Source of the DNA: Cryobacterium cheniae
GTDB lineage: Bacteria; Actinomycetota; Actinomycetes; Actinomycetales; Microbacteriaceae
Assembly (NCBI RefSeq): GCF_004403395.1
Contig: NZ_SOGN01000026.1
Coordinates: 62,001-126,000 of the forward strand
Length of the DNA: 64,000 bases
Reading direction: 5' to 3'
This document shows positions 1-64,000 of this stretch, in pieces; positions within the stretch are counted from its first letter, which is position 1; every line of letters starts with the position of its first letter. The position numbers and the translations under genes were made by a program. Under the pieces are notes generated by a model. The model had not been told where the DNA came from. It searched no databases and saw nothing but the letters and a program-made list of their open reading frames with translations.

Positions 1-1485
1 CCGCCGGAGAACGATGGCGACGCGCTGCCGGACGGCCCGGATCTCGACGGCGCGTCCACCCGCCAGCGCTTGGACCGACGGATGCGCCACAGCGGCATCC
101 AGGAAACCTGGGTCAAGGTCAGCATCGCCGAGATCTTCGAGGGCGACCAGGTCGGGGGACTGCTGTACCAGGTGGAGGACATCACCGCCCGCCGCCGCGC
201 GGAGGCGCGGGTGGAACACCTGGCCTTCCACGACCCGCTGACGAACCTGCCCAACCGTCTGCTGCTGCTCGACCGTTTGAAGCAGGCGCTGCTGCAAAGC
301 TCGCGGCAGGGTCGCGGTGTTGCGGTGCTGTTCATCGACCTCGACCGATTCAAGTTCGTCAATGACAGCCTCGGGCACCACGCCGGAGATTCCGTGCTGA
401 TCGAGGTTGCGCTCCGCCTGCGGCAGAGCGTCCGGGCCGGCGACACGGTGTCCCGGATCGGGGGCGACGAGTTCGTGGTGATCTGCCCGGATGTCGGCGG
501 CAGCGAGGCCGTGCACCGCGTCGCCGACACGATCCAGGAGGCCATCGCGCGGCCGATCATGATCGGCGACCAGTTCGCATCCGTCGATGCCAGCATCGGG
601 ATCGCCTTCGGCCTCGGGCACGACGACGCCGAGCTGCTCCTGCGCAACGCGGACCAGGCCATGTATCAGGCGAAGGACCGCGGGCGCGCCCGCTACGAGG
701 TCTTCGACGACGATCTCCGGTACCGCATCCATCAGCGGCTCGACAGCGAGCTGGCCCTCCGCGATGCGGTGGACCTGGGCGAGATCGAAACCTGGTACCA
801 GCCGATCGTGGACCTGCAGAACCACCAGGTGGTGGCCACCGAGGCTCTGGCTCGCTGGCGTCGTCCCGAACGCGGGCTCGTGATGCCGGGGGACTTCATT
901 GCCCTGGCCGAGGAAGTGGGCCTGATCAAGGGGATCGGGGCGACCGTGCTCGGTCAGGCCTGCCGGGCGGCCACGGGGCTGGAACCGGGAATGGCGGTCA
1001 GCGTCAACGTGTCCGCGCGGCAGTTCGTGCAGGATGACTTCGGTGACGTCGTCAAGCGGGCCCTCGCCGAATCGGGGTTGCCGCCGGAACAGCTCTGGCT
1101 GGAGCTGACCGAGAGCGCGGTGCTCCACGCCATCGATTCCGCGGCCAGGACGTTCCAGGAACTGCGCGCGCTCGGTGTGCGCCTGGCGATCGACGACTTC
1201 GGCACGGGGTATTCGTCCTTCACTCACCTGCGAGCGTTCACGGTCGACCTGCTCAAGATCGACCTGACGTTCATTCGCGACGTCGAGAGTTCCGACCACG
1301 ATCGCGCGATCGTGGAGGGAATCCTGCGCCTGGCCGATTCCCTGAACCTGGACGTCGTCGCGGAGGGCATCGAGACGCCCTCCCAGCGGGACCTGCTGCA
1401 GGGAATGGGCTGCCGCTACGGCCAGGGCTACCTCTTCTCGAAGCCGGCCCCCAGCGCGTCCCCCGCCCTGCTCTTCGCCCCCTGA
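1..1485 (+). CDS. GGDEF-EAL cyclic-di-GMP enzyme with PAS end (5' truncated)
   Basis: The frame is open from the first base, so the start lies outside the window. The first ~60 codons look like the end of a PAS/PAC sensor domain (VEDITARR before the GGDEF linker). A diguanylate cyclase domain follows with an intact GGDEF motif near 460-474 and an RAGD inhibitory-site motif five residues before it. The phosphodiesterase domain then has EAL at 841-849, NVSARQF, ELTES, DDFGTG, a KID lysine, AEGIET and QGYLFSKP, so no key residue appears lost. The protein could make or degrade c-di-GMP; the net direction cannot be told from sequence. It converges with the HNH gene across a tandem repeat. It lies 2.9 kb upstream of the pilus locus, which suggests but does not prove a link to pilus control. 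Confidence 0.93.
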   Translation, partial: PPENDGDALPDGPDLDGASTRQRLDRRMRHSGIQETWVKVSIAEIFEGDQVGGLLYQVEDITARRRAEARVEHLAFHDPLTNLPNRLLLLDRLKQALLQSSRQGRGVAVLFIDLDRFKFVNDSLGHHAGDSVLIEVALRLRQSVRAGDTVSRIGGDEFVVICPDVGGSEAVHRVADTIQEAIARPIMIGDQFASVDASIGIAFGLGHDDAELLLRNADQAMYQAKDRGRARYEVFDDDLRYRIHQRLDSELALRDAVDLGEIETWYQPIVDLQNHQVVATEALARWRRPERGLVMPGDFIALAEEVGLIKGIGATVLGQACRAATGLEPGMAVSVNVSARQFVQDDFGDVVKRALAESGLPPEQLWLELTESAVLHAIDSAARTFQELRALGVRLAIDDFGTGYSSFTHLRAFTVDLLKIDLTFIRDVESSDHDRAIVEGILRLADSLNLDVVAEGIETPSQRDLLQGMGCRYGQGYLFSKPAPSASPALLFAP

Positions 1486-1507
1486 CCCCGCCCGCCGGTT
1501 CCCCATC

Positions 1508-1708
1508 CCGGTGGTCGAGCCTGTCGAGACCCGGCGACCCGATTTCCGGTGGTTGAGCTTGTCGAGACCCGGCGACCCGATTTCCGGTGGTTGGCCTTGT
1601 CGAGACCCGGCGACCCGATCTCCGGAGGTTGAGCTTGTCGAAACCCGGCGACCCGATCTCCGAAGGATCCCCCGACGCTGGTCGAGCCCGTCGAGCCCGT
1701 CGAGCCCA
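1508..1708. repeat. 38-bp tandem repeat (four units plus degenerate tail)
   Basis: Units begin at 1508, 1546, 1584 and 1622, exactly 38 bp apart. Each carries GGTTGAGCTTGTCGAGAC-like sequence followed by CCGGCGACCCGAT. A degenerate tail with GTCGAGCCC repeated runs to about 1708. There are no unique spacers. The core matches the dispersed element seen at several other intergenic sites here (for example 18811, 34143, 43250). The array lies between the convergent stops of the GGDEF-EAL and HNH genes. Confidence 0.9.
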
Positions 1709-1725
1709 GAGGCCAGACTCCCGGC

Positions 1726-3186
1726 CTAAAGCCCAGGTCTCTTGCTCGGCAGTGCGATCAACTTCTGCTCCGGGTCCACTTCCACCGGTGGCCGGAGCGA
1801 GTAGTCCGTTCCGTTGCGGAGGATCGTCCAGTGCTGGTTGTGCAGCAGCAGGTGGTGCGGGTGGCAGAGGAGTACTCCGTCGGCGAGGTCGGTGTTCCCG
1901 TTGTCTTTGAGCCATTCGTTACTGTGGTGGGCTTCGGTCCAGGCGGGTGATCTGTCGCAGTCGACCCAGAGGCATCCGCCGTCGCGTACGGCCATCGCGG
2001 CGCGCTGGGCCTCTGTGAAGAGGCGTTCGTCGCGGCCGACGTTGATGATCTGGCCTTCTGCGTCGAGCTGGATGCCGCGGGTGCCGGTGTCGCAGAGCAG
2101 CCGGCCGATGGTCTCCTGCGAGATCGGGACCGGGTTGCCCTCGATCTGACCGTGAGCGGCGAACTCGGCGGAATCGGCGGCATCGGCAAGGTCCGGGGCT
2201 CCCGGCTGACCCGGCTTGAGCGCCTTCTCGGTCATGATCACACGCACCGCGGGGCGGCGCCCGCCGAACACCCGGCCGGGATCGGCCTCGCCGGCGATTT
2301 TGAGTAGTTGCACGAGGGAGTCCGCGGCGATCTGTTCGGTGCTGCGCGGGTCCTCCTGCAGGCGTTTGGCCCAGGCTGCCCTTTTCGGGTCCACGAACCT
2401 CACTCCGCCGCGGCGGGGAGCGGTGATGGAGTCGAAGGTGGAGAGCACGAACTCGCCGTCTTCCGGGGCGAAGAGCCCGTTCAGGCGCACGTTGCCGTTG
2501 CTGAGCCGGTAGACCTTCAGGTAGCGGTCGTCGTGGGCCTGTTTCTCGCGGGCGGCGATGCCGGCCTCGTCGAGCCGGTCGCGCATCCGTCTCGCGCATT
2601 TGAAGACCTCGTCGGTGTTCAGAGTCGACGCCTCGGCCAACAGCGTCTCGAGTGCCGCCCCGAGCTTCTCAGCCGTGACCGCGGCATCGATCTGACCGAG
2701 TCCGGAACGGATCGACTCGGCCGCGTCGACGGAGAGGGTGCCGGTTGTCACGGCCCGGGCGATCGGTGCCTGCCAGGGCACCTTTGCGACGAATCCGGCC
2801 ATGCCGGCGGCATCAATGTCGGGCGACGAGAGGGCGGCTTCGACGAGCTTCTCGGCCGCCTCGGTGTCGGCCATCATCGTGCCGACCGCGACCAGCTTGT
2901 ACGCGTCGCCTTTGGACGAGCCGGTCCACTTCTGGATCAGGGCTTCGGGCGAGAGGAACCCCTGCTGCGCTGCCAGACCCGAGTGCCCGAGCTCGGGCCG
3001 GGAACGGCGGGCGATGGTCGCGGCCATCCACGCGGACCGGGTATCGAGCAGGCGCCGGGCGGCCGCGAGCTGCTTCTGACCGGCCAACACCACGGCGTCG
3101 GGCAGGGCCTCATAGTCTGCGCTGGACGAGCCCAGGCGGGCGACGGCATCCGTTGCCTGCCTGAGGTCGTCCGCGAGGGTGATCAT
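1726..3186 (-). CDS. DUF222 / 13E12-family protein with C-terminal HNH nuclease domain
   Basis: This 486-residue protein has the long helical DUF222 (13E12 repeat) region over roughly residues 30-350. An HNH endonuclease domain follows near residues 395-460, visible as DGGCLWVDCDRSP, then EAHHSNEW and LLCHPHHLLLHNQHW, with the Cys and His residues expected for metal binding. The family is multi-copy in actinobacterial genomes; its role is not established, and mobile-DNA or DNA-processing functions are only suggested. The start is the ATG at 3186, preceded by an AT-rich region holding a perfect inverted repeat. Both neighbours are unrelated, so the gene appears to stand alone. Confidence 0.88.
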   Translation of the reverse strand: MITLADDLRQATDAVARLGSSSADYEALPDAVVLAGQKQLAAARRLLDTRSAWMAATIARRSRPELGHSGLAAQQGFLSPEALIQKWTGSSKGDAYKLVAVGTMMADTEAAEKLVEAALSSPDIDAAGMAGFVAKVPWQAPIARAVTTGTLSVDAAESIRSGLGQIDAAVTAEKLGAALETLLAEASTLNTDEVFKCARRMRDRLDEAGIAAREKQAHDDRYLKVYRLSNGNVRLNGLFAPEDGEFVLSTFDSITAPRRGGVRFVDPKRAAWAKRLQEDPRSTEQIAADSLVQLLKIAGEADPGRVFGGRRPAVRVIMTEKALKPGQPGAPDLADAADSAEFAAHGQIEGNPVPISQETIGRLLCDTGTRGIQLDAEGQIINVGRDERLFTEAQRAAMAVRDGGCLWVDCDRSPAWTEAHHSNEWLKDNGNTDLADGVLLCHPHHLLLHNQHWTILRNGTDYSLRPPVEVDPEQKLIALPSKRPGL

Positions 3187-3228
3187 GATATGAGAATAGC
3201 TTAAAACGCACTTGTAAGCGAGTGTTTC

Positions 3229-3248
3229 TCAACTTTGTGCGAAGTTGA
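3229..3248. promoter_or_regulatory. perfect inverted repeat in divergent intergenic region
   Basis: TCAACTT and AAGTTGA arms of 7 bp are separated by 6 bp, within the comparatively AT-rich interval between the minus-strand HNH gene and the plus-strand exported-protein gene. It could be an operator for either gene. No regulator is identified, so function is inference. Confidence 0.35.
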
Positions 3249-3359
3249 TTCGAAACTGTTTTCGCCGTCGAATTGCCGCCAGAGAGGCATCCCAGGTAGC
3301 CGATTGCCTCAATTGAGACCCCGGATATGGTGGAGGGCAGAACTTCGGAGGATGCGCCG

Positions 3360-4151
3360 ATGAGCCCAGAGAATGCGGCCGAGAACGGGAACCGGAACCG
3401 GAACGACGATGCGCCCGGGAATGAGCCCCCAACGCCGGGCTCGCCGGCAACCCGACGGCGGTTCTGGATCGGTCTAGCCATTCTCGGAACGGCGCTGGCC
3501 ATCGCACTCGTGGTGGCGCTTATCTGGCGGGGCGGCGAGGGGCTCCCGGGCGCGGGGGAGTCCACCGGATCCGGCATCGTGGCTCCCGGACCCAGTGGAA
3601 CACCCGACGCGACATCGGTGCCCACCGGATCCCCCACCCAAGCGCCCACGAGAGCGCCCACCGCAGCCCCCGGGCAGACCGCGGCGCCGGGCGTGCCGCG
3701 TCCGGCCTCATGCACGCAGCTCTACAGCCCGGAAATGGTCCAGGCGCTCGGTGGCCTCGCGCTGAACCCGGCCTGGACCCAGGAATCGGACAGCGGTGTG
3801 TCCCACGGCACGGACGACGACGCACTGCGTGCCGAGATAGACACTCTCGACCACCTGACCTGCGTCTGGGCGAGCCCGTACGGCGGATCCGACGTCGGGA
3901 TCGTCACCAACGTGGTCTGGGTGACGCCGGAGCAGAGTGCCGCCGTGGAGGCCAGGCTCATCGCAAACGGGCTGGAGTGCTTCGGCCAATCCGACGGCCG
4001 CCGCTGCATCATTCAAACCAACACGCTCGACGGTGCGTTCGGCGAGTCCCACTTCCTGCGGAACGGCATCTGGCTCGCCACGAAGTACACGAATGCCGGC
4101 CCCCTGGGGTACACGCAGAACATCATCGACAACCTCTGGAGCGGTGTCTAG
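3360..4151 (+). CDS. single-pass membrane protein with exported C-terminal domain, unknown function
   Basis: No family is recognised. From the ATG at 3360, preceded by GGAGG at 8 bp spacing, the protein has a polar Asn/Pro-rich N-terminus, one transmembrane helix (FWIGLAILGTALAIALVVAL, about residues 38-57), and then a Pro/Thr/Ala/Gly-rich linker to about residue 120. A folded domain of about 140 residues with four cysteines (in CTQL, TCVW, ECFG and RCII contexts) follows and could form disulfides outside the cell. An in-frame ATG 33 bp upstream at 3327 lacks a good ribosome site. The gene sits alone before the pilus locus; a pilus link is possible but unsupported. Confidence 0.72.
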   Translation: MSPENAAENGNRNRNDDAPGNEPPTPGSPATRRRFWIGLAILGTALAIALVVALIWRGGEGLPGAGESTGSGIVAPGPSGTPDATSVPTGSPTQAPTRAPTAAPGQTAAPGVPRPASCTQLYSPEMVQALGGLALNPAWTQESDSGVSHGTDDDALRAEIDTLDHLTCVWASPYGGSDVGIVTNVVWVTPEQSAAVEARLIANGLECFGQSDGRRCIIQTNTLDGAFGESHFLRNGIWLATKYTNAGPLGYTQNIIDNLWSGV

Positions 4152-4280
4152 CCGTCTCCAGGCGGGCTGAGACCCGCTTCACTCCGGCCGCATTCCACCG
4201 CCACAATCCGCGGGCCGCAACCGAGCGGATGCCGGGCAGCGTTAGGATCACTGAACAGAGGCTTTTTCAAACCACGCCCA

Positions 4281-4296
4281 CCCTCAATGTGGGTCT
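4281..4296 (+). promoter_or_regulatory. upstream motif shared by pilB and pilA
   Basis: CCCTCAATGTGGGTCT lies about 70-85 bp before the pilB start, inside the 214-bp gap after the exported-protein gene. Nearly the same sequence, CCCTCACGTGGGTCT, occurs 74-88 bp before pilA (8814-8828). Similar distance and orientation upstream of two pilus transcription units suggests a common regulatory site. No -10/-35 pair is obvious next to it. Confidence 0.4.
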
Positions 4297-4365
4297 GGCA
4301 AGACTCCCGGCCCCGACGATAGCGTTAGTCGTTACTCACTTACCGAGCCTGTTCGAGGGGATCGC

Positions 4366-6036
4366 GTGGCCAGCCTCACCGAAATCTTGATCCTGCACGG
4401 TCTGCTGCCGATCGAAGAGCTGGACCACCTCATGGCCGGCGATCCCGCCGACGAGACCGCCGTGCGCGCCCTCGTTGCCAAGGGTGTCATCACCGAGGTG
4501 CAGTTCGCCAAGGCTCGGGCCCAGCAGGCCAACCTGCCCTTCGTCGAGCTGATCGATTACCCCGTCGATCGCCTGGCCGTCGCGCTCGTGCCGGTGGCCG
4601 TCTGCAAACGCCACGAAGTGCTCCCGATCGCCATCGACAATGGGCGCCTGATCCTGGCCATGGTCGACCCCGGCAACGTCTTCGCCGTCGACGACGTGCG
4701 CGAAGCATCACGGATGCGCGTCACCCAGGTCGTCGCCGAGCGCGCCGACCTGCTCGCCGCCATCACCCGCTACCATCGCGCCGACGACGAGCTCAGCAAT
4801 CTCACCTCCACGATGGAGGAGGAGAACGCCCCGGTCGACACGTCCGCATTCGGCGCAACAGACTCCGGCGACGATGACGCTCCCATCGTGCGGTTCGTGA
4901 ACCTCCTCGTCAGCCAGGCCATCCAGGACAAGGCCTCCGATATTCACATCGAGCCCGCGGAAACTGACATGCGGGTGCGCTACCGCATCGACGGTGTTCT
5001 GCACGAGATGCAGACGGCGCCCAAGAGCATCCAAAGCGGCGTGATCTCACGACTCAAGATCATGAGTGACATCGACATCGCCGAACGGCGGAAGCCTCAG
5101 GACGGACGAATGTCGGTCAGCCACGGTGGTCGCAAGATCGACCTCCGGGTGGCAACTCTCCCCACGGTGTGGGGCGAGAAGATCGTCATGCGAATCCTGG
5201 ACAACTCGAACACCAGCCTCGACGTGCGTGATCTCGCACTGCTGGAACATAACTTCCAGGCGTACAAAACTTCGTACAGCAAGCCTTACGGCATGATCCT
5301 CGTAACCGGGCCGACCGGTTCCGGCAAGTCGACGACCTTGTATACGACGCTCGGCGCGGTAGCCCGGCCCGAGATCAACGTGATCACCGTCGAAGACCCG
5401 GTGGAATACCGGATGAAAGGCATCAACCAGGTCCAGGTGAATCCCAAAGCGGGCCTCACCTTCGCGAGCGCGCTCCGCTCCATTCTGCGCAGCGACCCGG
5501 ATGTCGTCCTGCTGGGTGAGATCCGCGACCACGAGACCGCGCAAATCGCCATCGAGGCCTCGTTGACGGGCCACCTCGTGCTCTCCACTTTGCACACCAA
5601 CGATGCGCCCAGCGCCATCACGCGCCTCACCGAGATGGAAATCGAACCGTTCCTGGTCGGCTCTGCCCTCGACAGCGTGGTCGCCCAGCGCCTTGCGCGG
5701 CGGCTCTGTCCGCGCTGCAAACAGCCGGCCGTGCTTGACCGCGAGTACGTTGAACGGTTGCGTTTCTCGCTTGACCCTGACCTCCCGCTGCCAACGATTT
5801 ACCAGCCCGTTGGTTGCACGAACTGTTCCAACACCGGCTACCGAGGTCGCATCGCCGTTCATGAGGTGATGACCGTGACCGAGGAGATTGAGCGCCTTGC
5901 CGTGACGCGCGCTTCGAGCGCAGAAATCGGCCGGATGGCTCGCGAGCAGGGAATGATTTCCCTCCGTGAGGACGGTTGGGCGAAGGCCAAGCTCGGGCTG
6001 ACTTCGATTGATGAAATTTTGCGAGTGGTTGCCTAG
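4366..6036 (+). CDS. pilB: type IV pilus assembly (extension) ATPase PilB
   Basis: This 556-residue GspE/PulE-family ATPase powers pilin polymerisation at the inner face of the membrane. Residues 1-~140 form two MshEN/T2SSE_N-like helical-linker segments (LTEILILHGLLPIEELDHLM and ALVAKGVITEVQFAKARAQQ). A domain with Walker A GPTGSGKST near residue 315, Asp-box EDPVEY, Walker B VVLLGEIRD near 380 and a HTNDA His box follows. A tetracysteine zinc motif (CPRC ... CTNC) is near residues 447-485. The GTG start is preceded by GAGGGG. The stop overlaps the first possible pilT start by one base, and pilC follows, so this is the head of a pilBTC operon. Confidence 0.95.
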   Translation: MASLTEILILHGLLPIEELDHLMAGDPADETAVRALVAKGVITEVQFAKARAQQANLPFVELIDYPVDRLAVALVPVAVCKRHEVLPIAIDNGRLILAMVDPGNVFAVDDVREASRMRVTQVVAERADLLAAITRYHRADDELSNLTSTMEEENAPVDTSAFGATDSGDDDAPIVRFVNLLVSQAIQDKASDIHIEPAETDMRVRYRIDGVLHEMQTAPKSIQSGVISRLKIMSDIDIAERRKPQDGRMSVSHGGRKIDLRVATLPTVWGEKIVMRILDNSNTSLDVRDLALLEHNFQAYKTSYSKPYGMILVTGPTGSGKSTTLYTTLGAVARPEINVITVEDPVEYRMKGINQVQVNPKAGLTFASALRSILRSDPDVVLLGEIRDHETAQIAIEASLTGHLVLSTLHTNDAPSAITRLTEMEIEPFLVGSALDSVVAQRLARRLCPRCKQPAVLDREYVERLRFSLDPDLPLPTIYQPVGCTNCSNTGYRGRIAVHEVMTVTEEIERLAVTRASSAEIGRMAREQGMISLREDGWAKAKLGLTSIDEILRVVA

Positions 6037-6062
6037 TGGCACCCGAGGAGAGGGACGGCTTC

Positions 6063-7490
6063 ATGGATGAGCCCATTTATGTGATTCCAGTGACGCCGCC
6101 TGAGGAGAGCGTCGATTGGGCACGACCGACGCACAGGCTGCCTCTCACAGAGGATGCCGCCACTCCGGTCTACTCGCTGGACGGCTCCGTACCACCTTCG
6201 GTCGATACTGCAACCACCAAGGTGTACTCACTCGATGAATACACGTCACCCGGGCGTCGCGCTGCTGCACCACAGCCCATCGCCCCACAGGTTGCCCGGG
6301 CCGAATCTCGACTCACCCCCGAGCAGCGCGCCGCACTCGGGAATGCAGATCCCGACCTGATTGCTGCGCTCGAGGAGGTCGTGATGCGAAATGCGTCCGA
6401 CCTTCACGTCACGGCCGGGGCGCCTCCCAGCATCCGTGTGGACGGAGGTCTCCGGCCCATCGAGGGCGCGCCACGATGGATGCCGGAAAAGGTTTCCAAG
6501 GCCCTCTACAGTCTGCTGCTCCCCGACCAACGTGAGCGGTTCGAGCGGGAACAGGAACTCGACTTCGCCTACACCGCGGGTGGGGCGCGCTTCCGTGTCA
6601 ACTTCTACCAGCAGCGCGATTCCGTCGGCGGAGCCTTCCGTCTGATTCCCCGCGAGATCAAGCCTCTGGAACAGCTCGGCGTGCCGGCTTCCATCGGCAA
6701 ATTCGCCGGCCTCGCTCGGGGGCTCGTGCTCGTGACCGGGCCAACGGGTTCCGGCAAGTCAACGACGCTCGCCGCGATCATCGACCTCGTCAACCGCACC
6801 CGCGCGGACCACATCATGACCGTGGAAGACCCGATCGAATTTCTGCACAGGCATCAGAAATCGCTGGTCAACCAGCGGGAAGTCGGCCACGACACGCACA
6901 GCTTCGCAAACGCTCTAAAGCACGTTCTGCGGCAGGACCCCGACGTGATCCTCATTGGCGAGCTGCGCGACCTGGAGACGATCTCGGTTGCGTTGACCGC
7001 TGCTGAGACCGGGCACCTCGTCTTCGCCACGTTGCACACGCAGTCCGCAGCACAGACCATCGACCGAGTGATCGACGTCTTCCCGCCGCATCAGCAGGGT
7101 CAGGTGCGCGCTCAGCTGGCCGCCACCCTGCAGGGTGTCGTCTGTCAGACGCTGGTCAAGAAGGCCAGCGGGAAGGGCCGTGTTGTCGCCACCGAAGTGC
7201 TCGTGACCACTCCCGCAATCGGCAACCTGATCCGCGAGGGCAAGACCTACCAGATCACCTCGATGATGCAGGCCGGTCGCGGGCTGGGCATGCACACGAT
7301 GGACCAGCACCTGGCAGAGCTCGTCGATGCCGGCCAGATCACCCGTGAAGCGGCGCTCGAAAAGGCGCAGGAGCCGGACGCCATCGGCCAGTTGATCCAG
7401 CGGTCGGAATCCCCATCGGATGACATTGGGCGCGCGATCGCCTCCGGGGGTATCGACTTCGGTGACTCCTACTCCCGCGAGAAGCGCTGA
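6063..7490 (+). CDS. pilT: type IV pilus retraction ATPase PilT with long N-terminal extension
   Basis: PilT hydrolyses ATP to depolymerise the pilus and drive twitching. The core shows the PilT N-domain (NASDLHVTAGAPPSIRVDG), Walker A GPTGSGKST near residue 225, Walker B GELRD near residue 299, a LHTQSA His box and an AIGNLIREGK segment close to the family's AIRNLIRE signature. About 100 residues precede the core and are Pro/Ala/Thr-rich, with VYSLD occurring twice; typical PilT proteins of about 345 residues lack this. I chose the ATG at 6063 because GAGGAGAGGGA lies just upstream; a GTG at 6036 overlapping the pilB stop lacks such a site. The pilC start overlaps the stop as ATGA-type TGATG. 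Confidence 0.92.
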   Translation: MDEPIYVIPVTPPEESVDWARPTHRLPLTEDAATPVYSLDGSVPPSVDTATTKVYSLDEYTSPGRRAAAPQPIAPQVARAESRLTPEQRAALGNADPDLIAALEEVVMRNASDLHVTAGAPPSIRVDGGLRPIEGAPRWMPEKVSKALYSLLLPDQRERFEREQELDFAYTAGGARFRVNFYQQRDSVGGAFRLIPREIKPLEQLGVPASIGKFAGLARGLVLVTGPTGSGKSTTLAAIIDLVNRTRADHIMTVEDPIEFLHRHQKSLVNQREVGHDTHSFANALKHVLRQDPDVILIGELRDLETISVALTAAETGHLVFATLHTQSAAQTIDRVIDVFPPHQQGQVRAQLAATLQGVVCQTLVKKASGKGRVVATEVLVTTPAIGNLIREGKTYQITSMMQAGRGLGMHTMDQHLAELVDAGQITREAALEKAQEPDAIGQLIQRSESPSDDIGRAIASGGIDFGDSYSREKR

Positions 7491-8719
7491 TGGCCACCGT
7501 ACAGGCGTACGCCTACAAGGGACGTGACGCCTCCGGGAAGATCATCAAGGGCAAGGTGGATGCCTCCAGCGAGGCGGCCGTCGCCTCCCGTCTCAATACG
7601 ATGGGATTGTCTCCCATCTCGATCGCAGCGGCACCAGAGGGCACGGGGCTCGGCCGGGAAATCACGATCCCCGGTTTCAGCAAGGGCGTCGGACTCAAGG
7701 ACCTCGCCATCATGAGCCGTCAGATGGCAACGATGATCGGCTCGGGCCTGTCCCTGCTGCGCGCGCTGAACATCCTGGCGGAGCAAACCGAAAGCCCGCC
7801 TCTCGCGAAACTCCTTGTGCAGGTGCGCGACGACGTGGAAACCGGCACCTCGATCTCCGACGCGCTGGGCAAGCACAGCGAGTCGTTTCCCCCGATCATG
7901 ATCAACATGGTTCGTGCCGGCGAGGTCGGCGGGTTCCTCGACGGCGCGCTCGAGTCGATCGCGGCCAACTTCGAGAAGGAGGTCAAACTCCGCAACACCA
8001 TCAAGTCGGCGTTGACCTACCCCGTGATGGTCTTGCTCATGTCTTTAGTAGCCGTGATGATCATGTTGATCTTCATCGTGCCAATCTTCGAGGAGATGTT
8101 CTCAGGTATGGGCAGTGGGCTCCCCGCCGCGACAATGCTGTTGGTCTACATCTCCCGGTCTATGGTCTGGGTGGCCCCGACCTCTGCCATTGCCATAATC
8201 GCCTTCAGCGTCTGGTGGAGGAAAAACAAGAACACAGATCGAGTGCGCAAATTCGTCGACCCGTTGAAGCTCAAACTGCCCGTCTTCGGCCCGCTTCTGA
8301 AGAAGATCGCAGTTGCACGCTTCGCCCGAAACTTTTCCAACATGATCGGCGCCGGTGTTCCGATCCTGCAGGCATTGAAGATCGTCGGTGAAACCTCGGG
8401 TAACTGGGTGATCGAGAACGCACTTAACGAGGTCGCGGAGTCCGTGCGCCAGGGGCGGTCAATTTCCGCGCCGCTGCTGCAGCAGCCGGTGTTCCCTCCG
8501 ATGGTGACCCAGATGATCGCAGTCGGCGAGGATGCCGGCTCGCTCGAGGTCATGCTCGACAAAATTGCGGACTTCTACGACGACGAGGTGCAGGCGGCCA
8601 CGGAACAGCTGACGGCCATGATCGAGCCCCTCATGATCGCATTCCTCGGCGTCGTGATCGGCGGCATGGTCGTCGCGCTGTACATGCCGATTTTCAGCAT
8701 CGCCAGCGTGGTCAAATAA
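7490..8719 (+). CDS. pilC: type IV pilus inner-membrane platform protein PilC
   Basis: The protein has 409 residues, the usual length. It contains the N-terminal small domain (YAYKGRDASGKIIKGKVDA) and two GspF/T2SSF helical domains: one near residues 70-190 (LAIMSRQMATMIGSGLSLLR) and one near 275-395 (FARNFSNMIGAGVPILQALK). Three long hydrophobic segments are near residues 170-200, 215-245 and 375-400. PilC couples PilB/PilT to the growing pilus base. The start overlaps the pilT stop, confirming co-transcription. A 7-bp GC hairpin without a U-tract follows before pilA. Confidence 0.95.
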   Translation: MATVQAYAYKGRDASGKIIKGKVDASSEAAVASRLNTMGLSPISIAAAPEGTGLGREITIPGFSKGVGLKDLAIMSRQMATMIGSGLSLLRALNILAEQTESPPLAKLLVQVRDDVETGTSISDALGKHSESFPPIMINMVRAGEVGGFLDGALESIAANFEKEVKLRNTIKSALTYPVMVLLMSLVAVMIMLIFIVPIFEEMFSGMGSGLPAATMLLVYISRSMVWVAPTSAIAIIAFSVWWRKNKNTDRVRKFVDPLKLKLPVFGPLLKKIAVARFARNFSNMIGAGVPILQALKIVGETSGNWVIENALNEVAESVRQGRSISAPLLQQPVFPPMVTQMIAVGEDAGSLEVMLDKIADFYDDEVQAATEQLTAMIEPLMIAFLGVVIGGMVVALYMPIFSIASVVK

Positions 8720-8776
8720 CGTCCAAGAGCTCGCTTGGCGCCCCCGAGACCCAAGGCGGTGGAAGTGACTGTTTGT

Positions 8777-8794
8777 GCCCCCAGCATTGGGGGC
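8777..8794 (+). other. GC hairpin between pilC and pilA
   Basis: GCCCCCA and TGGGGGC pair perfectly around a GCAT loop, 58 bp after the pilC stop. No run of T follows, so it is not a classical intrinsic terminator. It may slow transcription or stabilise the pilBTC mRNA end. The role is inference. Confidence 0.4.
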
Positions 8795-8813
8795 GTGTCG
8801 AAACCAAATAACC

Positions 8814-8828
8814 CCCTCACGTGGGTCT
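8814..8828 (+). promoter_or_regulatory. pilA copy of the shared pilus upstream motif
   Basis: CCCTCACGTGGGTCT lies 74 bp before the pilA ATG and matches the site upstream of pilB (4281-4296) apart from one missing base and one substitution in the middle. It suggests a separate pilA promoter sharing control with pilB, consistent with the need for far more pilin than ATPase. Confidence 0.4.
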
Positions 8829-8901
8829 TAGCCGGGAGTTGTTGCCAGTAAAGTGAAATCCTGATCGGTTCCCGAAGGCCGGTTCTCTTGCCACCTATCG
8901 A

Positions 8902-9360
8902 ATGGATCCCATCGTGCTCACTCGCAGCCTCAACGCACTCAACGCCCGTCGCAAGAACCCCGAAGCGAACGAAAAGGGATTCACCCTGATCGAGCTCCTG
9001 GTGGTCGTCATCATCATCGGCATCCTCGCCGCCATCGCCATACCCGTGTACCTGGGTGTGCAGGGCAGCGCGAAGGAGAGCGCCACGAAGTCGGACCTCG
9101 CCAATTTCAAGATTGCAATGGTTGCCTACTCCACGGACTTCCCTGCTGCGACTTCGGCGGCCGCCTTCGACGCGCTCTACGTCGCTGCCACTGGCGTGAC
9201 AACTGCCGGAAAGTCGTATGGAGTTACTAAGAGCTCGAACACATCGGCTCTCGCACTGGCCACGTCGACGGCTGGGTTCTGCATCGCCGGCACGAGCAGC
9301 ACGACGAAAGTCTTCTCCGTGAGCGACGCCAATGGTGTCGTCAATGGCGGCACCTGCTAA
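8902..9360 (+). CDS. pilA: major type IV pilin PilA
   Basis: This 152-residue prepilin has a leader of about 26 residues ending in NEKG, then the cleavage/methylation site and helix FTLIELLVVVIIIGILAAIA with Glu at mature position 5. The remainder is Ala/Ser/Thr-rich, with one cysteine near residue 132 (GFCIAG) and one as the final residue, matching the C-terminal disulfide loop of type IVa pilins. It is taken as the major pilin because it stands in its own intergenic context, first of the pilins. The start may be the ATG at 8902 or the GTG at 8914; neither has a strong ribosome site. The likely processing enzyme is encoded 2.6 kb downstream. Confidence 0.93.
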   Translation: MDPIVLTRSLNALNARRKNPEANEKGFTLIELLVVVIIIGILAAIAIPVYLGVQGSAKESATKSDLANFKIAMVAYSTDFPAATSAAAFDALYVAATGVTTAGKSYGVTKSSNTSALALATSTAGFCIAGTSSTTKVFSVSDANGVVNGGTC

Positions 9361-9486
9361 CAGCCCAATTTCCTCTCGGTGGGGCTTCGCGCAATGCGGA
9401 GTTCCACCATGAGGCGTTTGGAGCTCACCGCTCCGGCCGGACCTGCGCCGGCCTTGCTGAAGCCCGAAGCCGAAGGCAGGTGAATC

Positions 9487-9927
9487 ATGAAGACCATCCG
9501 TAAACGACTGGCGCTTCCGGAGAGCCGGGATGGTGGCATCGGCCTGGTCGAAATCATGATCTCCATGATGCTCCTCGCTATTCTTACCATTGCGATCCTG
9601 CCGGTCCTTGTCCAGGGAATGCGAAACTCCAGTAGCAACGCGACGCTGGCAACGGCGAGCCAGTTTGCCGGCCAGGAGCTTGCGTCGGTTAGGGCTTTGA
9701 GCGCCGACTGCGCCACGATCAGCTCCTTCGGTGCCGGGCCGTCGACGGTCACGGCGGACGCCCGCGGTGTCCCGCTTTCGATCCGTCGATTCGTCGGCGC
9801 ATGTCCGTCCGCCGCGGATTACCCGGGAGTCGTGAACGTGAGCGTCGAGGTCACTCGGGTGGGCGTGCCGACGCCCGTACTGGCGCGAGCGACCACATTG
9901 GTGCTCGTCAAGAGAGCCACACCGTGA
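9487..9927 (+). CDS. minor prepilin, PilV/PulI-like
   Basis: The 146-residue protein has a basic leader ending DGG, then IGLVEIMISMMLLAILTIAI. This is a class III prepilin signal with Glu at +5 but Ile-Gly in place of Phe-Thr. The rest is a short Ser/Ala-rich pseudopilin-like domain with two cysteines. By position it corresponds to PilV-type minor pilins that prime assembly or cap the pilus. A ribosome site is present in GGCAGGTGAATC upstream of the ATG. The 126-bp gap after pilA may lower its expression relative to pilA. The stop overlaps the next gene. Confidence 0.82.
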   Translation: MKTIRKRLALPESRDGGIGLVEIMISMMLLAILTIAILPVLVQGMRNSSSNATLATASQFAGQELASVRALSADCATISSFGAGPSTVTADARGVPLSIRRFVGACPSAADYPGVVNVSVEVTRVGVPTPVLARATTLVLVKRATP

Positions 9928-10508
9928 TGCGCGGTCCCAGTTTGTCGACTCGCGGCTTTACACTGATCGAACTGGTGGTGTCCGCAGCACTCGGTGTGCT
10001 GGTGATGGCTCTCATCGGGGGTTTGCTGGTCAGCACGCTGAACGCTCAATCCAGCGTTCGAGCCGCAGCTCAATCCAGCAATACAGGTCAACTCGTTGCC
10101 AAGGCGCTCACTCGTGACGTTCGCGGGGCACGGGACCTGTCTACAGCAGTGCCCTTTGTCGGCACCTGTCTGTTGCGTCTGACCGTCGTCGACAATGCCC
10201 TGACCACCCCGGTCTCGGTGCGCTTCGTAGCGTGGTATTTCGGGAACGGGGAGATCCGCACGAGGCGTTCGACAATTGCCATCGCTGATCCGGCCTCCCC
10301 TGCGGCCGTCACGGCCACCTGGACTCAGCTTGCAACCGGGGTTCAGCGATCAGGGTCAACGCCTGTGTTCGTCACGACTGGCTCCCAAGTCGGTCTCACC
10401 TTCACGGTCGCCGGTGCCGCCGGTGCGCCAGTTCTGATCCAGACGACAGAGACCAGCCGCCAGCCGAGGCCGACTGCCAGCCCCGGGGTGAGTTTGCCAT
10501 GTTCCTGA
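9927..10508 (+). CDS. minor prepilin, PilW/PulJ-like
   Basis: From the ATG at 9927, which overlaps the preceding TGA, the protein is 193 residues. It has the prepilin signal TRG followed by FTLIELVVSAALGVLVMALI, then a domain consistent with a PilW-type minor pilin (LVAKALTRDVRGARDL is typical of this class). A GTG three bases earlier is an alternative start. Overlap with the genes on both sides shows translational coupling within a minor-pilin set. The sub-family assignment is by order and length only. Confidence 0.82.
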   Translation: MRGPSLSTRGFTLIELVVSAALGVLVMALIGGLLVSTLNAQSSVRAAAQSSNTGQLVAKALTRDVRGARDLSTAVPFVGTCLLRLTVVDNALTTPVSVRFVAWYFGNGEIRTRRSTIAIADPASPAAVTATWTQLATGVQRSGSTPVFVTTGSQVGLTFTVAGAAGAPVLIQTTETSRQPRPTASPGVSLPCS

Positions 10509-11935
10509 CCAAAGCAATCGCTCGAGTCCGTCATGGCGAACGGGGAAGCGCACTGATCGCAGTACTGGGCATCATGGTGGTGCTCTCGATCGTGACCGTG
10601 ACGGTAGGCACCGTGACCGTGCAAGCCGCCGGAACGACAAGCGCGTCCCGCGCCGGCGTTCAATCCCATGCAGCTGCCGAGGCCGGTCTCGACGTCGCCC
10701 TCGCGCGACTAACGACAACGAATGGGTGTTCAGCGCTCGGGAACGCAATTACTTCGACGGTGACCCCGGTCTTCACGTCGACCATAAGCCACTCGCTGAA
10801 CAGCGGGTCGACCTGGACAAACGGGTGTCCGCCGGTCAGCGCGACCCACGTTCGCATCACGTCGGTCGGAACTGCGGAACAGCTCGGCGTAGCACGGGCC
10901 AGTTCAGGGGACAAGAGCACAGTCCAGGCCATCTACAAGTGGGTGCCGATCATCGTGCAGGTACCCATCGATGGAGCCGCCGTGTATGCCAACTCCGTTG
11001 ATGGGGTCCTCAAAAAGTTCAACCTCAGTTCTGCGAACAACAGCGTTGCGACGTCTGTGATGGTCAAAACGGGCGACGTCGTATGTACGAACAACGCGAA
11101 GATTGGCGGCGACCTGATTTTGGGTGGGGGCAACGCGAAGCTGAATATGTGCGACGTTGCAGGGAAGATCCATGTCAATGGCAATGTCGACATCGACTCG
11201 AGCAACGTCGGTGGGTCGATTTGGGCCACCGGGACGCTTTCGATTACGAACAGTACCTACAACACTGCGACCGTCAGGTCCGGCGCAACGGTGCCCATTC
11301 CTGCCATCCCGAACTGGACCGATATCAATTGGGATCCCGCGCATTGGACCGGGATGGGTTACAACATCGTCAATTGGACAGGCTCATGCAATATCAGCAA
11401 GAACAACGCGGCGGGAACAGAGTGGGCACGGATCGCTACCTACATCACGCCTACCGTCGTCAATTTCTTGAACGCGTGCCCCAACACCCCGGTGACGACG
11501 AGCAACGACATGGACTACGTCGCTCTGAAATCCGACATCGTTTTAGTGGCGAACAAGTTCACGTTTGACAAGCTCTATTTCTCCGCGACGACCACGCGCA
11601 CACTGACCTTCCTTGTTCCTGACGACGTGCCCGACGGGCAACCGACCTGTAGCCCTACCGCTCCGAGCACCCTGAAGGGCGACATCTACCTGACGAATGA
11701 ATCAGATTTTGGAACCAATATCGCAGCGATGGCCTACACGCCTTGCAAGATCCAGAGCGATCGCAACGGTTTCCGCGGACAGATGTATGGGGGGGAGGTG
11801 GAATTCAACCAGCAGGCGTCCCTCCAATTTGTACCGGTTGGCGTGCAGGGGATCGATCTCAGTGGCGGCCTGACGAATCCCGTCCAAACGGGCGCGCAAT
11901 TGGGCGATCCTCTCAGCACGTTGGATCTCGGGTGA
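10499..11935 (+). CDS. PilX-like pilus assembly protein
   Basis: This 478-residue protein starts within the end of the preceding gene. Its N-terminus (GERGSALIAVLGIMVVLSIV) is the PilX type: a Gly before a hydrophobic helix, but Ala rather than Glu at the fifth mature position, so processing should be checked. The segment SRAGVQSHAAAEAGLDVALA is also typical of PilX N-domains. The large C-terminal part is Asn/Gly/Thr-rich with an extended-repeat look (GDLILGGGNAKLNM, GKIHVNGNVDI) suggestive of a beta-helix; I do not recognise a named domain. It may be a tip-associated or adhesive minor pilin. The stop overlaps the GTG of pilD. Confidence 0.78.
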   Translation: MFLTKAIARVRHGERGSALIAVLGIMVVLSIVTVTVGTVTVQAAGTTSASRAGVQSHAAAEAGLDVALARLTTTNGCSALGNAITSTVTPVFTSTISHSLNSGSTWTNGCPPVSATHVRITSVGTAEQLGVARASSGDKSTVQAIYKWVPIIVQVPIDGAAVYANSVDGVLKKFNLSSANNSVATSVMVKTGDVVCTNNAKIGGDLILGGGNAKLNMCDVAGKIHVNGNVDIDSSNVGGSIWATGTLSITNSTYNTATVRSGATVPIPAIPNWTDINWDPAHWTGMGYNIVNWTGSCNISKNNAAGTEWARIATYITPTVVNFLNACPNTPVTTSNDMDYVALKSDIVLVANKFTFDKLYFSATTTRTLTFLVPDDVPDGQPTCSPTAPSTLKGDIYLTNESDFGTNIAAMAYTPCKIQSDRNGFRGQMYGGEVEFNQQASLQFVPVGVQGIDLSGGLTNPVQTGAQLGDPLSTLDLG

Positions 11936-12756
11936 TAGCCGCAGTATTTCCTTTGTTCGGTGTGGGTATTTTTGGCGCATTGATCGGCTCTTTCCTCAAC
12001 GTTGTGATTTTCCGTGTTCCTGCCGGCCGGTCCATCGTCGCACCGCCCAGCGCGTGCGGCTCATGTGGTGCCGGTATCCGCCCTTGGGACAACATTCCCG
12101 TGCTCTCGTGGGTGCTTCTGCGCGGTCGATGCCGGGATTGCGCGGCATCGATTTCCGCACGGTACCCCCTTGTCGAACTGGGCACGGCTCTGTTCTTCGT
12201 GCTCGTTGCCAGTCACTTTTTCAGCGCACCATTCGACATCCCCGGTACAGGAGCCACGGTTTTCACGATCCTTGCGTACCTGTATCTGGCTGCAGTCAGC
12301 GTCACGCTCGCACTGATCGACGTCGACACCCACACGTTGCCTAACCGGATCGTGCTGCCGAGCTATCTGGTTGGCTTCGGGCTGCTCGGAGGTGCAGCGT
12401 TCGCTGGCGGTGATGCTTCCGCGCTGATACGGGGGATATTGGGGCTCGGCATCCTCTGGGCTATCTACCTGGGCCTCGCGCTGCTCTACCCAGGAGGAAT
12501 GGGCTTCGGGGACGTCAAACTTGCCGGCGTCCTCGGCCTTTTTCTTGGTTACCTCGGCTGGGGAGAGCTCATAGTCGGGGGTTTTGCGGCATTCTTGCTG
12601 GGAGGGATCTATGGCCTTGGACTCCTGCTCGCGGAGCGCGCGAGTCGCAAGAGTGGGATTCCGTTCGGCCCGTGGATGCTGGGCGGCGCTTGGGTTGGAA
12701 TCTTTTTTGGGGATCAGCTGTGGGAGGGCTACTTGTCGCTCCTCGGTGTGGCGTAG
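11932..12756 (+). CDS. pilD: prepilin peptidase / N-methyltransferase PilD
   Basis: The 274-residue integral membrane enzyme cleaves prepilin leaders after Gly and methylates the new N-terminus. The N-domain holds two CxxC pairs (CGSC ... CRDC) typical of zinc-binding PilD proteins, next to GSFLNVVIFRVP. The A24 aspartic peptidase motifs are seen in ALIDVDTHTLPNRIVLP and GFGDVKLAG. About seven to eight hydrophobic segments are visible. The GTG start at 11932 overlaps the previous stop as GTGA. It is the likely processing enzyme for all four pilins upstream. Confidence 0.93.
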   Translation: MIAAVFPLFGVGIFGALIGSFLNVVIFRVPAGRSIVAPPSACGSCGAGIRPWDNIPVLSWVLLRGRCRDCAASISARYPLVELGTALFFVLVASHFFSAPFDIPGTGATVFTILAYLYLAAVSVTLALIDVDTHTLPNRIVLPSYLVGFGLLGGAAFAGGDASALIRGILGLGILWAIYLGLALLYPGGMGFGDVKLAGVLGLFLGYLGWGELIVGGFAAFLLGGIYGLGLLLAERASRKSGIPFGPWMLGGAWVGIFFGDQLWEGYLSLLGVA

Positions 12757-12793
12757 CAATGGCGATCAAGTTGGTTAGAGAGAGCAGGATCCA

Positions 12794-13843
12794 GTGGCAT
12801 CGAGCGTTGTAGGGATTGACATCGGTAGCGCCGCGCTTCGGGCCGTCGAATTGGCCGACCCGGCCAAGGCGAAGCCGACTTTGCTGCGGTACTTCGAGGT
12901 CCCATTGCCCGACGGTGCTGTCAGCCGCGGGGAGGTGATGGAGCCGAATACCGTCGCGGGCGCACTCAAGGAGTTGTGGTCCCAGGGCGGATTCAAGTCG
13001 AAAGACGTCGTGCTCGGGATGGGAAATCAACGGGTGCTCGCCCGCGACCTGACCGTTCCGAAGATGTCGCTGAAGCGCATCCGTGAGTCATTGCCCTTCG
13101 AAGTGCAGGACATGCTGCCCGTTCCTGTCGCGGACGCCCTCCTCGACTTCTATCCCATCTCCGAATCGACAGGGGAGAACGGTCCTGTCGTCAACGGTCT
13201 GCTCATTGCAGCCGTGAAAGAAGCAGTGCTGGGCAACGTCAAGGCCGCCCAGCTTGCCGGGCTGACGACGGTCGACGTTGACCTCATTCCCTTCGCGCTC
13301 AGCCGGGTGCTGGTGACCCGCCCGCAAATCACGGGCACGGTGGCCCTACTCGATTTAGGGGGAAACACCAGCAGTGTCGTGATCGTCAAGGATGGGGTGC
13401 CACAGTTCGTCAGGATCATCCCGACGGGCGGCAACGACCTCACGGAGGCTCTCCGCAATGGGCTTTCCGTGGACGCGGTGCAGGCCGAATCCATCAAACG
13501 CACCCGGGGGTTAGCGACAGGCGCCGTTCCGCCGGCGGACCAGCCTGCGATCGAAATCATCTACCAGGTGACGAGCGAGCTGCTGACGAGCCTCCGCAAC
13601 ACCATCAACTACTACGGAAATACGCGGCCGACTGATCAGGTGCAGCGGATTCTGCTCAGCGGGGGAGGAGCGCTCCTTGGTGGCTTTGCCACAGCGCTCG
13701 CGGAATTGACGCGCCTCGACGTTTCTCTGGCGGACCCGTTCGCGACGGTGTCCTTGGCCCGTTCGGTTGACGCGGAGGCGCTGAGAGGCAGCAGCTCAGC
13801 GTTCACTGTTGCGCTGGGACTCGCGCTGGGGAGCGCGGCATGA
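12794..13843 (+). CDS. pilM: type IV pilus actin-like ATPase PilM
   Basis: This 349-residue cytoplasmic protein of the FtsA/PilM fold has an N-terminal phosphate-binding loop (VVGIDIGSAALRAVELADP), a second one (VALLDLGGNTSSVVIVKDG) and the adenosine motif (RILLSGGGALLGG). In other bacteria PilM binds the short cytoplasmic tail of PilN and links the MNO complex to the motor. It starts with GTG after AGAGAGCAGGAT. The 37-bp gap after pilD and the overlap with pilN show it heads the pilMNO part of the transcript. Confidence 0.92.
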   Translation: MASSVVGIDIGSAALRAVELADPAKAKPTLLRYFEVPLPDGAVSRGEVMEPNTVAGALKELWSQGGFKSKDVVLGMGNQRVLARDLTVPKMSLKRIRESLPFEVQDMLPVPVADALLDFYPISESTGENGPVVNGLLIAAVKEAVLGNVKAAQLAGLTTVDVDLIPFALSRVLVTRPQITGTVALLDLGGNTSSVVIVKDGVPQFVRIIPTGGNDLTEALRNGLSVDAVQAESIKRTRGLATGAVPPADQPAIEIIYQVTSELLTSLRNTINYYGNTRPTDQVQRILLSGGGALLGGFATALAELTRLDVSLADPFATVSLARSVDAEALRGSSSAFTVALGLALGSAA

Positions 13844-14505
13844 AAGGCGACAAGAGCAAAGACATACTGGTCATCGGCGGCGAACCGCGGGTAGACCTTC
13901 TTCCGCTCGAGGTCCGCAAGGAACGCACAGCAAAGGTCACGCGCAGGCGGCAGGCTCTCGGCGTGGTGGGCGTGCTTGCTCTAGTGACCGCCGGCTCGTT
14001 CGCGGCAGCGGCCTTGTCCTTGCAGGCTCAAACGCGCTTGGCGGACGAGCAGGCGCGTACGGCCGGTCTTTTGGTGGAGCAGTCGAAATACATCGAAGTC
14101 CGGAACGTGCAAGACCAGGTCACTCTCGTCGAAGCGGCTCAGCAGGTCGGCTCTTCAACGGAAATCGACTGGAAGAAATACCTCGAGGACGTTCAGGCAA
14201 CCTTGCCCCAGGGCGTCACTATTGACGCGATTACCATCGACTCGGCATCGCCGCTAGCGATCTATGATCAGCCGACCCTGCCGCTCCAGGGTGCGCGCGT
14301 CGCAACGGTTGGCTTCACCGCGACTAGCGCGGTTCTTCCCGACGTTCCAACCTGGTTGAACGCGCTGGCGACGTTGCCAGGTTATGCCGACGCCCTTCCG
14401 AGTTCGGCAAACCTGGACGAGGCAACCAACACCTACAAAGTGAATATCACTATGCACATCAACGACGCCGCCTTCTCGAAGCGCTTCGCAACGGAAGGGA
14501 AGTAG
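13840..14505 (+). CDS. pilN: type IV pilus alignment protein PilN
   Basis: The 221-residue protein has a cytoplasmic N-terminus with VDLLPLEVRKERTAKV, which is the PilM-binding INLLP-like peptide of PilN. A single transmembrane helix (ALGVVGVLALVTAGSFAAAA, about residues 45-65), a coiled-coil segment and a ferredoxin-like external domain follow. It overlaps pilM by four bases and is two bases from pilO. In monoderms the PilMNO complex persists without PilP/PilQ, as here. Confidence 0.88.
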   Translation: MKGDKSKDILVIGGEPRVDLLPLEVRKERTAKVTRRRQALGVVGVLALVTAGSFAAAALSLQAQTRLADEQARTAGLLVEQSKYIEVRNVQDQVTLVEAAQQVGSSTEIDWKKYLEDVQATLPQGVTIDAITIDSASPLAIYDQPTLPLQGARVATVGFTATSAVLPDVPTWLNALATLPGYADALPSSANLDEATNTYKVNITMHINDAAFSKRFATEGK

Positions 14506-14507
14506 CC

Positions 14508-15263
14508 ATGGACAAGAACCGGCTCTGGATGATCGGTTCCGCGCTGATGATGGTTCTCGTCGTTGCGCTGGGCTGGGTCGTTGGCCTCCAGCCCCAGTTT
14601 GCGGCTATCGCGACTGCGAACGATCAGCGTGTCTCGGTCGAGCAGACAAATGCGGGCCACCGGGCTGCTCTGGCCAAGCTCAAGGAAGATTTCAAGGGAC
14701 TCGACGGTCTCAATCAAGAACTTGCGACTCTGAACAAGTCCGTTCCGTCTGGCACCAATGCGCCTGACTACGTCGATCAGCTCGACGCCCTCGCGAACGC
14801 GAACCAGGTGACCCTCAAGGGCCTCACGATCGCCGATGCGGAGGCCTACACCCCCGTTGCGCTCGTGGCCCCCGTTGCCCCCGCGCCCGAAGCAGGTGCC
14901 CCCGCGCCCAGCCCGGCTCCAACAGCGACCCCGACACCGACTGCCGCGCCGGGATCCCCGCCCGTAACCAATGCCGGCATCACGGCAGCGAATTTCGCTT
15001 CGCTCTCGGTTCAGATCACTGTGTCCGGGACTTACAGCAACGTGCTCAAATTCGTCAACGGCCTGCAGACGGGCCCGAGACTCTTCCTCGTGACTGGTCT
15101 GACCACCACTTCTTCGACGGGGAGTTCGGCGCCCGTCGACGCCACAGCGACACCGCAGCCCTCTGCCGCACCTGGGAACGATGGCCTCGTCGACGGGTCG
15201 ATCTCTGGCCTCATTTACTCGATCGTGGCATCACCCGCTCCACTTGCAGTCACGGGAGAATAA
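14508..15263 (+). CDS. pilO: type IV pilus alignment protein PilO with low-complexity insert
   Basis: The protein is 251 residues: a short cytoplasmic tail, one transmembrane helix (about residues 5-27), a coiled coil with VEQTNAGHRAALAKLKEDF, and a ferredoxin-like outer domain with FASLSVQITVSGTYSNVLKF. About 35 residues of Pro/Ala/Thr-rich sequence (about residues 120-155, with APSPAPTATPTPTAAPG) interrupt the outer domain, and a shorter similar stretch lies near the end (TATPQPSAAPG). This is unusual for PilO. It is the last gene of the pilus operon. Confidence 0.85.
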   Translation: MDKNRLWMIGSALMMVLVVALGWVVGLQPQFAAIATANDQRVSVEQTNAGHRAALAKLKEDFKGLDGLNQELATLNKSVPSGTNAPDYVDQLDALANANQVTLKGLTIADAEAYTPVALVAPVAPAPEAGAPAPSPAPTATPTPTAAPGSPPVTNAGITAANFASLSVQITVSGTYSNVLKFVNGLQTGPRLFLVTGLTTTSSTGSSAPVDATATPQPSAAPGNDGLVDGSISGLIYSIVASPAPLAVTGE

Positions 15264-15356
15264 GGTGTCGCGTCCGGTCGAGCCTCCCTCGGCCGGGGGA
15301 GTCCCATTGCTACAGTTGCTCCTGACCGTTACGGCCTCGGCCACAAGGAGCGCATC

Positions 15357-16337
15357 ATGAGCAACACCACACCCCCCGAGGGCAACCGCAACTACGACCA
15401 CGACCCGGAACCGGTCGACAACGCCGGCCACGCCGAGCACACGGATGCCCCCGACTACACCGGGTCAGGCTCACACTCCGCGCCGGCCGACTCCGGTGAC
15501 GCGACCAATGCCGCATCCGACGCACCGGCATCCGCTCACGGCGAGCCGGTCGGCGAACCCGTCTCTTACGACACCCCCGAGACCCATGCCCCCGCGCCGG
15601 TCACCCACGACGCCTCCCGTGAGCCCGCGACGGCCGCCTACGCGCCCGCCGCCTCCGTGAACAGCACGCCTGCAAACAGCACCGCCGAGACCCAGCGAAT
15701 CGACCCGGTCGACACCCGGGCCGACGCTCCCACCACGGCGACCCACACGCCGGCGGACACCACCGTGCAGCCCCCCATCTACATCCAGGCGCCGACCGCA
15801 CCGCGCTACAAGAGCAACCGCGGCCCCGGCGTCGTGATCGCGCTGCTCTCCACCGCCATCTTCGCGGTGCTCTACGCGATCGTCGCCTTCGTCCTGTCCG
15901 GCATCGGCAGCCTCTCGATCTCCGACACGGCCTCGAAGTTTACCGAGTTCATCGTGCTGCCGATCTTCTACGTGCCGGTCATCTTCTTCTTCGTCGCGTT
16001 CGCCCTCCTGGTGCTGCTCGTGAACCGCGGCGGCTGGTGGGCCTACGTGCTCTTCGGCTTCCTGGTGGCCGTCGTCGTCTACTTCTCCTACATCGGCGCG
16101 GCGCTCCTGAGCGTGCAGGCCTGGAACTTCACGCCCGACCAGGCGGCGCGCTTCATCAGCCAGCAGTGGCTGAACCCCGGCGCCATCGCCGCCGCGATCG
16201 TCGCCCGCGAGGTGCCGATCTGGGCCGGAGCGTGGATCGCCCGCAACGGCCGCTCGGTCACCGCCCGCAACGCCGCATCCAAGGCAGAGTACGACCGCGT
16301 GCTCGCCGCCGGACCGCAGGGCATCCGCACGAACTAG
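15357..16337 (+). CDS. membrane protein with disordered Ala/Thr/Pro N-terminus, unknown
   Basis: No named family is assigned. The 326 residues consist of a ~150-residue hydrophilic segment rich in Ala, Thr, Pro, Asp and His and likely disordered, followed by four hydrophobic segments (GVVIALLSTAIFAVLYAIVA, FTEFIVLPIFYVPVIFFFVA, WWAYVLFGFLVAVVVYFSYI and AIAAAIVAREVPIWAGAWIA). The short tail is basic. The ribosome site AAGGAG precedes the ATG. It follows the pilus operon after 93 bp but has no pilus-like feature. Such proteins are common next to envelope genes in Microbacteriaceae. Confidence 0.75.
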   Translation: MSNTTPPEGNRNYDHDPEPVDNAGHAEHTDAPDYTGSGSHSAPADSGDATNAASDAPASAHGEPVGEPVSYDTPETHAPAPVTHDASREPATAAYAPAASVNSTPANSTAETQRIDPVDTRADAPTTATHTPADTTVQPPIYIQAPTAPRYKSNRGPGVVIALLSTAIFAVLYAIVAFVLSGIGSLSISDTASKFTEFIVLPIFYVPVIFFFVAFALLVLLVNRGGWWAYVLFGFLVAVVVYFSYIGAALLSVQAWNFTPDQAARFISQQWLNPGAIAAAIVAREVPIWAGAWIARNGRSVTARNAASKAEYDRVLAAGPQGIRTN

Positions 16338-16409
16338 TCGGTCGACGCCCGGTGCCCGGCGCGAGCCGGCACCGGGCGGCACCCACCGGCACTCCAGCGA
16401 GGGGGAGCG

Positions 16410-16898
16410 ATGCGGGACTACCAGAAATACGCGACGGTCGTCGCCGTCTTCGCCGCGGTACTCCTGGCAGCGCTCCTCGTCGCCGCCTTCGGCATGATCA
16501 GCCTCCTGGCCGACACGGATGTCATCAGTGACCCCAACGCCGGACCGCTCGTCGGCCCGGGCATGACCGCCGCCGCGGTGGTGCTGGTCTTCACCCTGAT
16601 GCTTCTGCTCGGGCTGCGCACCAAACCGGAGAACCAGCGCGTCGCCGTCGGCTACTCCCTCGCCACCGGGTTCGCCGCGCTCGGGGCCTTCGTTCTGGTG
16701 GGGGTGGTGCTCTATGCGCTCGGCGCCGGGGTGCCGGGCGACAGCGTCGGGTTCGCGACCTCGGTGCTGCTGGGTCCGTTCGCGGTGGCCACCGGCATCC
16801 TCTCGTTCATCATCACCCTGCTCTATTCGCTGGTCCTCGCCACACGGATGCCCGAACGCGGCCGCCCGAAGTGGCCGTGGGAGCAGGACGATGACTGA
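16410..16898 (+). CDS. small four-helix membrane protein, unknown (DUF6121-like?)
   Basis: The 162-residue protein has four predicted transmembrane segments (residues ~8-30, 48-70, 83-107 and 120-145) and ends in a short charged tail RPKWPWEQDDD. GGGGGAG lies upstream of the ATG. The tail resembles the DUF6121 family of Microbacteriaceae as I recall it, but I cannot confirm this. It is 72 bp after another small membrane-protein gene, so the two may be co-transcribed. Confidence 0.72.
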   Translation: MRDYQKYATVVAVFAAVLLAALLVAAFGMISLLADTDVISDPNAGPLVGPGMTAAAVVLVFTLMLLLGLRTKPENQRVAVGYSLATGFAALGAFVLVGVVLYALGAGVPGDSVGFATSVLLGPFAVATGILSFIITLLYSLVLATRMPERGRPKWPWEQDDD

Positions 16899-16956
16899 GC
16901 GGTCAGCCTGAAATTGGCCGACAGCAAGGCGCCTCGAGCGAGTACCCTTAAGACTC

Positions 16957-17610
16957 ATGGACGGTTCCCTCGAATCGCGGGTCAGCCGGCAGGTTGACGA
17001 CTGGCTCAATTGGCTGCCGCGCTGGCGCCCGGGCACGCATCGCGGCCGCGCCCGCCTGTGCCGCACCTGTTTCGGGTCGCCGGTCATCGCCGCCGCCGGC
17101 CTGGCCACGGATGTCCCGCACGCCGTGCAGCACGCCCTCGCCATGCGCATGAAGCACCTGATCGACGCCGAGGTCGACGAGTTCACCGAGGCGAACCTGC
17201 CCCTCCTCAGCAGGGAAATCCGGCTGAACGAGGAGCGCAAGGCCGCATCGGCCTACCACCCGGCCGACGGGCTGGACCCGGCCTACACCGGCCTCGACCT
17301 CGACCCGCCGGCCGCGCCCGACGCCCCCTACCTCTTCACCTTCGCCGAACTCGCCCAGCCCGAGGCATCCGCTGCCACGCCCGTCGCCCCGCCGCCGTTG
17401 ACCGACGAGGAGAAGGCCGCCATCCGCGCCGAGGTCACCCGCGCCGACGAACACGCGGCCCTGGTCGGCGGTCGGGTCTGCGCCGAACTCTTCCGACACC
17501 GCGAACGGATGCGCAAAGCCGTCGCCGAATTCGTCGAACCCTGGGTGCTGGCTCTCCTCGCCGACCTCGACACCGCACTCGACTCCCCGCTCTGGCCCCG
17601 GGGCATGTGA
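16957..17610 (+). CDS. conserved hypothetical protein with one CxxC motif
   Basis: I do not recognise a family. The 217-residue soluble protein begins MDGSLESRVSRQVDDWLNWL, has CRTC near residues 36-39, a charged helical middle (EVDEFTEANLPLLSREIRLN), an acidic Pro/Ala-rich region around residues 100-145 and a helical C-terminus. It has no signal peptide or membrane segment. A TACCCT -10-like hexamer lies only ten bases upstream of the ATG, with no clear -35, so a near-leaderless transcript is possible. It sits directly before the str operon promoter. Confidence 0.7.
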   Translation: MDGSLESRVSRQVDDWLNWLPRWRPGTHRGRARLCRTCFGSPVIAAAGLATDVPHAVQHALAMRMKHLIDAEVDEFTEANLPLLSREIRLNEERKAASAYHPADGLDPAYTGLDLDPPAAPDAPYLFTFAELAQPEASAATPVAPPPLTDEEKAAIRAEVTRADEHAALVGGRVCAELFRHRERMRKAVAEFVEPWVLALLADLDTALDSPLWPRGM

Positions 17611-17649
17611 ACAACACCTGAACGAACCCCCTCAGCACTCGTGATCCAT

Positions 17650-17679
17650 TTGACCCGGCGGTCACCCCCGGGATATCCT
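17650..17679 (+). promoter_or_regulatory. str operon promoter
   Basis: TTGACC (17650-17655) and TATCCT (17674-17679) are 18 bp apart, a good housekeeping-sigma match, about 255 bp before rpsL. The gap of 324 bp from 17611 to 17934 contains this promoter and a long GC-rich 5' leader with small hairpins and AAGGAG before the rpsL start. I see no gene in it. Confidence 0.6.
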
Positions 17680-17934
17680 TTCGAGGTGTGCGCTTTGTCG
17701 TGCGCTTGAGTTATGCCACCGCGATTTTGTCGTGCCGCACCTTAGGCGCCGCGGCCCGGCACTCACACAGGGTTTGCTCTCCGAGCAGCCCCCACGGCAT
17801 ACCCACCTCGGCTCGCGGAATTCGTTCCGTGTGTGGCGGCGGGTCCAGATGAACTCGATCGGGCCGGAAACGGAACGATTCGAATGCTAACCATCAATGC
17901 GCTGTCACCGTGCAGCAATAACAAGGAGTAATTA

Positions 17935-18309
17935 GTGCCCACCATTCAGCAGTTGGTACGAAAGGGCCGCAGCCCCAAGGTCACCAAGACCAAGGCGCCC
18001 GCCCTGAAGTCCAACCCCCAGCAGCGCGGCGTGTGCACCCGTGTTTACACGACCACGCCGAAGAAGCCGAACTCGGCCCTCCGCAAGGTCGCCCGCGTCA
18101 AGCTGTCGAACGGTACCGAGGTCACCGCCTACATTCCCGGCGAGGGTCACAACCTGCAGGAGCACTCGATGGTGCTCGTCCGCGGTGGTCGTGTAAAGGA
18201 CCTCCCCGGTGTTCGATACAAGATCGTTCGTGGCGCACTGGACACCCAGGCCGTCAAGAACCGCAAGCAGGCTCGTAGCCGCTACGGCGCCAAGATGGAG
18301 AAGAAGTAA
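17935..18309 (+). CDS. rpsL: 30S ribosomal protein S12
   Basis: S12 is 124 residues, full length. It lies at the decoding centre and carries the streptomycin-sensitivity loops: [18 protein letters not shown], containing the conserved lysines, and [17 protein letters not shown]. Neither loop shows an obvious resistance change. The GTG start follows AAGGAGTAATTA. Its stop overlaps rpsG by one base; it heads the str operon rpsL-rpsG-fusA-tuf. Confidence 0.98.
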
Positions 18310-18779
18310 TGCCTCGTAAAGGCCCAGCGCCCAAGCGTCCCGTTATCGCTGACCCGGTATACGGCGCCCCCATCGTCTCCCAGCTCGTCAACAAAATCCT
18401 CCTCGACGGCAAAAAGGGCCTCGCCGAGCGCATCGTTTACGATGCACTCGAAGGCGTCGTTGCCAAGAACGGTGCGGATGCTGTTGTCACGCTCAAGAAG
18501 GCGCTCGACAACGTGCGCCCCACCCTCGAGGTGCGTTCGCGCCGCGTCGGTGGTTCCACCTACCAGGTGCCCGTCGAAGTCAAGCCGCACCGCGCCAACA
18601 CCCTGGCTCTGCGCTGGTTGACCAGCTACGCCAAGGCTCGTCGCGAGAAGACGATGACCGAGCGTCTCACCAACGAAATCCTCGACGCATCCAACGGCCT
18701 CGGTGCCGCTGTGAAGCGCCGCGAGGACACGCACAAGATGGCCGAGGCGAACAAGGCCTTCGCTCACTACCGCTGGTAG
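18309..18779 (+). CDS. rpsG: 30S ribosomal protein S7
   Basis: The protein is 156 residues, the standard bacterial length. It begins [19 protein letters not shown] and contains the conserved [12 protein letters not shown] and AHYRW ends. S7 initiates assembly of the 30S head and binds the 3' domain of 16S rRNA. It shares a base with the rpsL stop. A 134-bp gap with a long imperfect hairpin separates it from fusA. Confidence 0.98.
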
Positions 18780-18793
18780 TCGCGTTCCGGAGT

Positions 18794-18857
18794 CCGGGCT
18801 CCCGGTGACCGAGCCTGTCGAGATCTGATTTCGACAAACTCGATCACCGGGGCCCGG
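18794..18857 (+). repeat. long intergenic hairpin built from the GTCGAG repeat
   Basis: The arms 18794-18821 and 18831-18857 pair along nearly their whole length, with three mismatches and one bulge. They include GAGCCTGTCGA and its inverted partner TCGACAAACTC. No T-run follows, so it is not a clear terminator. It may adjust the stoichiometry of rpsL-rpsG against fusA or protect mRNA ends. Confidence 0.65.
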
Positions 18858-18913
18858 AACCCGGATGCCCTGTATAGCCCCAAGATTCATAAGCAAACTT
18901 CCGGAGGACCCCT

Positions 18914-21028
18914 GTGGCACTTGACGTGCTCACCGACCTGAGTAAGGTCCGCAACATCGGCATCATGGCTCACATTGATGCTGGCAAGACCACCGTCACT
19001 GAGCGCATCCTGTTCTACACGGGTGTCAATCACAAGATCGGCGAGACGCACGACGGCGCCTCGACCATGGACTGGATGGCGCAAGAGCAGGAACGTGGCA
19101 TCACCATCACGTCTGCCGCGACGACCTGTTTCTGGGCCGAAAACCAGATCAACATCATCGACACGCCCGGCCACGTCGACTTCACCGTTGAGGTGGAGCG
19201 TTCGCTCCGCGTCCTCGACGGCGCTGTCGCAGTGTTCGACGGCAAGGAGGGCGTTGAGCCCCAGTCCGAGACCGTCTGGCGCCAGGCCGACAAGTACGAC
19301 GTGCCCCGCATCTGCTTCGTCAACAAGATGGACAAGCTCGGCGCCGACTTCTTCTACACCGTCGACACCATCGTCAAGCGCCTCGGCGCGAAGCCGCTCG
19401 TCATCCAGCTGCCCATCGGCGCCGAGAGCACCTTCGAAGGTATTGTCGACCTCGTCGAAATGCGTGCACTGACCTGGCGCGGCGACTCCAAGGGTGACGT
19501 CGAGATGGGCTCCAAGTACGCCATCGAAGAGATCCCCGCCGACCTCGCCGACCAGGCCGCGGTCTACCGCAAGCTGCTCCTCGAGACCGTCGCCGAGACC
19601 GACGACGACCTCATGGAGAAGTACTTCTCCGGCGAAGAGCTCACCGTCTCCGAGATCAAGCACGCGATCCGCAAGCTCACGGTCAACAGCGAGATCTACC
19701 CGGTCCTCTGCGGTTCCGCCTTCAAGAACCGCGGCGTTCAGCCGATGCTTGACGCAGTCGTCGACTACCTCCCCACCCCGCTCGACGTGCCGGCCATCGA
19801 GGCCCACGACGCGCGCGATGAGGAAAAGGTCATCATGCGTCACCCCGACGCGACGGAGCCGTTCACGGCCCTCGCGTTCAAGGTTGCCGTTCACCCGTTC
19901 TTCGGTCGTCTGACCTACGTTCGCGTGTACTCCGGTCACCTTGACTCCGGCGCCCAGGTCATCAACTCGACCAAGGGCAAGAAGGAGCGCATCGGCAAGA
20001 TCTTCCAGATGCACGCCAACAAGGAGAACCCGGTGGCCTTCGTGACCGCCGGTCACATCTACGCGGTCATCGGCCTCAAGGACACCACCACAGGCGACAC
20101 CCTGTGCGACCCGAACGCGCAGGTCGTGCTCGAGTCGATGACGTTCCCTGACCCGGTCATCGAGGTTGCGATCGAGCCGAAGACGAAGCAGGACCAGGAA
20201 AAGCTGGGTCTCGCGATCCAGAAGCTGGCCGAAGAAGACCCGACCTTCCGCACCGAGCAGAACCAGGAAACTGGTCAGACGGTCATCAAGGGAATGGGCG
20301 AACTGCACCTGGACATCCTCGTCGACCGGATGCGGCGTGAATTCAACGTCGAAGCCAACGTCGGCAAGCCCCAGGTTGCATACCGCGAGACGATCCGCAG
20401 GGAAGTCCCGCGTCACGACTACACGCACAAGAAGCAGACCGGTGGATCCGGGCAGTTCGCGAAGATTCAGATCGCGATCGAGCCGCTCGAGATCACTGCC
20501 GACAAGAGCTACGAGTTCGTGAACAAGGTCACGGGTGGCCGCATCCCCCGGGAGTACATCCCCTCGGTGGACGCAGGAATCCAGGATGCGCTGCACGTCG
20601 GCGTCCTGGCCGGCTACCCGATGGTGGGCGTCAAGGCAAGCCTGCTTGACGGCGCCGCGCACGACGTCGACTCCTCGGAGATGGCGTTCAAGATCGCCGG
20701 TTCGATGGGCTTCAAGGAAGCCGTTCGTAAGGCCGATCCCGTTCTGCTCGAGCCGCTGATGGCCGTCGAGGTACGTACGCCCGAGGAATACATGGGCGAC
20801 GTCATCGGCGACCTGAACTCGCGTCGTGGACAGATCCAGACCATGGAGGACGCTCAGGGCGTGAAGGTAATTCGCGCCAACGTGCCGCTGTCGGAGATGT
20901 TCGGATACATCGGTGACCTGAGGTCGAAGACCTCGGGCCGCGCGGTGTACTCGATGACCTTCGAGAGCTATGCGGAGGTCCCCAGGGCTGTGGCCGAAGA
21001 GATCATCCAGAAGAACAAGGGCGAATAG
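18914..21028 (+). CDS. fusA: elongation factor G
   Basis: EF-G has 704 residues, the normal length. It contains the G1 loop [20 protein letters not shown]2 [13 protein letters not shown]3 DTPGHVDF and G4 [10 protein letters not shown], followed by domains II-V (domain [12 protein letters not shown], end [14 protein letters not shown]). It catalyses GTP-driven translocation on the ribosome. The GTG start follows CCGGAGGACCCCT. It sits between rpsG and tuf in the usual str order. Confidence 0.98.
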
Positions 21029-21171
21029 CCTGCGACCTTCCGGTCTCTCCGGGCCTTCGGGCCCAAATCGCTTCGGCCTCCCGGCCCTAGTAGCATAAGT
21101 ACACAAATCCAGCAGTTTCACCGGCCGCAAACCAGCGGGCGATGAAGCCATGAGTCCTAGGAGGACCCACA

Positions 21172-22365
21172 GTGGCCAAGGCCAAGTTCGAGCGGACCAA
21201 GCCGCACGTAAACATCGGAACGATCGGTCACGTTGACCACGGAAAGACCACGCTGACTGCAGCGATCTCCAAGGTCCTTGCCGACACGTACCCGTCGAAG
21301 ACGAACGTTCAGCGCGACTTCGCGTCGATCGACTCTGCTCCGGAAGAACGCCAGCGCGGTATCACGATCAACATCTCGCACGTTGAGTACGAGACCGAAA
21401 AGCGTCACTATGCGCACGTCGACGCACCGGGCCACGCTGACTACATCAAGAACATGATCACTGGTGCTGCTCAGATGGACGGCGCGATCCTCGTGGTTGC
21501 CGCTACTGACGGCCCGATGGCTCAGACCCGTGAGCACGTTCTGCTCGCGAAGCAGGTCGGCGTGCCGTCCCTGCTCGTCGCACTGAACAAGTCCGACATG
21601 GTTGACGACGAAGAGATCCTTGAGCTCGTTGAGCTCGAGGTTCGCGAACTCCTCTCCGCCCAGGGCTTCGACGGCGACAACGCTCCCGTCGTTCGCGTTT
21701 CCGCACTCAAGGCGCTTGAAGGCGACGAGAAGTGGGTCGCAAACATCCTTGAGCTCATGAAGGCTGTCGACGACTACTTCCCGGAGCCCGTCCGCGACAA
21801 GGACAAGCCCTTCCTGATGCCGATCGAGGACGTCTTCACGATCACCGGTCGTGGAACCGTCGTCACCGGCCGCGCCGAGCGTGGAACCCTCAAGATCAAC
21901 TCCGAGGTCGAGGTTGTCGGCATCCGCCCGACCATCAAGACCACGGTCACTGGTATCGAGATGTTCCACAAGCAGCTCGACGAGGCATGGGCCGGCGAGA
22001 ACTGTGGTCTTCTTCTTCGTGGCACCAAGCGCGAAGACGTCGAGCGCGGCCAGGTTGTCGTCAAGCCGGGTTCGGTCACGCCGCACACCGACTTCGAGGG
22101 CACCGCGTACATCCTGTCAAAGGATGAGGGTGGGCGTCACAACCCGTTCTACGCGAACTACCGCCCGCAGTTCTACTTCCGCACCACGGACGTCACCGGC
22201 GTCATCACGCTGCCTGAGGGCACCGAAATGGTCATGCCCGGCGACACCACCGACATGAACGTCGCGCTGATCCAGCCGATCGCCATGGAAGAGGGCCTCG
22301 GCTTCGCCATTCGTGAAGGTGGCCGCACCGTCGGCGCCGGAACGGTGACCAAGATCATCAAGTAG
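21172..22365 (+). CDS. tuf: elongation factor Tu
   Basis: EF-Tu has 397 residues. Its motifs are GHVDHGKTT (G1), [10 protein letters not shown] (G2), DAPGHADY (G3) and NKSDM (G4), with domains II and III complete to [10 protein letters not shown]. It delivers aminoacyl-tRNA to the A site. The GTG start follows AGGAGGACCCACA. The 143-bp gap from fusA may hold a separate promoter, as is common for tuf, but no convincing hexamers are visible. An intrinsic terminator follows. Confidence 0.98.
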
Positions 22366-22414
22366 TTCCCTTCGCCCGCCCAGTCACTCCGGTGATCGGG
22401 TTGGTCGAGATCAA

Positions 22415-22445
22415 GGGGCCGGTCCTTCGGGGCCGGCCCCTTTTT
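22415..22445 (+). terminator. str operon intrinsic terminator
   Basis: An 11-bp GC stem (22415-22425 with 22430-22440) closes on a TTCG tetraloop and is followed by TTTTT. It lies 50 bp after the tuf stop. The same 31-base sequence recurs exactly 400 bp downstream. Confidence 0.93.
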
Positions 22446-22571
22446 CGTGCCGGGGAGGCCCTCCGCGCCCGAGACCCCAACCCTCAGCGTCGCTCTCGAG
22501 CGCAGTTGATCACCAACCGCCCAGCAACTAGCCTCTTCACGAGCCCTAACCGCCCCAGATCGGAGCACCCC

Positions 22572-22802
22572 TTGAATTTCAACGACATCAGCCGCAAGGC
22601 GCAGGAGTTCCTCAAAACGGAAAAGGGCGAGAAGATCGCCGACAAGATCCTTGACGGTGGCGCAGCCGCAGCGAACAAGGTCACCGGCAACAAGCACGCC
22701 GACAAGGTCAAGGATGCCCGAGACGCGGCGGACAAGCACCTCGGCCGCGGCGACGGTCAGGCCGACCGCGACGCACGAGGCACCGGCCCCGACGCCAGGT
22801 AG
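22572..22802 (+). CDS. small MT0933/Rv0909-like antitoxin-family protein
   Basis: The 76-residue hydrophilic, Lys/Asp/Ala-rich helical protein contains ISRKAQEFLKTEKGEKIADK and TGNKHADKVKDARDAADKHL. These resemble the MT0933-like antitoxin family, whose founding member is the antitoxin in mycobacterial Rv0909-Rv0910. No ATG starts this frame; I chose TTG at 22572 because GGAG lies 6 bp upstream and the family motif follows at once. No START-domain toxin gene is adjacent, so in this genome it may have another role; many actinobacteria carry solitary copies. It is bounded by two identical terminators. Confidence 0.7.
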   Translation: MNFNDISRKAQEFLKTEKGEKIADKILDGGAAAANKVTGNKHADKVKDARDAADKHLGRGDGQADRDARGTGPDAR

Positions 22803-22814
22803 CCCGGGATCACG

Positions 22815-22845
22815 GGGCCGGTCCTTCGGGGCCGGCCCCTTTTTC
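22815..22845 (+). terminator. intrinsic terminator, exact copy of the tuf terminator
   Basis: The stem, TTCG loop and T-run are identical for 31 bases to 22415-22445. It ends the small antitoxin-family gene 12 bp after its stop. The identity suggests duplication or gene conversion rather than convergence. Confidence 0.92.
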
Positions 22846-22910
22846 TCTTTTTTTACTCCCTGTGCCCGGGCTCCCTCCCCGCCGCCCCGGCTCCGGGAGG
22901 GTTGCGCCGC

Positions 22911-22974
22911 CGCGCGGGTCGTGCGCCGCTCCGCACAGGGCGTGCCACGCGCGGAGCGGCGCGGCACCCGCGCG
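22911..22974. repeat. GC-rich palindrome, left copy
   Basis: The arms 22911-22934 and 22951-22974 are 24 bp each and complementary except for a few bases, with a 16-bp loop. The right arm and part of the loop (22939-22974) recur as an identical 36-bp direct repeat at 24082-24117, beyond the AbiEi-like gene. The gap 22846-23075 otherwise holds only GC-rich sequence, with GGAGAGGAG about 55 bp before the next start. Confidence 0.85.
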
Positions 22975-23075
22975 TCGCCGGCGGTCCTGTTCTCCCCAAG
23001 GGGGTCGGTCGGAGAGGAGTGTGCAGATTTCCGGTGAGTCGGGGGTCCGGGGACAGAGCAATCCACAGTGGGCGG

Positions 23076-24053
23076 ATGCCTGACTCACCTGACGACGACT
23101 TCTCACCCCGCCTCCTCCTCGCGACCGATCTTCGGAGGGCCTTCGGCGCCGACCTTCGGCTGCGCCGCCAGGCCGAGAGGGGCGAACTGCACCGGCTCGC
23201 CCGCGGTCAATACCTGGATACCGTCCTGTGGACGGCGCTGAACCCGGATCAGCGGTATGCAGCCCGAGTGCGCGGCGCAGCTGACACCCGGCAGACGGAA
23301 CATGTGCTCTCCCACCAATCCGCGGCCGTGCTGTGGGGACTCCCCACAGTCGCCGGCTGGCCGTCCGAGGTTCACTTCCTCACCGAACGCACCCGCGGCG
23401 GACGCTCCACGCCGGGAATCCGCAAGCATGCACTGGGCCTCGACCCGCGGGATCTCGCCGTGGTGAACGGACTCCTGGTCACCGGCATCGAACGCACGGT
23501 CGTCGACCTCGCCGCGACTGCGGACCTGAAGTCCGCGGTCGCCATGGCCGACCGCGCCATTGCGGTGGATCGCAGCGGGCGCGTTCTGCCTCTGACCACC
23601 CGGCCCCGGCTGCTTGAAACCTGGGAGCGGATGCTTCCCTTCCGCGGGTCGGTGCGCGCGCGGGCCGTGATCGACTTCGCTTCGACCCTGTCCGGGTCCC
23701 CGAACGAGTCCGGAAGCCGCGTCAATGTGGCGCTGAACGGATTCCCGGAGCCGGTGCTGCAGAATCCGTTCGTCGTCGACGGCACGACCGTCTTCACCGA
23801 CTTCTACTGGATCGATGAAGATGCGGTGGGGGAGGCCGACGGCAAACGCAAGTATTTCGACCCCGTCATGCTGGACGGGCGCACCACAGCGGAGGTGGTC
23901 TATGACGAGAAACGCCGTGAGGATGGCCTGCGACGCCAGGTGCACGCGTTCACCCGGTGGGACTTCCCGGTCGGGATGAGCCAGAGCCGACTGCGCACCC
24001 GCCTGCTGCAGCTGGGACTGCCGATCGGGCGCCCGCGACTCCACGTCAGGTGA
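23076..24053 (+). CDS. AbiEi-like winged-helix protein with DUF559-like C-terminal domain
   Basis: The protein is 325 residues from the ATG at 23076. Residues ~10-130 resemble the AbiEi-type antitoxin/transcriptional-regulator N-domain (LRRQAERGELHRLARGQY, then LSHQSAAVLWGLP). The last third carries ESGSRVNVALNGFPEPVLQ, TDFYWIDED and EADGKRKYF, a pattern like the DUF559/Vsr PD-(D/E)XK fold. This architecture is frequent in actinobacteria, usually without an AbiEii toxin beside it, as here. Its role is unknown; DNA binding or defence is only inferred. Two related long palindromes flank the gene closely, suggesting movement as a unit. The upstream frame continues open but has no better start. 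Confidence 0.75.
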   Translation: MPDSPDDDFSPRLLLATDLRRAFGADLRLRRQAERGELHRLARGQYLDTVLWTALNPDQRYAARVRGAADTRQTEHVLSHQSAAVLWGLPTVAGWPSEVHFLTERTRGGRSTPGIRKHALGLDPRDLAVVNGLLVTGIERTVVDLAATADLKSAVAMADRAIAVDRSGRVLPLTTRPRLLETWERMLPFRGSVRARAVIDFASTLSGSPNESGSRVNVALNGFPEPVLQNPFVVDGTTVFTDFYWIDEDAVGEADGKRKYFDPVMLDGRTTAEVVYDEKRREDGLRRQVHAFTRWDFPVGMSQSRLRTRLLQLGLPIGRPRLHVR

Positions 24054-24054
24054 T

Positions 24055-24117
24055 GCGCGGGTGCTGCGCCGTTGCGCTGGTGGCGTGCCACGCGCGGAGC
24101 GGCGCGGCACCCGCGCG
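24055..24117. repeat. GC-rich palindrome, right copy
   Basis: Arms of about 23 bp (24055-24077 and 24094-24116) pair with three mismatches, two of which would be G-U pairs in RNA. The right half (24082-24117) is identical for 36 bp to 22939-22974. It starts two bases after the stop codon of the AbiEi-like gene. Confidence 0.85.
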
Positions 24118-24576
24118 AGGACTCGACGGGCCCGGCGACGCGCCCGGGGCGACCGGTGGCGGAGCCGCGGAACGACACGGATGTGGCGACACGCCGCCCG
24201 CGACACGCCCGGGTTGCACAATGACCCAACCCTGTGGCAGACTCTTCTAGTTCAACACTTTCGACTGCCGCGCTGCACGCGGTGTCGGGATCACTGCCAG
24301 GCAGTGCATAGCTTGTGCCGTTCGCCGTAAAAAAGCGCCGGGTGCACAGTTAGGCCGCGGGTAGCAGAACATGGCTCAAACCAACAGCCGGGAACACTGG
24401 GTAAATCCATGCCTTCCCCCACGCGTGAGTGTGGAGAAGCGGGTTGGCTCGGCAGGACCGCACCGCGGCCAGGCCGAAATTGACAGATGAACAGTGGTGC
24501 GATAGCAGCAGTGCTACTACGGCGTCCAATGCAGCCCTCGGGATGTAAGAAGCCTTGACAAGAAAGCGAGTTCGAC
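24118..24576 (+). promoter_or_regulatory. S10 operon promoter region and leader
   Basis: This 459-bp stretch contains no gene. TTGCAC at 24214-24219 and CAGACT at 24238-24243 (18-bp spacing) are a weak promoter candidate. It would give a leader of over 300 nt before rpsJ, containing several small hairpins. A long leader fits operon-level feedback control, but no known leader motif is recognised. GAAAGCGAG lies before the rpsJ ATG. Confidence 0.35.
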
Positions 24577-24885
24577 ATGGCGGGACAGAAAATCCGCATT
24601 CGACTTAAGTCGTATGACCACGAGGTCATCGACATCTCGGCGCGCAAGATCGTCGACACAGTGACCCGCGCGGGTGCAACTGTCGTCGGCCCCGTGCCGC
24701 TTCCGACCGAGAAGAACGTGGTGTGTGTCATCCGTTCCCCTCACAAGTACAAGGACAGCCGGGAGCACTTTGAAATGCGCACCCACAAGCGTCTGATCGA
24801 CATCATTGACCCGACCCCGAAGGCCGTCGACTCGCTCATGCGTCTCGACCTGCCGGCCGACGTCAATATCGAGATCAAGCTCTAG
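24577..24885 (+). CDS. rpsJ: 30S ribosomal protein S10
   Basis: S10 has 102 residues and includes [21 protein letters not shown] and [15 protein letters not shown]. Besides its place in the 30S head, S10 (NusE) joins NusB in antitermination complexes. It is the first gene of the S10-spc cluster, eight bases before rplC. Confidence 0.98.
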
Positions 24886-24893
24886 GGCCCGCG

Positions 24894-25553
24894 ATGTCTT
24901 ACGCAGATACCAAGACCACCAAGGGTCTCCTCGGCAAGAAGCTCGGCATGACGCAGGTTTGGGACGAGAACAACAAGCTCGTTCCCGTCACCGTCATCGA
25001 GATCTCGCCCAACGTTGTCACCCAGATCCGCAGCAAGGACATCGACGGCTACGCCGGCGTCCAGATCGCTGCTGGGGCCATCGACCCGCGCAAGGTCAAC
25101 AAGCCTTCCGCCGGACACTTCGAAAAGGCAGGCGTCACGCCTCGCCGTCACCTCACCGAGCTCCGCACTGCGGATGCCGCTGACTACTCCCTGGGCCAGG
25201 AACTCACCGTTGACGGTGTGTTCGCTGCCGGTACCAAGGTCGACGTCATGGGCACCAGCAAGGGTAAGGGTTTCGCCGGTGTTATGAAGCGTCACAACTT
25301 CAAGGGTGTTTCCTCCTCTCACGGTTCGCACCGTAACCACCGCAAGCCCGGTTCCATCGGTGCTTCCTCGACCCCGAGCCGTGTCTTCAAGGGCATGCGC
25401 ATGGCCGGTCGTATGGGTGGCGAGCGCGTCACTGTGCTGAACCTCAAGGTTCACGCCGTAGATGCCGAGAAGGGCCTCCTGCTGGTCAAGGGTGCCGTTC
25501 CCGGTGCCAAGGGCCGCCTCGTATTCGTCCGCAATGCAGTGAAGGGAGCCTAG
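24894..25553 (+). CDS. rplC: 50S ribosomal protein L3
   Basis: L3 has 219 residues. It contains [15 protein letters not shown] at the N-terminus and the long loop [19 protein letters not shown] that reaches toward the peptidyl transferase centre. It is an early assembly protein of the 50S. Four bases separate it from rplD. Confidence 0.98.
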
Positions 25554-25557
25554 TCCT

Positions 25558-26208
25558 ATGACTACCTCACTCGATCTCATCGACGCCAAGGGTAAGAAGG
25601 CCGGCTCCGTTGAGCTTCCCGCCGAAATCTTTGACGTTCAGACCAACGTTCCGCTGATCCACCAGGTCGTCGTCGCGCAGCTCGCTGCCGCACGTCAGGG
25701 AACGCACAAGACCAAGCGTCGTGGCGAAGTTTCCGGCTCCGGCCGCAAGCCGTTCAAGCAGAAGGGAACCGGTCGCGCTCGTCAGGGCTCGATCCGCGCC
25801 CCTCAGATGACCGGTGGTGGCATCGTCCACGGACCGACCCCGCGTAACTACGAACAGCGCACCCCCAAGAAGATGATCGCGGCAGCTCTGCGCGGATCCC
25901 TTTCTGACCGCGCCCGTGGCGACCGCCTGCACGTCGTGACCGCACTCTTCAGCGCCGAGACGCCCAGCACCAAGGGCGCCATCGAGCTGCTCAGCCAGAT
26001 CGCCAGCAGCAAGCACGTGCTGGTCGTCCTGGAGCGCACCGACGAAATGACGCTGCGCAGCATCCGCAACCTGCCGACGGTGCACGTTCTGCCGTGGGAC
26101 CAGCTGAATGCTTATGACGTGCTCGTCAGCGACGACATTGTCTTCACCAAGGGCGCGTTCGACGCGTTCGTGGCGAGCAAGACCAAGAAGGAAGAGGTGT
26201 CCGCATAA
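25558..26208 (+). CDS. rplD: 50S ribosomal protein L4
   Basis: L4 has 216 residues. The extended exit-tunnel loop is visible as [20 protein letters not shown] followed by [13 protein letters not shown], the region where macrolide-resistance changes occur; nothing odd is seen. The stop overlaps the rplW start. Confidence 0.97.
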
Positions 26209-26510
26209 TGGCTACCCCGATCAACAAGGATCCCCGCGACGTCATCATCGCTCCGGTCGTCTCTGAGAAGAGCTATGGCCTGATCGACGAAGGCAAGTAC
26301 ACCTTCACCGTGGACCCGCGCTCGAACAAGACCGAAATCAAGCTCGCGATCGAGAAGATCTTCAAGGTGGAGGTCGCTTCGATCAACACCATGAACCGCA
26401 TCGGCAAGACGCGTCGCACGAAGTTCGGTCAGGGCAAGCGCAAGGACACCAAGCGTGCCATCGTCACGCTCAAGTCCGGCTCCATTGACATCTTCACGGC
26501 CGTCGGCTAA
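26208..26510 (+). CDS. rplW: 50S ribosomal protein L23
   Basis: L23 has 100 residues. It begins near [19 protein letters not shown] and includes VNTMNRIGK-type loop sequence ([14 protein letters not shown]). It sits at the tunnel exit and docks trigger factor and SRP. It overlaps rplD by one base and is followed 25 bp later by rplB. Confidence 0.97.
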
Positions 26511-26535
26511 ACGGCGCGGACTAGAGGAATAACAA

Positions 26536-27375
26536 ATGGCTATTCGTAAGTTCAAGCCCACGACTCCCGGTCGTCGCGGTTCATCTGTTGCAGACTTCGC
26601 AGAGATCACCCGCTCCACGCCGGAGAAGTCCCTGCTTCGCCCCCTGTCCAAGACCGGTGGCCGTAACAACCAGGGTCGCATCACCACCCGTCACATCGGT
26701 GGTGGACACAAGCGCCAGTACCGTCTGATCGACTTCCGTCGTAACGACAAAGACGGCGTCAACGCCAAGGTTGCTCACATCGAGTACGACCCGAACCGCA
26801 CGGCGCGCATCGCGCTCCTGCACTTCATGGACGGCTCCAAGCGCTACATCATCGCCCCGAACAAGCTGAACCAGGGCGACATCGTAGAGTCGGGCGCGGG
26901 TGCTGACATCAAGCCCGGCAACAACCTGCCGCTGAAGAACATCCCCACCGGTACCATCATCCACGCGGTCGAACTGCGTCCGGGCGGTGGCGCCAAGATG
27001 GCCCGCTCCGCCGGATCGTCTGTTCGCCTCGTTGCGAAGGATGGCATCTACGCCCAGCTGCGCCTGCCGTCCGGAGAAATCCGTAACGTCGACGCCCGCT
27101 GCCGCGCCACGATCGGCGAGGTCGGCAACGCCGAGCAGTCGAACATCAACTGGGGCAAGGCCGGCCGTATGCGTTGGAAAGGCGTTCGCCCGACCGTTCG
27201 TGGTGTTGCCATGAACCCGGTCGACCACCCGCACGGTGGTGGTGAGGGTAAGACGTCCGGTGGACGTCACCCCGTCAGCCCCTGGGGCCAGAAAGAAGGG
27301 CGCACCCGCCACCCGAACAAGGAAAGCGACAAGCTCATTGTTCGTCGCCGTACCGTCGGCAAGAAGCGTAAGTAG
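26536..27375 (+). CDS. rplB: 50S ribosomal protein L2
   Basis: L2 has 279 residues. The conserved [18 protein letters not shown] segment near residue 220, with the histidine implicated in peptidyl transfer and subunit association, is intact. The C-terminus ends [10 protein letters not shown]. Ten bases to rpsS. Confidence 0.98.
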
Positions 27376-27384
27376 GAGTAGACG

Positions 27385-27666
27385 ATGCCACGCAGTCTCA
27401 AGAAAGGCCCGTTCGTTGACGACCACCTGCTTCGCAAGGTTGTCAAGGCGAATGAAGCCAGCAGCAAGAACGTAATCAAGACCTGGTCGCGCCGTTCGAT
27501 GATCATCCCCGGCATGCTCGGGCACACCATCGCCGTGCACGACGGACGCAAGCACATCCCGGTGTTCGTCACCGAGAGCATGGTCGGGCACAAGCTCGGC
27601 GAGTTTGCGCCCACCCGCACCTTCCGTGGACACGTGAAGGACGACAAGAAGGGCCGTCGCCGCTAA
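27385..27666 (+). CDS. rpsS: 30S ribosomal protein S19
   Basis: S19 has 93 residues and begins [16 protein letters not shown], with [20 protein letters not shown] and [10 protein letters not shown], all family signatures. It forms a complex with S13 in the 30S head. It lies between rplB and rplV in standard order. Confidence 0.98.
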
Positions 27667-27692
27667 CGCGGTGACGTGAAGGAGGATAAGAA

Positions 27693-28058
27693 ATGGTGGA
27701 GTCGATCGCACGCGTGCGTCACATCCGCGTTACCCCCCAGAAGGCTCGTCGCGTTGTCAACCTGATCCGCGGCAAGCAGGCCCACGAGGCCCTGGGAATT
27801 CTGAAGTTCGCGCCGCAGGGCGCGAGCGACCCGGTGTACAAGCTGGTTGCCTCGGCAATCGCGAACGCCCGAGTCAAGGCTGATGCAGCGAACACCTTCC
27901 TCGACGAGCAGGACCTGTTCGTCAGCCAGGCGTTCGTTGATGAGGGTACGACCCTCAAGCGTTTCCAGGCCCGCGCACAGGGTCGCGCATTCCAGATCAA
28001 GAAGCGCACGAGCCACATCACGGTTGTGCTCGCCACTCCTGAGGAGGGTACGAAGTAA
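27693..28058 (+). CDS. rplV: 50S ribosomal protein L22
   Basis: L22 has 121 residues. It contains [18 protein letters not shown] and the tunnel-lining hairpin [20 protein letters not shown]. Its stop overlaps rpsC by one base. A GAAGGAGGAT ribosome site precedes the ATG. Confidence 0.97.
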
Positions 28059-28819
28059 TGGGTCAGAAAGTAAACCCCTATGGCTTCCGTCTGGGAATCA
28101 CGACCGACCATGTGTCGCGTTGGTTCTCTGACAGCACGAAGCCGGGCCAGCGTTACAGCGACTTCGTCGCCGAAGACGTCAAGATCCGCCGCCTGTTGAG
28201 CACCAGCCTCGACCGCGCCGGCGTGTCCCGCATCGAGATCGAGCGCACTCGTGACCGCGTTCGCGTCGACATCCACACCGCCCGTCCGGGCATTGTGATC
28301 GGTCGCCGCGGCGCGGAGGCCGAGCGCATCCGCTCCGACCTCGAGAAGCTCACCGCGAAGCAGATCCAGCTGAACATCCTTGAGGTGAAGAACCCCGAGG
28401 TCGACGCTCAGCTGGTCGCTCAGGGCATCGCCGAGCAGCTCTCCGCTCGTGTGGCATTCCGCCGCGCGATGCGCAAGGGCCTGCAGGGTGCCCAGCGCGC
28501 CGGCGCCAAGGGTGTTCGCATCCAGGTGTCCGGTCGCCTTGGTGGCGCCGAAATGAGCCGTTCGGAGTTCTACCGCGAAGGCCGTGTGCCGCTGCACACC
28601 CTGCGCGCGAACATCGACTACGGCTTCTACGAAGCCAAGACCACCTTCGGCCGTATCGGCGTGAAGGTCTGGATCTACAAGGGCGACATCACCAACAAGG
28701 AACTCGCTCGCGAGCAGGCCAACGCTAAGTCGTCCCGCCCCGAGCGTCGTGACGACCGACCGCGTCGTGCGCCCCGCGCAGAGGCTGCGGCGCCGGTTGC
28801 AGCAGGAGTTGAGGCATAA
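28058..28819 (+). CDS. rpsC: 30S ribosomal protein S3
   Basis: S3 has 253 residues. The KH domain [18 protein letters not shown] and the C-terminal S3 domain ([20 protein letters not shown]) are present. The last ~35 residues form an Arg/Ala/Pro-rich tail ([20 protein letters not shown]) that is longer than in E. coli and typical of actinobacteria. Two bases to rplP. Confidence 0.97.
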
Positions 28820-28821
28820 CC

Positions 28822-29240
<419 letters not shown>

Positions 29241-29241
<1 letters not shown>

Positions 29242-29576
29242 TGGCGATCGGATCCAAGGAGCTCGCCTCAGTCGAGCTCGACACTTTTGAAAACGAGCGG
29301 TTGTTCGATGAGCTGAAGAAGGCGAAGGAAGAACTCTTCAACCTTCGCTTCCAGTCGGCCACCGGCCAGCTTGAGAGCCACGGCCGCCTCCGCGCGGTCA
29401 AGCGCGACATCGCTCGCATCTACACGGTTCTCCGTGAGCGCGAGTTGGGTATTCGCCCGACTCCCGCGCCAGTCGAGGCTCCGGCCAAGGCTGAGAAGAA
29501 GACCAAGAAGGCCAAGCCTGCTGTGAAGTCTGACGACTCCGCTGCGGCCGACGCCGCCCAGACGAAGGAGGCCTAG
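29241..29576 (+). CDS. rpmC: 50S ribosomal protein L29 with long C-terminal tail
   Basis: Residues 1-~75 form the L29 helical hairpin ([20 protein letters not shown]). The remaining ~35 residues are a Lys/Ala/Pro-rich tail ([17 protein letters not shown]) not found in most L29 proteins of 60-75 residues. L29 sits next to L23 at the exit tunnel. The tail is likely flexible. Two bases to rpsQ. Confidence 0.95.
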
Positions 29577-29578
29577 TC

Positions 29579-29878
29579 ATGGCGAAGACTGACGCAAAGG
29601 TCGTCGCAGTCGAGGCTGAGGCTCTCGTTCGCGGCTACCGCAAGACGCTGCGTGGTTACGTGACCAGCGACAAGATGGACAAGACCATCGTTGTCGAGGT
29701 CGAAGACCGCGTGAAGCACCCCCTGTACGGCAAGGTCATCCGCCGTACGTCCAAGCTGAAGGTCCACGACGAGGCGAACATCGCCGGCGTCGGCGACCTG
29801 GTCCTGATCAGTGAGACCCGTCCGCTGAGCGCCACCAAGCGCTTCCGCCTGGTCGAGATCCTCGAGAAGGCCAAGTAA
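29579..29878 (+). CDS. rpsQ: 30S ribosomal protein S17
   Basis: S17 has 99 residues. The OB-fold region [38 protein letters not shown] and [16 protein letters not shown] is complete, preceded by a ~15-residue extension. It binds 16S helix 11. The gap to rplN is 33 bp. Confidence 0.97.
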
Positions 29879-29911
29879 GCCTCGCGCTTACTTGATAGAA
29901 GGGTATAAAAA

Positions 29912-30280
29912 GTGCTTCAGCAAGAATCACGACTCAAGGTTGCCGACAACACGGGCGCCAAGGAGCTGTTGACCATTCGCGTGCTCGGCGGCTCCGGCCG
30001 TCGCTACGCCGGACTGGGCGACACGATCGTCGCCACGGTCAAGGACGCGATCCCGGGCGGCAACGTCAAGAAGGGCGACGTCGTCAAGGCCGTCGTCGTT
30101 CGCGTCAAAAAGCAGACCCGTCGTCCAGACGGTTCGTACATCAAGTTCGATGAGAACGCCGCAGTGATTTTGAAGAACGAAGGTGACCCCCGCGGCACCC
30201 GAATCTTCGGACCGGTCGGTCGCGAGCTTCGCGACAAGAAGTTCATGAAGATCATCTCGCTGGCACCGGAGGTTATCTAA
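29912..30280 (+). CDS. rplN: 50S ribosomal protein L14
   Basis: L14 has 122 residues and begins with GTG ([20 protein letters not shown]). The rest, including [18 protein letters not shown] and [21 protein letters not shown], is canonical. It forms an intersubunit bridge. A GAAGGGTATAAAAA ribosome site precedes it. It opens the spc half of the cluster. Confidence 0.98.
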
Positions 30281-30283
30281 ATC

Positions 30284-30643
30284 ATGGCCAGACTCAAAAA
30301 GGGTGACCTCGTAGAGGTCATTACCGGCCGCACCCAGGCCCGCGGCGGAGACCGTGGCAAGCAGGGCAAGGTCATCGCCGTCCTGGTGGAGAAGAACAGG
30401 GTCCTCGTCGAGGGCATCAACTTCGTCACCAAGCACGTTCGCGTGGGCCAGACCCAGCGCGGCACCAAGACCGGCGGCATCGAGACCATGGAGGCACCGA
30501 TTCACGTGTCCAACGTGGCCCTCGTCGACCCGGAGACCAAGAAGCCGACTCGCGTCGGCTTCCGCCTCGAAGAAGTAACGAAGGACGGCGTCACCAAGAC
30601 GGTCCGCATCCGTTACGCCAAGAAGTCAGGGAAGGACCTCTGA
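30284..30643 (+). CDS. rplX: 50S ribosomal protein L24
   Basis: L24 has 119 residues. The KOW motif is at the N-terminus ([20 protein letters not shown] ... GKVIAVL), followed by [14 protein letters not shown]. It initiates 50S assembly. The stop overlaps rplE by one base. Confidence 0.97.
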
Positions 30644-31245
30644 TGACCGACACTTCAGTTGCAGCAGCAGAAGCGCCCGTCGAGGCAGTCCTGCCGCGTC
30701 TCAAGCAGAAGTACCGCGACGAGATCATGGCGCAGCTCACCAAGGACCTCGGGTTCACCAACGTCCACCAGGTTCCGAACCTGGTCAAGATCGTTGTGAA
30801 CATGGGTGTCGGCGAGGCAGCACGCGACGGCAAGATCATGGATGGCGCCGTCGCCGACCTCACCAAGATCACCGGTCAGAAGCCGCAGGTCACCAAGGCC
30901 CGCAAGTCGATCGCGCAGTTCAAACTGCGTGAAGGACAGCCCATCGGCACGCACGTCACTCTTCGTGGCGACCGCATGTGGGAGTTCCTCGACCGTCTCC
31001 TGAGCCTGGCGCTTCCGCGCATCCGCGACTTCCGCGGCCTGAGCGACAAGCAGTTCGATGGCAGCGGTAACTACACCTTCGGTCTCACCGAGCAGGTCAT
31101 GTTCCACGAGATCGACCAGGACCGGATCGACCGTATCCGCGGTATGGATATCACGGTTGTGACGACGGCCAAGAACAACGACGAAGGTCGCGCGCTGCTC
31201 AAGGCGCTGGGCTTCCCGTTCAAGACGGCCGAAAACACCAAGTAA
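30643..31245 (+). CDS. rplE: 50S ribosomal protein L5
   Basis: L5 has 200 residues: [20 protein letters not shown], then [20 protein letters not shown] and [20 protein letters not shown] are present. The N-terminus carries a ~20-residue Ala-rich extension. L5 binds 5S rRNA. In many bacteria rpsN follows; here a 118-bp gap with a hairpin leads directly to rpsH. Confidence 0.98.
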
Positions 31246-31276
31246 AGTAGCTCTTTGGCTCTTGTAGTACAAACCC

Positions 31277-31300
31277 GGGGCTGGACAACCGTCCAGCCCC
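31277..31300 (+). other. perfect 10-bp hairpin between rplE and rpsH
   Basis: GGGGCTGGAC and GTCCAGCCCC pair around an AACC loop, with no T-run afterwards (ACCACG). It sits where rpsN lies in many genomes. It may be a processing or pausing element within the operon. Confidence 0.6.
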
Positions 31301-31363
31301 ACCACGACCAAGGTCGTCACCCGTGTAACGGATGAACGAAACCAGGCGAGAAAGGCACCACAA

Positions 31364-31762
31364 ATGACAATGACAGATCCGGTCGCAGACATGCTGACCA
31401 GACTGCGCAACGCTAACTCGGCGTTCCACGACACCGTGTCCATGCCGCACAGCAAGCTCAAAGCGAACATCGCAGACATCCTCAAGGCCCAGGGTTACAT
31501 CTCGGCTTGGGACGTCAAGGATGCAGTGGTCGGTAAGACCCTCACGCTCAACCTCAAGTTTGGTCCGAACCGCGAGCGTTCCATCGTCGGCATCAAGCGG
31601 GTTTCCAAGCCCGGCCTGCGCGTGTACGCAAAGTCGACCGAAATCCCCACCGTTCTCGGTGGCCTCGGCGTTGCCATCCTGTCCACCTCCAGCGGTCTGC
31701 TCACCGACCGCCAGGCCGAGAAGAAGGGCGTAGGCGGAGAAGTTCTCGCCTACGTGTGGTAG
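31364..31762 (+). CDS. rpsH: 30S ribosomal protein S8
   Basis: S8 has 132 residues: [20 protein letters not shown] at the N-terminus and [20 protein letters not shown]-type sequence ([20 protein letters not shown]) near the end. It binds 16S helix 21 and in E. coli represses the spc operon. GCGAGAAAGGC precedes the ATG. Six bases to rplF. Confidence 0.98.
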
Positions 31763-31768
31763 TCGACA

Positions 31769-32305
31769 ATGTCACGTATTGGAAGACTCCCCATCCCGAT
31801 CCCCGCGGATGTCACAGTCGCCACTGAAGGCCAGCGCGTCAACGTCAAGGGTCCGAAGGGTGAGCTCGCGCTCACCGTCGCGAACCCCATCGAGGTCAAG
31901 ATCGAGGACGGCCACGTTGTCGTCACTCGCCCGAACGACGAGCGCAACTCGCGTTCGCTGCACGGACTGACCCGCACGCTGATCGCAAACCAGATCATCG
32001 GGGTGACCGTGGGTTACACCAAGTCACTCGAGATCGTCGGTACCGGTTACCGCGTCGCCCAGAAGGGCAGCTCGATCGAGTTCGCCCTCGGCTTCTCGCA
32101 CCCGGTCCTCGTCGAGGCCCCTGCCGGCATCACCCTCACCGTGGAGAGCGTAAACCGCCTCACGGTCGGTGGCATCGACAAGCAGGCCGTCGGCGAGGTC
32201 GCCGCCAACATCCGTAAGATTCGCAAGCCAGAGCCCTACAAGGGCAAGGGTGTGCGTTACGCCGGCGAGATTGTTCGCCGCAAGGCCGGAAAGAGTGGTA
32301 AGTAA
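31769..32305 (+). CDS. rplF: 50S ribosomal protein L6
   Basis: L6 has 178 residues: [36 protein letters not shown] and the C-terminal signature [16 protein letters not shown] are present. It lies near the factor-binding site of the 50S. Two bases to rplR. Confidence 0.98.
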
Positions 32306-32307
32306 CC

Positions 32308-32679
32308 ATGGGTCTCGGAACTAGAGGTAAGAGCAAGGCTGCTGCCCGCGGACGCAGGCACACACGTCTTCGCAAGAAGATCGAGGGGACCGCGCTTCGT
32401 CCGCGTCTCGTCGTGACCCGTTCGGCTCGCCACGTGTTCGTGCAGGTCGTCGATGACAGCAAGGGTTTCACCCTTGCTTCGGCGTCCACGCTCGAAGACG
32501 GTCTGCGCACCTTCGATGGTGACAAGACCGCCAAGGCCCGCAAGGTCGGCGAACTCGTCGCCGAGCGTGCGAAGGCCGCCGGCATCGACGCCGTCGTATT
32601 TGACCGTGGCGGAAGCAAGTACGCAGGACGCGTCGCTGCGATCGCCGATGGAGCTCGAGAGGGTGGATTGAACCTGTGA
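32308..32679 (+). CDS. rplR: 50S ribosomal protein L18
   Basis: L18 has 123 residues and ends [20 protein letters not shown], the family C-terminus. With L5 it carries 5S rRNA into the 50S. The stop overlaps the GTG of rpsE by four bases. Confidence 0.98.
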
Positions 32680-33386
32680 GCACTGAAACCGCTAGCACAG
32701 CAACCAAGGAGACCGTGGTGGCCGCAGAGGCACCCGTCGAAACCGCTGCCTCAACGGCACCTGCCCAGAACGAGCCTCGTGAGGCTCGTCGTGGCGGCCG
32801 TGAGCGCAACCCGAACAAGGACCGCGGAAGCCGCGATGCCGACAAGAGCCAGTTCCTGGAGCGCGTCGTCACAATCAACCGCGTGTCCAAGGTGGTGAAG
32901 GGTGGTCGTCGCTTCAGCTTCACCGCTCTCGTCGTCGTCGGTGACGGAAACGGCCTCGTCGGCGTTGGATACGGCAAGGCCCGCGAGGTGCCGACCGCCA
33001 TTTCCAAGGGCGTCGAGGAAGCGAAGAAGAACTTCTTCCGCGTTCCCCGCGTCGGCCTGACGATCCCGCACCCCGTGCAGGGTGAAGCCGCAGCCGGCGT
33101 TGTCCTGCTGCGTCCCGCCGCTGCCGGTACCGGCGTTATCGCCGGTGGCCCGGTGCGCGCCGTCCTCGAGTGTGCAGGCATCCACGATGTCCTGAGCAAG
33201 TCACTCGGTTCGTCGAACACCATCAACATCGTTCACGCCACCGTCGAGGCCCTGCACCAGCTCGAAGAGCCGCGTGCGGTTGCGGCTCGTCGTGGCCTCG
33301 CGTATGAGGACGTCGCTCCGGCACGCTTCCTGCGTGCCGACGCCGCCGCAGCAGCAGCTGCGGCAGCAGCAAAGGCAGGTGCCTGA
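32676..33386 (+). CDS. rpsE: 30S ribosomal protein S5 with N-terminal extension
   Basis: S5 has 236 residues against about 165 in E. coli. The conserved part begins near residue 58 ([20 protein letters not shown]), with the S5 C-domain ([20 protein letters not shown]) complete. The first ~57 residues are Ala/Glu/Arg-rich ([20 protein letters not shown]), and an Ala-rich tail ends the protein. Both are probably flexible, as in other actinobacteria. The stop overlaps rpmD. Confidence 0.96.
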
Positions 33387-33568
33387 TGGCTCGCCTCAAA
33401 GTGACACAGATCAAGTCCAAAATTAGTGAGAAGCAGAACCAGCGCGACACGCTTCGCAGCCTGGGTCTCAAGCGCATTGGCGCGGTCACGATTCGCGAGG
33501 ACAACTCGCAGAACCGCGGCTACGTCAACACCGTTGCTCACCTCGTCAAGGTCGAGGAGATTGACTAA
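33386..33568 (+). CDS. rpmD: 50S ribosomal protein L30
   Basis: L30 has 60 residues, the usual size. [20 protein letters not shown] and [15 protein letters not shown] cover the whole fold. It overlaps rpsE and rplO by one base each. Confidence 0.97.
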
Positions 33569-34125
33569 TGGCTGACGAAAAGGAAGCTGCCACCGCAGCC
33601 GCCAAGCCCGCCACCGCAAAGAAGGCAGCCCCCAAGAAGGCTGCCACCGCGAAGGTCGCAGTGAAGGCTGCTCCGACCGAGAAGCGCGAGCAGGTCCTGA
33701 AGGTCCACCACCTTCGTCCCGCCCCCGGAGCCAAGAAGTCGCGCATGCGCGTCGGTCGTGGTGAAGGATCCAAGGGTAAGACCGCCGGCCGTGGTACCAA
33801 GGGCACGAAGGCACGCTACAACGTGCGTATCGGGTTCGAGGGTGGCCAGATGCCGCTGCACATGCGTACTCCGAAGCTGCGCGGGTTCAAGAACCCGTTC
33901 CGCGTCGAGTACCAGGTCGTCAACCTTGAGAAGCTCGCCGAGCTGTACCCGAACGGCGGCGATGTAACCATCGCCGACCTGGTCGCCAAGGGTGCCGTTC
34001 GCGACAACGAGAAGGTCAAGGTTCTCGGCAATGGTGACATTGCGGTTAAGCTGAACATTGCAGTGGATAAGGTCTCCGGCTCAGCAGAGCAGAAGATCGT
34101 CGCTGCGGGTGGCTCAATCAAGTAA
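33568..34125 (+). CDS. rplO: 50S ribosomal protein L15 with N-terminal extension
   Basis: L15 has 185 residues against about 145 in E. coli. Residues 1-~42 form an Ala/Lys-rich tail ([20 protein letters not shown]); the core then runs [36 protein letters not shown] and [11 protein letters not shown]. It is a late-assembly 50S protein. A strong terminator follows before secY. Confidence 0.96.
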
Positions 34126-34140
34126 GTCCGTAGACGCTGA

Positions 34141-34201
34141 GCGAGCTTGTCGAGGCCACCAATCGAAATCTTTCGATGCTGGTCTCGACAGGCTCGTTTT
34201 T
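34141..34201 (+). terminator. intrinsic terminator between rplO and secY, made from inverted GTCGAG repeats
   Basis: An 18-bp stem (34141-34158 with 34180-34197, three G-U pairs) encloses a second 7-bp stem (ATCGAAA with TTTCGAT). TTTTT follows at 34197-34201. The outer arms are inverted copies of the dispersed repeat. It should reduce read-through into secY, although the secY ribosome site lies only 12 bp further on. Confidence 0.85.
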
Positions 34202-34223
34202 CTCGTTATTAACTGGAGGCATT

Positions 34224-35546
34224 GTGTTCAGCGCCATCGCGCGGATCTTCCGCACACCCGACCTGCGCAGGAAAATCGGGTTCAGTCTGGGCATCGTTGC
34301 CCTGTTCCGACTGGGTTCGTTCATCCCTGCCCCCTTCGTCGACTTCGGGAACGTGCAAGCGTGTCTGGCGGCGAACCAGGGCACCAGCGGCCTCTATGAG
34401 CTCGTCAACCTGTTCAGCGGCGGCGCCCTGCTGCAGCTGTCGGTCTTCGCGCTCGGCATCATGCCGTACATCACGGCCTCGATCATCGTGCAACTCCTGC
34501 GCGTGGTCATCCCCCACTTTGAGACCCTGCACAAGGAAGGCGCGTCCGGTCAGGGCACGCTCACCCAGTACACGCGGTACCTCACCATCGCCCTCGCGAT
34601 CCTCCAGTCGACGACGCTGATCACCGTTGCCCGCAGTGGCGCCCTCTACGGCACGTCGGCCAGCGCCGAGTGCTCGCAGCTGCTCACCAACGACGCCTGG
34701 TACGCCATCATGCTGATGGTCATCACCATGACGGCCGGTACCGGCCTGATCATGTGGATGGGCGAGCTCATCACCGAGCGCGGCATCGGCAACGGCATGT
34801 CACTGTTGATCTTCACGTCGATCGCGGCACTGTTCCCGGGTTCGCTCGCCTCCATCGGCCAGCAGAAGGGCCTCGACATCCTGATGATCGTGATCGCGGT
34901 CGGTCTGGTCGTGGTCGCCGCCGTGGTCTTCGTCGAGCAGTCCCAGCGGCGCATCCCGGTGCAGTACGCCAAACGGATGGTCGGACGCCGCACCTACGGC
35001 GGAAACAACACGTACATCCCGATCAAGGTGAACATGGCCGGCGTCGTGCCCGTCATCTTCGCGTCGTCGCTGCTCTACCTGCCGGCCCTGATCGCACAGT
35101 TCAACCAGCCGGCCGCCGGCCAGGCGCCGCCAGCGTGGGTGAACTGGGTCACGAACAACCTCACCCAGGGCAACGACCCGCTCTACATGGCGCTGTACTT
35201 CCTCCTCATCGTCGGATTCACGTACTTCTATGTCGCGATCACCTTCAACCCCGAAGAGGTCGCCGACAATATGAAGAAGTACGGTGGATTCATCCCGGGC
35301 ATCCGTGCCGGTCGTCCGACCGCCGAGTACCTGGACTTCGTTCTGACCCGGGTGACTCTGCCCGGCGCCCTGTACCTGGGCCTGATCGCCCTGCTGCCGC
35401 TGATCGCGTTCTCCGCGATCGGAGCCGACCAGAACTTCCCGTTCGGTGGCGCCAGCATCCTGATCGTGGTCGGTGTCGGGCTTGAGACGGTCAAGCAGAT
35501 CGATGCACAACTCCAACAGCGTCACTACGAAGGGCTCCTCCGATGA
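34224..35546 (+). CDS. secY: Sec translocase channel subunit SecY
   Basis: SecY has 440 residues and ten hydrophobic segments. Signatures are [20 protein letters not shown] (helix 1), [15 protein letters not shown] (helix 2), [14 protein letters not shown] and the C-terminal cytosolic loop with [20 protein letters not shown]. It forms the membrane pore with SecE/SecG. I chose GTG at 34224, preceded by GGAGG; the in-frame ATG at 34176 falls inside the terminator. The stop overlaps adk by four bases. Confidence 0.97.
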
Positions 35547-36172
35547 CCCGTTTGCTGCTAATCGGCCCGCCCGGCGCGGGCAAGGGCACCCAGGCCGAGC
35601 GCCTGTCCGAGGCGTTCGATGTTCCGGCCGTTTCGACCGGGGACATCTTCCGCTTCAACGTGAAGAACGACACGGAGCTGGGCCTCCAGGTCAAGGCGTT
35701 CATGGATGCCGGCGCCTACGTGCCGGATTCCCTCACCAACGCGATCGTGTCCGACCGGTTGAAGAAGCCCGACGCCACCGAGGGATTCCTTCTGGACGGG
35801 TACCCGCGCACGCAGGAACAGGTTCTGGAACTGGACCGTCTGCTCGAGGCTGACGGCACCGCGCTCGACGCCGTCGTGCTGATCGTCGCCGACACCGAAG
35901 AGGTCGTCGCACGGCTCCTCAAGCGTGCGGCCGAGCAGGGGCGTGCGGATGACACCGCCGACGTCATCCGGCACCGGCTCGCCGTTTACGAGGAGCAGAC
36001 CGCTCCGCTGATCGACATCTACTCCTCCCGCGGCCTCGTGGTCACGGTCGACGGTCTCGGTGCCGTCGACGAGGTGACCGGGCGCATACTCGAGGTCCTG
36101 GCCGCCCGCGGTCTGACCGTGCCCGTCGCCGCCGTGCCCGTGACCAGCGGAGACGCAGCCAGCGCCTCCTAA
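35543..36172 (+). CDS. adk: adenylate kinase (short-lid form)
   Basis: The enzyme converts AMP + ATP to 2 ADP. It has 209 residues: the P-loop GPPGAGKGT at residues 8-16, the AMP-site STGDIFR, and [13 protein letters not shown]. The LID is the short type ([20 protein letters not shown]) without zinc cysteines, as in other actinobacteria. A Val/Ala/Pro-rich tail is added at the end. It lies between secY and map as usual. Confidence 0.97.
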
Positions 36173-36228
36173 CCCCGGTCGTGCGCGCTCGGCGTGCAGG
36201 GCCTCAGCAGTTTGCAGAGATTTTCACA

Positions 36229-37059
36229 ATGAGCCTTCGACGATCCATCTACAAGTCGCCGGCGCAGATGCGGTTGATGATCGCACCCGGACTGGCCACG
36301 GCCGCATCCCTGGATGCGGCCCGCGCGGCCATCCGGGTCGGCGCAACCACCCTCGAGCTCGACGCGGCGGCCGAGGCTGCCATCGTCGCTCGGGGCGGCC
36401 TGCCCAACTTCAAGCTGGAGCAGGGCTACCACCACACGGTGTGCGCGTCCGTCAACGACGATGTCGTGCACGGCATCCCCGGGGCACGCGTGCTCGCCGC
36501 CGGCGACATCGTGTCGATCGACAGTGGGGCCATCATCGATGGCTGGAACGGTGACGCGGCCTTCTCCTTCGTGATTCCCGACCCGAACCGCCCCGAGGTC
36601 GTGGCCGAGCGCGAGAAGCTGTCGCACGTCACCGAGCAGTCGTTGTGGCACGGGATCGCCCGCCTCGCGGTGGCGCGTCACCTCAACGAGGTCGGCGACG
36701 CCATCGAGGACTACGTCGAGTCGCAGGGCGACTACGGGATCCTCACCGACTATGTCGGTCACGGAATCGGCCGGTCCATGCACGAGGCGCCGCCCGTGTT
36801 CAACTACCGGGTGCGCCAGAAGGGCCCGGACGTGAAGCCCGGGCTCGTGATCGCGATCGAACCCATGGTCGTCATGGGATCCATCGAGACGTACGTGCGC
36901 GAGGACGACTGGACCGTCGCCACCAGCGACGGACTGGCCGCCGCCCACTGGGAACACAGCGTGGCCGTGCACAAGGACGGGATCTGGGTTCTCACCGCTC
37001 CCGACGGCGGCGCTGCCGCCCTGGCCCCCTTCGGCATCACGCCCGTTCCGCTCGCTTAG
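36229..37059 (+). CDS. map: type I methionine aminopeptidase
   Basis: The 276-residue enzyme removes initiator methionine. The five metal ligands are visible in DSGAIIDGWNGDAAF (two Asp), GHGIGRSMHEAP (His), IEPMV (Glu) and WEHSVAV (Glu). I chose ATG at 36229, where GAGA lies upstream and MSLRRSIYKSPAQMRLM matches the family N-terminus; a GTG at 36181 would add 16 residues. In most actinobacteria infA follows; here a mannitol module of about 5.6 kb intervenes. Confidence 0.96.
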   Translation: MSLRRSIYKSPAQMRLMIAPGLATAASLDAARAAIRVGATTLELDAAAEAAIVARGGLPNFKLEQGYHHTVCASVNDDVVHGIPGARVLAAGDIVSIDSGAIIDGWNGDAAFSFVIPDPNRPEVVAEREKLSHVTEQSLWHGIARLAVARHLNEVGDAIEDYVESQGDYGILTDYVGHGIGRSMHEAPPVFNYRVRQKGPDVKPGLVIAIEPMVVMGSIETYVREDDWTVATSDGLAAAHWEHSVAVHKDGIWVLTAPDGGAAALAPFGITPVPLA

Positions 37060-37181
37060 TCGAACTCTTTCTGAATCAGCCACACTCGGGAGACGGGATC
37101 TGGTCTTCTCGAGCGCCCCGAAGCGGGAAGATTGAGTAGGGGACAAAACCGTCCTCCTCGGCTCAGGGAAAGAGCGATTCC

Positions 37182-37511
37182 ATGAAGATTCTCGTCGTCT
37201 GCGGTGCTGGAGCCTCCAGCGCCTTCGTTGCACACCGGGTGCGCCACACCGCGGAGGCCCGCGGTCTGGATGTTCACGTCTCCGCGGGGAGCGAGTCCGA
37301 TCTGCCGGCCTCCCTCGGACCGGTCGACGTGCTCCTGGTGGGGCCGCACCTGGCACCCCGATTCGAGAAGATCCGCCTTCAAGCCGTGCACGCCGGGGTC
37401 GGCATCGCCCTGCTCGAGGCCACCGTCTTCGCCTCGCAGAACGGCGACGAGGCACTCGACGCCGCCATCTACGCCTATAAGACCCGCGACTGGGCCGAAA
37501 CCAAGAAGTAA
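37182..37511 (+). CDS. orphan PTS sugar IIB component (lactose/cellobiose type)
   Basis: The 109-residue protein begins MKILVVCGAGASSAFVAHRV, the IIB fold with the phosphocysteine at residue 7, then the VLLVGPHLAPRFEKI loop. This is the IIB class that works with lactose/cellobiose IIA and IIC, not the mannitol class. No such IIA or IIC is adjacent, and the mannitol permease nearby carries its own IIB. It may act as a phosphorylated regulator, perhaps of the neighbouring PRD protein, or serve a IIC encoded elsewhere. AGGGAAAGAG precedes the ATG. It converges with mtlR, 12 bp apart. Confidence 0.85.
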   Translation: MKILVVCGAGASSAFVAHRVRHTAEARGLDVHVSAGSESDLPASLGPVDVLLVGPHLAPRFEKIRLQAVHAGVGIALLEATVFASQNGDEALDAAIYAYKTRDWAETKK

Positions 37512-37523
37512 CCGGCAGGTGGC

Positions 37524-39446
37524 CTACTGGTCCATCAGGTGCACGAGCTCATCGATGAAGGATGCAAAGTCGACCGAACGCCTGACCAGCCGCTGAACAT
37601 CGGCCCGGTCTGAGAAGACCTCGACGAACTGATCGAAAACGGTCTGGAAGCTCTTGCGGCCGGCGGCGCTGAACGCAATCATCGCGACCACGTTGACCCG
37701 GTTCTCGCCCCATGGCATGGGAGTGTCATTGATCACGATGGCGATCGAGGTGCGGAAGGCCGTCATCGACATCGAGTGCGGCACCGCCAGGTTGTCTGTG
37801 AACGCCGTCGACGACATCAGCTCGCGCTCGATCGCGCCGTCGATGTAGCTCTGGTCGATGTCGCCGTGTTCGATCATCCGTTCGCCGAGCGCCCGAATCA
37901 TCGCGGTCTCGTCGTCGGCGTGGAAGTTGCGCGCGAACAGCGACTCGTCGAAGAACTGCAGCAGCTCATCCTTGAGGTCGGCGCGACGGCGGAGACGACG
38001 GATGCGGCTGGCCGCCTTCCGCACGCGGTCGATGTCGGCCTCGGTCAGGAACGGTTGAATCACGATGACGCCCTCCGTGGGCGACTGCGGTTCGATCGTG
38101 GTGAGCACGAGTTTCGCGTCGAGGGCCTTCCAATCGACGTCGCTGCGGGTGACCACCGACACCACTTCGAGCTCGTCACCGAGAACCCGCTCGATCCTCT
38201 CGCGCAGAAGCACATGCATGTCGTAGTAGTTCGGGCAGATCAGGGCGCACGTGACCAGGTCCTCGCGCCGGGACTGCTGTTGCAGATGCGCACCGACGTG
38301 CATCGCGATATAGGCGATCTCATCATCGTTGATCACGATCTGCTCCTGCCGCTGCAGTTGGCTGGCGATGTAGACGGCGACCTCGTAGATCATCGGGTAA
38401 GACGTCTTGATCGACCTGGTGAGCGGGTTGTGCGAGTAGGACCGGCCCTGGGCTCGGTTGATCAGGTTGCGCACGTGCAGGGTGAGTCGCACGATGAAGT
38501 TCTCCTCGGCGAGGTCCAGCAGGAACTCGTCCCCGGCCTGGCCGACGATGCGGCGCACGGCCTCGAGGTCCTCCGGGCGGACGAAGCTCTCGATCAGAAC
38601 CTGCGCGGGCTGGTCCTGTCCGGGGGTGATCACCCGGGTCTTGAGCAGGAGCGCGATGTAGTCCAGATCCCCGGTGCCCAGCTCGACGTGGAAGTGGCGC
38701 ACGATCAGTGCGGCGAGGGCGAGGGTCATCGCGTCGGGGGAGGCGACGGATTCCGCGGTGTCGGCCGTCACGGGGGCGGTGCGCCTCGTGACCCGGTCGA
38801 TGGCGATGGCAACGTGGAGTAGCACGTCGTTGGTGCCGTACTCGTTGACGAAATACCCCTGCGAGTCGAGCATCGCTATCAGATCGGTCTTGAACGCCCC
38901 CAGGCTCTCGGAGGCGAACTCGCGCTGGATCGCCTCGAGTTCGAGCAGACCGCGCGAACTCTCCTCGCGGAACATGCGGCTGAGCAGCCGGCGCCGGTCG
39001 GTCTCGGAACCGGTGAGCGTGATGACGCTGCCGTGGCGGCTGAGGGTGAGCCCGGTATCGGGCAGCAGCTGCCGCACCTTGGTCAGGTCGGCGTCGATCG
39101 TGGAGTCGCTGACGAACAGCTCGGCGGACACCGCGTACACGTCGAGCCCCTCGGGGGACTCCGTGAGTCGGCGCACCAGGGCGTACAGGCGATCCCGCGG
39201 GGTCTCGGCATCGTCCGCCTGCGCGCGCGCGCTGGAGCGGTACAGGGCGAACGCCTCGAGGTCGAGTCGGTACCCGGCCGGACCCGACTCGATGATTTCG
39301 AGCGGCACCGCAGCCAATTTCAGGCTGGTGACGTAACTGCGAACCGTCCGGGGCGTGACGCCCAGGAGGTCGGCAAGCTCGCCGGCGGTAACCCAGGCCG
39401 GCGTCTGCGACAGGAAATCCAGCATCCGTGTCTGTTTGTCGCTCAT
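37524..39446 (-). CDS. mtlR: PRD-containing mannitol operon activator, MtlR/BglG type
   Basis: The protein is about 640 residues. An N-terminal DeoR/HTH_11-like domain (WVTAGELADLLGVTPRTVRS) is followed by a linker HTH region and two PRD domains in the middle; the second is clear as DDEIAYIAMHVGAHLQQQ. An EIIB-like segment (CALICPNYYDMHVLLRER) and a C-terminal EIIA-like domain with LAVPHSMSM, carrying the likely phospho-His, complete it. This is the MtlR layout of DNA-binding PTS-controlled activators, not of RNA antiterminators, which lack the HTH. Alternative starts are ATG at 39461 and 39482. It is divergent from mtlA, consistent with control of mtlAFD. Confidence 0.88.
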   Translation of the reverse strand: MSDKQTRMLDFLSQTPAWVTAGELADLLGVTPRTVRSYVTSLKLAAVPLEIIESGPAGYRLDLEAFALYRSSARAQADDAETPRDRLYALVRRLTESPEGLDVYAVSAELFVSDSTIDADLTKVRQLLPDTGLTLSRHGSVITLTGSETDRRRLLSRMFREESSRGLLELEAIQREFASESLGAFKTDLIAMLDSQGYFVNEYGTNDVLLHVAIAIDRVTRRTAPVTADTAESVASPDAMTLALAALIVRHFHVELGTGDLDYIALLLKTRVITPGQDQPAQVLIESFVRPEDLEAVRRIVGQAGDEFLLDLAEENFIVRLTLHVRNLINRAQGRSYSHNPLTRSIKTSYPMIYEVAVYIASQLQRQEQIVINDDEIAYIAMHVGAHLQQQSRREDLVTCALICPNYYDMHVLLRERIERVLGDELEVVSVVTRSDVDWKALDAKLVLTTIEPQSPTEGVIVIQPFLTEADIDRVRKAASRIRRLRRRADLKDELLQFFDESLFARNFHADDETAMIRALGERMIEHGDIDQSYIDGAIERELMSSTAFTDNLAVPHSMSMTAFRTSIAIVINDTPMPWGENRVNVVAMIAFSAAGRKSFQTVFDQFVEVFSDRADVQRLVRRSVDFASFIDELVHLMDQ

Positions 39447-39512
39447 TGCACGCCACTCCATTGTAAAAACCCAGTCTCCCATGGCCCCACGGTCCGGAAC
39501 CCTGCCACGACA

Positions 39513-39530
39513 TTTCCGGGGGTGCGGAAA
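39513..39530. promoter_or_regulatory. inverted repeat in the mtlR-mtlA divergent region
   Basis: TTTCC and GGAAA arms with an 8-bp spacer lie about 100 bp before mtlA and 66 bp before the chosen mtlR start. It could be an MtlR or catabolite-control site; the short arms make this tentative. Confidence 0.3.
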
Positions 39531-39545
39531 AGTCTCTGGTGGCCC

Positions 39546-39572
39546 TGCCAGTCCCCTTCGAGAAGACTGGCA
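39546..39572. promoter_or_regulatory. 8-bp inverted repeat in the mtlR-mtlA divergent region
   Basis: TGCCAGTC and GACTGGCA are perfect arms separated by 11 bp, 56 bp before the mtlA ATG. It is either a transcript hairpin in the mtlA leader or an operator of the divergent MtlR regulator. Confidence 0.4.
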
Positions 39573-39627
39573 TCAGTCGCACCGTGATGAGGCAACACCC
39601 ATCGCAACTCCTAAGAAAGGCAGACCA

Positions 39628-41103
39628 ATGACGACGTCGTCAGCTAACAAGACCAAGAGCGGAGGGACCCGTGTTCACGTTCAGCGGTTCGGAACGTTCC
39701 TCAGCGGCATGGTCATGCCCAACATCCCCGCATTCATTGCGTGGGGACTGATCACGGCATTCTTCATCCCGACCGGCTGGACCCCGAACGCAACCCTGGA
39801 AACGCTCGTCGGCCCGATGATCGTGTACTTACTGCCACTCCTGATCGCCAACACCGGTGGCCGCATGGTCTACGGAACGCGGGGCGCGGTCGTCGCCTCG
39901 ATCGCGACCATGGGTGTCATCGTGGGCAGCGAGATTCCGATGTTCATCGGCGCCATGATCGTCGGCCCGGGGTCCGCGTACCTCCTGAAGAAGCTGGACA
40001 CCCTCTGGGCCGGCAAGATCAAGCCCGGCTTCGAGATGCTGGTCGACAACTTCGCGTCCGGAATCCTCGGCATGATCCTCGCGCTCGGTGCGTTCTTCGG
40101 AATCGCCCCGCTGGTGACCGGGATCAGCAACTTCCTCGAGATGATCGTCGATTGGCTCGTCGTCAACAGCCTGCTGCCGATCGCCAGCATCTTCATCGAA
40201 CCCGGCAAGATCCTGTTCCTCAACAACGCCATCAACCACGGCGTGCTCACACCGATCGGAGTTCAGCAGGTTGCCGAGTCCGGCCAGTCGGTGCTCTTCC
40301 TGCTTGAAGCGAACCCCGGTCCCGGCCTCGGCATCCTGCTTGCATTCTCCTTCTTCGGAGTCGGCATCGCCCGCGCCAGCGCACCGGGCGCCATCATCAT
40401 CCACTTCTTCGGTGGCATCCACGAGATCTACTTCCCGTACGTGCTGATGAAGCCCGCCCTCCTGCTCGCCGTCATCGGTGGTGGCATGACCGGTGTCGCC
40501 ATCAACGTCGCCTTCGCAACCGGCCTGCGCGCCCCGGCCTCACCCGGCAGCATCATCGCCATCCTGATTCAGACGGCGCCGGGCAGCTACGTCGGCGTCA
40601 TCCTCTCGGTGATTGGCGCCGCCACGGTGTCGTTCCTGATCGCAGCCGTCATCCTCCGTTCCAGCCGCAAGCGCGACCTGGCCGCGGGCGATACCGGTGA
40701 CATGGCTGAGGCCATCGCCAAGACCGAGGCCAACAAGGGCAAGGCCAGCACCATCCTCGCCGGCCTCGCCGCCACCGACGCTTCGTCCACCACCGCTCGC
40801 CCCGTGAAGAAGATCATCTTCGCCTGCGACGCCGGCATGGGTTCCAGCGCCATGGGTGCTTCGGTGCTGCGCAACAAGATCAAGAAGGCCGGAGTAGAGG
40901 GCGTCACGGTGACCAACCAGGCCATCGCGAACCTCGACGGCACGGCCGACCTGGTCATCACGCACCAGGACCTGACTGCCAGGGCACAGTCTCAGTCTCC
41001 GAACTCCGTGCACATCTCGGTGGAGAACTTCATGAACAGCCCGAAATACGAGGAGGTCGTCGCTCTCCTGCAGAGCCAGACGGCCGAGGGAGTAGCGCGA
41101 TGA
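39628..41103 (+). CDS. mtlA: mannitol PTS permease IICB
   Basis: The 491-residue protein has an IIC domain of 6-8 hydrophobic segments (VQRFGTFLSGMVMPNIPAFI, NNAINHGVLTPIGVQQ, GGIHEIYFPYVLMKP). A linker is followed by a C-terminal IIB domain beginning KKIIFACDAGMGSSAMGAS, with phosphocysteine 400. It imports and phosphorylates mannitol to mannitol-1-phosphate. IIA is separate (next gene), so this is the IICB form typical of Gram-positives. The start is ATG at 39628 after AAGAAAGG; the open frame upstream has no ribosome site. The stop overlaps mtlF. Confidence 0.96.
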   Translation: MTTSSANKTKSGGTRVHVQRFGTFLSGMVMPNIPAFIAWGLITAFFIPTGWTPNATLETLVGPMIVYLLPLLIANTGGRMVYGTRGAVVASIATMGVIVGSEIPMFIGAMIVGPGSAYLLKKLDTLWAGKIKPGFEMLVDNFASGILGMILALGAFFGIAPLVTGISNFLEMIVDWLVVNSLLPIASIFIEPGKILFLNNAINHGVLTPIGVQQVAESGQSVLFLLEANPGPGLGILLAFSFFGVGIARASAPGAIIIHFFGGIHEIYFPYVLMKPALLLAVIGGGMTGVAINVAFATGLRAPASPGSIIAILIQTAPGSYVGVILSVIGAATVSFLIAAVILRSSRKRDLAAGDTGDMAEAIAKTEANKGKASTILAGLAATDASSTTARPVKKIIFACDAGMGSSAMGASVLRNKIKKAGVEGVTVTNQAIANLDGTADLVITHQDLTARAQSQSPNSVHISVENFMNSPKYEEVVALLQSQTAEGVAR

Positions 41104-41540
41104 CGAACCGAATTCTGGAACTGGGCAACGTGGTGGCGGCCGGGTCGGCCACCACCAAGCTCGACGCAATCCGTGAGGCCGGCGCCCTGCTCGTGACTGC
41201 GGGCGCCGTGCGCGAAGACTACGTCGACTCGATGTTCGACCGCGAAGCAAGCGTGTCGACTTACATGGGAAATTTCCTGGCCATTCCGCACGGGACCAAC
41301 GACGCCAAGGAGTCGATCATCCGGTCGGCCCTGTCGCTCGTGCGGTACGCCGACCCGATCGATTGGAACGGCCAGCAGGTTCGCTTCGCCGTCGGGATCG
41401 CCGGGCTCAACAACGAGCACCTCGAAATCCTGCAGAAGATAGCGATTGTCTTCTCGGACGAGGACGAAGTGCAGAAACTGATGGACGCCGTCACCGCTGA
41501 GGACATCTTCACGCTCCTCGAGGAGGTCAACGCAGAATGA
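41100..41540 (+). CDS. mtlF: mannitol PTS IIA component
   Basis: The 146-residue EIIA-mannitol/fructose-type protein has the phospho-histidine at residue 64 within [13 protein letters not shown]. It passes phosphate from HPr to the IIB domain of MtlA. It overlaps mtlA by four bases and mtlD by four bases, so the three are translated as a set. Confidence 0.96.
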
Positions 41541-42688
41541 AAGCCATTCACTTCGGCGCGGGGAACATCGGCCGCGGATTCGTCGGCCTCCTGCTTCATG
41601 ATGCCGGATACGAGGTTGTCTTCGCCGATGTGAATGCTTCCCTGATCAACGCTCTGCAGGCCGCCGGCAGCTACACCGTGCACGAGGCAGGGGAGGTGTC
41701 GACCACCCGCGTGGTCGACACCTTCCGGGCCATCAACAGCGCCACGGATGAGGCCGCCCTGATCGAAGAGATCGCGACGGCCGACATCGTGACCACCGCG
41801 GTCGGCCCCACCGTCCTCCGCTTTGTGGCACCGGTCATCGCGGCCGGGCTGGCGCGGAGGGCCCCCGAGCGGCCGCCCCTGGCCGTGATGGCGTGCGAAA
41901 ACGCCATCAACGCGACGGATGTCCTCGCCGAACAGGTGCTGGCAAACGTGCCGGACTCGGAACGTGCGGCCCTGGAGCAGCGGGTCGTCTTCGCCAACAC
42001 CGCGGTCGACCGCATCGTCCCCGGCCAGGCCGAGGGCGCCGGCATCGACGTCACCGTCGAGGCCTTCTATGAGTGGGTCATCGAGCAGGGCGCCTTCAAC
42101 GGCGCCGTACCGGTCATCCCGGGTGCGACCTTCGTCGAGAACCTCGCGCCGTACATCGAGCGCAAACTGTTCACGGTGAACACCGGTCACGCGACGGTCG
42201 CCTACCTCGGCTCCGTCGCCGGGGTATCCAGGATCTCCGACGCCCTCCTCGTGCCGGCGGTCCTGGACGGCACCCGGGCGGTGCTCGAGGAGACGTCCGC
42301 CCTTCTCGTGGCCAAGCACGGCCTGGACGTGGAGGCGCAGCGCGCCTACCGGGAGAAGATCCTGGTGCGGTTCGCCAACCCGTCCCTGCCCGACACGGTG
42401 GAGCGCGTCGGCCGCCAGCCGCTGCGGAAGCTCAGCCGCAACGAACGGTTCATCGGCCCCGCCGCCGAGATCGCCGCACACGGCACCCGCCCGTCCGCGC
42501 TGCTCGCCGCGATCGAGGCCGCACTCCGGTTCGACGTCGCCGACGACGAGCAGAGCGCCCTGCTGCAGCAGATGCTTCGCGCCGAGACCCCCGAAACGTT
42601 CACCGCTTCGGTGTGCGGTCTGGACTCTGCGCATCCGTTGTTCGCCGATGTGGTCCGGGTCGTCGACACGGTCCAGAAGGCCCTCTAA
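41537..42688 (+). CDS. mtlD: mannitol-1-phosphate 5-dehydrogenase
   Basis: The 383-residue NAD-dependent enzyme converts mannitol-1-phosphate to fructose-6-phosphate. The N-terminal Rossmann motif is [20 protein letters not shown], the catalytic-domain signatures are [11 protein letters not shown] and [16 protein letters not shown], and the proposed catalytic Lys lies in the KLFTVN segment. It is the last gene of mtlAFD. No clear terminator precedes the infA promoter 35 bp downstream. Confidence 0.96.
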
Positions 42689-42721
42689 GTCGAAAATCCC
42701 GTGAGGGATTATAGGGAAGAA

Positions 42722-42767
42722 TTGCCAAAAGGCAACTCTGTACCATAGAGTAAATCCTTGGTGTCTG
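42722..42767 (+). promoter_or_regulatory. infA operon promoter and start region
   Basis: TTGCCA (42722-42727) and TAGAGT (42746-42751) are 18 bp apart. Four bases later comes CCTTGGTGTCTG (42756-42767), the likely transcript start. The rplM promoter has the same 12-mer at the same distance from its -10. The leader to infA is about 85 nt. Confidence 0.55.
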
Positions 42768-42843
42768 ATGCGCGCGTATGCGGCGTGTCATTTCACCACA
42801 ATCCACGCACGACCAGCAATCAATACCCTAGCGATAGTGAGTT

Positions 42844-43065
42844 ATGGCCAAAAAAGACGGTGTCATCGAAATCGAGGGCGCAGTAGTCGAAGCTCTTCCC
42901 AACGCGATGTTTCGTGTTGAGTTGACCAACGGCCACAAAGTTCTTGCCCACATTTCCGGCAAGATGCGTCAGCACTACATCCGTATCCTCCCCGAGGACC
43001 GCGTGATCGTTGAGCTGAGCCCGTACGACCTGACTCGCGGCCGGATCGTTTACCGCTACAAGTAG
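42844..43065 (+). CDS. infA: translation initiation factor IF-1
   Basis: IF-1 has 73 residues, the standard length: [20 protein letters not shown] then the S1/OB core [20 protein letters not shown] and RGRIVYRYK. It occupies the A site during initiation. The ribosome site is weak (GATAGTGAGTT). It heads the infA-rpmJ-rpsM-rpsK-rpoA-rplQ run, detached from map by the mannitol genes. Confidence 0.98.
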
Positions 43066-43131
43066 AGAGTGCTGTAAGTAACGGCCCGAGGCGTTCCTGG
43101 GGTACGAAGACAGCGAATACAAGGACACACC

Positions 43132-43245
43132 ATGAAGGTCAAGCCCAGCGTCAAGAAGATCTGCGACAAGTGCAAGGTCATTCGCCGTAACGGCAACGTG
43201 ATGGTCATCTGCGAGAACCCTCGTCACAAGCAGCGTCAGGGCTGA
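43132..43245 (+). CDS. rpmJ: 50S ribosomal protein L36 (zinc-binding form)
   Basis: The 37-residue protein is [20 protein letters not shown] continuing to KQRQG. Its Cys11, Cys14, Cys27 and His32 ligands show the zinc-containing C+ form. It lies 66 bp after infA with ACAAGGACACACC before the ATG, the usual position of rpmJ. It is short enough to be missed by length cut-offs. Confidence 0.96.
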
Positions 43246-43249
43246 TCGC

Positions 43250-43277
43250 GACAGGCTCGATCAACGTCGAGCCCGTC
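43250..43277 (+). repeat. hairpin from inverted GTCGAG repeats between rpmJ and rpsM
   Basis: GACAGGCTCGA and TCGAGCCCGTC pair over 11 positions with one mismatch and a 6-bp loop, five bases after the rpmJ stop. No T-run follows. It is another member of the dispersed repeat family. Confidence 0.65.
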
Positions 43278-43396
43278 GAGATGCAACTGAACACAGAAAA
43301 TAGCAGTGCCGGGAACCCTGCGGGGGGACACCATCGGTTGGAGGCCGATGTACAGGCACTGTTACAGACCTCCACTCATATACAGGAGAAGCCACA

Positions 43397-43771
43397 ATGG
43401 CACGTCTAGCCGGCGTTGATATTCCTCGCGATAAGCGCGTGGAAGTTGCACTGACTTACATCTTTGGTGTTGGCCGCACGAGGGCCCTCAAGACCCTCGC
43501 CGACACTGAAATCGATGGAAACATCCGAGTCAAGGACCTGAGTGACGAGCAGCTCGTCGCCCTCCGTGACTACATCGAAGGAACCTTCAAGGTTGAGGGT
43601 GACCTCCGCCGTGAGGTTGCCGCTGACATCCGCCGCAAGGTCGAGATCGGCAGCTACGAGGGCATCCGCCACCGCAAGGGCCTGCCCGTTCGCGGCCAGC
43701 GCACCAAGACCAACGCTCGCACCCGCAAGGGCCCGAAGCGCACCGTAGCCGGCAAGAAGAAGGCGCGCTAG
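43397..43771 (+). CDS. rpsM: 30S ribosomal protein S13
   Basis: S13 has 124 residues: [40 protein letters not shown] and a basic C-terminal tail are canonical. It contacts P-site tRNA and forms bridges to the 50S. ATACAGGAGAAGCCAC precedes the ATG. A 151-bp gap after rpmJ may hold a second promoter. Confidence 0.98.
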
Positions 43772-43816
43772 GCCTCGGCCTGGCCCGCCAAAGCCTTTAG
43801 GATTCAGGAGAAATTC

Positions 43817-44215
43817 ATGGCAGCACCAAAGTCGGCCGTTCGGAAGCCGCGCAAGAAAGAAAAGAAGAACATCGCAGTGGGCCAGGCCCACATCAAGAGC
43901 ACCTTCAACAACACCATCGTCTCGATCACTGACACCACCGGTGCGGTCATCAGCTGGGCGTCTTCAGGTGGAGTTGGCTTCAAGGGCTCGCGCAAGTCGA
44001 CCCCGTTCGCCGCGCAGCTGGCTGCCGAGTCGGCCGCCCGCCAGGCGCAGGAGCACGGCATGAAGAAGGTTGACGTCTTCGTCAAGGGACCCGGATCGGG
44101 CCGCGAGACCGCGATCCGTTCGCTCCAGGCCGCCGGCCTCGAGGTCGGTTCGATCAACGACGTCACCCCTCAGGCGCACAACGGTTGCCGTCCGCCCAAG
44201 CGTCGTCGCGTCTAA
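43817..44215 (+). CDS. rpsK: 30S ribosomal protein S11
   Basis: S11 has 132 residues, including [38 protein letters not shown] and the invariant end [11 protein letters not shown]. It forms the 30S platform. In many actinobacteria rpsD follows; here a hairpin and then rpoA follow. Confidence 0.98.
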
Positions 44216-44236
44216 CCAACCGGCATTCCGCCATCG

Positions 44237-44264
44237 ACCGGGCCCGTCGCACGACGGGCCCGGT
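44237..44264 (+). other. strong hairpin between rpsK and rpoA
   Basis: A perfect 12-bp stem (44237-44248 with 44253-44264) closes on GCAC, 21 bp after the rpsK stop. TTCTGG follows, not a T-run, so termination would be partial at best. A copy of the GTCGAG repeat lies 45 bp downstream. It occupies the usual place of rpsD. Confidence 0.65.
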
Positions 44265-44360
44265 TCTGGCGGGTCGTGGGGCATAAGCCCTCCTCGTTCG
44301 ACGATGTGCTCGATGGTCGGGCTTGTCGAGAGACACACAACTAAAAAAATCTCGCCACGC

Positions 44361-44382
44361 AAGTGTCATATAGCGGACACTT
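44361..44382. promoter_or_regulatory. perfect 7-bp inverted repeat upstream of rpoA
   Basis: AAGTGTC and GACACTT arms with an 8-bp spacer (containing ATATAG) end 18 bp before the rpoA GTG. It could be an operator, or a hairpin next to the ribosome site GAAAGGAAT. No matching site is seen elsewhere in the window. Confidence 0.4.
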
Positions 44383-44400
44383 AGCCGAAAGGAATCAACA

Positions 44401-45390
44401 GTGCTTATTGCACAGCGCCCCACGCTCACCGAAGAGAACATCTCGGAGTTCCGATCCAGGTTCGTCATCGAACCTCTTGAGCCTGGTTTCGGTTACACCC
44501 TCGGCAACTCGATGCGCCGCACCCTCCTGTCCTCGATCCCCGGAGCCGCTGTCACCAGCATCCGGATCGACGGTGTGCTGCACGAGTTCAGCACCGTTCC
44601 CGGTGTCAAGGAAGACGTCACCGAGATCATCCTGAACATCAAGGGTCTCGTCATCTCCAGCGAGCACGACGAGCCCATCACCGCGTACCTGCGCAAGCAG
44701 GGTGCCGGCCAGGTCACGGCCGCCGACATCTCGGCTCCGGCCGGGGTCGAGGTCCACAACCCCGAGCTGGTCATCGCGACGCTGAACGACAAGGCCAAGT
44801 TCGAACTCGAGCTGACCATCGAGCGCGGCCGCGGCTACGTGTCGGCCACCCAGAACCGCAACGAGTACTCCGAGGCCGGCCAGATTCCGGTCGACTCGAT
44901 CTACTCGCCCGTGCTCAAGGTGACCTACCGCGTCGAGGCCACCCGTGCCGGTGAGCGCACCGACTTCGACCGCCTCGTCGTCGACGTCGAGACCAAGTCG
45001 GCGATTTCGCCTCGCGACGCCATCGCATCGGCCGGTCGCACGCTGACCGAGCTGTTCGGTCTGGCCCGCGAGCTGAACACCGCCGCCGAAGGCATCGAAA
45101 TCGGCCCCGCGCCGGTTGACGCCGTGCTGTCGACCGAGCTGTCGGTTCCGATCGAAGACCTCGATCTGTCCGTTCGCTCGTACAACTGCCTCAAGCGCGA
45201 GGGCATCAACAACGTCAGCGAACTGGTCGCCCTCTCGGAGACCCAGCTGATGAACATCCGCAACTTCGGACAGAAGTCGGTGGATGAGGTCAAGGACAAG
45301 CTCGTTGAGCTCGGCCTGTCACTGAAGGACTCGGTGCCCGGATTCGACGGTGCCCACTTCTACAGCGGCTACGACGAAGAAACCATCTAA
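44401..45390 (+). CDS. rpoA: RNA polymerase alpha subunit
   Basis: RpoA has 329 residues. The N-terminal dimerisation domain includes [20 protein letters not shown] and [16 protein letters not shown]. The C-terminal domain, which binds UP elements and activators, runs [20 protein letters not shown] to [19 protein letters not shown]. The GTG start follows GAAAGGAATCAACA. A 46-bp gap leads to rplQ. Confidence 0.98.
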
Positions 45391-45436
45391 AGCAGTCGTT
45401 CAGACTGACTTTCGACTTTGATACTGGAGATAACCA

Positions 45437-45937
45437 ATGCCTACGCCCACTAAGGGAGCCCGCCTCGGAGGCGGACCGGCCCACGAGCGCCTCATGCTCG
45501 CCAACCTGGCCGCTTCCCTGTTCACCCACAAGTCCATCAAGACGACCGAGACGCGCGCCAAGCGCCTGCGTCCGGTCGCCGAGCGACTGATCACCTTCGC
45601 AAAGAAGGGCGACCTCCACGCTCGTCGTCGCGTGCTTGCCACCATCGGTGACAAGACCGTCGTGCACGAGCTCTTCACGGAGATCGCACCCCAGGTTGCT
45701 CTTCGTGAGGGCGGCTACACCCGCATCACGAAGCTCGGCTTCCGCAAGGGCGACAACGCCTCGATGGTGCAGATGGAACTCGTTCTCGAGCCCGTCACCC
45801 CGAAGGTCAAGCGCTCCTCCGCCAAGGCTGCTTCCAAGCCCGCCGCGGCAGCGCCCGTCGCCGAGGCTCCGGCCGAGGTCGTCGCCGAGGACGCAGCGCA
45901 GGACGCTGACGTCGTCGAGGCTGAGGAATCCAAGTAG
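45437..45937 (+). CDS. rplQ: 50S ribosomal protein L17 with C-terminal tail
   Basis: The L17 core spans residues 1-~118 ([55 protein letters not shown]). A ~48-residue Ala/Pro/Glu-rich acidic tail ([20 protein letters not shown]) follows and is absent from the E. coli protein. An intrinsic terminator 46 bp later ends the operon. Confidence 0.97.
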
Positions 45938-45982
45938 GCACACTGTGCGTACTCGGCCCAGCTGACTCGCTGTGTTGAACTG

Positions 45983-46015
45983 AGAGGGGCCCGACTTCGG
46001 TCGGGCCCCTCTTCT
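45983..46015 (+). terminator. rplQ operon intrinsic terminator
   Basis: A 13-bp stem (45983-45995 with 46000-46012) on a TTCG tetraloop is followed by TCT. The T-run is short but the stem is very stable. Confidence 0.88.
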
Positions 46016-46059
46016 GTGCCTGGGCAACGGACTATCGCCCGCGAAAGGCCCCGGCTACG

Positions 46060-47124
46060 GTGTGCGCCATGGAATGCAGGACTGGAATCCAGACTGACGC
46101 ACCGCGGCGGCGCACGGTCCTGCCGACCGACACGCTGGGCTCCGCCCGCCCGGAGGCTGTCCGGTGGCGTCCGGCGACGTTGGCGGACGTCGACGATCTG
46201 TGGCACTTCACCCGGATGGTGGGCAGAGCGGACCATCCATACCACCTGACGACGCGGGAGGGCATCGAGCGGGACTTCGGCCTGTCGTACTTTCACCCGG
46301 AGCAGGACTCCCTGATCGGGTTCGCCCCCGACGGCACCCTCGTGGCGATGGGGATGGTGATGTCACCGCCGCTGCGCGAGCTCCGGGCCCGCTCGATCCT
46401 GGTCGGCGGGGTGCACCCCGACTACCGTGGGCGCGGCATCGGCCGTGAACTGCTGGCGTGGCAACTGGGCCGAGCCGCGGAACAGCTGGCCACCGCAGCG
46501 CCCACCGTGCCGCGGTGGATCCTCGCCTACACCGACGAGGCCGCGTACCGCAACGCCCGGCTGTTCCGGCGTCTGGGCATGGAATGCGCACGGTACTTCC
46601 AGTCCCTCGAGCGGCGCCTCGACCAGCCGATCCCCGACATCGACCTTCCGGGCGACGTCCGCGTCGTCCGGTTCACCGCGGAGCTCTCCCAAGCCGCGCA
46701 CGAAGCGCGCGATTCCTCGTTCCAGGACCACTGGGCCAGCCAGCCGATGAGCGATGAAGCCTGGGACTTCTTCGTGGCCTCCGGCAAATTCCGCCCTGAC
46801 CTGTCCTACCTGGCCCTCGGGACCGGCCCCGACGGGACCGAGAAGGTGGTGGGCTTCACCCTGGCCACGGTCACCGAAGACGACTGGGTGAACCAGGGCT
46901 ATACCGGCAGTCACGTCGACCTCGTCGGCGTCATCGACGGATGGCGCGGCAAGCATATCGCGCGTGCTCTGCTGGCCGCGCACCTGCGCGCCGCGCGCAC
47001 CGAGGGGTTGGCCAGGGTCACCCTGATCGTCGACTCCGAAAGCCCCACCGGTGCGCTGAACCTGTATCTCGGCATGGGGTTCACGCCCACGACCCGCCGG
47101 CTCGCCTTCACCGTCGAGCTCTAG
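46060..47124 (+). CDS. tandem GNAT acetyltransferase
   Basis: The 354-residue protein has two GNAT folds. The first (about residues 30-180) has the acetyl-CoA loop LVGGVHPDYRGRGIGRELLA. The second (about 200-354) has VDLVGVIDGWRGKHIARALL, a less standard loop, then LIVDSESPTGALNLYLGMGF. Two-domain GNATs include mycothiol synthase MshD, but this could equally be an antibiotic or unknown-substrate acetyltransferase; I make no substrate claim. Starts at GTG 46060 or ATG 46069 are both possible. The gene interrupts the common rplQ-truA order. Confidence 0.85.
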   Translation: MCAMECRTGIQTDAPRRRTVLPTDTLGSARPEAVRWRPATLADVDDLWHFTRMVGRADHPYHLTTREGIERDFGLSYFHPEQDSLIGFAPDGTLVAMGMVMSPPLRELRARSILVGGVHPDYRGRGIGRELLAWQLGRAAEQLATAAPTVPRWILAYTDEAAYRNARLFRRLGMECARYFQSLERRLDQPIPDIDLPGDVRVVRFTAELSQAAHEARDSSFQDHWASQPMSDEAWDFFVASGKFRPDLSYLALGTGPDGTEKVVGFTLATVTEDDWVNQGYTGSHVDLVGVIDGWRGKHIARALLAAHLRAARTEGLARVTLIVDSESPTGALNLYLGMGFTPTTRRLAFTVEL

Positions 47125-47129
47125 TTTCA

Positions 47130-47150
47130 CCCGTAACCCGTAACCCGTAA
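47130..47150. repeat. CCCGTAA heptamer, three tandem copies
   Basis: Three exact CCCGTAA units, then CCCGG, lie in the 46-bp gap between the convergent GNAT and acyltransferase genes. It is probably a short slippage product; no function is apparent. Confidence 0.7.
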
Positions 47151-47170
47151 CCCGGCGAACGTGGGCCGCG

Positions 47171-49192
47171 TCAGGGCAGCAGTGGCGGCCGGGGACCGGT
47201 CGAACCGGCAGGGACGGGACGGCGATACACCTCGAGGCCCGGCGCCGGCGGCGGTGCGGCGAGTCGTACCAGTGCGGCGCGGATGCTGTCCGTGTAGATC
47301 CGCCCGCCGGCCGGACCGGGGTGGATGTCGTCGTCCGCGAGCACATCCGTGTGCGCGGCGATCGCGGCGTTCCAGTCGGCCAGCTCGACCTTGCGGTGGC
47401 GGGCCGCGAACCGGGCCAGGTCGTCGTTGACTCCGGCCGTCCAGTCGCGCTCGGCGAAGGCGTTGACCAGGATCAGTTCCCGCTCCGGGCCGATGACCTG
47501 GCGGATGACCGCCAGCTGACTCGGCCGGATCGGCCCGTTGGTGCCGAGTCCGACGACGACCACCGGCCGGAGGGTGCCGGCATCGGCCAGGGCGGCGAGG
47601 ATGCCGGGGGCAGCCCCCATACCGCGTGACACGGCGGCGTCGATCATGATTCCCGGGAAGCCGGTTTGCAGCTCGGGCGCCGAGGCCAGCATGACCGAGT
47701 CGCCCACGGCCGTGATCAGGTCCCCGGACGACGGCCGTCCGAGGGCGCCGGCGGCCGGCCGGGACGCCAGGCGTGCGGCCTCCCGCTCCGCGGCATTCAC
47801 CGCCTCCTGGCCGCGCTCGATCTCGCTCTGGGCGCTCGTCTGGGTGGGAGCGGTGACCAGGGACGCGGTCGTCCCCGCCGCCAGGATCAGCGCGACGACG
47901 CCCACCAGGCCGAGCCAGCCGAGCCTGCCGCGCGGATGGATCGTGCGAGCACGGAGGCGACGGATGCTGCCGCGCACCCCCACCGCCCGTACGGGAAGTT
48001 CGAGCCAGCGGTACGACACGCCGGCCGCCAGCAGCGTCAGCGCGGCCGCCAGCACCCCGACCACGCTGCTCGTCAGCACGGTCGCCGGCCCGGTCGGCGA
48101 GGCGCCGGCCGCCGGCCACGCCGCCTGGGCGAGCACGAGCACCGGCCAGTGCCACAGGTAGATGCCGTAGGAGCGCTCGCCGAGGTAGCGCAGCGGCCCC
48201 GTGTCCAGTGCGGGCCCGAATCGCGGCCCCTGCACGGCCGCCCAGATCACGACCGCGCTGAGCAGGCTCACCAGCAGCAGGCCGCCCCGGTAGGTCACCA
48301 TGCCGGTGTCGGGCAGCGTGAGCGCCGCCGCCAGCAGCCCGGCGAGGGCGGCCAGACCCAGCCGCGCCCGCCAGCGGCCGAGCAGGGCGGTGAGGCGGGG
48401 TGCCGGGCCGCGGGAGAAACCGGAACGGCGCAGCAGCAACGCGAGCGCGGCCCCGGTGAAGAGCCCGAAGCTGTGGGTATCCGAGCCGTAGTACACCCGG
48501 GTGGGGTCAGCGGGCTCGACCAGCAGCCCCATCCACCCGGCGGACGCCAGAGCCAGGGCGGCGACCAGGGTGAGGCGCAGCCGGCCGTTCCGCACCCGCA
48601 GCAGCCCGAGGAGCGCGAACGGCCAGACCAGGTAGAACTGTTCCTCCACCGCCAGCGACCACAGGTTCCGGAACAGCTCCGGCGCCGTGGCGCTGAAATA
48701 ACTCACCGACCCGGCGATCGACACCCAGTTGTAGCCAAAGGTGACCGCGCCGAGCAGTTGCCAGCCGAGGCCCACCAGCACGTCGCCGCCGATCAGCCAG
48801 GCGGCCGTGCACAGGACCAACACCAGCGGGATCAACGGCGGCACCAGGCGCCGCGCCCGCCGCTTCCAGAACCGGCCGAGCGCGAGCCGCGAGGTGTCGT
48901 CCCATTCGGTGATGAGCAGGCCCGTGATCAGGAAACCGCTGATCACGAAGAAGACGTCCACGCCGATGAAACCGCCGGGCAGCACCGCGGGGAAGAAGTG
49001 GAACACGACGACCAGAGCCACCGCGATGCCACGCAGGCCGTCGAGACCGGCCAGGCGTTTCGGGGGGACGCTCATGGAGTGCGGACAAGCGTCGGAGTGC
49101 GGACAAGCATCAGTGGGTGGGGGCTGCAGGTATTCATGACAGGAGAGGACCGGAAGTCCGGGTTCTACGATAACCCGGCCCGGAACATACAC
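47171..49192 (-). CDS. OafA/YrhL-type membrane O-acyltransferase with SGNH domain
   Basis: The 673-residue protein has an acyltransferase-3 domain with about ten membrane helices ([40 protein letters not shown]). A soluble SGNH-hydrolase-like domain with [17 protein letters not shown] and the catalytic pair in [11 protein letters not shown] follows. Such proteins acetylate surface polysaccharide or peptidoglycan. GGAGGT lies 7 bp before the ATG at 49192, supporting it, although the usual family start looks like [10 protein letters not shown] 39 codons later (49075). The extra N-terminal segment contains an exact DACPHS duplication. The gene is divergent from truA, only 8 bp apart. Confidence 0.9.
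49076..49111. repeat. 18-bp in-frame tandem duplication
   Basis: GGAGTGCGGACAAGCGTC is followed at once by the same 18 bp with one change (GCATC end). Read on the minus strand it encodes DACPHS twice, within the N-terminal extension of the acyltransferase. Confidence 0.8.
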
Positions 49193-49200
49193 TTACCTCC

Positions 49201-50118
49201 GTGATTCTTCCCCCGGCGCCCGACGAGACCCAAGCAGCGGGCGCCACCCGGATCAGGCTCGATATCGCCTACGACGGCACCGGCATGAGCGGCTGGGCGA
49301 CCCAGCCGGGCCTGCGCACCGTGCAGGGCCAGATCGAGGCCGGGCTGGCGGGCATCCTGCACAGCCACCCGCCGACCCCGGTCCTGACCGTGGCCGGGAG
49401 AACGGATGCCGGCGTGCACGCCACCGGGCAGGTCGCCCACTTCGACCTCAACCCCGACCAGGCCGACGGCCTCGTGCGCATCGCCCGTGGCAAGGGTCGG
49501 CCCCCGACGCCGCTGGCGGTCATGGTGCAGCGGCGGCTCAGCGGCATCCTCGTCACCCAGCCCGAAATCGTGATCAAATCCTCCGTGCTCGCCCCGCCCG
49601 GGTTCGACGCCCGGTTCTCCGCGCTCTACCGGCGCTACGAGTACCGGATCGCCGACTCCGTCGTCGGGCACGATCCGCTGCAGCGGTTCCGCACCACCTG
49701 GCACGGCTTCGCCCTCGACGTGGACGCCATGGACGCGGCGGCCGCGACGCTCATCGGCCTGCACGACTTCGCCACCTACTGCAAGCCGCGTCCCGGGGCC
49801 ACGACCATCCGCACCCTGCAGGAGTTCCGGTGGCGCCGCGACCCGGATGGCGTGCTCGTCGCATCCGTTCAGGCCGACGCCTTCTGCCACAGCATGGTGC
49901 GCGCGCTGGTCGGGGCCTGCGTCGCGGTGGGGGAGGGCCGCCTGGCCGGGGACCGCCTGGTGGACCTCCGGATCGAGCGGGCCCGCACCAGCGAATTCAA
50001 GGTGATGCCCGCCCAGGGACTCGCGCTGCTGGAGGTCGGCTACCCGGCCGACGAGCTGCTGGCCCTGCGGGCCCGGGAGACCCGCGCTCGCCGGGAGCTC
50101 ATCGACGACGTCGAGTAG
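49201..50118 (+). CDS. truA: tRNA pseudouridine(38-40) synthase
   Basis: TruA has 305 residues. The catalytic aspartate is residue 69 in [37 protein letters not shown] at the start and [11 protein letters not shown] further on are family motifs. It isomerises uridines in the anticodon stem of tRNAs. The GTG start has no ribosome site on this strand, but TACACT lies about ten bases upstream, so the mRNA may be nearly leaderless. It normally follows rplQ. Confidence 0.95.
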
Positions 50119-50126
50119 CCCTCGAA

Positions 50127-50171
50127 TTGCGCTGCCGGGCCCACCGGGTTAGTATTATTCCTTGGTGTCTG
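50127..50171 (+). promoter_or_regulatory. rplM-rpsI promoter and start region
   Basis: TTGCGC (50127-50132) and TAGTAT (50150-50155) are 17 bp apart, right after truA. Four bases later CCTTGGTGTCTG (50160-50171) marks the probable transcript start, identical to that of infA. Confidence 0.6.
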
Positions 50172-50213
50172 TGCGTTGCAGCCAGGCACACGAACGTGAG
50201 CCCTCCATCGATC

Positions 50214-50234
50214 GTGTTCCCCCTCTGGGAACAC
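50214..50234 (+). promoter_or_regulatory. rplM leader hairpin
   Basis: GTGTTCCC and GGGAACAC form a perfect 8-bp stem with a 5-base loop, in the ~130-nt leader between the rplM promoter and its GTG. It is a candidate L13 autoregulatory structure. It does not match a leader I can name. Confidence 0.45.
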
Positions 50235-50288
50235 ACCCGGAGCGGGATTCACGAACACCTCCGTTCGAAACAAGAAAGCAGCACAATA

Positions 50289-50735
50289 GTGACGCGCACT
50301 TATACCCCCAAAGCAAGCGAAGTCCAGCACGACTGGGTCGTCATCGACGCCACAGACATCGTGCTCGGTCGTCTTGCCAGCCACGCCGCCATTCTCCTTC
50401 GGGGAAAGCACAAGGCCACGTTCTCTCCCCACATGGACATGGGAGATTTCGTCATCATCATCAACGCCGAGAAGATTGCCCTCACCGGCAAGAAGCTCGA
50501 CCTGAAAATGGCATACCGCCACTCCGGTTACCCGGGCGGCCTCACGGCCACCAACTACTCGGAGATGCTCGAAAAGCACCCGACCCGTGCGGTCGAGAAG
50601 GCCATCCGCGGCATGCTGCCGAAGAACACGCTCGGCCGCGCCCAGCTGGCCAAGCTCAAGGTCTACGCCGGCCCCGAGCACCCGCACGCCGCGCAGCAGC
50701 CCAAGCCGTACACCCTCGCCCAGGTCGCTCAGTAG
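50289..50735 (+). CDS. rplM: 50S ribosomal protein L13
   Basis: L13 has 148 residues: [49 protein letters not shown] and [19 protein letters not shown] cover the family. I chose GTG at 50289 ([16 protein letters not shown]) after AACAAGAAAGCAGCAC; the frame is open upstream through truA, but that reading is antisense-like shadow. It precedes rpsI by 49 bp. Confidence 0.97.
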
Positions 50736-50784
50736 CGCCGGCCTCCAGACTTTTCGATTCTAAGAAAAAAGGATTCACACCATC

Positions 50785-51270
50785 GTGGCGAAAATCGCAG
50801 ATCAGATTGACCAGGCTCCGGAGAGCTACTCGACCGAGACTCCGGCCGAGACTGAAACCAAGGCGCCCCGCGCCATTCTCAACGTTCCCGGCGCAGCCGT
50901 CGGCCGTCGCAAGCAGGCCATCGCCCGCGTGCGCATCGTCCCCGGCTCGGGAACCATCACGGTCAACGGCCGCGAGTTCTCGGACTACTTCCCGAACAAG
51001 CTGCACCAGCAGCTGATCAACGACCCGTTCAAGGTGCTCGACCTCATGGGCAGCTACGACGTCATCGCGCGCATCACCGGCGGTGGCCCCTCCGGCCAGG
51101 CCGGCGCCCTGCGTCTCGGCATCGCGCGTTCGCTGAACCAGATCGACGAAGAGAACAACCGCGCCATCCTGAAGAAGAACGGCTTCCTCAACCGTGACGC
51201 TCGCGTCAAGGAGCGCAAGAAGGCCGGACTCAAGAAGGCCCGTAAGGCTCCTCAGTTCTCCAAGCGTTAA
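50785..51270 (+). CDS. rpsI: 30S ribosomal protein S9 with N-terminal extension
   Basis: S9 has 161 residues against about 130. The core starts near residue 42 ([20 protein letters not shown]) and ends with the invariant FSKR tail that touches P-site tRNA. The first ~38 residues are acidic and Thr/Glu-rich ([18 protein letters not shown]). GTG start after AAAAAAGGATTCACACC. Twenty-one bases to glmM. Confidence 0.96.
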
Positions 51271-51291
51271 GTCGATCGGCACCGTAGAAAA

Positions 51292-52653
51292 ATGCCTCGA
51301 CTATTTGGCACGGACGGCGTCCGAGGTCTGGCCAACCGTGATCTCACGGCTGGACTGGCCCTGGACCTCGCCCAGGCCAGTGCGGCGGTCCTGACTCAGG
51401 GCCGCCGCGCGGAGTTGCGTCGCGCAGAGGGCCGTCGGCCCGTCGCGGTGCTCGCCCGGGATCCCCGAATCTCCGGTGAATTCATTTCGGCCGCGGTTGC
51501 GGCCGGCCTGGCGAGTTCCGGCGTGGACGTGCTCGACGCGGGCGTCATCCCGACGCCCGCCGCAGCGTTCCTGATCGCCGATATCGGCGCTGACTTCGGC
51601 GTGATGATTTCCGCCTCGCACAATCCCGCCCCCGACAACGGCATCAAGTTCTTCGCCTTCGGGGGAACCAAACTTCCCGACGACGTCGAGGATCGGATCG
51701 AAGAGCACCTGTCGTTCGGCAAGCTCACGCCGATCGGCGGCGACGTCGGTCGCATCAGCCGCTTCGCGGATGCCGAAGACCGTTATGTCGTGCACCTCCT
51801 CGGCACGCTGCCGCACCGCCTCGACGGCATCCACGTCGTGCTCGACTGCGCACACGGCGCCGCCGCCGGCGTCTCGCCGCAGGTCTTCACGGATGCCGGA
51901 GCCACGCTCACGGTCATCGGCGCCGACCCGGACGGCAACAACATCAACGACGGCGTGGGCTCCACCCACCTCGACAACCTGGCCCGAGCCGTGATCGCAG
52001 CCGGCGCCGACGTCGGCATCGCCCACGACGGCGACGCGGACCGGTGCCTGGCCGTCGACCGCGACGGCAACATCGTCGACGGCGACCAGATCATGGCGAT
52101 CCTCGCCGTCTCGATGGCCGAACGCGGCGTGCTGAAAGACCGCACCCTCGTGGCCACGGTGATGAGCAACCTCGGCTTGCGCAAAGCCATGGCGGCCCAC
52201 GACATCCGCATGATCGAGACCAAGGTCGGCGACCGCTACGTACTCGAAGCGCTCAACATCGACGGGCTGTCCCTCGGCGGCGAACAATCGGGCCATGTGA
52301 TCATGACCAAGTTCGCCACGACCGGTGACGGCATCCTGACCGGGCTGCACCTGGTCGCCGAGATGGCCCGCACCGGCAAGACCCTCGCCGAGCTCGCCTC
52401 GGTGATGACGGTCTTCCCGCAGATCCTGGTCAATGTGCGCGGCGTCAACCATCACGGGCTGAACTCGAACGAGATCATCGCGGAGGCCGTCCGGGCAGCC
52501 GAGGCCGAACTCGGTGACACCGGCCGGGTGCTGCTGCGCCCGTCGGGCACCGAGCCCATGGTGCGCGTCATGGTCGAAGCGGCCGACCAGGGCACCGCCG
52601 ACCGGCTCGCGAACCAGCTGGCCGACACCGTCCGCCTGCAGCTCGCTCTCTAG
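51292..52653 (+). CDS. glmM: phosphoglucosamine mutase
   Basis: GlmM (453 residues) converts glucosamine-6-phosphate to glucosamine-1-phosphate for UDP-GlcNAc synthesis. It opens [19 protein letters not shown]; the phosphoserine is residue 109 in [16 protein letters not shown]; the metal loop is [11 protein letters not shown]; the sugar and phosphate sites are [10 protein letters not shown] and [12 protein letters not shown]. It works with GlmS, encoded 1 kb downstream. Confidence 0.97.
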
Positions 52654-52715
52654 GCCCTTCCGAGCCCGACGGCGCCCCGCCCCGCGCCGAGGCCGTCGCG
52701 TGTGCCCGTTCCCGG

Positions 52716-53672
52716 TCACACCTTGCGCAGCAGCACCTTGGACACGGCGTGGTTCGGGTCCTTCCGCAGCACGAGGGTCGCCCGGGAGCGGGTCGGCCGG
52801 ATGTTCCGCAACAGGTTGGGTTCGTTGATCTCGGTCCAGATATCCCGGGCCCGGCTCCGTGCCTCGGCCTCGGTCATGCTCGCATACCGGTGGAAATACG
52901 ACTTCGGGTTGCTGAACGCACCGCGCTGCAGTTTGAGGAAGCGCTCCTCATACCAGCGGGCGATGTCCTGCGTACGGGCGTCCACGTACACGGTGAAGTC
53001 GAACAGGTCGCTGACGGCAAGCCCGTGGCCCGGCCCGGGCGGCTGCAGCACGTTGAGGCCCTCGACGATCAGGATGTCCGGCTGCCGCACCACGATCTGC
53101 GCATCCGGAACAATGTCGTAGCTGAGGTGTGAATAGAACGGCGACCGCACCTCGGCGGCGCCGCTCTTGACCGCGGCCACGAAGCGCAGCAGGGCACGCC
53201 GGTCGTAGGACTCGGGGAACCCCTTCCGGTCCATCAGTCCCCGGCGGGAGAGTTCCGCGTTGGGCAGCAGGAAGCCGTCGGTGGTCACCAGCTCCACCCG
53301 CGGCGTGTCTTCCCAGCGGGCCAGCAGCTCTCGCAGCAGACGGGCGATGGTGGACTTGCCCACCGCGACAGACCCGGCGACCCCGATCACGAACGGCGTG
53401 CGCTGGGCGCGCTCCCCGAGGAAGTCGCTCGTGGCACGGTGCAGCTGCCGTGCACCGGCGGCGTACAGGTTGAGCAGGCGGCTCAGCGGCAGGTAGACAT
53501 CCGTGACCTCATTGAGGTCCAGCGGCTCTCCCAGCCCCCGCAGCTGCACGATCTCCGTCTCCCGCAGCGGAAGCCGGGTGGTCGGCGCGAGGGCGGCCCA
53601 GTCTGCCCGGTCCAATTCGACGAAGGGAGTGCTGTGGTCGTTGTTCCAGGGACTCGCAACCGGATCGGACAT
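52716..53672 (-). CDS. coaA: type I pantothenate kinase
   Basis: The 318-residue kinase phosphorylates pantothenate, the first step to CoA. The P-loop is [12 protein letters not shown] at residues 97-108; [27 protein letters not shown] and [10 protein letters not shown] are family motifs. The start is ATG at 53672 ([16 protein letters not shown]); the same frame stays open far upstream antisense to glmS and alr but is not coding. It is divergent from glmS by 33 bp. Confidence 0.96.
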
Positions 53673-53705
53673 TTCACCGAGCTTACTCGGACTAAAATCG
53701 GAACC

Positions 53706-55556
53706 ATGTGTGGAATCGTGGGATACGTAGGAGACAACAAGAGCGTCCAGGTCCTGATGGGAGGGCTGCGGCGGCTTGAATACCGGGGGTATGACTCCGC
53801 GGGGATCGCCGTCATCGACGGCGAGGGCACCCTCAACACCGCCAAGCGAGCGGGCAAACTGGCCGTTCTGGCCGCCGAACTCAAGGCGAACCCGATCAAC
53901 AACGGGAACACCGGGATCGGGCACACCCGGTGGGCGACCCACGGGGCACCGAACGACCTGAACGCTCACCCGCACCTGGGTGACAACGGCAAGCTCGCCC
54001 TGATCCACAACGGCATCATCGAGAACTTCTCCGTGCTCAAGGACGAACTCCTCGCCGAGGGTTTCACCTTCGAGAGCGAGACCGACACCGAGGTCGCGGC
54101 CATCCTGCTCGGTCGTGAGTACCAGCGCGTCGGCGACCTGGGCGACGCGTTCCGCGCCGTCGTGTCCCGCCTCGACGGCGCCTTCACCCTGCTTGCCGTG
54201 CACCAGGACCAGCCCGGCATCGTCGTCGGCGCCCGCCGCAACTCCCCGCTCGTGATCGGCCTGGGCGACGGCGAGAACTTCCTCGGCTCCGACGTCGCGG
54301 CGTTCGTCGAGTACACCCGCCGGGCGGTGGCCATCGGCCAGGACCAGATCGTCACCATCACGCCCGACCTCGTGACCGTCACCGACTTCGCCGGCAACGC
54401 CGTCGAGGTGGAAGAGTTCGACATCGCCTGGGACGCGTCGGCGTCCGAGAAGGGCGGCTGGTCCAGCTTCATGGCCAAGGAAGTCTCCGAGCAGCCGGAT
54501 GCCGTGCGCAACACCCTGCGCGGCCGCATCCACGAGGGCCAGGCCGTCGTTCCCGAGCTGACCGAATTCGGAGACGACGTACTCGCCGGCATCCGTCGCA
54601 TCGTGGTCGTCGCCTGCGGCACCGCCGCCAACGCCGGCTACGTCGCCAAGTACGCCATCGAGAAGTGGACCCGGGTTCCGGTCGACATCGAACTCAGCCA
54701 CGAGTTCCGTTACCGCGACCCGGTGCTGAACGCCGAGACCCTGGTCATCTCGATCAGCCAGTCCGGCGAGACCATGGACACGCTCATGGCGGTCAAGTTC
54801 GCCCGGGAATCGGGTGCGAAGGCCATCTCGATCTGCAACACCCAGGGTGCCACCATTCCCCGCGAGTCGGACGCCGTCATCTACACCCACGCCGGCCCCG
54901 AGGTCGCCGTGGCGTCGACGAAGGGCTTCACCGCCCAGATCGCCGCCCTGTACCTGTTCGGCCTGCACCTCGCCCGGGTGCGCGGCAGCCTCAGCGAGGC
55001 GGAGTGCGCCGTGCAGATCGCCGAACTCCAGGCCATCCCGGACAAGCTGGCGACCACACTGCTGCAGGAATCGACCGTGCACGAGCTGGCCACCTGGATG
55101 GCCGACACCCGCGCCGTGCTGTTCCTCGGCCGCCACGTGGGCTTCCCGATCGCGCTCGAGGGCGCGCTCAAGCTCAAGGAGCTCGCCTACATCCACGCGG
55201 AGGGTTTCGCCGCCGGCGAGCTCAAGCACGGCCCGATCGCGCTGATCGAGCCCGGCCAGCCGGTCTTCGTCGTTGTGCCGAGCCCGCGCGGCTCCGCGCA
55301 CCTGCACCCCAAGGTGGTCTCCAACATCCAGGAGATCCGGGCCCGCGGCGCCCGCATCATCGCGATCGCCGAAGAGGGGGATGTCGCGGTGCTGCCGTTC
55401 GCGGACACCGTCATCCGCATCCCGCTGGCGGCGCCGCTGTTCGAACCGCTCCTGGCGGTCGTTCCCCTGCAGATCTTCGCCATGGAACTCGCCACGGTGA
55501 AGGGACTCGACGTCGACCAGCCCCGCAACCTGGCGAAGTCCGTCACGGTCGAGTAG
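53706..55556 (+). CDS. glmS: glutamine-fructose-6-phosphate aminotransferase (isomerising)
   Basis: GlmS has 616 residues. Cys2 of [13 protein letters not shown] is the glutaminase nucleophile, with GHTRWATHG and NGIIENF in the N-domain. Two SIS domains follow ([34 protein letters not shown]) and the end [13 protein letters not shown] carries the catalytic Lys. It makes glucosamine-6-phosphate. The ATG at 53706 is dictated by Cys2. No glmS ribozyme sequence is visible upstream; the 33-bp gap is too short. Confidence 0.97.
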
Positions 55557-55614
55557 CTCGAGCCGCGAGTCGAAGTAGCCGGAGGATGCAGCACAGGGTG
55601 CACAGGGTGACCGG

Positions 55615-55971
55615 ATGATCCGGGGCATCGGGGTCGACATCGTCGACCTCGCCCGCTTCGAACGGCAGGTCCTGCGCACGCCGGGGCTCATTCCCCGGCT
55701 CTTCACGGAGGCGGAGCGTGGGCTGCCGGTGCACTCCCTGGCCGCGCGCTTCGCGGCCAAGGAGGCCCTGATCAAGGCGCTCGGCGACAGTGCCGGCACC
55801 AGTTGGCAGGAGATGGACGTCGTCACCGACGCCCACGGCAACCCCGGCTTCGTGCTGGCCGGAGCCACCGCGGCGGCCGTGACGGCCCGCGGCATCGACA
55901 CGGTGCACCTGACCATGACCCACGACGCCGGCGTGGCCTGCGCGTTCGTCGTCACGGAGGGCACCGCATGA
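55615..55971 (+). CDS. acpS: holo-[acyl-carrier-protein] synthase
   Basis: AcpS (118 residues) transfers phosphopantetheine from CoA to [18 protein letters not shown] has the Mg-binding Asp and [16 protein letters not shown] the catalytic Glu/Lys. The loop between them ([11 protein letters not shown]) is short for the family. It overlaps alr by four bases. Confidence 0.94.
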
Positions 55972-57113
55972 CCGGTTACCGGGAAGCCGTCGTCGACCTG
56001 GGCGCGGTCTACGCCAACGTTGGGCACCTGCGGCAGGTGGCCGGCACCCCCCACCTGATGGCCGTCGTCAAGGCGAACGCCTACGGGCACGGGGCCGTGC
56101 CGGTCGCCCGCACCGCGCTCGCCGCCGGCGCCGACTGGCTCGGGGTGGCCGACATCGACGAGGCACTCGAACTGCGGGACGCCGGCATCGACGCGCCCGT
56201 CCTGGCCTGGCTGCATGATCCGGATGCCGATTTCGCCGCCGCCCTCGCGCGGAACATCAGCCTCGGGCTCTCGTCGGCGCGGCAGCTGCACCAGGTCGCA
56301 GGCGCCGCCGCCGCTCTCGGCCGCGTGGCGGACGTACACCTCAAGTTGGAGACCGGGCTCAACCGCAACGGCGTGGACGAACCGGACTGGGCCGAGACGT
56401 TCGCTCTGGCGGCCCGGCTCGAGCGGGCCGGCCGCCTGAGGGTGACCGGGATTTTCAGCCACCTGTCGAACGCGTCCCCCGTCGACGACGCCGAGGCGAT
56501 CGAGAGCTTCGAACGCGGTGTGGCCCTCGCCGGCACCGCCGGGCTGACCCCGCCGCTGATCCACCTGGCGTCCACCGCTGCGGCGCTCCGCACGCCGGCC
56601 GCCCGCTTCACCATGGTGCGGGTGGGCATCGGCATCTACGGGCTGTCGCCGTTCGCCGACCAGACCTCGCACGAGCTGGGCCTCACCCCGGCGATGACGT
56701 TGCGGGGGCGCGTCGCCGCGGTGCGCCGCGTGGCCGCCGGTGCCGGGGTTTCCTACGACTACCTCTGGCGGGCGCCCGTCGACGGCTGCCTCGCCCTCGT
56801 GCCGCTCGGCTACGCGGACGGCGTGCCGCGCTCGGCCACGGGAACCGCGCGGGTCGACATCGATGGGCACCCGCATCCGCTGGTCGGGCGCATCGCCATG
56901 GACCAGTTCGTCGTGAGCGTCGGCCAGCAGAGCGTGGCGGTCGGCGACGACGTCGTGCTGTTCGGCAACCCGGAGACGGGGGTGCCGAGCGCCACCGACT
57001 GGGCCGACGCGGCCGGCACCATCAACTACGAGATCGTGACCCGGATCGGCCGCCGGGTTCCCCGCAGCTACCGAGGCGGGGTCGGCGACGAGGCCGGCGG
57101 GGGTCCAATCTGA
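55968..57113 (+). CDS. alr: alanine racemase
   Basis: This PLP enzyme (381 residues) makes D-alanine for peptidoglycan. The PLP-binding lysine is residue 35 in [26 protein letters not shown] and the C-terminal catalytic Tyr region [11 protein letters not shown] are seen, with [10 protein letters not shown] near the end. It overlaps acpS and shares a base with tsaE. nnrE, which often lies between acpS and alr in related genomes, is absent. Confidence 0.96.
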
Positions 57114-57637
57114 TGCGCACCGTCATCCCCGACGCCGCAGCAATGCACGAGTTCGGCCGCACGGTCGCGGGCCTGCTGCGGGCCGGCGACCTGATCGTGC
57201 TGACCGGGCCGCTCGGCGCCGGGAAGACGACCTTCACCCGCGGCCTGGGGGAGGGGCTGCAGGTGCGCGGCTCTGTCACGAGCCCCACCTTCGTGCTCGC
57301 CCGCACCCACCCGAGCACGGTCGGCGGGCCCCCGCTCGTGCACGTCGACGCCTACCGTCTCGGGAGCGCCCTCGAGCTGGACGACCTCGACATCGATTTC
57401 GCCCGGTCGATCGTCGTGGTCGAGTGGGGCCGCGGGATGCTCGACGGTATCGCCGACTCCTGGCTCGACATCGAGATCGAACGGCCGGTCGGGGCCTCGC
57501 AGGCGGCAGCATCCGTCACCGCCGACCCGACCGAGGTGCTCGACGCGACCGAGGTGTTCGACCTCGACGAGCCGCGCACGGTCACGGTCACCCCGCACGG
57601 CCCCCGCTGGGCTGACTCGGGCGAATTCAGCGAATAG
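57113..57637 (+). CDS. tsaE: tRNA t6A biosynthesis ATPase TsaE
   Basis: TsaE has 174 residues; Walker [10 protein letters not shown] is at residues 32-40, followed by [16 protein letters not shown] and [19 protein letters not shown]. With TsaB and TsaD it forms the threonylcarbamoyl transfer complex for tRNAs reading ANN codons. The ~35 residues after EIER are Ala/Thr/Asp-rich and may be variable. Confidence 0.94.
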
Positions 57638-57646
57638 GCTGGTGAG

Positions 57647-58279
57647 GTGCTTCTCGCCATCGATACTTCCGCCGGAACGAGCGTCGCGGTCGTGGATCTC
57701 GCCCGCGGCGTCATCGCCGAACACTCCACCGACGACACCATGCGCCACGCCGAGGTGGTCGGCCGCCTGATCGCCGACTGCCTCACCGACGCGGCCGTTC
57801 CGATCAGCGGCCTTTCCGCCGTGGTTGGCGGCATGGGGCCCGGACCCTTCACCGGCCTGCGCGTGGGCATCGCCGCCGCGCGGGTCTTCGCGCTGGGTGC
57901 CGGGGTGCCCTTCATGCCCGTCGTCAGCCACGACGCGCTCGCCTTCGGCCGCTACCAGGCCGGCCACAGCGGCCCGCTCGTCGTCGTCACCGACGCCCGC
58001 CGCCGCGAGGTGAACTGGTCCGTGTACAGCGGGGCGGATGCCGCGGGTCTCCCGATCCGGGTCGACGGCCCGGGCGTGGCCCGGCCGGCCGTGCTGCAGG
58101 AGCCCGACTGGGAGCACGCGCGGGTGCCCCGCTTCGACGCGGTCGCCGTGTCCGCCGGGGAGCTGGGGCTGGTCGCCGAGCTGATGTGGGCCCACCGGCA
58201 TCCGTTCGCCGCCGACGAGGCGCTCTACCTGCGCTCGCCGGACGTCACCCTGTCCAACGGTCCGAAACGGGTCAGCTGA
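57647..58279 (+). CDS. tsaB: tRNA t6A biosynthesis protein TsaB
   Basis: TsaB (210 residues) is the inactive ASKHA partner of TsaD. It has VLLAIDTSAGTSVAVVDL at the start and the hallmark GGMGPGPFTGLRVGIAAARV. The GTG start follows GGCTGGTGAG. It shares a base with the next gene. Confidence 0.94.
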   Translation: MLLAIDTSAGTSVAVVDLARGVIAEHSTDDTMRHAEVVGRLIADCLTDAAVPISGLSAVVGGMGPGPFTGLRVGIAAARVFALGAGVPFMPVVSHDALAFGRYQAGHSGPLVVVTDARRREVNWSVYSGADAAGLPIRVDGPGVARPAVLQEPDWEHARVPRFDAVAVSAGELGLVAELMWAHRHPFAADEALYLRSPDVTLSNGPKRVS

Positions 58280-58791
58280 TGACCTGGCAGCTGCGCCGCG
58301 CCCGAGCCGCCGATGTGGACGCCATCATGGCGCTCGAGACCCGGATCTTCGTCAACGACGCGTGGTCCGCCGAGGCGATGGCCCAGGACGTGGCCAACCC
58401 GAACTGCTACTACCTGGTCGCCTTCCCGCCCGATGAGCCCGACCGGATCGAGGCCTACGCCGGGCTGCAGGCCCCGCGCGGAGCGCACGAGGGTGACGTC
58501 CAGACCATCGCGGTCACCGAACAGGCTCGCGGGCACGGCCTCGGCCGAACGCTGATGCTCAGCCTGATCGCCGAGGCCCGGAAACGGGGTGTGCGGGAAG
58601 TGTTCCTCGAGGTGCGCGCCGACAACCCGTCGGCCCAGGCGCTCTACCTCCGCCTCGGCTTCGAGGAGCTGGGCCTGCGCCGCGGCTACTACCAGCCCGA
58701 CAATGTCGACGCGATCGTGATGAGACTGCACGTGCCCGACCCCGAGATGCAGATGACACCGGCAGAGGCCGCAGCGGAGGCCACCGAATGA
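58279..58791 (+). CDS. rimI: ribosomal protein S18 alanine N-acetyltransferase-like GNAT
   Basis: The 170-residue GNAT has [19 protein letters not shown], the acetyl-CoA loop [19 protein letters not shown] and [19 protein letters not shown]. Its place between tsaB and tsaD is the classic RimI position; true substrates in actinobacteria may be broader. ATG overlaps the tsaB stop, and its own stop overlaps tsaD. Confidence 0.92.
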
Positions 58792-59912
58792 AGACCCGGA
58801 ACGACACGACCGATCTGACCACGACCGATCTGCCTACGACCACCCTGAACCGCGTCGACCCGCTCGTGCTCGGCATCGAAACGTCCTGCGACGAGACCGG
58901 CATCGGGATCGTGCGCGGCACGACCCTGCTTTCCAACACGATCGCGTCGTCGATGGACGAGCACGCCCGCTACGGCGGAGTCGTCCCGGAGGTGGCCGCG
59001 CGCGCCCACCTCGAGGAACTCGTTCCGGCCATCCGAGCGGCGACGCTGGAGGCCGGCATCCGTTTGGAAGAGATCGACGCGGTGGCCGTGACCTGCGGCC
59101 CCGGCCTGGCCGGCGCGCTCATGGTCGGGGTCGGCGCGGCCAAGGCGCTCGCCATCTCGCTCGGCAAACCGATCTACGCGGTCAACCACCTCGTCGGCCA
59201 TGTGGGCGCCGACGTGTTGCGCCTCGGCGCGGACGACACCACGGAGGCACTGGAGTACCCCACGATCGCGCTCCTCGTCAGCGGCGGTCACACCTCTCTG
59301 CTCCTGGTGCGCGATCTGGTCTCCGACGTCGAACTGCTCGGCGAGACCATCGACGACGCGGCCGGCGAGGCCTTTGACAAGGTGGCCCGCCTGCTCGGCC
59401 TGCCCTACCCGGGCGGACCCCAGATCGACCGGGCCGCTCTGGACGGCGATCCCACCGCCATCCGTTTCCCCCGCGGTCTCAGCCAGACCAAGGACATGGC
59501 GAAACACCGTTACGACTTCTCGTTCTCCGGACTCAAGACGTCGGTGGCCCGGTGGGTCGAGCAGAAGCGCGACGCGGACGAGCCGGTGCCGCTGGCCGAC
59601 GTGGCCGCCAGCTTCCGGGAGGCGGTCGTCGACATCCTTCTGACCAAGGCCGTGGCGGCCTGCGTCGACCACGGGGTGCCGCGGCTCCTGCTCGGGGGCG
59701 GCGTGATCGCCAACGCCCGGCTACGCCAGGTGGCCCAGGAACGCACGGATGCCGCCGGCATCGCCCTGCGCGTCCCGCCTTTGTCGCTCTGCACCGACAA
59801 CGGTGCCATGATCGCCGCCCTCGGGGCGCAACTGATCATGGCCGGGCATGCGCCCTCCTCGCTGGAGTTCGGCGCGGATTCCACCCTCCCGGTCTCCGAC
59901 ATTCAGGTCTGA
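58788..59912 (+). CDS. tsaD: tRNA threonylcarbamoyladenosine transferase TsaD
   Basis: TsaD has 374 residues. Family motifs are [15 protein letters not shown] and the iron-binding pair His134/His138 in [10 protein letters not shown], then [12 protein letters not shown] and [13 protein letters not shown] Thr/Asp-rich N-terminal segment of about 25 residues precedes the conserved start. The last codons and stop are duplicated just downstream as a 25-bp tandem repeat. Confidence 0.95.
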
Positions 59913-59950
59913 AACCCCCTCCGACATTCAGGTCTGAAACCCCCTCCGAC
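59894..59950. repeat. 25-bp tandem duplication over the tsaD stop
   Basis: CTCCGACATTCAGGTCTGAA (start of the unit) ends tsaD and is repeated exactly 25 bp later, with seven bases of a third unit. The second copy lies outside the gene. It looks like a recent replication-slippage event. Confidence 0.85.
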
Positions 59951-60078
59951 CGGTATTTCGCCCGGGGGCGAGTATCCTGACTTCGGCAGGCGCCGATCTC
60001 CGGCGAACCCAACACACCCAGTCCGGTCGTGAGCCGGTCCGGTAGCCCAGACGCACCATTCTCGAAGGAGCAATCGCC

Positions 60079-60480
60079 ATGACCGACCCCGACCAGACGC
60101 CGGTTAACCCGCCCATCTACCAACCGCCGGCTGCGCCCGCGAATCCCGCGGCACCCGGGAGCCCGGCGCAATCCGGCCCGGCCTACGCCGCGCCGGGCTA
60201 CCAGCAGCCCTACGCGCAGCAGGTTCCCTCCGAGAAGTACAACGTGCTGTCCATCGTGTCGCTGGTGACCTCGATTCTCGGGATCTCCCTGGTCGGCATC
60301 ATCACCGGCCACATCGGGCTGGGCCAGATCGGCAAAACCGGAGAAAAGGGCCGAGGGCTCGCCATTGCCGGCCTCATCATCGGTTATCTGGGCATCCTGA
60401 TCTCGATCATCGCCCTGGTCGTCTTGATCCCGATCATGATCGCGATTCTCAACGATCCGGCCATGGTCGACAGCTTCTGA
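60079..60480 (+). CDS. DUF4190-type membrane protein
   Basis: The 133 residues comprise a Pro/Ala/Gln-rich N-terminus (~50 residues, with AAPGYQQPYAQQ) and a two-helix DUF4190 domain: NVLSIVSLVTSILGISLVGI, the conserved GHIGLGQIGKTGEKGRGLAI, then a second helix. The function of this family is unknown. CGAAGGAG precedes the ATG. It is the first of three similar genes in a row. Confidence 0.82.
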   Translation: MTDPDQTPVNPPIYQPPAAPANPAAPGSPAQSGPAYAAPGYQQPYAQQVPSEKYNVLSIVSLVTSILGISLVGIITGHIGLGQIGKTGEKGRGLAIAGLIIGYLGILISIIALVVLIPIMIAILNDPAMVDSF

Positions 60481-60585
60481 CCCCTCTGACCCTGTGGCCG
60501 GCGGGCCGAAACCCCGGGCCGCCAGCCGGTGACCCGATACAAATCTGCGACGCACAGCTCGTCGTCCGGAAAGGAATGAATTCGC

Positions 60586-61176
60586 ATGAGCGATTCGAAC
60601 ATCCCCAGCAACCCCGACGTTCCTCAGGTGCCCGACGTGCCGCAGGTGCCTGACGTGCCCCAGGTCCCCGACATCCCGCGCAACGAGGGGGGAACGCCGT
60701 CCGCGCCGCCGATTCCGCCGCCCGCGTACGGTGCGCCGGCCGCGCCGCCCGCGTACCGTGCCCCGACCTCGCCGCCCGCGTACAGTGCCCCGACCTCGCC
60801 GCCCGCGTACGGCGCGCCGGCCCAAGCCCAGGCTGAGGCCCAGGCGCCGGCCTACGGCACCCCGTATTCGGCGCCCTACGGCGCGCCCGCCGCGAAGCAG
60901 CCCATTTTCAGCATCCTGGCGCTGGTCGCCGGCATCCTCGGCGTGCTCGGCTCGCCGATCGTGTTCATCCCGATTGTGGGCGGCATCCTCGGGCTGTTCA
61001 TTCCCGCCGCCGCCGTCGTTCTGGGCTTCCTCGGCAAGTCGAAGGAGCCGCAGGCGAGGGGCTTCTGGCTGACCGGGATCATCACCGGGTTCATCGGCGT
61101 CGGTCTGGCGCTGATCAGCATTGTGATCTGGGCTGTCCTGTTCGCCACCCTGCCCGCCGACTATTCCTCGTTCTGA
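60586..61176 (+). CDS. DUF4190-like membrane protein with repetitive N-terminus
   Basis: The 196 residues begin with VPQVPD repeated, then PPAYGAP-type repeats (about residues 45-85). Two to three hydrophobic segments follow, with GFLGKSKEPQARGFWLTGII in the DUF4190-like position. The repeats suggest a disordered cytoplasmic or external arm. GGAAAGGAATGAATTCGC precedes the ATG. Function unknown. Confidence 0.8.
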   Translation: MSDSNIPSNPDVPQVPDVPQVPDVPQVPDIPRNEGGTPSAPPIPPPAYGAPAAPPAYRAPTSPPAYSAPTSPPAYGAPAQAQAEAQAPAYGTPYSAPYGAPAAKQPIFSILALVAGILGVLGSPIVFIPIVGGILGLFIPAAAVVLGFLGKSKEPQARGFWLTGIITGFIGVGLALISIVIWAVLFATLPADYSSF

Positions 61177-61195
61177 GCCGGAGGCAGTAGCAGGG

Positions 61196-61606
61196 ATGGC
61201 TGGGGAGGAACGGGGCCCGTTCCACGACGATGACTTCCGGGTCGACCTCACCCGGCCGCCGGCGCCCGCCCCGGGCGAATTGGATTACGCGTCGACCTTC
61301 ACGGCTCCCACGGAATGGGTGCCGTACGTCTACACCGACAGCGAGCTGACCGCGCAGGCGGGTCGGAGGGGGCTGTCCATCGCGTCGCTCGTCTTCGGGC
61401 TGGTCGGGCTGCTGATCGCCCTCTTCGGTGTCTGGGGTGCGGCGCTCTCGACCGCCGCAGTCGTGCTGGCCGTGATGGCCCGCATGACCGAGCGCCGGGC
61501 CGGCACCGTGTGGGCCTACGGGCTGGTGACCGGGCTGGCCGGACTGGTCCTCGCGGTCGGGTGGGTGTTGATCGTCACGCAGGTGCTGACGATCGTGCCC
61601 GACTGA
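61196..61606 (+). CDS. small DUF4190-like membrane protein
   Basis: The 136-residue protein has an acidic/Pro-rich start (HDDDFRVDLTRPPAPAPGE) and two or three hydrophobic segments (SIASLVFGLVGLLIALFGVW, TVWAYGLVTGLAGLVLAVGW) similar to its two upstream neighbours. Probably a diverged paralogue. Twenty bases from the previous stop, so co-transcribed. It converges with the methyltransferase gene. Confidence 0.78.
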   Translation: MAGEERGPFHDDDFRVDLTRPPAPAPGELDYASTFTAPTEWVPYVYTDSELTAQAGRRGLSIASLVFGLVGLLIALFGVWGAALSTAAVVLAVMARMTERRAGTVWAYGLVTGLAGLVLAVGWVLIVTQVLTIVPD

Positions 61607-61660
61607 GCACGTCCGACTGAGCACGTCGGGCTGAGCCCTTCGGGCCGAGCCGGTCCGGCC

Positions 61661-62860
61661 TCAGGCGAGCGGCGGAATCCGCTCCACCAGCAGGGCCACC
61701 CGCTGCCCGGCCGCCCGGGTGAGTACGAGCGTCGCCGACTCGGATCCCTTGAGCTTCAGACGTGTGCGCAGCGTGGCCGGATCGACATCCACGCCGCGTT
61801 TCTTGATCTCGAGCGTGCCGATGCGGCGCTCCTGCAGTGCCAGCCGCAACTTCTTCTCGTCGACGGGCAGCATCTCGAGCACCCGGAACGCGGTGGCGAA
61901 GGGGGTGCGCTGCAGGTCCCGGGAGGTGAGGTAGGCGATCCCCTCGCTCAGCATCCGCGCGTCGAGCGACCGGGCCAGGTCCCCGATCAGGCGGGCACGG
62001 ATGATCGCGCCGTCGGGCTCGTAGATGTAGTCGCCCAGCACCCCCACCGGGGCGTCCTCGCTATCGCGGGGTGCGGTCAGCTCGTTCGTCCCGGTCCGGC
62101 CGAGCAGCAGGGCGGAGCGACGGATGCCGGGGCGCGCGAGGGCCCCGAACCACAGCCCCATCTCCACGAGCTTGCCGTCCACGGACACCCACTGCGCTTC
62201 GGCCTCCGCGGGGATCAGGTCGCGATCGTGCCCGGGGCCGAGCTTGACGCCGATGGGCATCCGTTCACTGAGACCGAAGACGAAATCGAGGTGCGGGGAG
62301 TAGTCCTCCGGCCGGGTCAGGCGCGAGGTGTTGGAGTGCCCGGCGGTGCGCCGGGCCGGGTCGAGCCAGGCGGCGTCGAAGCCGGACAGGTCGACGTCTT
62401 CCGCGGCCGACTGCAGCACGCTCGCGTTCTCGAACGGAGCCAGGTTGTAGCTGGCGACGCTCGCGGTCACCTCGTCGGCGTCCACCCCCGTCACCGTGAG
62501 GTCCATGGCGGCCAGGGCCATGGCGTCGCCGCCGATGCCGCAGCCGAGGTCGACGACCCGGTTCAGGGACGCGCCCGCGAAGCGACCGGCGTGCAGCGCC
62601 GCCACCCGCAGCCGGGTGGCCTGCTCGAGGCCGGCCTCCGTGAACAGCATGCGGCCGGCGAACTCGCCGAACTTGGGCACGGCCTTGGCGCGGAGCCGCG
62701 ACTGGCCGAGCACCGCGGTGACCAGGTCGGGGCTGTGCCCGGCCTTGCGAAGTTCGCTGACCACCCGCACGACGTCGGCGGCCGGGTCGTACGGCGGCAA
62801 CGAGTCCAGCAGGCGCAAACCGCCCGGCGATAACAGCTCGACGAGCTCTGAACGTTCCAT
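61661..62860 (-). CDS. class I SAM-dependent methyltransferase with THUMP-like C-terminus
   Basis: The 399-residue protein has a helical N-domain, a SAM motif VVDLGCGIGGDAMALAAMDL near residues 103-122 and the catalytic-region motif AAWLDPARR near 160. Its C-terminal ~90 residues (LEIKKRGVDVDPATLRTRLK) match the THUMP-like domain common in actinobacteria. RNA methylation is likely by family, but the target is unknown. It stands alone between convergent neighbours and the divergent groES control region. Confidence 0.88.
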   Translation of the reverse strand: MERSELVELLSPGGLRLLDSLPPYDPAADVVRVVSELRKAGHSPDLVTAVLGQSRLRAKAVPKFGEFAGRMLFTEAGLEQATRLRVAALHAGRFAGASLNRVVDLGCGIGGDAMALAAMDLTVTGVDADEVTASVASYNLAPFENASVLQSAAEDVDLSGFDAAWLDPARRTAGHSNTSRLTRPEDYSPHLDFVFGLSERMPIGVKLGPGHDRDLIPAEAEAQWVSVDGKLVEMGLWFGALARPGIRRSALLLGRTGTNELTAPRDSEDAPVGVLGDYIYEPDGAIIRARLIGDLARSLDARMLSEGIAYLTSRDLQRTPFATAFRVLEMLPVDEKKLRLALQERRIGTLEIKKRGVDVDPATLRTRLKLKGSESATLVLTRAAGQRVALLVERIPPLA

Positions 62861-62886
62861 CGTGCAAACCTATCAACCCTCCGCAT

Positions 62887-62913
62887 CTGGCACTCACGTT
62901 GCGTGAGTGCCAG
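62887..62913. promoter_or_regulatory. CIRCE element (HrcA operator)
   Basis: CTGGCACTC and GAGTGCCAG are perfect 9-bp arms around a 9-bp spacer, the CIRCE layout, 75 bp before groES. HrcA repression of groES is well established in actinobacteria. It may also affect the divergent methyltransferase, whose start is 26 bp away. Confidence 0.93.
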
Positions 62914-62931
62914 ATGCGCCCTAAACTCGAC

Positions 62932-62961
62932 TTGGCACTCTCGCTGTGAGTCTGCTAACTA
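62932..62961 (+). promoter_or_regulatory. groES promoter, overlapping a CIRCE half-site
   Basis: TTGGCA (62932-62937) and TAACTA (62956-62961) are 18 bp apart. The -35 lies in a left CIRCE arm TTGGCACTC whose partner is degenerate (GAGTCTGCTAA). HrcA binding here would block RNA polymerase directly. Confidence 0.6.
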
Positions 62962-62987
62962 TGTCTTAGCTAAGAAAGAGGTCAACC

Positions 62988-63284
62988 GTGTCGGTCTCCA
63001 TCAAGCCGCTCGAGGATCGCATCGTCATCAAGCAGGTCGACGCAGAGCAGACCACCGCATCAGGTCTGGTCATTCCTGACACCGCCAAGGAAAAGCCCCA
63101 GGAGGGCGAAGTTGTCGCAGTCGGCCCCGGCCGCATCGACGACAACGGCAACCGCATTCCGCTCGACGTCGCCGTCGGCGACAAGGTGATCTACTCCAAG
63201 TACGGCGGAACCGAAGTCAAGTTCGGTGGCGAGGACCTCCTCGTCCTGTCGGCTCGCGACGTGCTCGCAGTCGTCGTTCGCTAG
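62988..63284 (+). CDS. groES: co-chaperonin GroES
   Basis: GroES has 98 residues and starts with GTG after [36 protein letters not shown], the mobile-loop region [17 protein letters not shown] and [17 protein letters not shown] are present. It caps GroEL during folding. groEL does not follow; a hairpin and rarD do, so groES is monocistronic here. Confidence 0.97.
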
Positions 63285-63303
63285 TCACTTCCACTGATCG
63301 GTA

Positions 63304-63334
63304 GAATCCCGGATGGCCAGGCCATCCGGGATTC
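63304..63334 (+). terminator. groES terminator-like hairpin
   Basis: A 13-bp perfect stem (63304-63316 with 63322-63334) with a 5-base loop lies 20 bp after the groES stop. It is followed by GTCGTT rather than a T-run, so it acts as a weak terminator or mRNA end. Confidence 0.65.
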
Positions 63335-63355
63335 GTCGTTAAGAAAGGCCCGCCC

Positions 63356-64000
63356 GTGGAGCCAAGCCCTTCCTCGCCCGGGAAACCCCGCTCGGCCCGC
63401 CCGGAGCGGTCGGAGCAGAGCAAAGGACTGATCTACGCGGTCCTCGCCTACGCCCTCTGGGGCGCGTTGCCGCTCTACTTCCTGCTCCTCGCTCCGAGCG
63501 GCGCCTTCGAAATCGTGGCCTGGCGGGTTCTCTTCTCCCTGGTGTTCTGCGTTCTGCTGATCATGGTCACCCGCAAATGGCGGTCCTTTCGCGCCCTGCT
63601 GCGACGGCCCCGCATCGTCTTCACCATGGGCCTGGCCGGCCTGCTGATCTTCGTCAACTGGCAGACCTATGTCTTCGCTGCGCTCAGCGGCCACGTGGTC
63701 GAGGCTGCCCTCGGCTACTTCATCAACCCGATCGTCACCGTGTTCCTCGGCGTCATCCTGCTGCGCGAGAAGCTGCGCCTGTTGCAGTGGGTGGCGGTGG
63801 GCATCAGTCTCGGGGCCGTCGTCGTGCTCACCGTCGGTTACGGATCGCTGCCTTGGGTCTCGCTCATCCTCGCGTTCTCGTTCGGTTTCTACGGCCTGAT
63901 CAAGAAGCGGGTCGGCCGCGATGTCGATGCCGTCGCCGGTCTCACCCTCGAAACGGTCTGGCTTGCACCCATCGCCGTCGTGCAGCTGATCGTGGTGGCG
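63356..64000 (+). CDS. rarD: RarD-type EamA family transporter (3' truncated)
   Basis: The 215 visible codons give a cytoplasmic Pro/Ser/Arg-rich start and about seven membrane segments of the ten expected. RarD signatures include LIYAVLAYALWGALPLYFLL, EIVAWRVLFSLVFC, NWQTYVFAALSGHVVEAALG and GYFINPIVTVFLGVILLREK. The gene runs off the window end. RarD proteins are drug/metabolite-superfamily exporters of unknown substrate. GTG at 63356 follows AAGAAAGG. Confidence 0.93.
   Translation, partial: MEPSPSSPGKPRSARPERSEQSKGLIYAVLAYALWGALPLYFLLLAPSGAFEIVAWRVLFSLVFCVLLIMVTRKWRSFRALLRRPRIVFTMGLAGLLIFVNWQTYVFAALSGHVVEAALGYFINPIVTVFLGVILLREKLRLLQWVAVGISLGAVVVLTVGYGSLPWVSLILAFSFGFYGLIKKRVGRDVDAVAGLTLETVWLAPIAVVQLIVVA

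Follow-up and report, generated by a model that had tools for sequence, protein, structure and literature searches.

What is a gene for a protein with an AbiEi-type winged helix and a DUF559-like nuclease domain doing between the str and S10 operons of Cryobacterium cheniae, and why does a long palindrome stand on either side of it? A preliminary description of the window (the whole 64,000-nucleotide stretch of contig NZ_SOGN01000026.1 analyzed here) likened the arrangement to a REP/BIME or MITE-like cassette that could mobilize or recombine the enclosed gene. We read it as a probable REP-RAYT-like system in which an unrelated nuclease takes the place of the usual enzyme. Gene and palindromes would form one cassette of an actinobacterial REP-like family that is spread by its own AbiEi/DUF559-like nuclease, a reading to which we give a probability of roughly 0.6.

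The gene, its product, and its two palindromes

The genomic position reported at the outset was correct, in that tuf and rpsJ enclose the gene (Table 1). Its ATG start was picked by conservation, and the open frame extends upstream to position 22902. By translation, the neighboring genes are tuf, a small ORF, and rpsJ, with no AbiEii nucleotidyltransferase adjoining; an AbiE operon is therefore ruled out. The small ORF (22392 to 22802, start uncertain) lies between tuf and the cassette, evolves fast, and recurs in many related genomes at 34 to 90% identity.

Table 1. Features of the tuf-rpsJ region, in window coordinates
Feature	Position	Strand	Details
tuf	21172-22365
Upstream cognate palindrome	22912-22973	.	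62 bp; weaker symmetry out to 22905-22980
Identical 36-bp segment, upstream copy	22939-22974		direct orientation
Gene, AbiEi-type winged helix plus DUF559-like nuclease	23076-24053	+	325 aa
AbiEi-like region, residues 27-150	23154-23525	+	PADLOC, E 3.2e-16
Putative active-site residues	23706-23840	+	E211 23706-23708, D242 23799-23801, E253 23832-23834, D255 23838-23840
Downstream cognate palindrome	24055-24116	.	62 bp
Left-arm direct repeat of downstream palindrome	24055-24082		GCGCGGGTG 24055-24063 and GCGCTGGTG 24074-24082, 19 bp apart
Identical 36-bp segment, downstream copy	24082-24117		direct orientation
rpsJ	24577-24885

The AbiEi/DUF559-like label also holds, at the N terminus through the PADLOC AbiEi model and at the C terminus through profile-profile alignment to proteins of the DUF559 branch. 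All 32 aligned members of the family matched the PADLOC model and 13 of the 32 matched Pfam AbiEi_4; Pfam and NCBIfam searches with the window protein itself gave no match. In hhalign, a DUF559-branch profile built from 23 of 30 DUF559 loci aligned over 245 columns covering both domains (probability, 99.3%; E = 9e-21). Residues E211, D242, E253, and D255 do not vary in any of the 32 aligned homologs and align with the E, D, and E-x-D of the DUF559 branch; they form a putative active site of the Vsr-like or PD-(D/E)XK type. The family shares with DUF559 (PF04480)/Vsr-like nucleases a homologous C terminus with aligned acidic positions, and the DUF559 branch is palindrome-framed as well, but the present family escapes the Pfam DUF559 model, which none of the 32 aligned members match at an E value of 1 or better. 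Across 10 ortholog pairs, dN/dS was 0.08 to 0.17, and the protein is therefore under purifying selection. Structure prediction from six sequences gave an unusable model (pLDDT, 36), and a solved relative is ruled out, the top PDB match (E = 0.31) being to an unrelated molecule.

Both palindromes and their identical segment were found again where the preliminary description had placed them, and the palindromes lie far beyond chance. Symmetric pairs are intact at 24 of 31 positions upstream and 25 of 31 downstream, 63-bp copies of the two are 87% identical, and the downstream palindrome starts one base past the TGA stop codon (24051 to 24053). Their palindrome scores are 21 and 20, whereas order-2 Markov sequence (10 × 64 kb) reached at most 15. 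The 35-mer with up to three mismatches is absent from all 100 dinucleotide-shuffled versions of the window, and as single strands both palindromes fold better than each of the 200 shuffled sequences (z = -4.6 and -5.2). A known RNA family is ruled out as their identity, since the two Rfam matches were sub-threshold and neither overlaps the window palindromes. Further palindromes in the window, with scores of 15 to 18, lie at 18792-18860, 52000-52083, 62882-62918, and 63304-63334.

Framing of homologs and a common palindrome plan

Homologs occur in 56 of 57 Cryobacterium genomes, with 228 matches in total. We took essentially the best-scoring 69 of these matches and ran a de novo detector for palindromes 46 bp or longer up to 450 bp away on each side: 50 homologs had one upstream, 52 downstream, 39 on both sides, and 63 on at least one, compared with 6, 11, 1, and 16 of 214 control ORFs drawn from random stretches totaling 400 kb in the same genus. 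At the other 6 of the 69 homologs no palindrome was detected. The two flanks of a locus resemble each other (similarity of 0.68, compared with 0.23 between loci; 0 of 5,000 permutations, computed on the 39 loci framed on both sides). Among paralogs with about 40% identity to the window protein, framing is equally frequent (20 of 35 on both sides), but the palindromes are of quite different sequence.

At an E value of 1e-20, homologs were found in 163 of 249 Microbacteriaceae genomes (64 of 85 genera) and in 42 of 346 genomes sampled from the phylum (25 of 219 genera). Framing in these wider samples and in the DUF559 branch was counted with palindromes of at least 41 bp, and the control remains the Cryobacterium ORFs at 46 bp or more. 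Other Microbacteriaceae genera had palindromes on both sides at 12 of 25 loci, on at least one at 18, and none detected at 7, a count that leaves out five Cryobacterium loci. In the phylum sample, three or more of whose 28 loci come from Microbacteriaceae, the corresponding figures were 8, 21, and 7. DUF559-branch genes in relatives are framed less often (5 of 30 on both sides, 19 of 30 on at least one). Two short DUF559 matches (L266 and L270), which are probably true Vsr, had no palindromes. At the tuf-rpsJ site of genome G021, a solo palindrome beside a gene fragment (L207) is of the type that frames a DUF559-branch gene (L254) in the same genome.

Palindromes of unrelated sequence share one plan: a motif of about 9 bp, 10 bp, the motif again, a short center, and then the mirror image. 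Of 220 arms (one palindrome outside 52 to 90 bp was dropped), 137 carry an internal direct repeat with at least 7 of 9 matches, for which 24% of shuffled arms qualify; 104 of the 137 have an offset of exactly 19 bp, compared with 49 of 1,050 shuffled arms. The two motif pairs may be binding sites for the winged-helix domain. This plan bears on the simplest account of the locus, vertical inheritance of a conserved gene beside strong terminators whose flank similarity comes from composition. Many orthologs are indeed syntenic and palindromes come close behind stop codons, but random stretches hold 22 palindromes of at least 46 bp in 400 kb (some belonging to these very families), a single control ORF of the 214 is framed on both flanks, composition-matched shuffled palindromes reach a similarity of just 0.13 on average and 0.35 at most, and the 19-bp rule goes unexplained. 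That account is refuted as a full explanation and is barely credible.

Dispersed copies and their pairing with gene clades

The dispersed repeat envisaged in the preliminary description exists: window-type palindromes stand at no fewer than 22 places in the window's genome, a 3.2-Mb draft (queries were the upstream palindrome and a 62-base consensus, and two contig-end pairs sharing one copy were merged). Because several copies sit at contig ends, the assembly breaks at palindromes. In a consensus built from 18 copies, 30 of 31 pairs are intact, which makes it an almost perfect palindrome; single copies keep 19 to 27 pairs. Among 18 solo copies, a count that leaves out those cut by contig ends (L022 and L025) and four additional places, compensatory change was seen in 7 cells compared with 8.2 expected, and paired cells numbered 430 compared with 435 after shuffling. 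These uncompensated mutations probably record independent decay from a perfect master and not hairpin selection at each site. Two copies (L011 and L027, both in G000) carry tandem expansions of part of the palindrome.

By the intergenic gap that they occupy, 32 of 42 typed palindromes could be classed with a crude ORF caller (5 lie inside called ORFs and 5 lack a called ORF on one side; 38 untyped palindromes were omitted, and a few gene-flank copies are included). Fifteen are in convergent, 14 in same-strand, and 3 in divergent gaps, where all 549 gaps divide into 143, 287, and 119; they lie a median of about 50 bp from a gene 3′ end. The scan covered 80 strong palindromes, 38 of which match no known gene flank. 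The placement of solo copies is REP-like, not operator-like.

This placement bears on an account in which nothing has moved, the palindromes being sites of an autoregulating AbiEi-like repressor together with terminator hairpins, and the dispersed copies its regulon or recruited terminators. AbiEi of Streptococcus binds an inverted repeat of similar scale within the promoter that drives it (11 bp, or 23-bp arms when extended; PMC3985639), and here too the gene is preceded by a palindrome, often at a distance of about 120 to 200 bp; the closeness to gene 3′ ends and the share of convergent gaps (15 of 32, compared with 143 of 549) would suit terminators. There is, however, a further copy on the downstream side of the gene, and divergent, promoter-bearing gaps hold few typed copies (3 of 32, compared with 119 of 549, by the same crude ORF calls). 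Mutations in the 18 solo copies leave base pairing unsupported by compensation, and the nuclease residues are invariant in all 32 homologs; we consider the operator account rather unlikely. Relative to AbiEi, the type IV AbiE antitoxin, the window protein shares a homologous N-terminal region, and AbiEi binds a long inverted repeat (PMC3985639), but here a nuclease domain is fused, tuf and rpsJ stand where an AbiEii toxin gene would be expected, and repeats occur on both sides and genome-wide.

Palindrome type follows gene clade. The type termed P3, which adjoins the gene at L105, occurs in 28 of 57 genomes, and per-genome counts are lower bounds, 16 candidates having been scored in each. Its gene clade (at least 59% identity to the L105 protein) is present in 18 genomes, all 18 with P3 palindromes, compared with 10 of the 39 genomes that lack the gene. 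Window-type palindromes occur in 44 of 57 genomes; their gene clade (at least 58% identity, fragments included) is present in 35, all 35 with palindromes, compared with 9 of 22 without the gene. Fisher tests that ignore kinship give P = 4e-8 for P3 (18 and 0 against 10 and 29) and P = 2e-7 for the window type (35 and 0 against 9 and 13). Palindrome-only genomes thus number 10 for P3 and 9 for the window type, and a fragment of the window-type gene persists in G015; G005 and G017, which have many P3 copies, look like recent gene losers. Since each gene clade has its own palindrome, the enclosed gene is likely to be the repeats' partner, not a passenger.

A passenger is what the gene would be if an ordinary transposase (IS or RAYT) moved the palindromes and two copies happened to enclose it. 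The anatomy fits such a MITE/REP composite, but a passenger would not explain why palindrome type tracks gene clade in many genomes and at many loci, and the genome has no PF01797 match; we hold this to be highly unlikely.

In G444, from the same phylum but outside the host's class, four further copies of its own palindrome were found in the 400 kb sampled. The types at L176 and L188, from two other genera (G144 and G134), were absent from 200 kb of each own genome, which speaks against a generally high copy number. G444 also holds a second dispersed palindrome family (GAGTCGAAGGATCCC..., L350-L364), with about ten copies in 400 kb.

Alleles, mobility, and a REP-like reading

The tuf-rpsJ site was examined in 50 of 53 genomes with a match, the upstream view spanning only about 1.5 kb in many. 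It carries the window clade in 16, a 38%-identical paralog in 3, and no gene in 31. The paralog cassettes (G009, G029, and G052) bring GTCGAGAGTG-type palindromes, and copies at the site are frameshifted, truncated, or remnant in G048, G027, G015, and G021. Among the 31 gene-less sites, G055 has a lone palindrome, which resembles those flanking the gene that this genome carries at another place (L068); shorter unrelated hairpins are present at two sites, and the remainder have none. At the P3 gene locus, the gene is gone from G005, where exactly one palindrome is left, and is kept in G041, G031, G038, and G044. The empty site with a single copy, which the preliminary description had proposed to look for in relatives, occurs both as the lone palindrome of G055 and as the P3 allele of G005. 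Over the rpsJ region, G009 and G029 are 97% and 95% identical to the window, yet from the gene upstream they have no nucleotide stretch with detected homology to the window; the replaced block therefore seems to exceed the cassette.

Solo sites vary as well. The site at L111:4686 holds the window type in G000 and G007, the GTCGAGAGTG type in G009, G030, and G029, and neither in G027 and G040. In a 60-kb block syntenic among five relatives with complete genomes, the other genomes have about as much sequence at most of the typed solo sites, which are therefore old insertions. A palindrome of the L314-L328 family is present in G044, G038, G041, and G031 and missing in G005, with both flanks intact, and this clean presence/absence site has no evident target-site duplication; the flanks of the empty sites are too diverged for target-site duplications to be defined. 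The L314-L328 family (GCGAAC(C/T)GTGA...AAGCCCC) was matched to no gene clade here. In G029, a pair of almost identical CTGAGGGGTCCCAAATCGACC palindromes separated by 1.2 kb (L275:14556-14614 and 15802-15860) possibly marks another cassette. Phage or plasmid cargo is ruled out: viral contigs yielded no relative among 52 candidate stretches, no phage record matched, and only 2 of 72,556 plasmid records did so, both from Tsukamurella and below 40% identity.

These alleles also bear on homing-type drive, in which the nuclease would cut palindromes of its own type that lack the gene, gene conversion would then copy the cassette in, and the palindromes themselves would spread otherwise. The G005 allele with exactly one palindrome, the mixture of window clade, paralog with other palindromes, and no gene at tuf-rpsJ (16, 3, and 31 of 50), and the broken gene copies there (G048, G027, G015, and G021) could all be produced in this way. 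Conversion would, however, be guided by only about 62 bp of homology, a larger block seems to have been replaced in G009 and G029, which lack detected window homology upstream of the gene, and G005 may more simply be a loss because four relatives retain the gene. We find homing distinctly unlikely.

The reading that we prefer, a cassette whose nuclease spreads its own palindromes, would work as follows. The protein would recognize the motif of about 9 bp, present four times in its own palindrome of about 62 bp (two per arm, 19 bp apart), and would cut or nick at that motif, its substrate perhaps being a hairpin that is extruded or single-stranded. When the break is repaired, palindromes would be copied or deleted, leaving solo copies genome-wide, mostly by gene 3′ ends. 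The cassette would be the autonomous form and solo palindromes the nonautonomous one, and recombination between the flanking palindromes would remove the gene and leave one palindrome. The framing, the gene-palindrome pairing, the 19-bp plan, the dispersal, the polymorphism in presence and type, the conserved nuclease residues, and purifying selection are observed directly; that the protein binds, cleaves, and spreads the palindromes we infer.

In layout and distribution the system is REP-RAYT-like, yet the defining enzyme differs. RAYT genes are always flanked by two REPs, according to PMC2817692, and here the gene lies between two palindromes of its own (39 of 69 homologs, compared with 1 of 214 controls). 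In both systems (for REP location, PMC3733652), the palindromes are dispersed, intergenic, and located by gene 3′ ends, and their type follows the gene. The enzyme, in contrast, combines a winged helix with a DUF559-like nuclease and has no Y1/HUH domain; the framed window gene has no PF01797 match. The REP-associated tyrosine transposase that the preliminary description had suggested looking for was not found, with no PF01797 match in the window's genome at an E value of 1, where 10 of 14 control genomes do match. RAYT is thereby ruled out, and with no Y1 transposase in the genome the system is not REP-RAYT in the strict sense. The palindromes differ too: they are about 60 to 76 bp with a 19-bp internal repeat, whereas REPs are 20- to 40-bp units. 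REP palindromes carry a GTAG or CGTC tag (PMC3733652), and on direct reading the window palindromes and the others listed have no such end tag. Copy numbers here are below the hundreds given for many REPs in PMC2817692. Solo palindromes resemble MITEs in being short, palindromic, nonautonomous, and dispersed, but no matching-end insertion sequence and no target-site duplication was established (PF01797 was searched, and empty-site flanks are diverged). What survives of the REP/BIME or MITE-like cassette first proposed is thus the existence of other copies and empty alleles; the Y1 transposase is missing, and the palindromes are not passive flanks.

The layout recurs across actinobacteria with one palindrome per branch of the gene family, and it looks like a small mobile-DNA system. 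The REPs covered by the cited papers are tied to Y1 transposases or apparently have no dedicated enzyme. In titles and abstract openings of the openly licensed literature, we found nothing linking DUF559 or AbiEi proteins to dispersed palindromes. We see about an even chance that selfish palindromic repeats with winged-helix/PD-(D/E)XK-type nucleases extend across the phylum as a second, unrelated route to REP-like elements, each nuclease lineage coevolving with its private four-motif palindrome phased at 19 bp and several pairs occurring per genome.

Throughout the phylum, the palindromes pair one-to-one with a large and poorly characterized nuclease family, whose members are labeled AbiEi antitoxin or DUF559 protein where they have any annotation. 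A PADLOC "AbiEi" match need not signify a toxin-antitoxin or defense system. If the reading is true, many actinobacterial proteins would gain a testable function and a class of intergenic palindromes would be explained. The family would also offer a natural series of protein-DNA specificities, with dozens of clades that each have their own motif in the same 19-bp frame.
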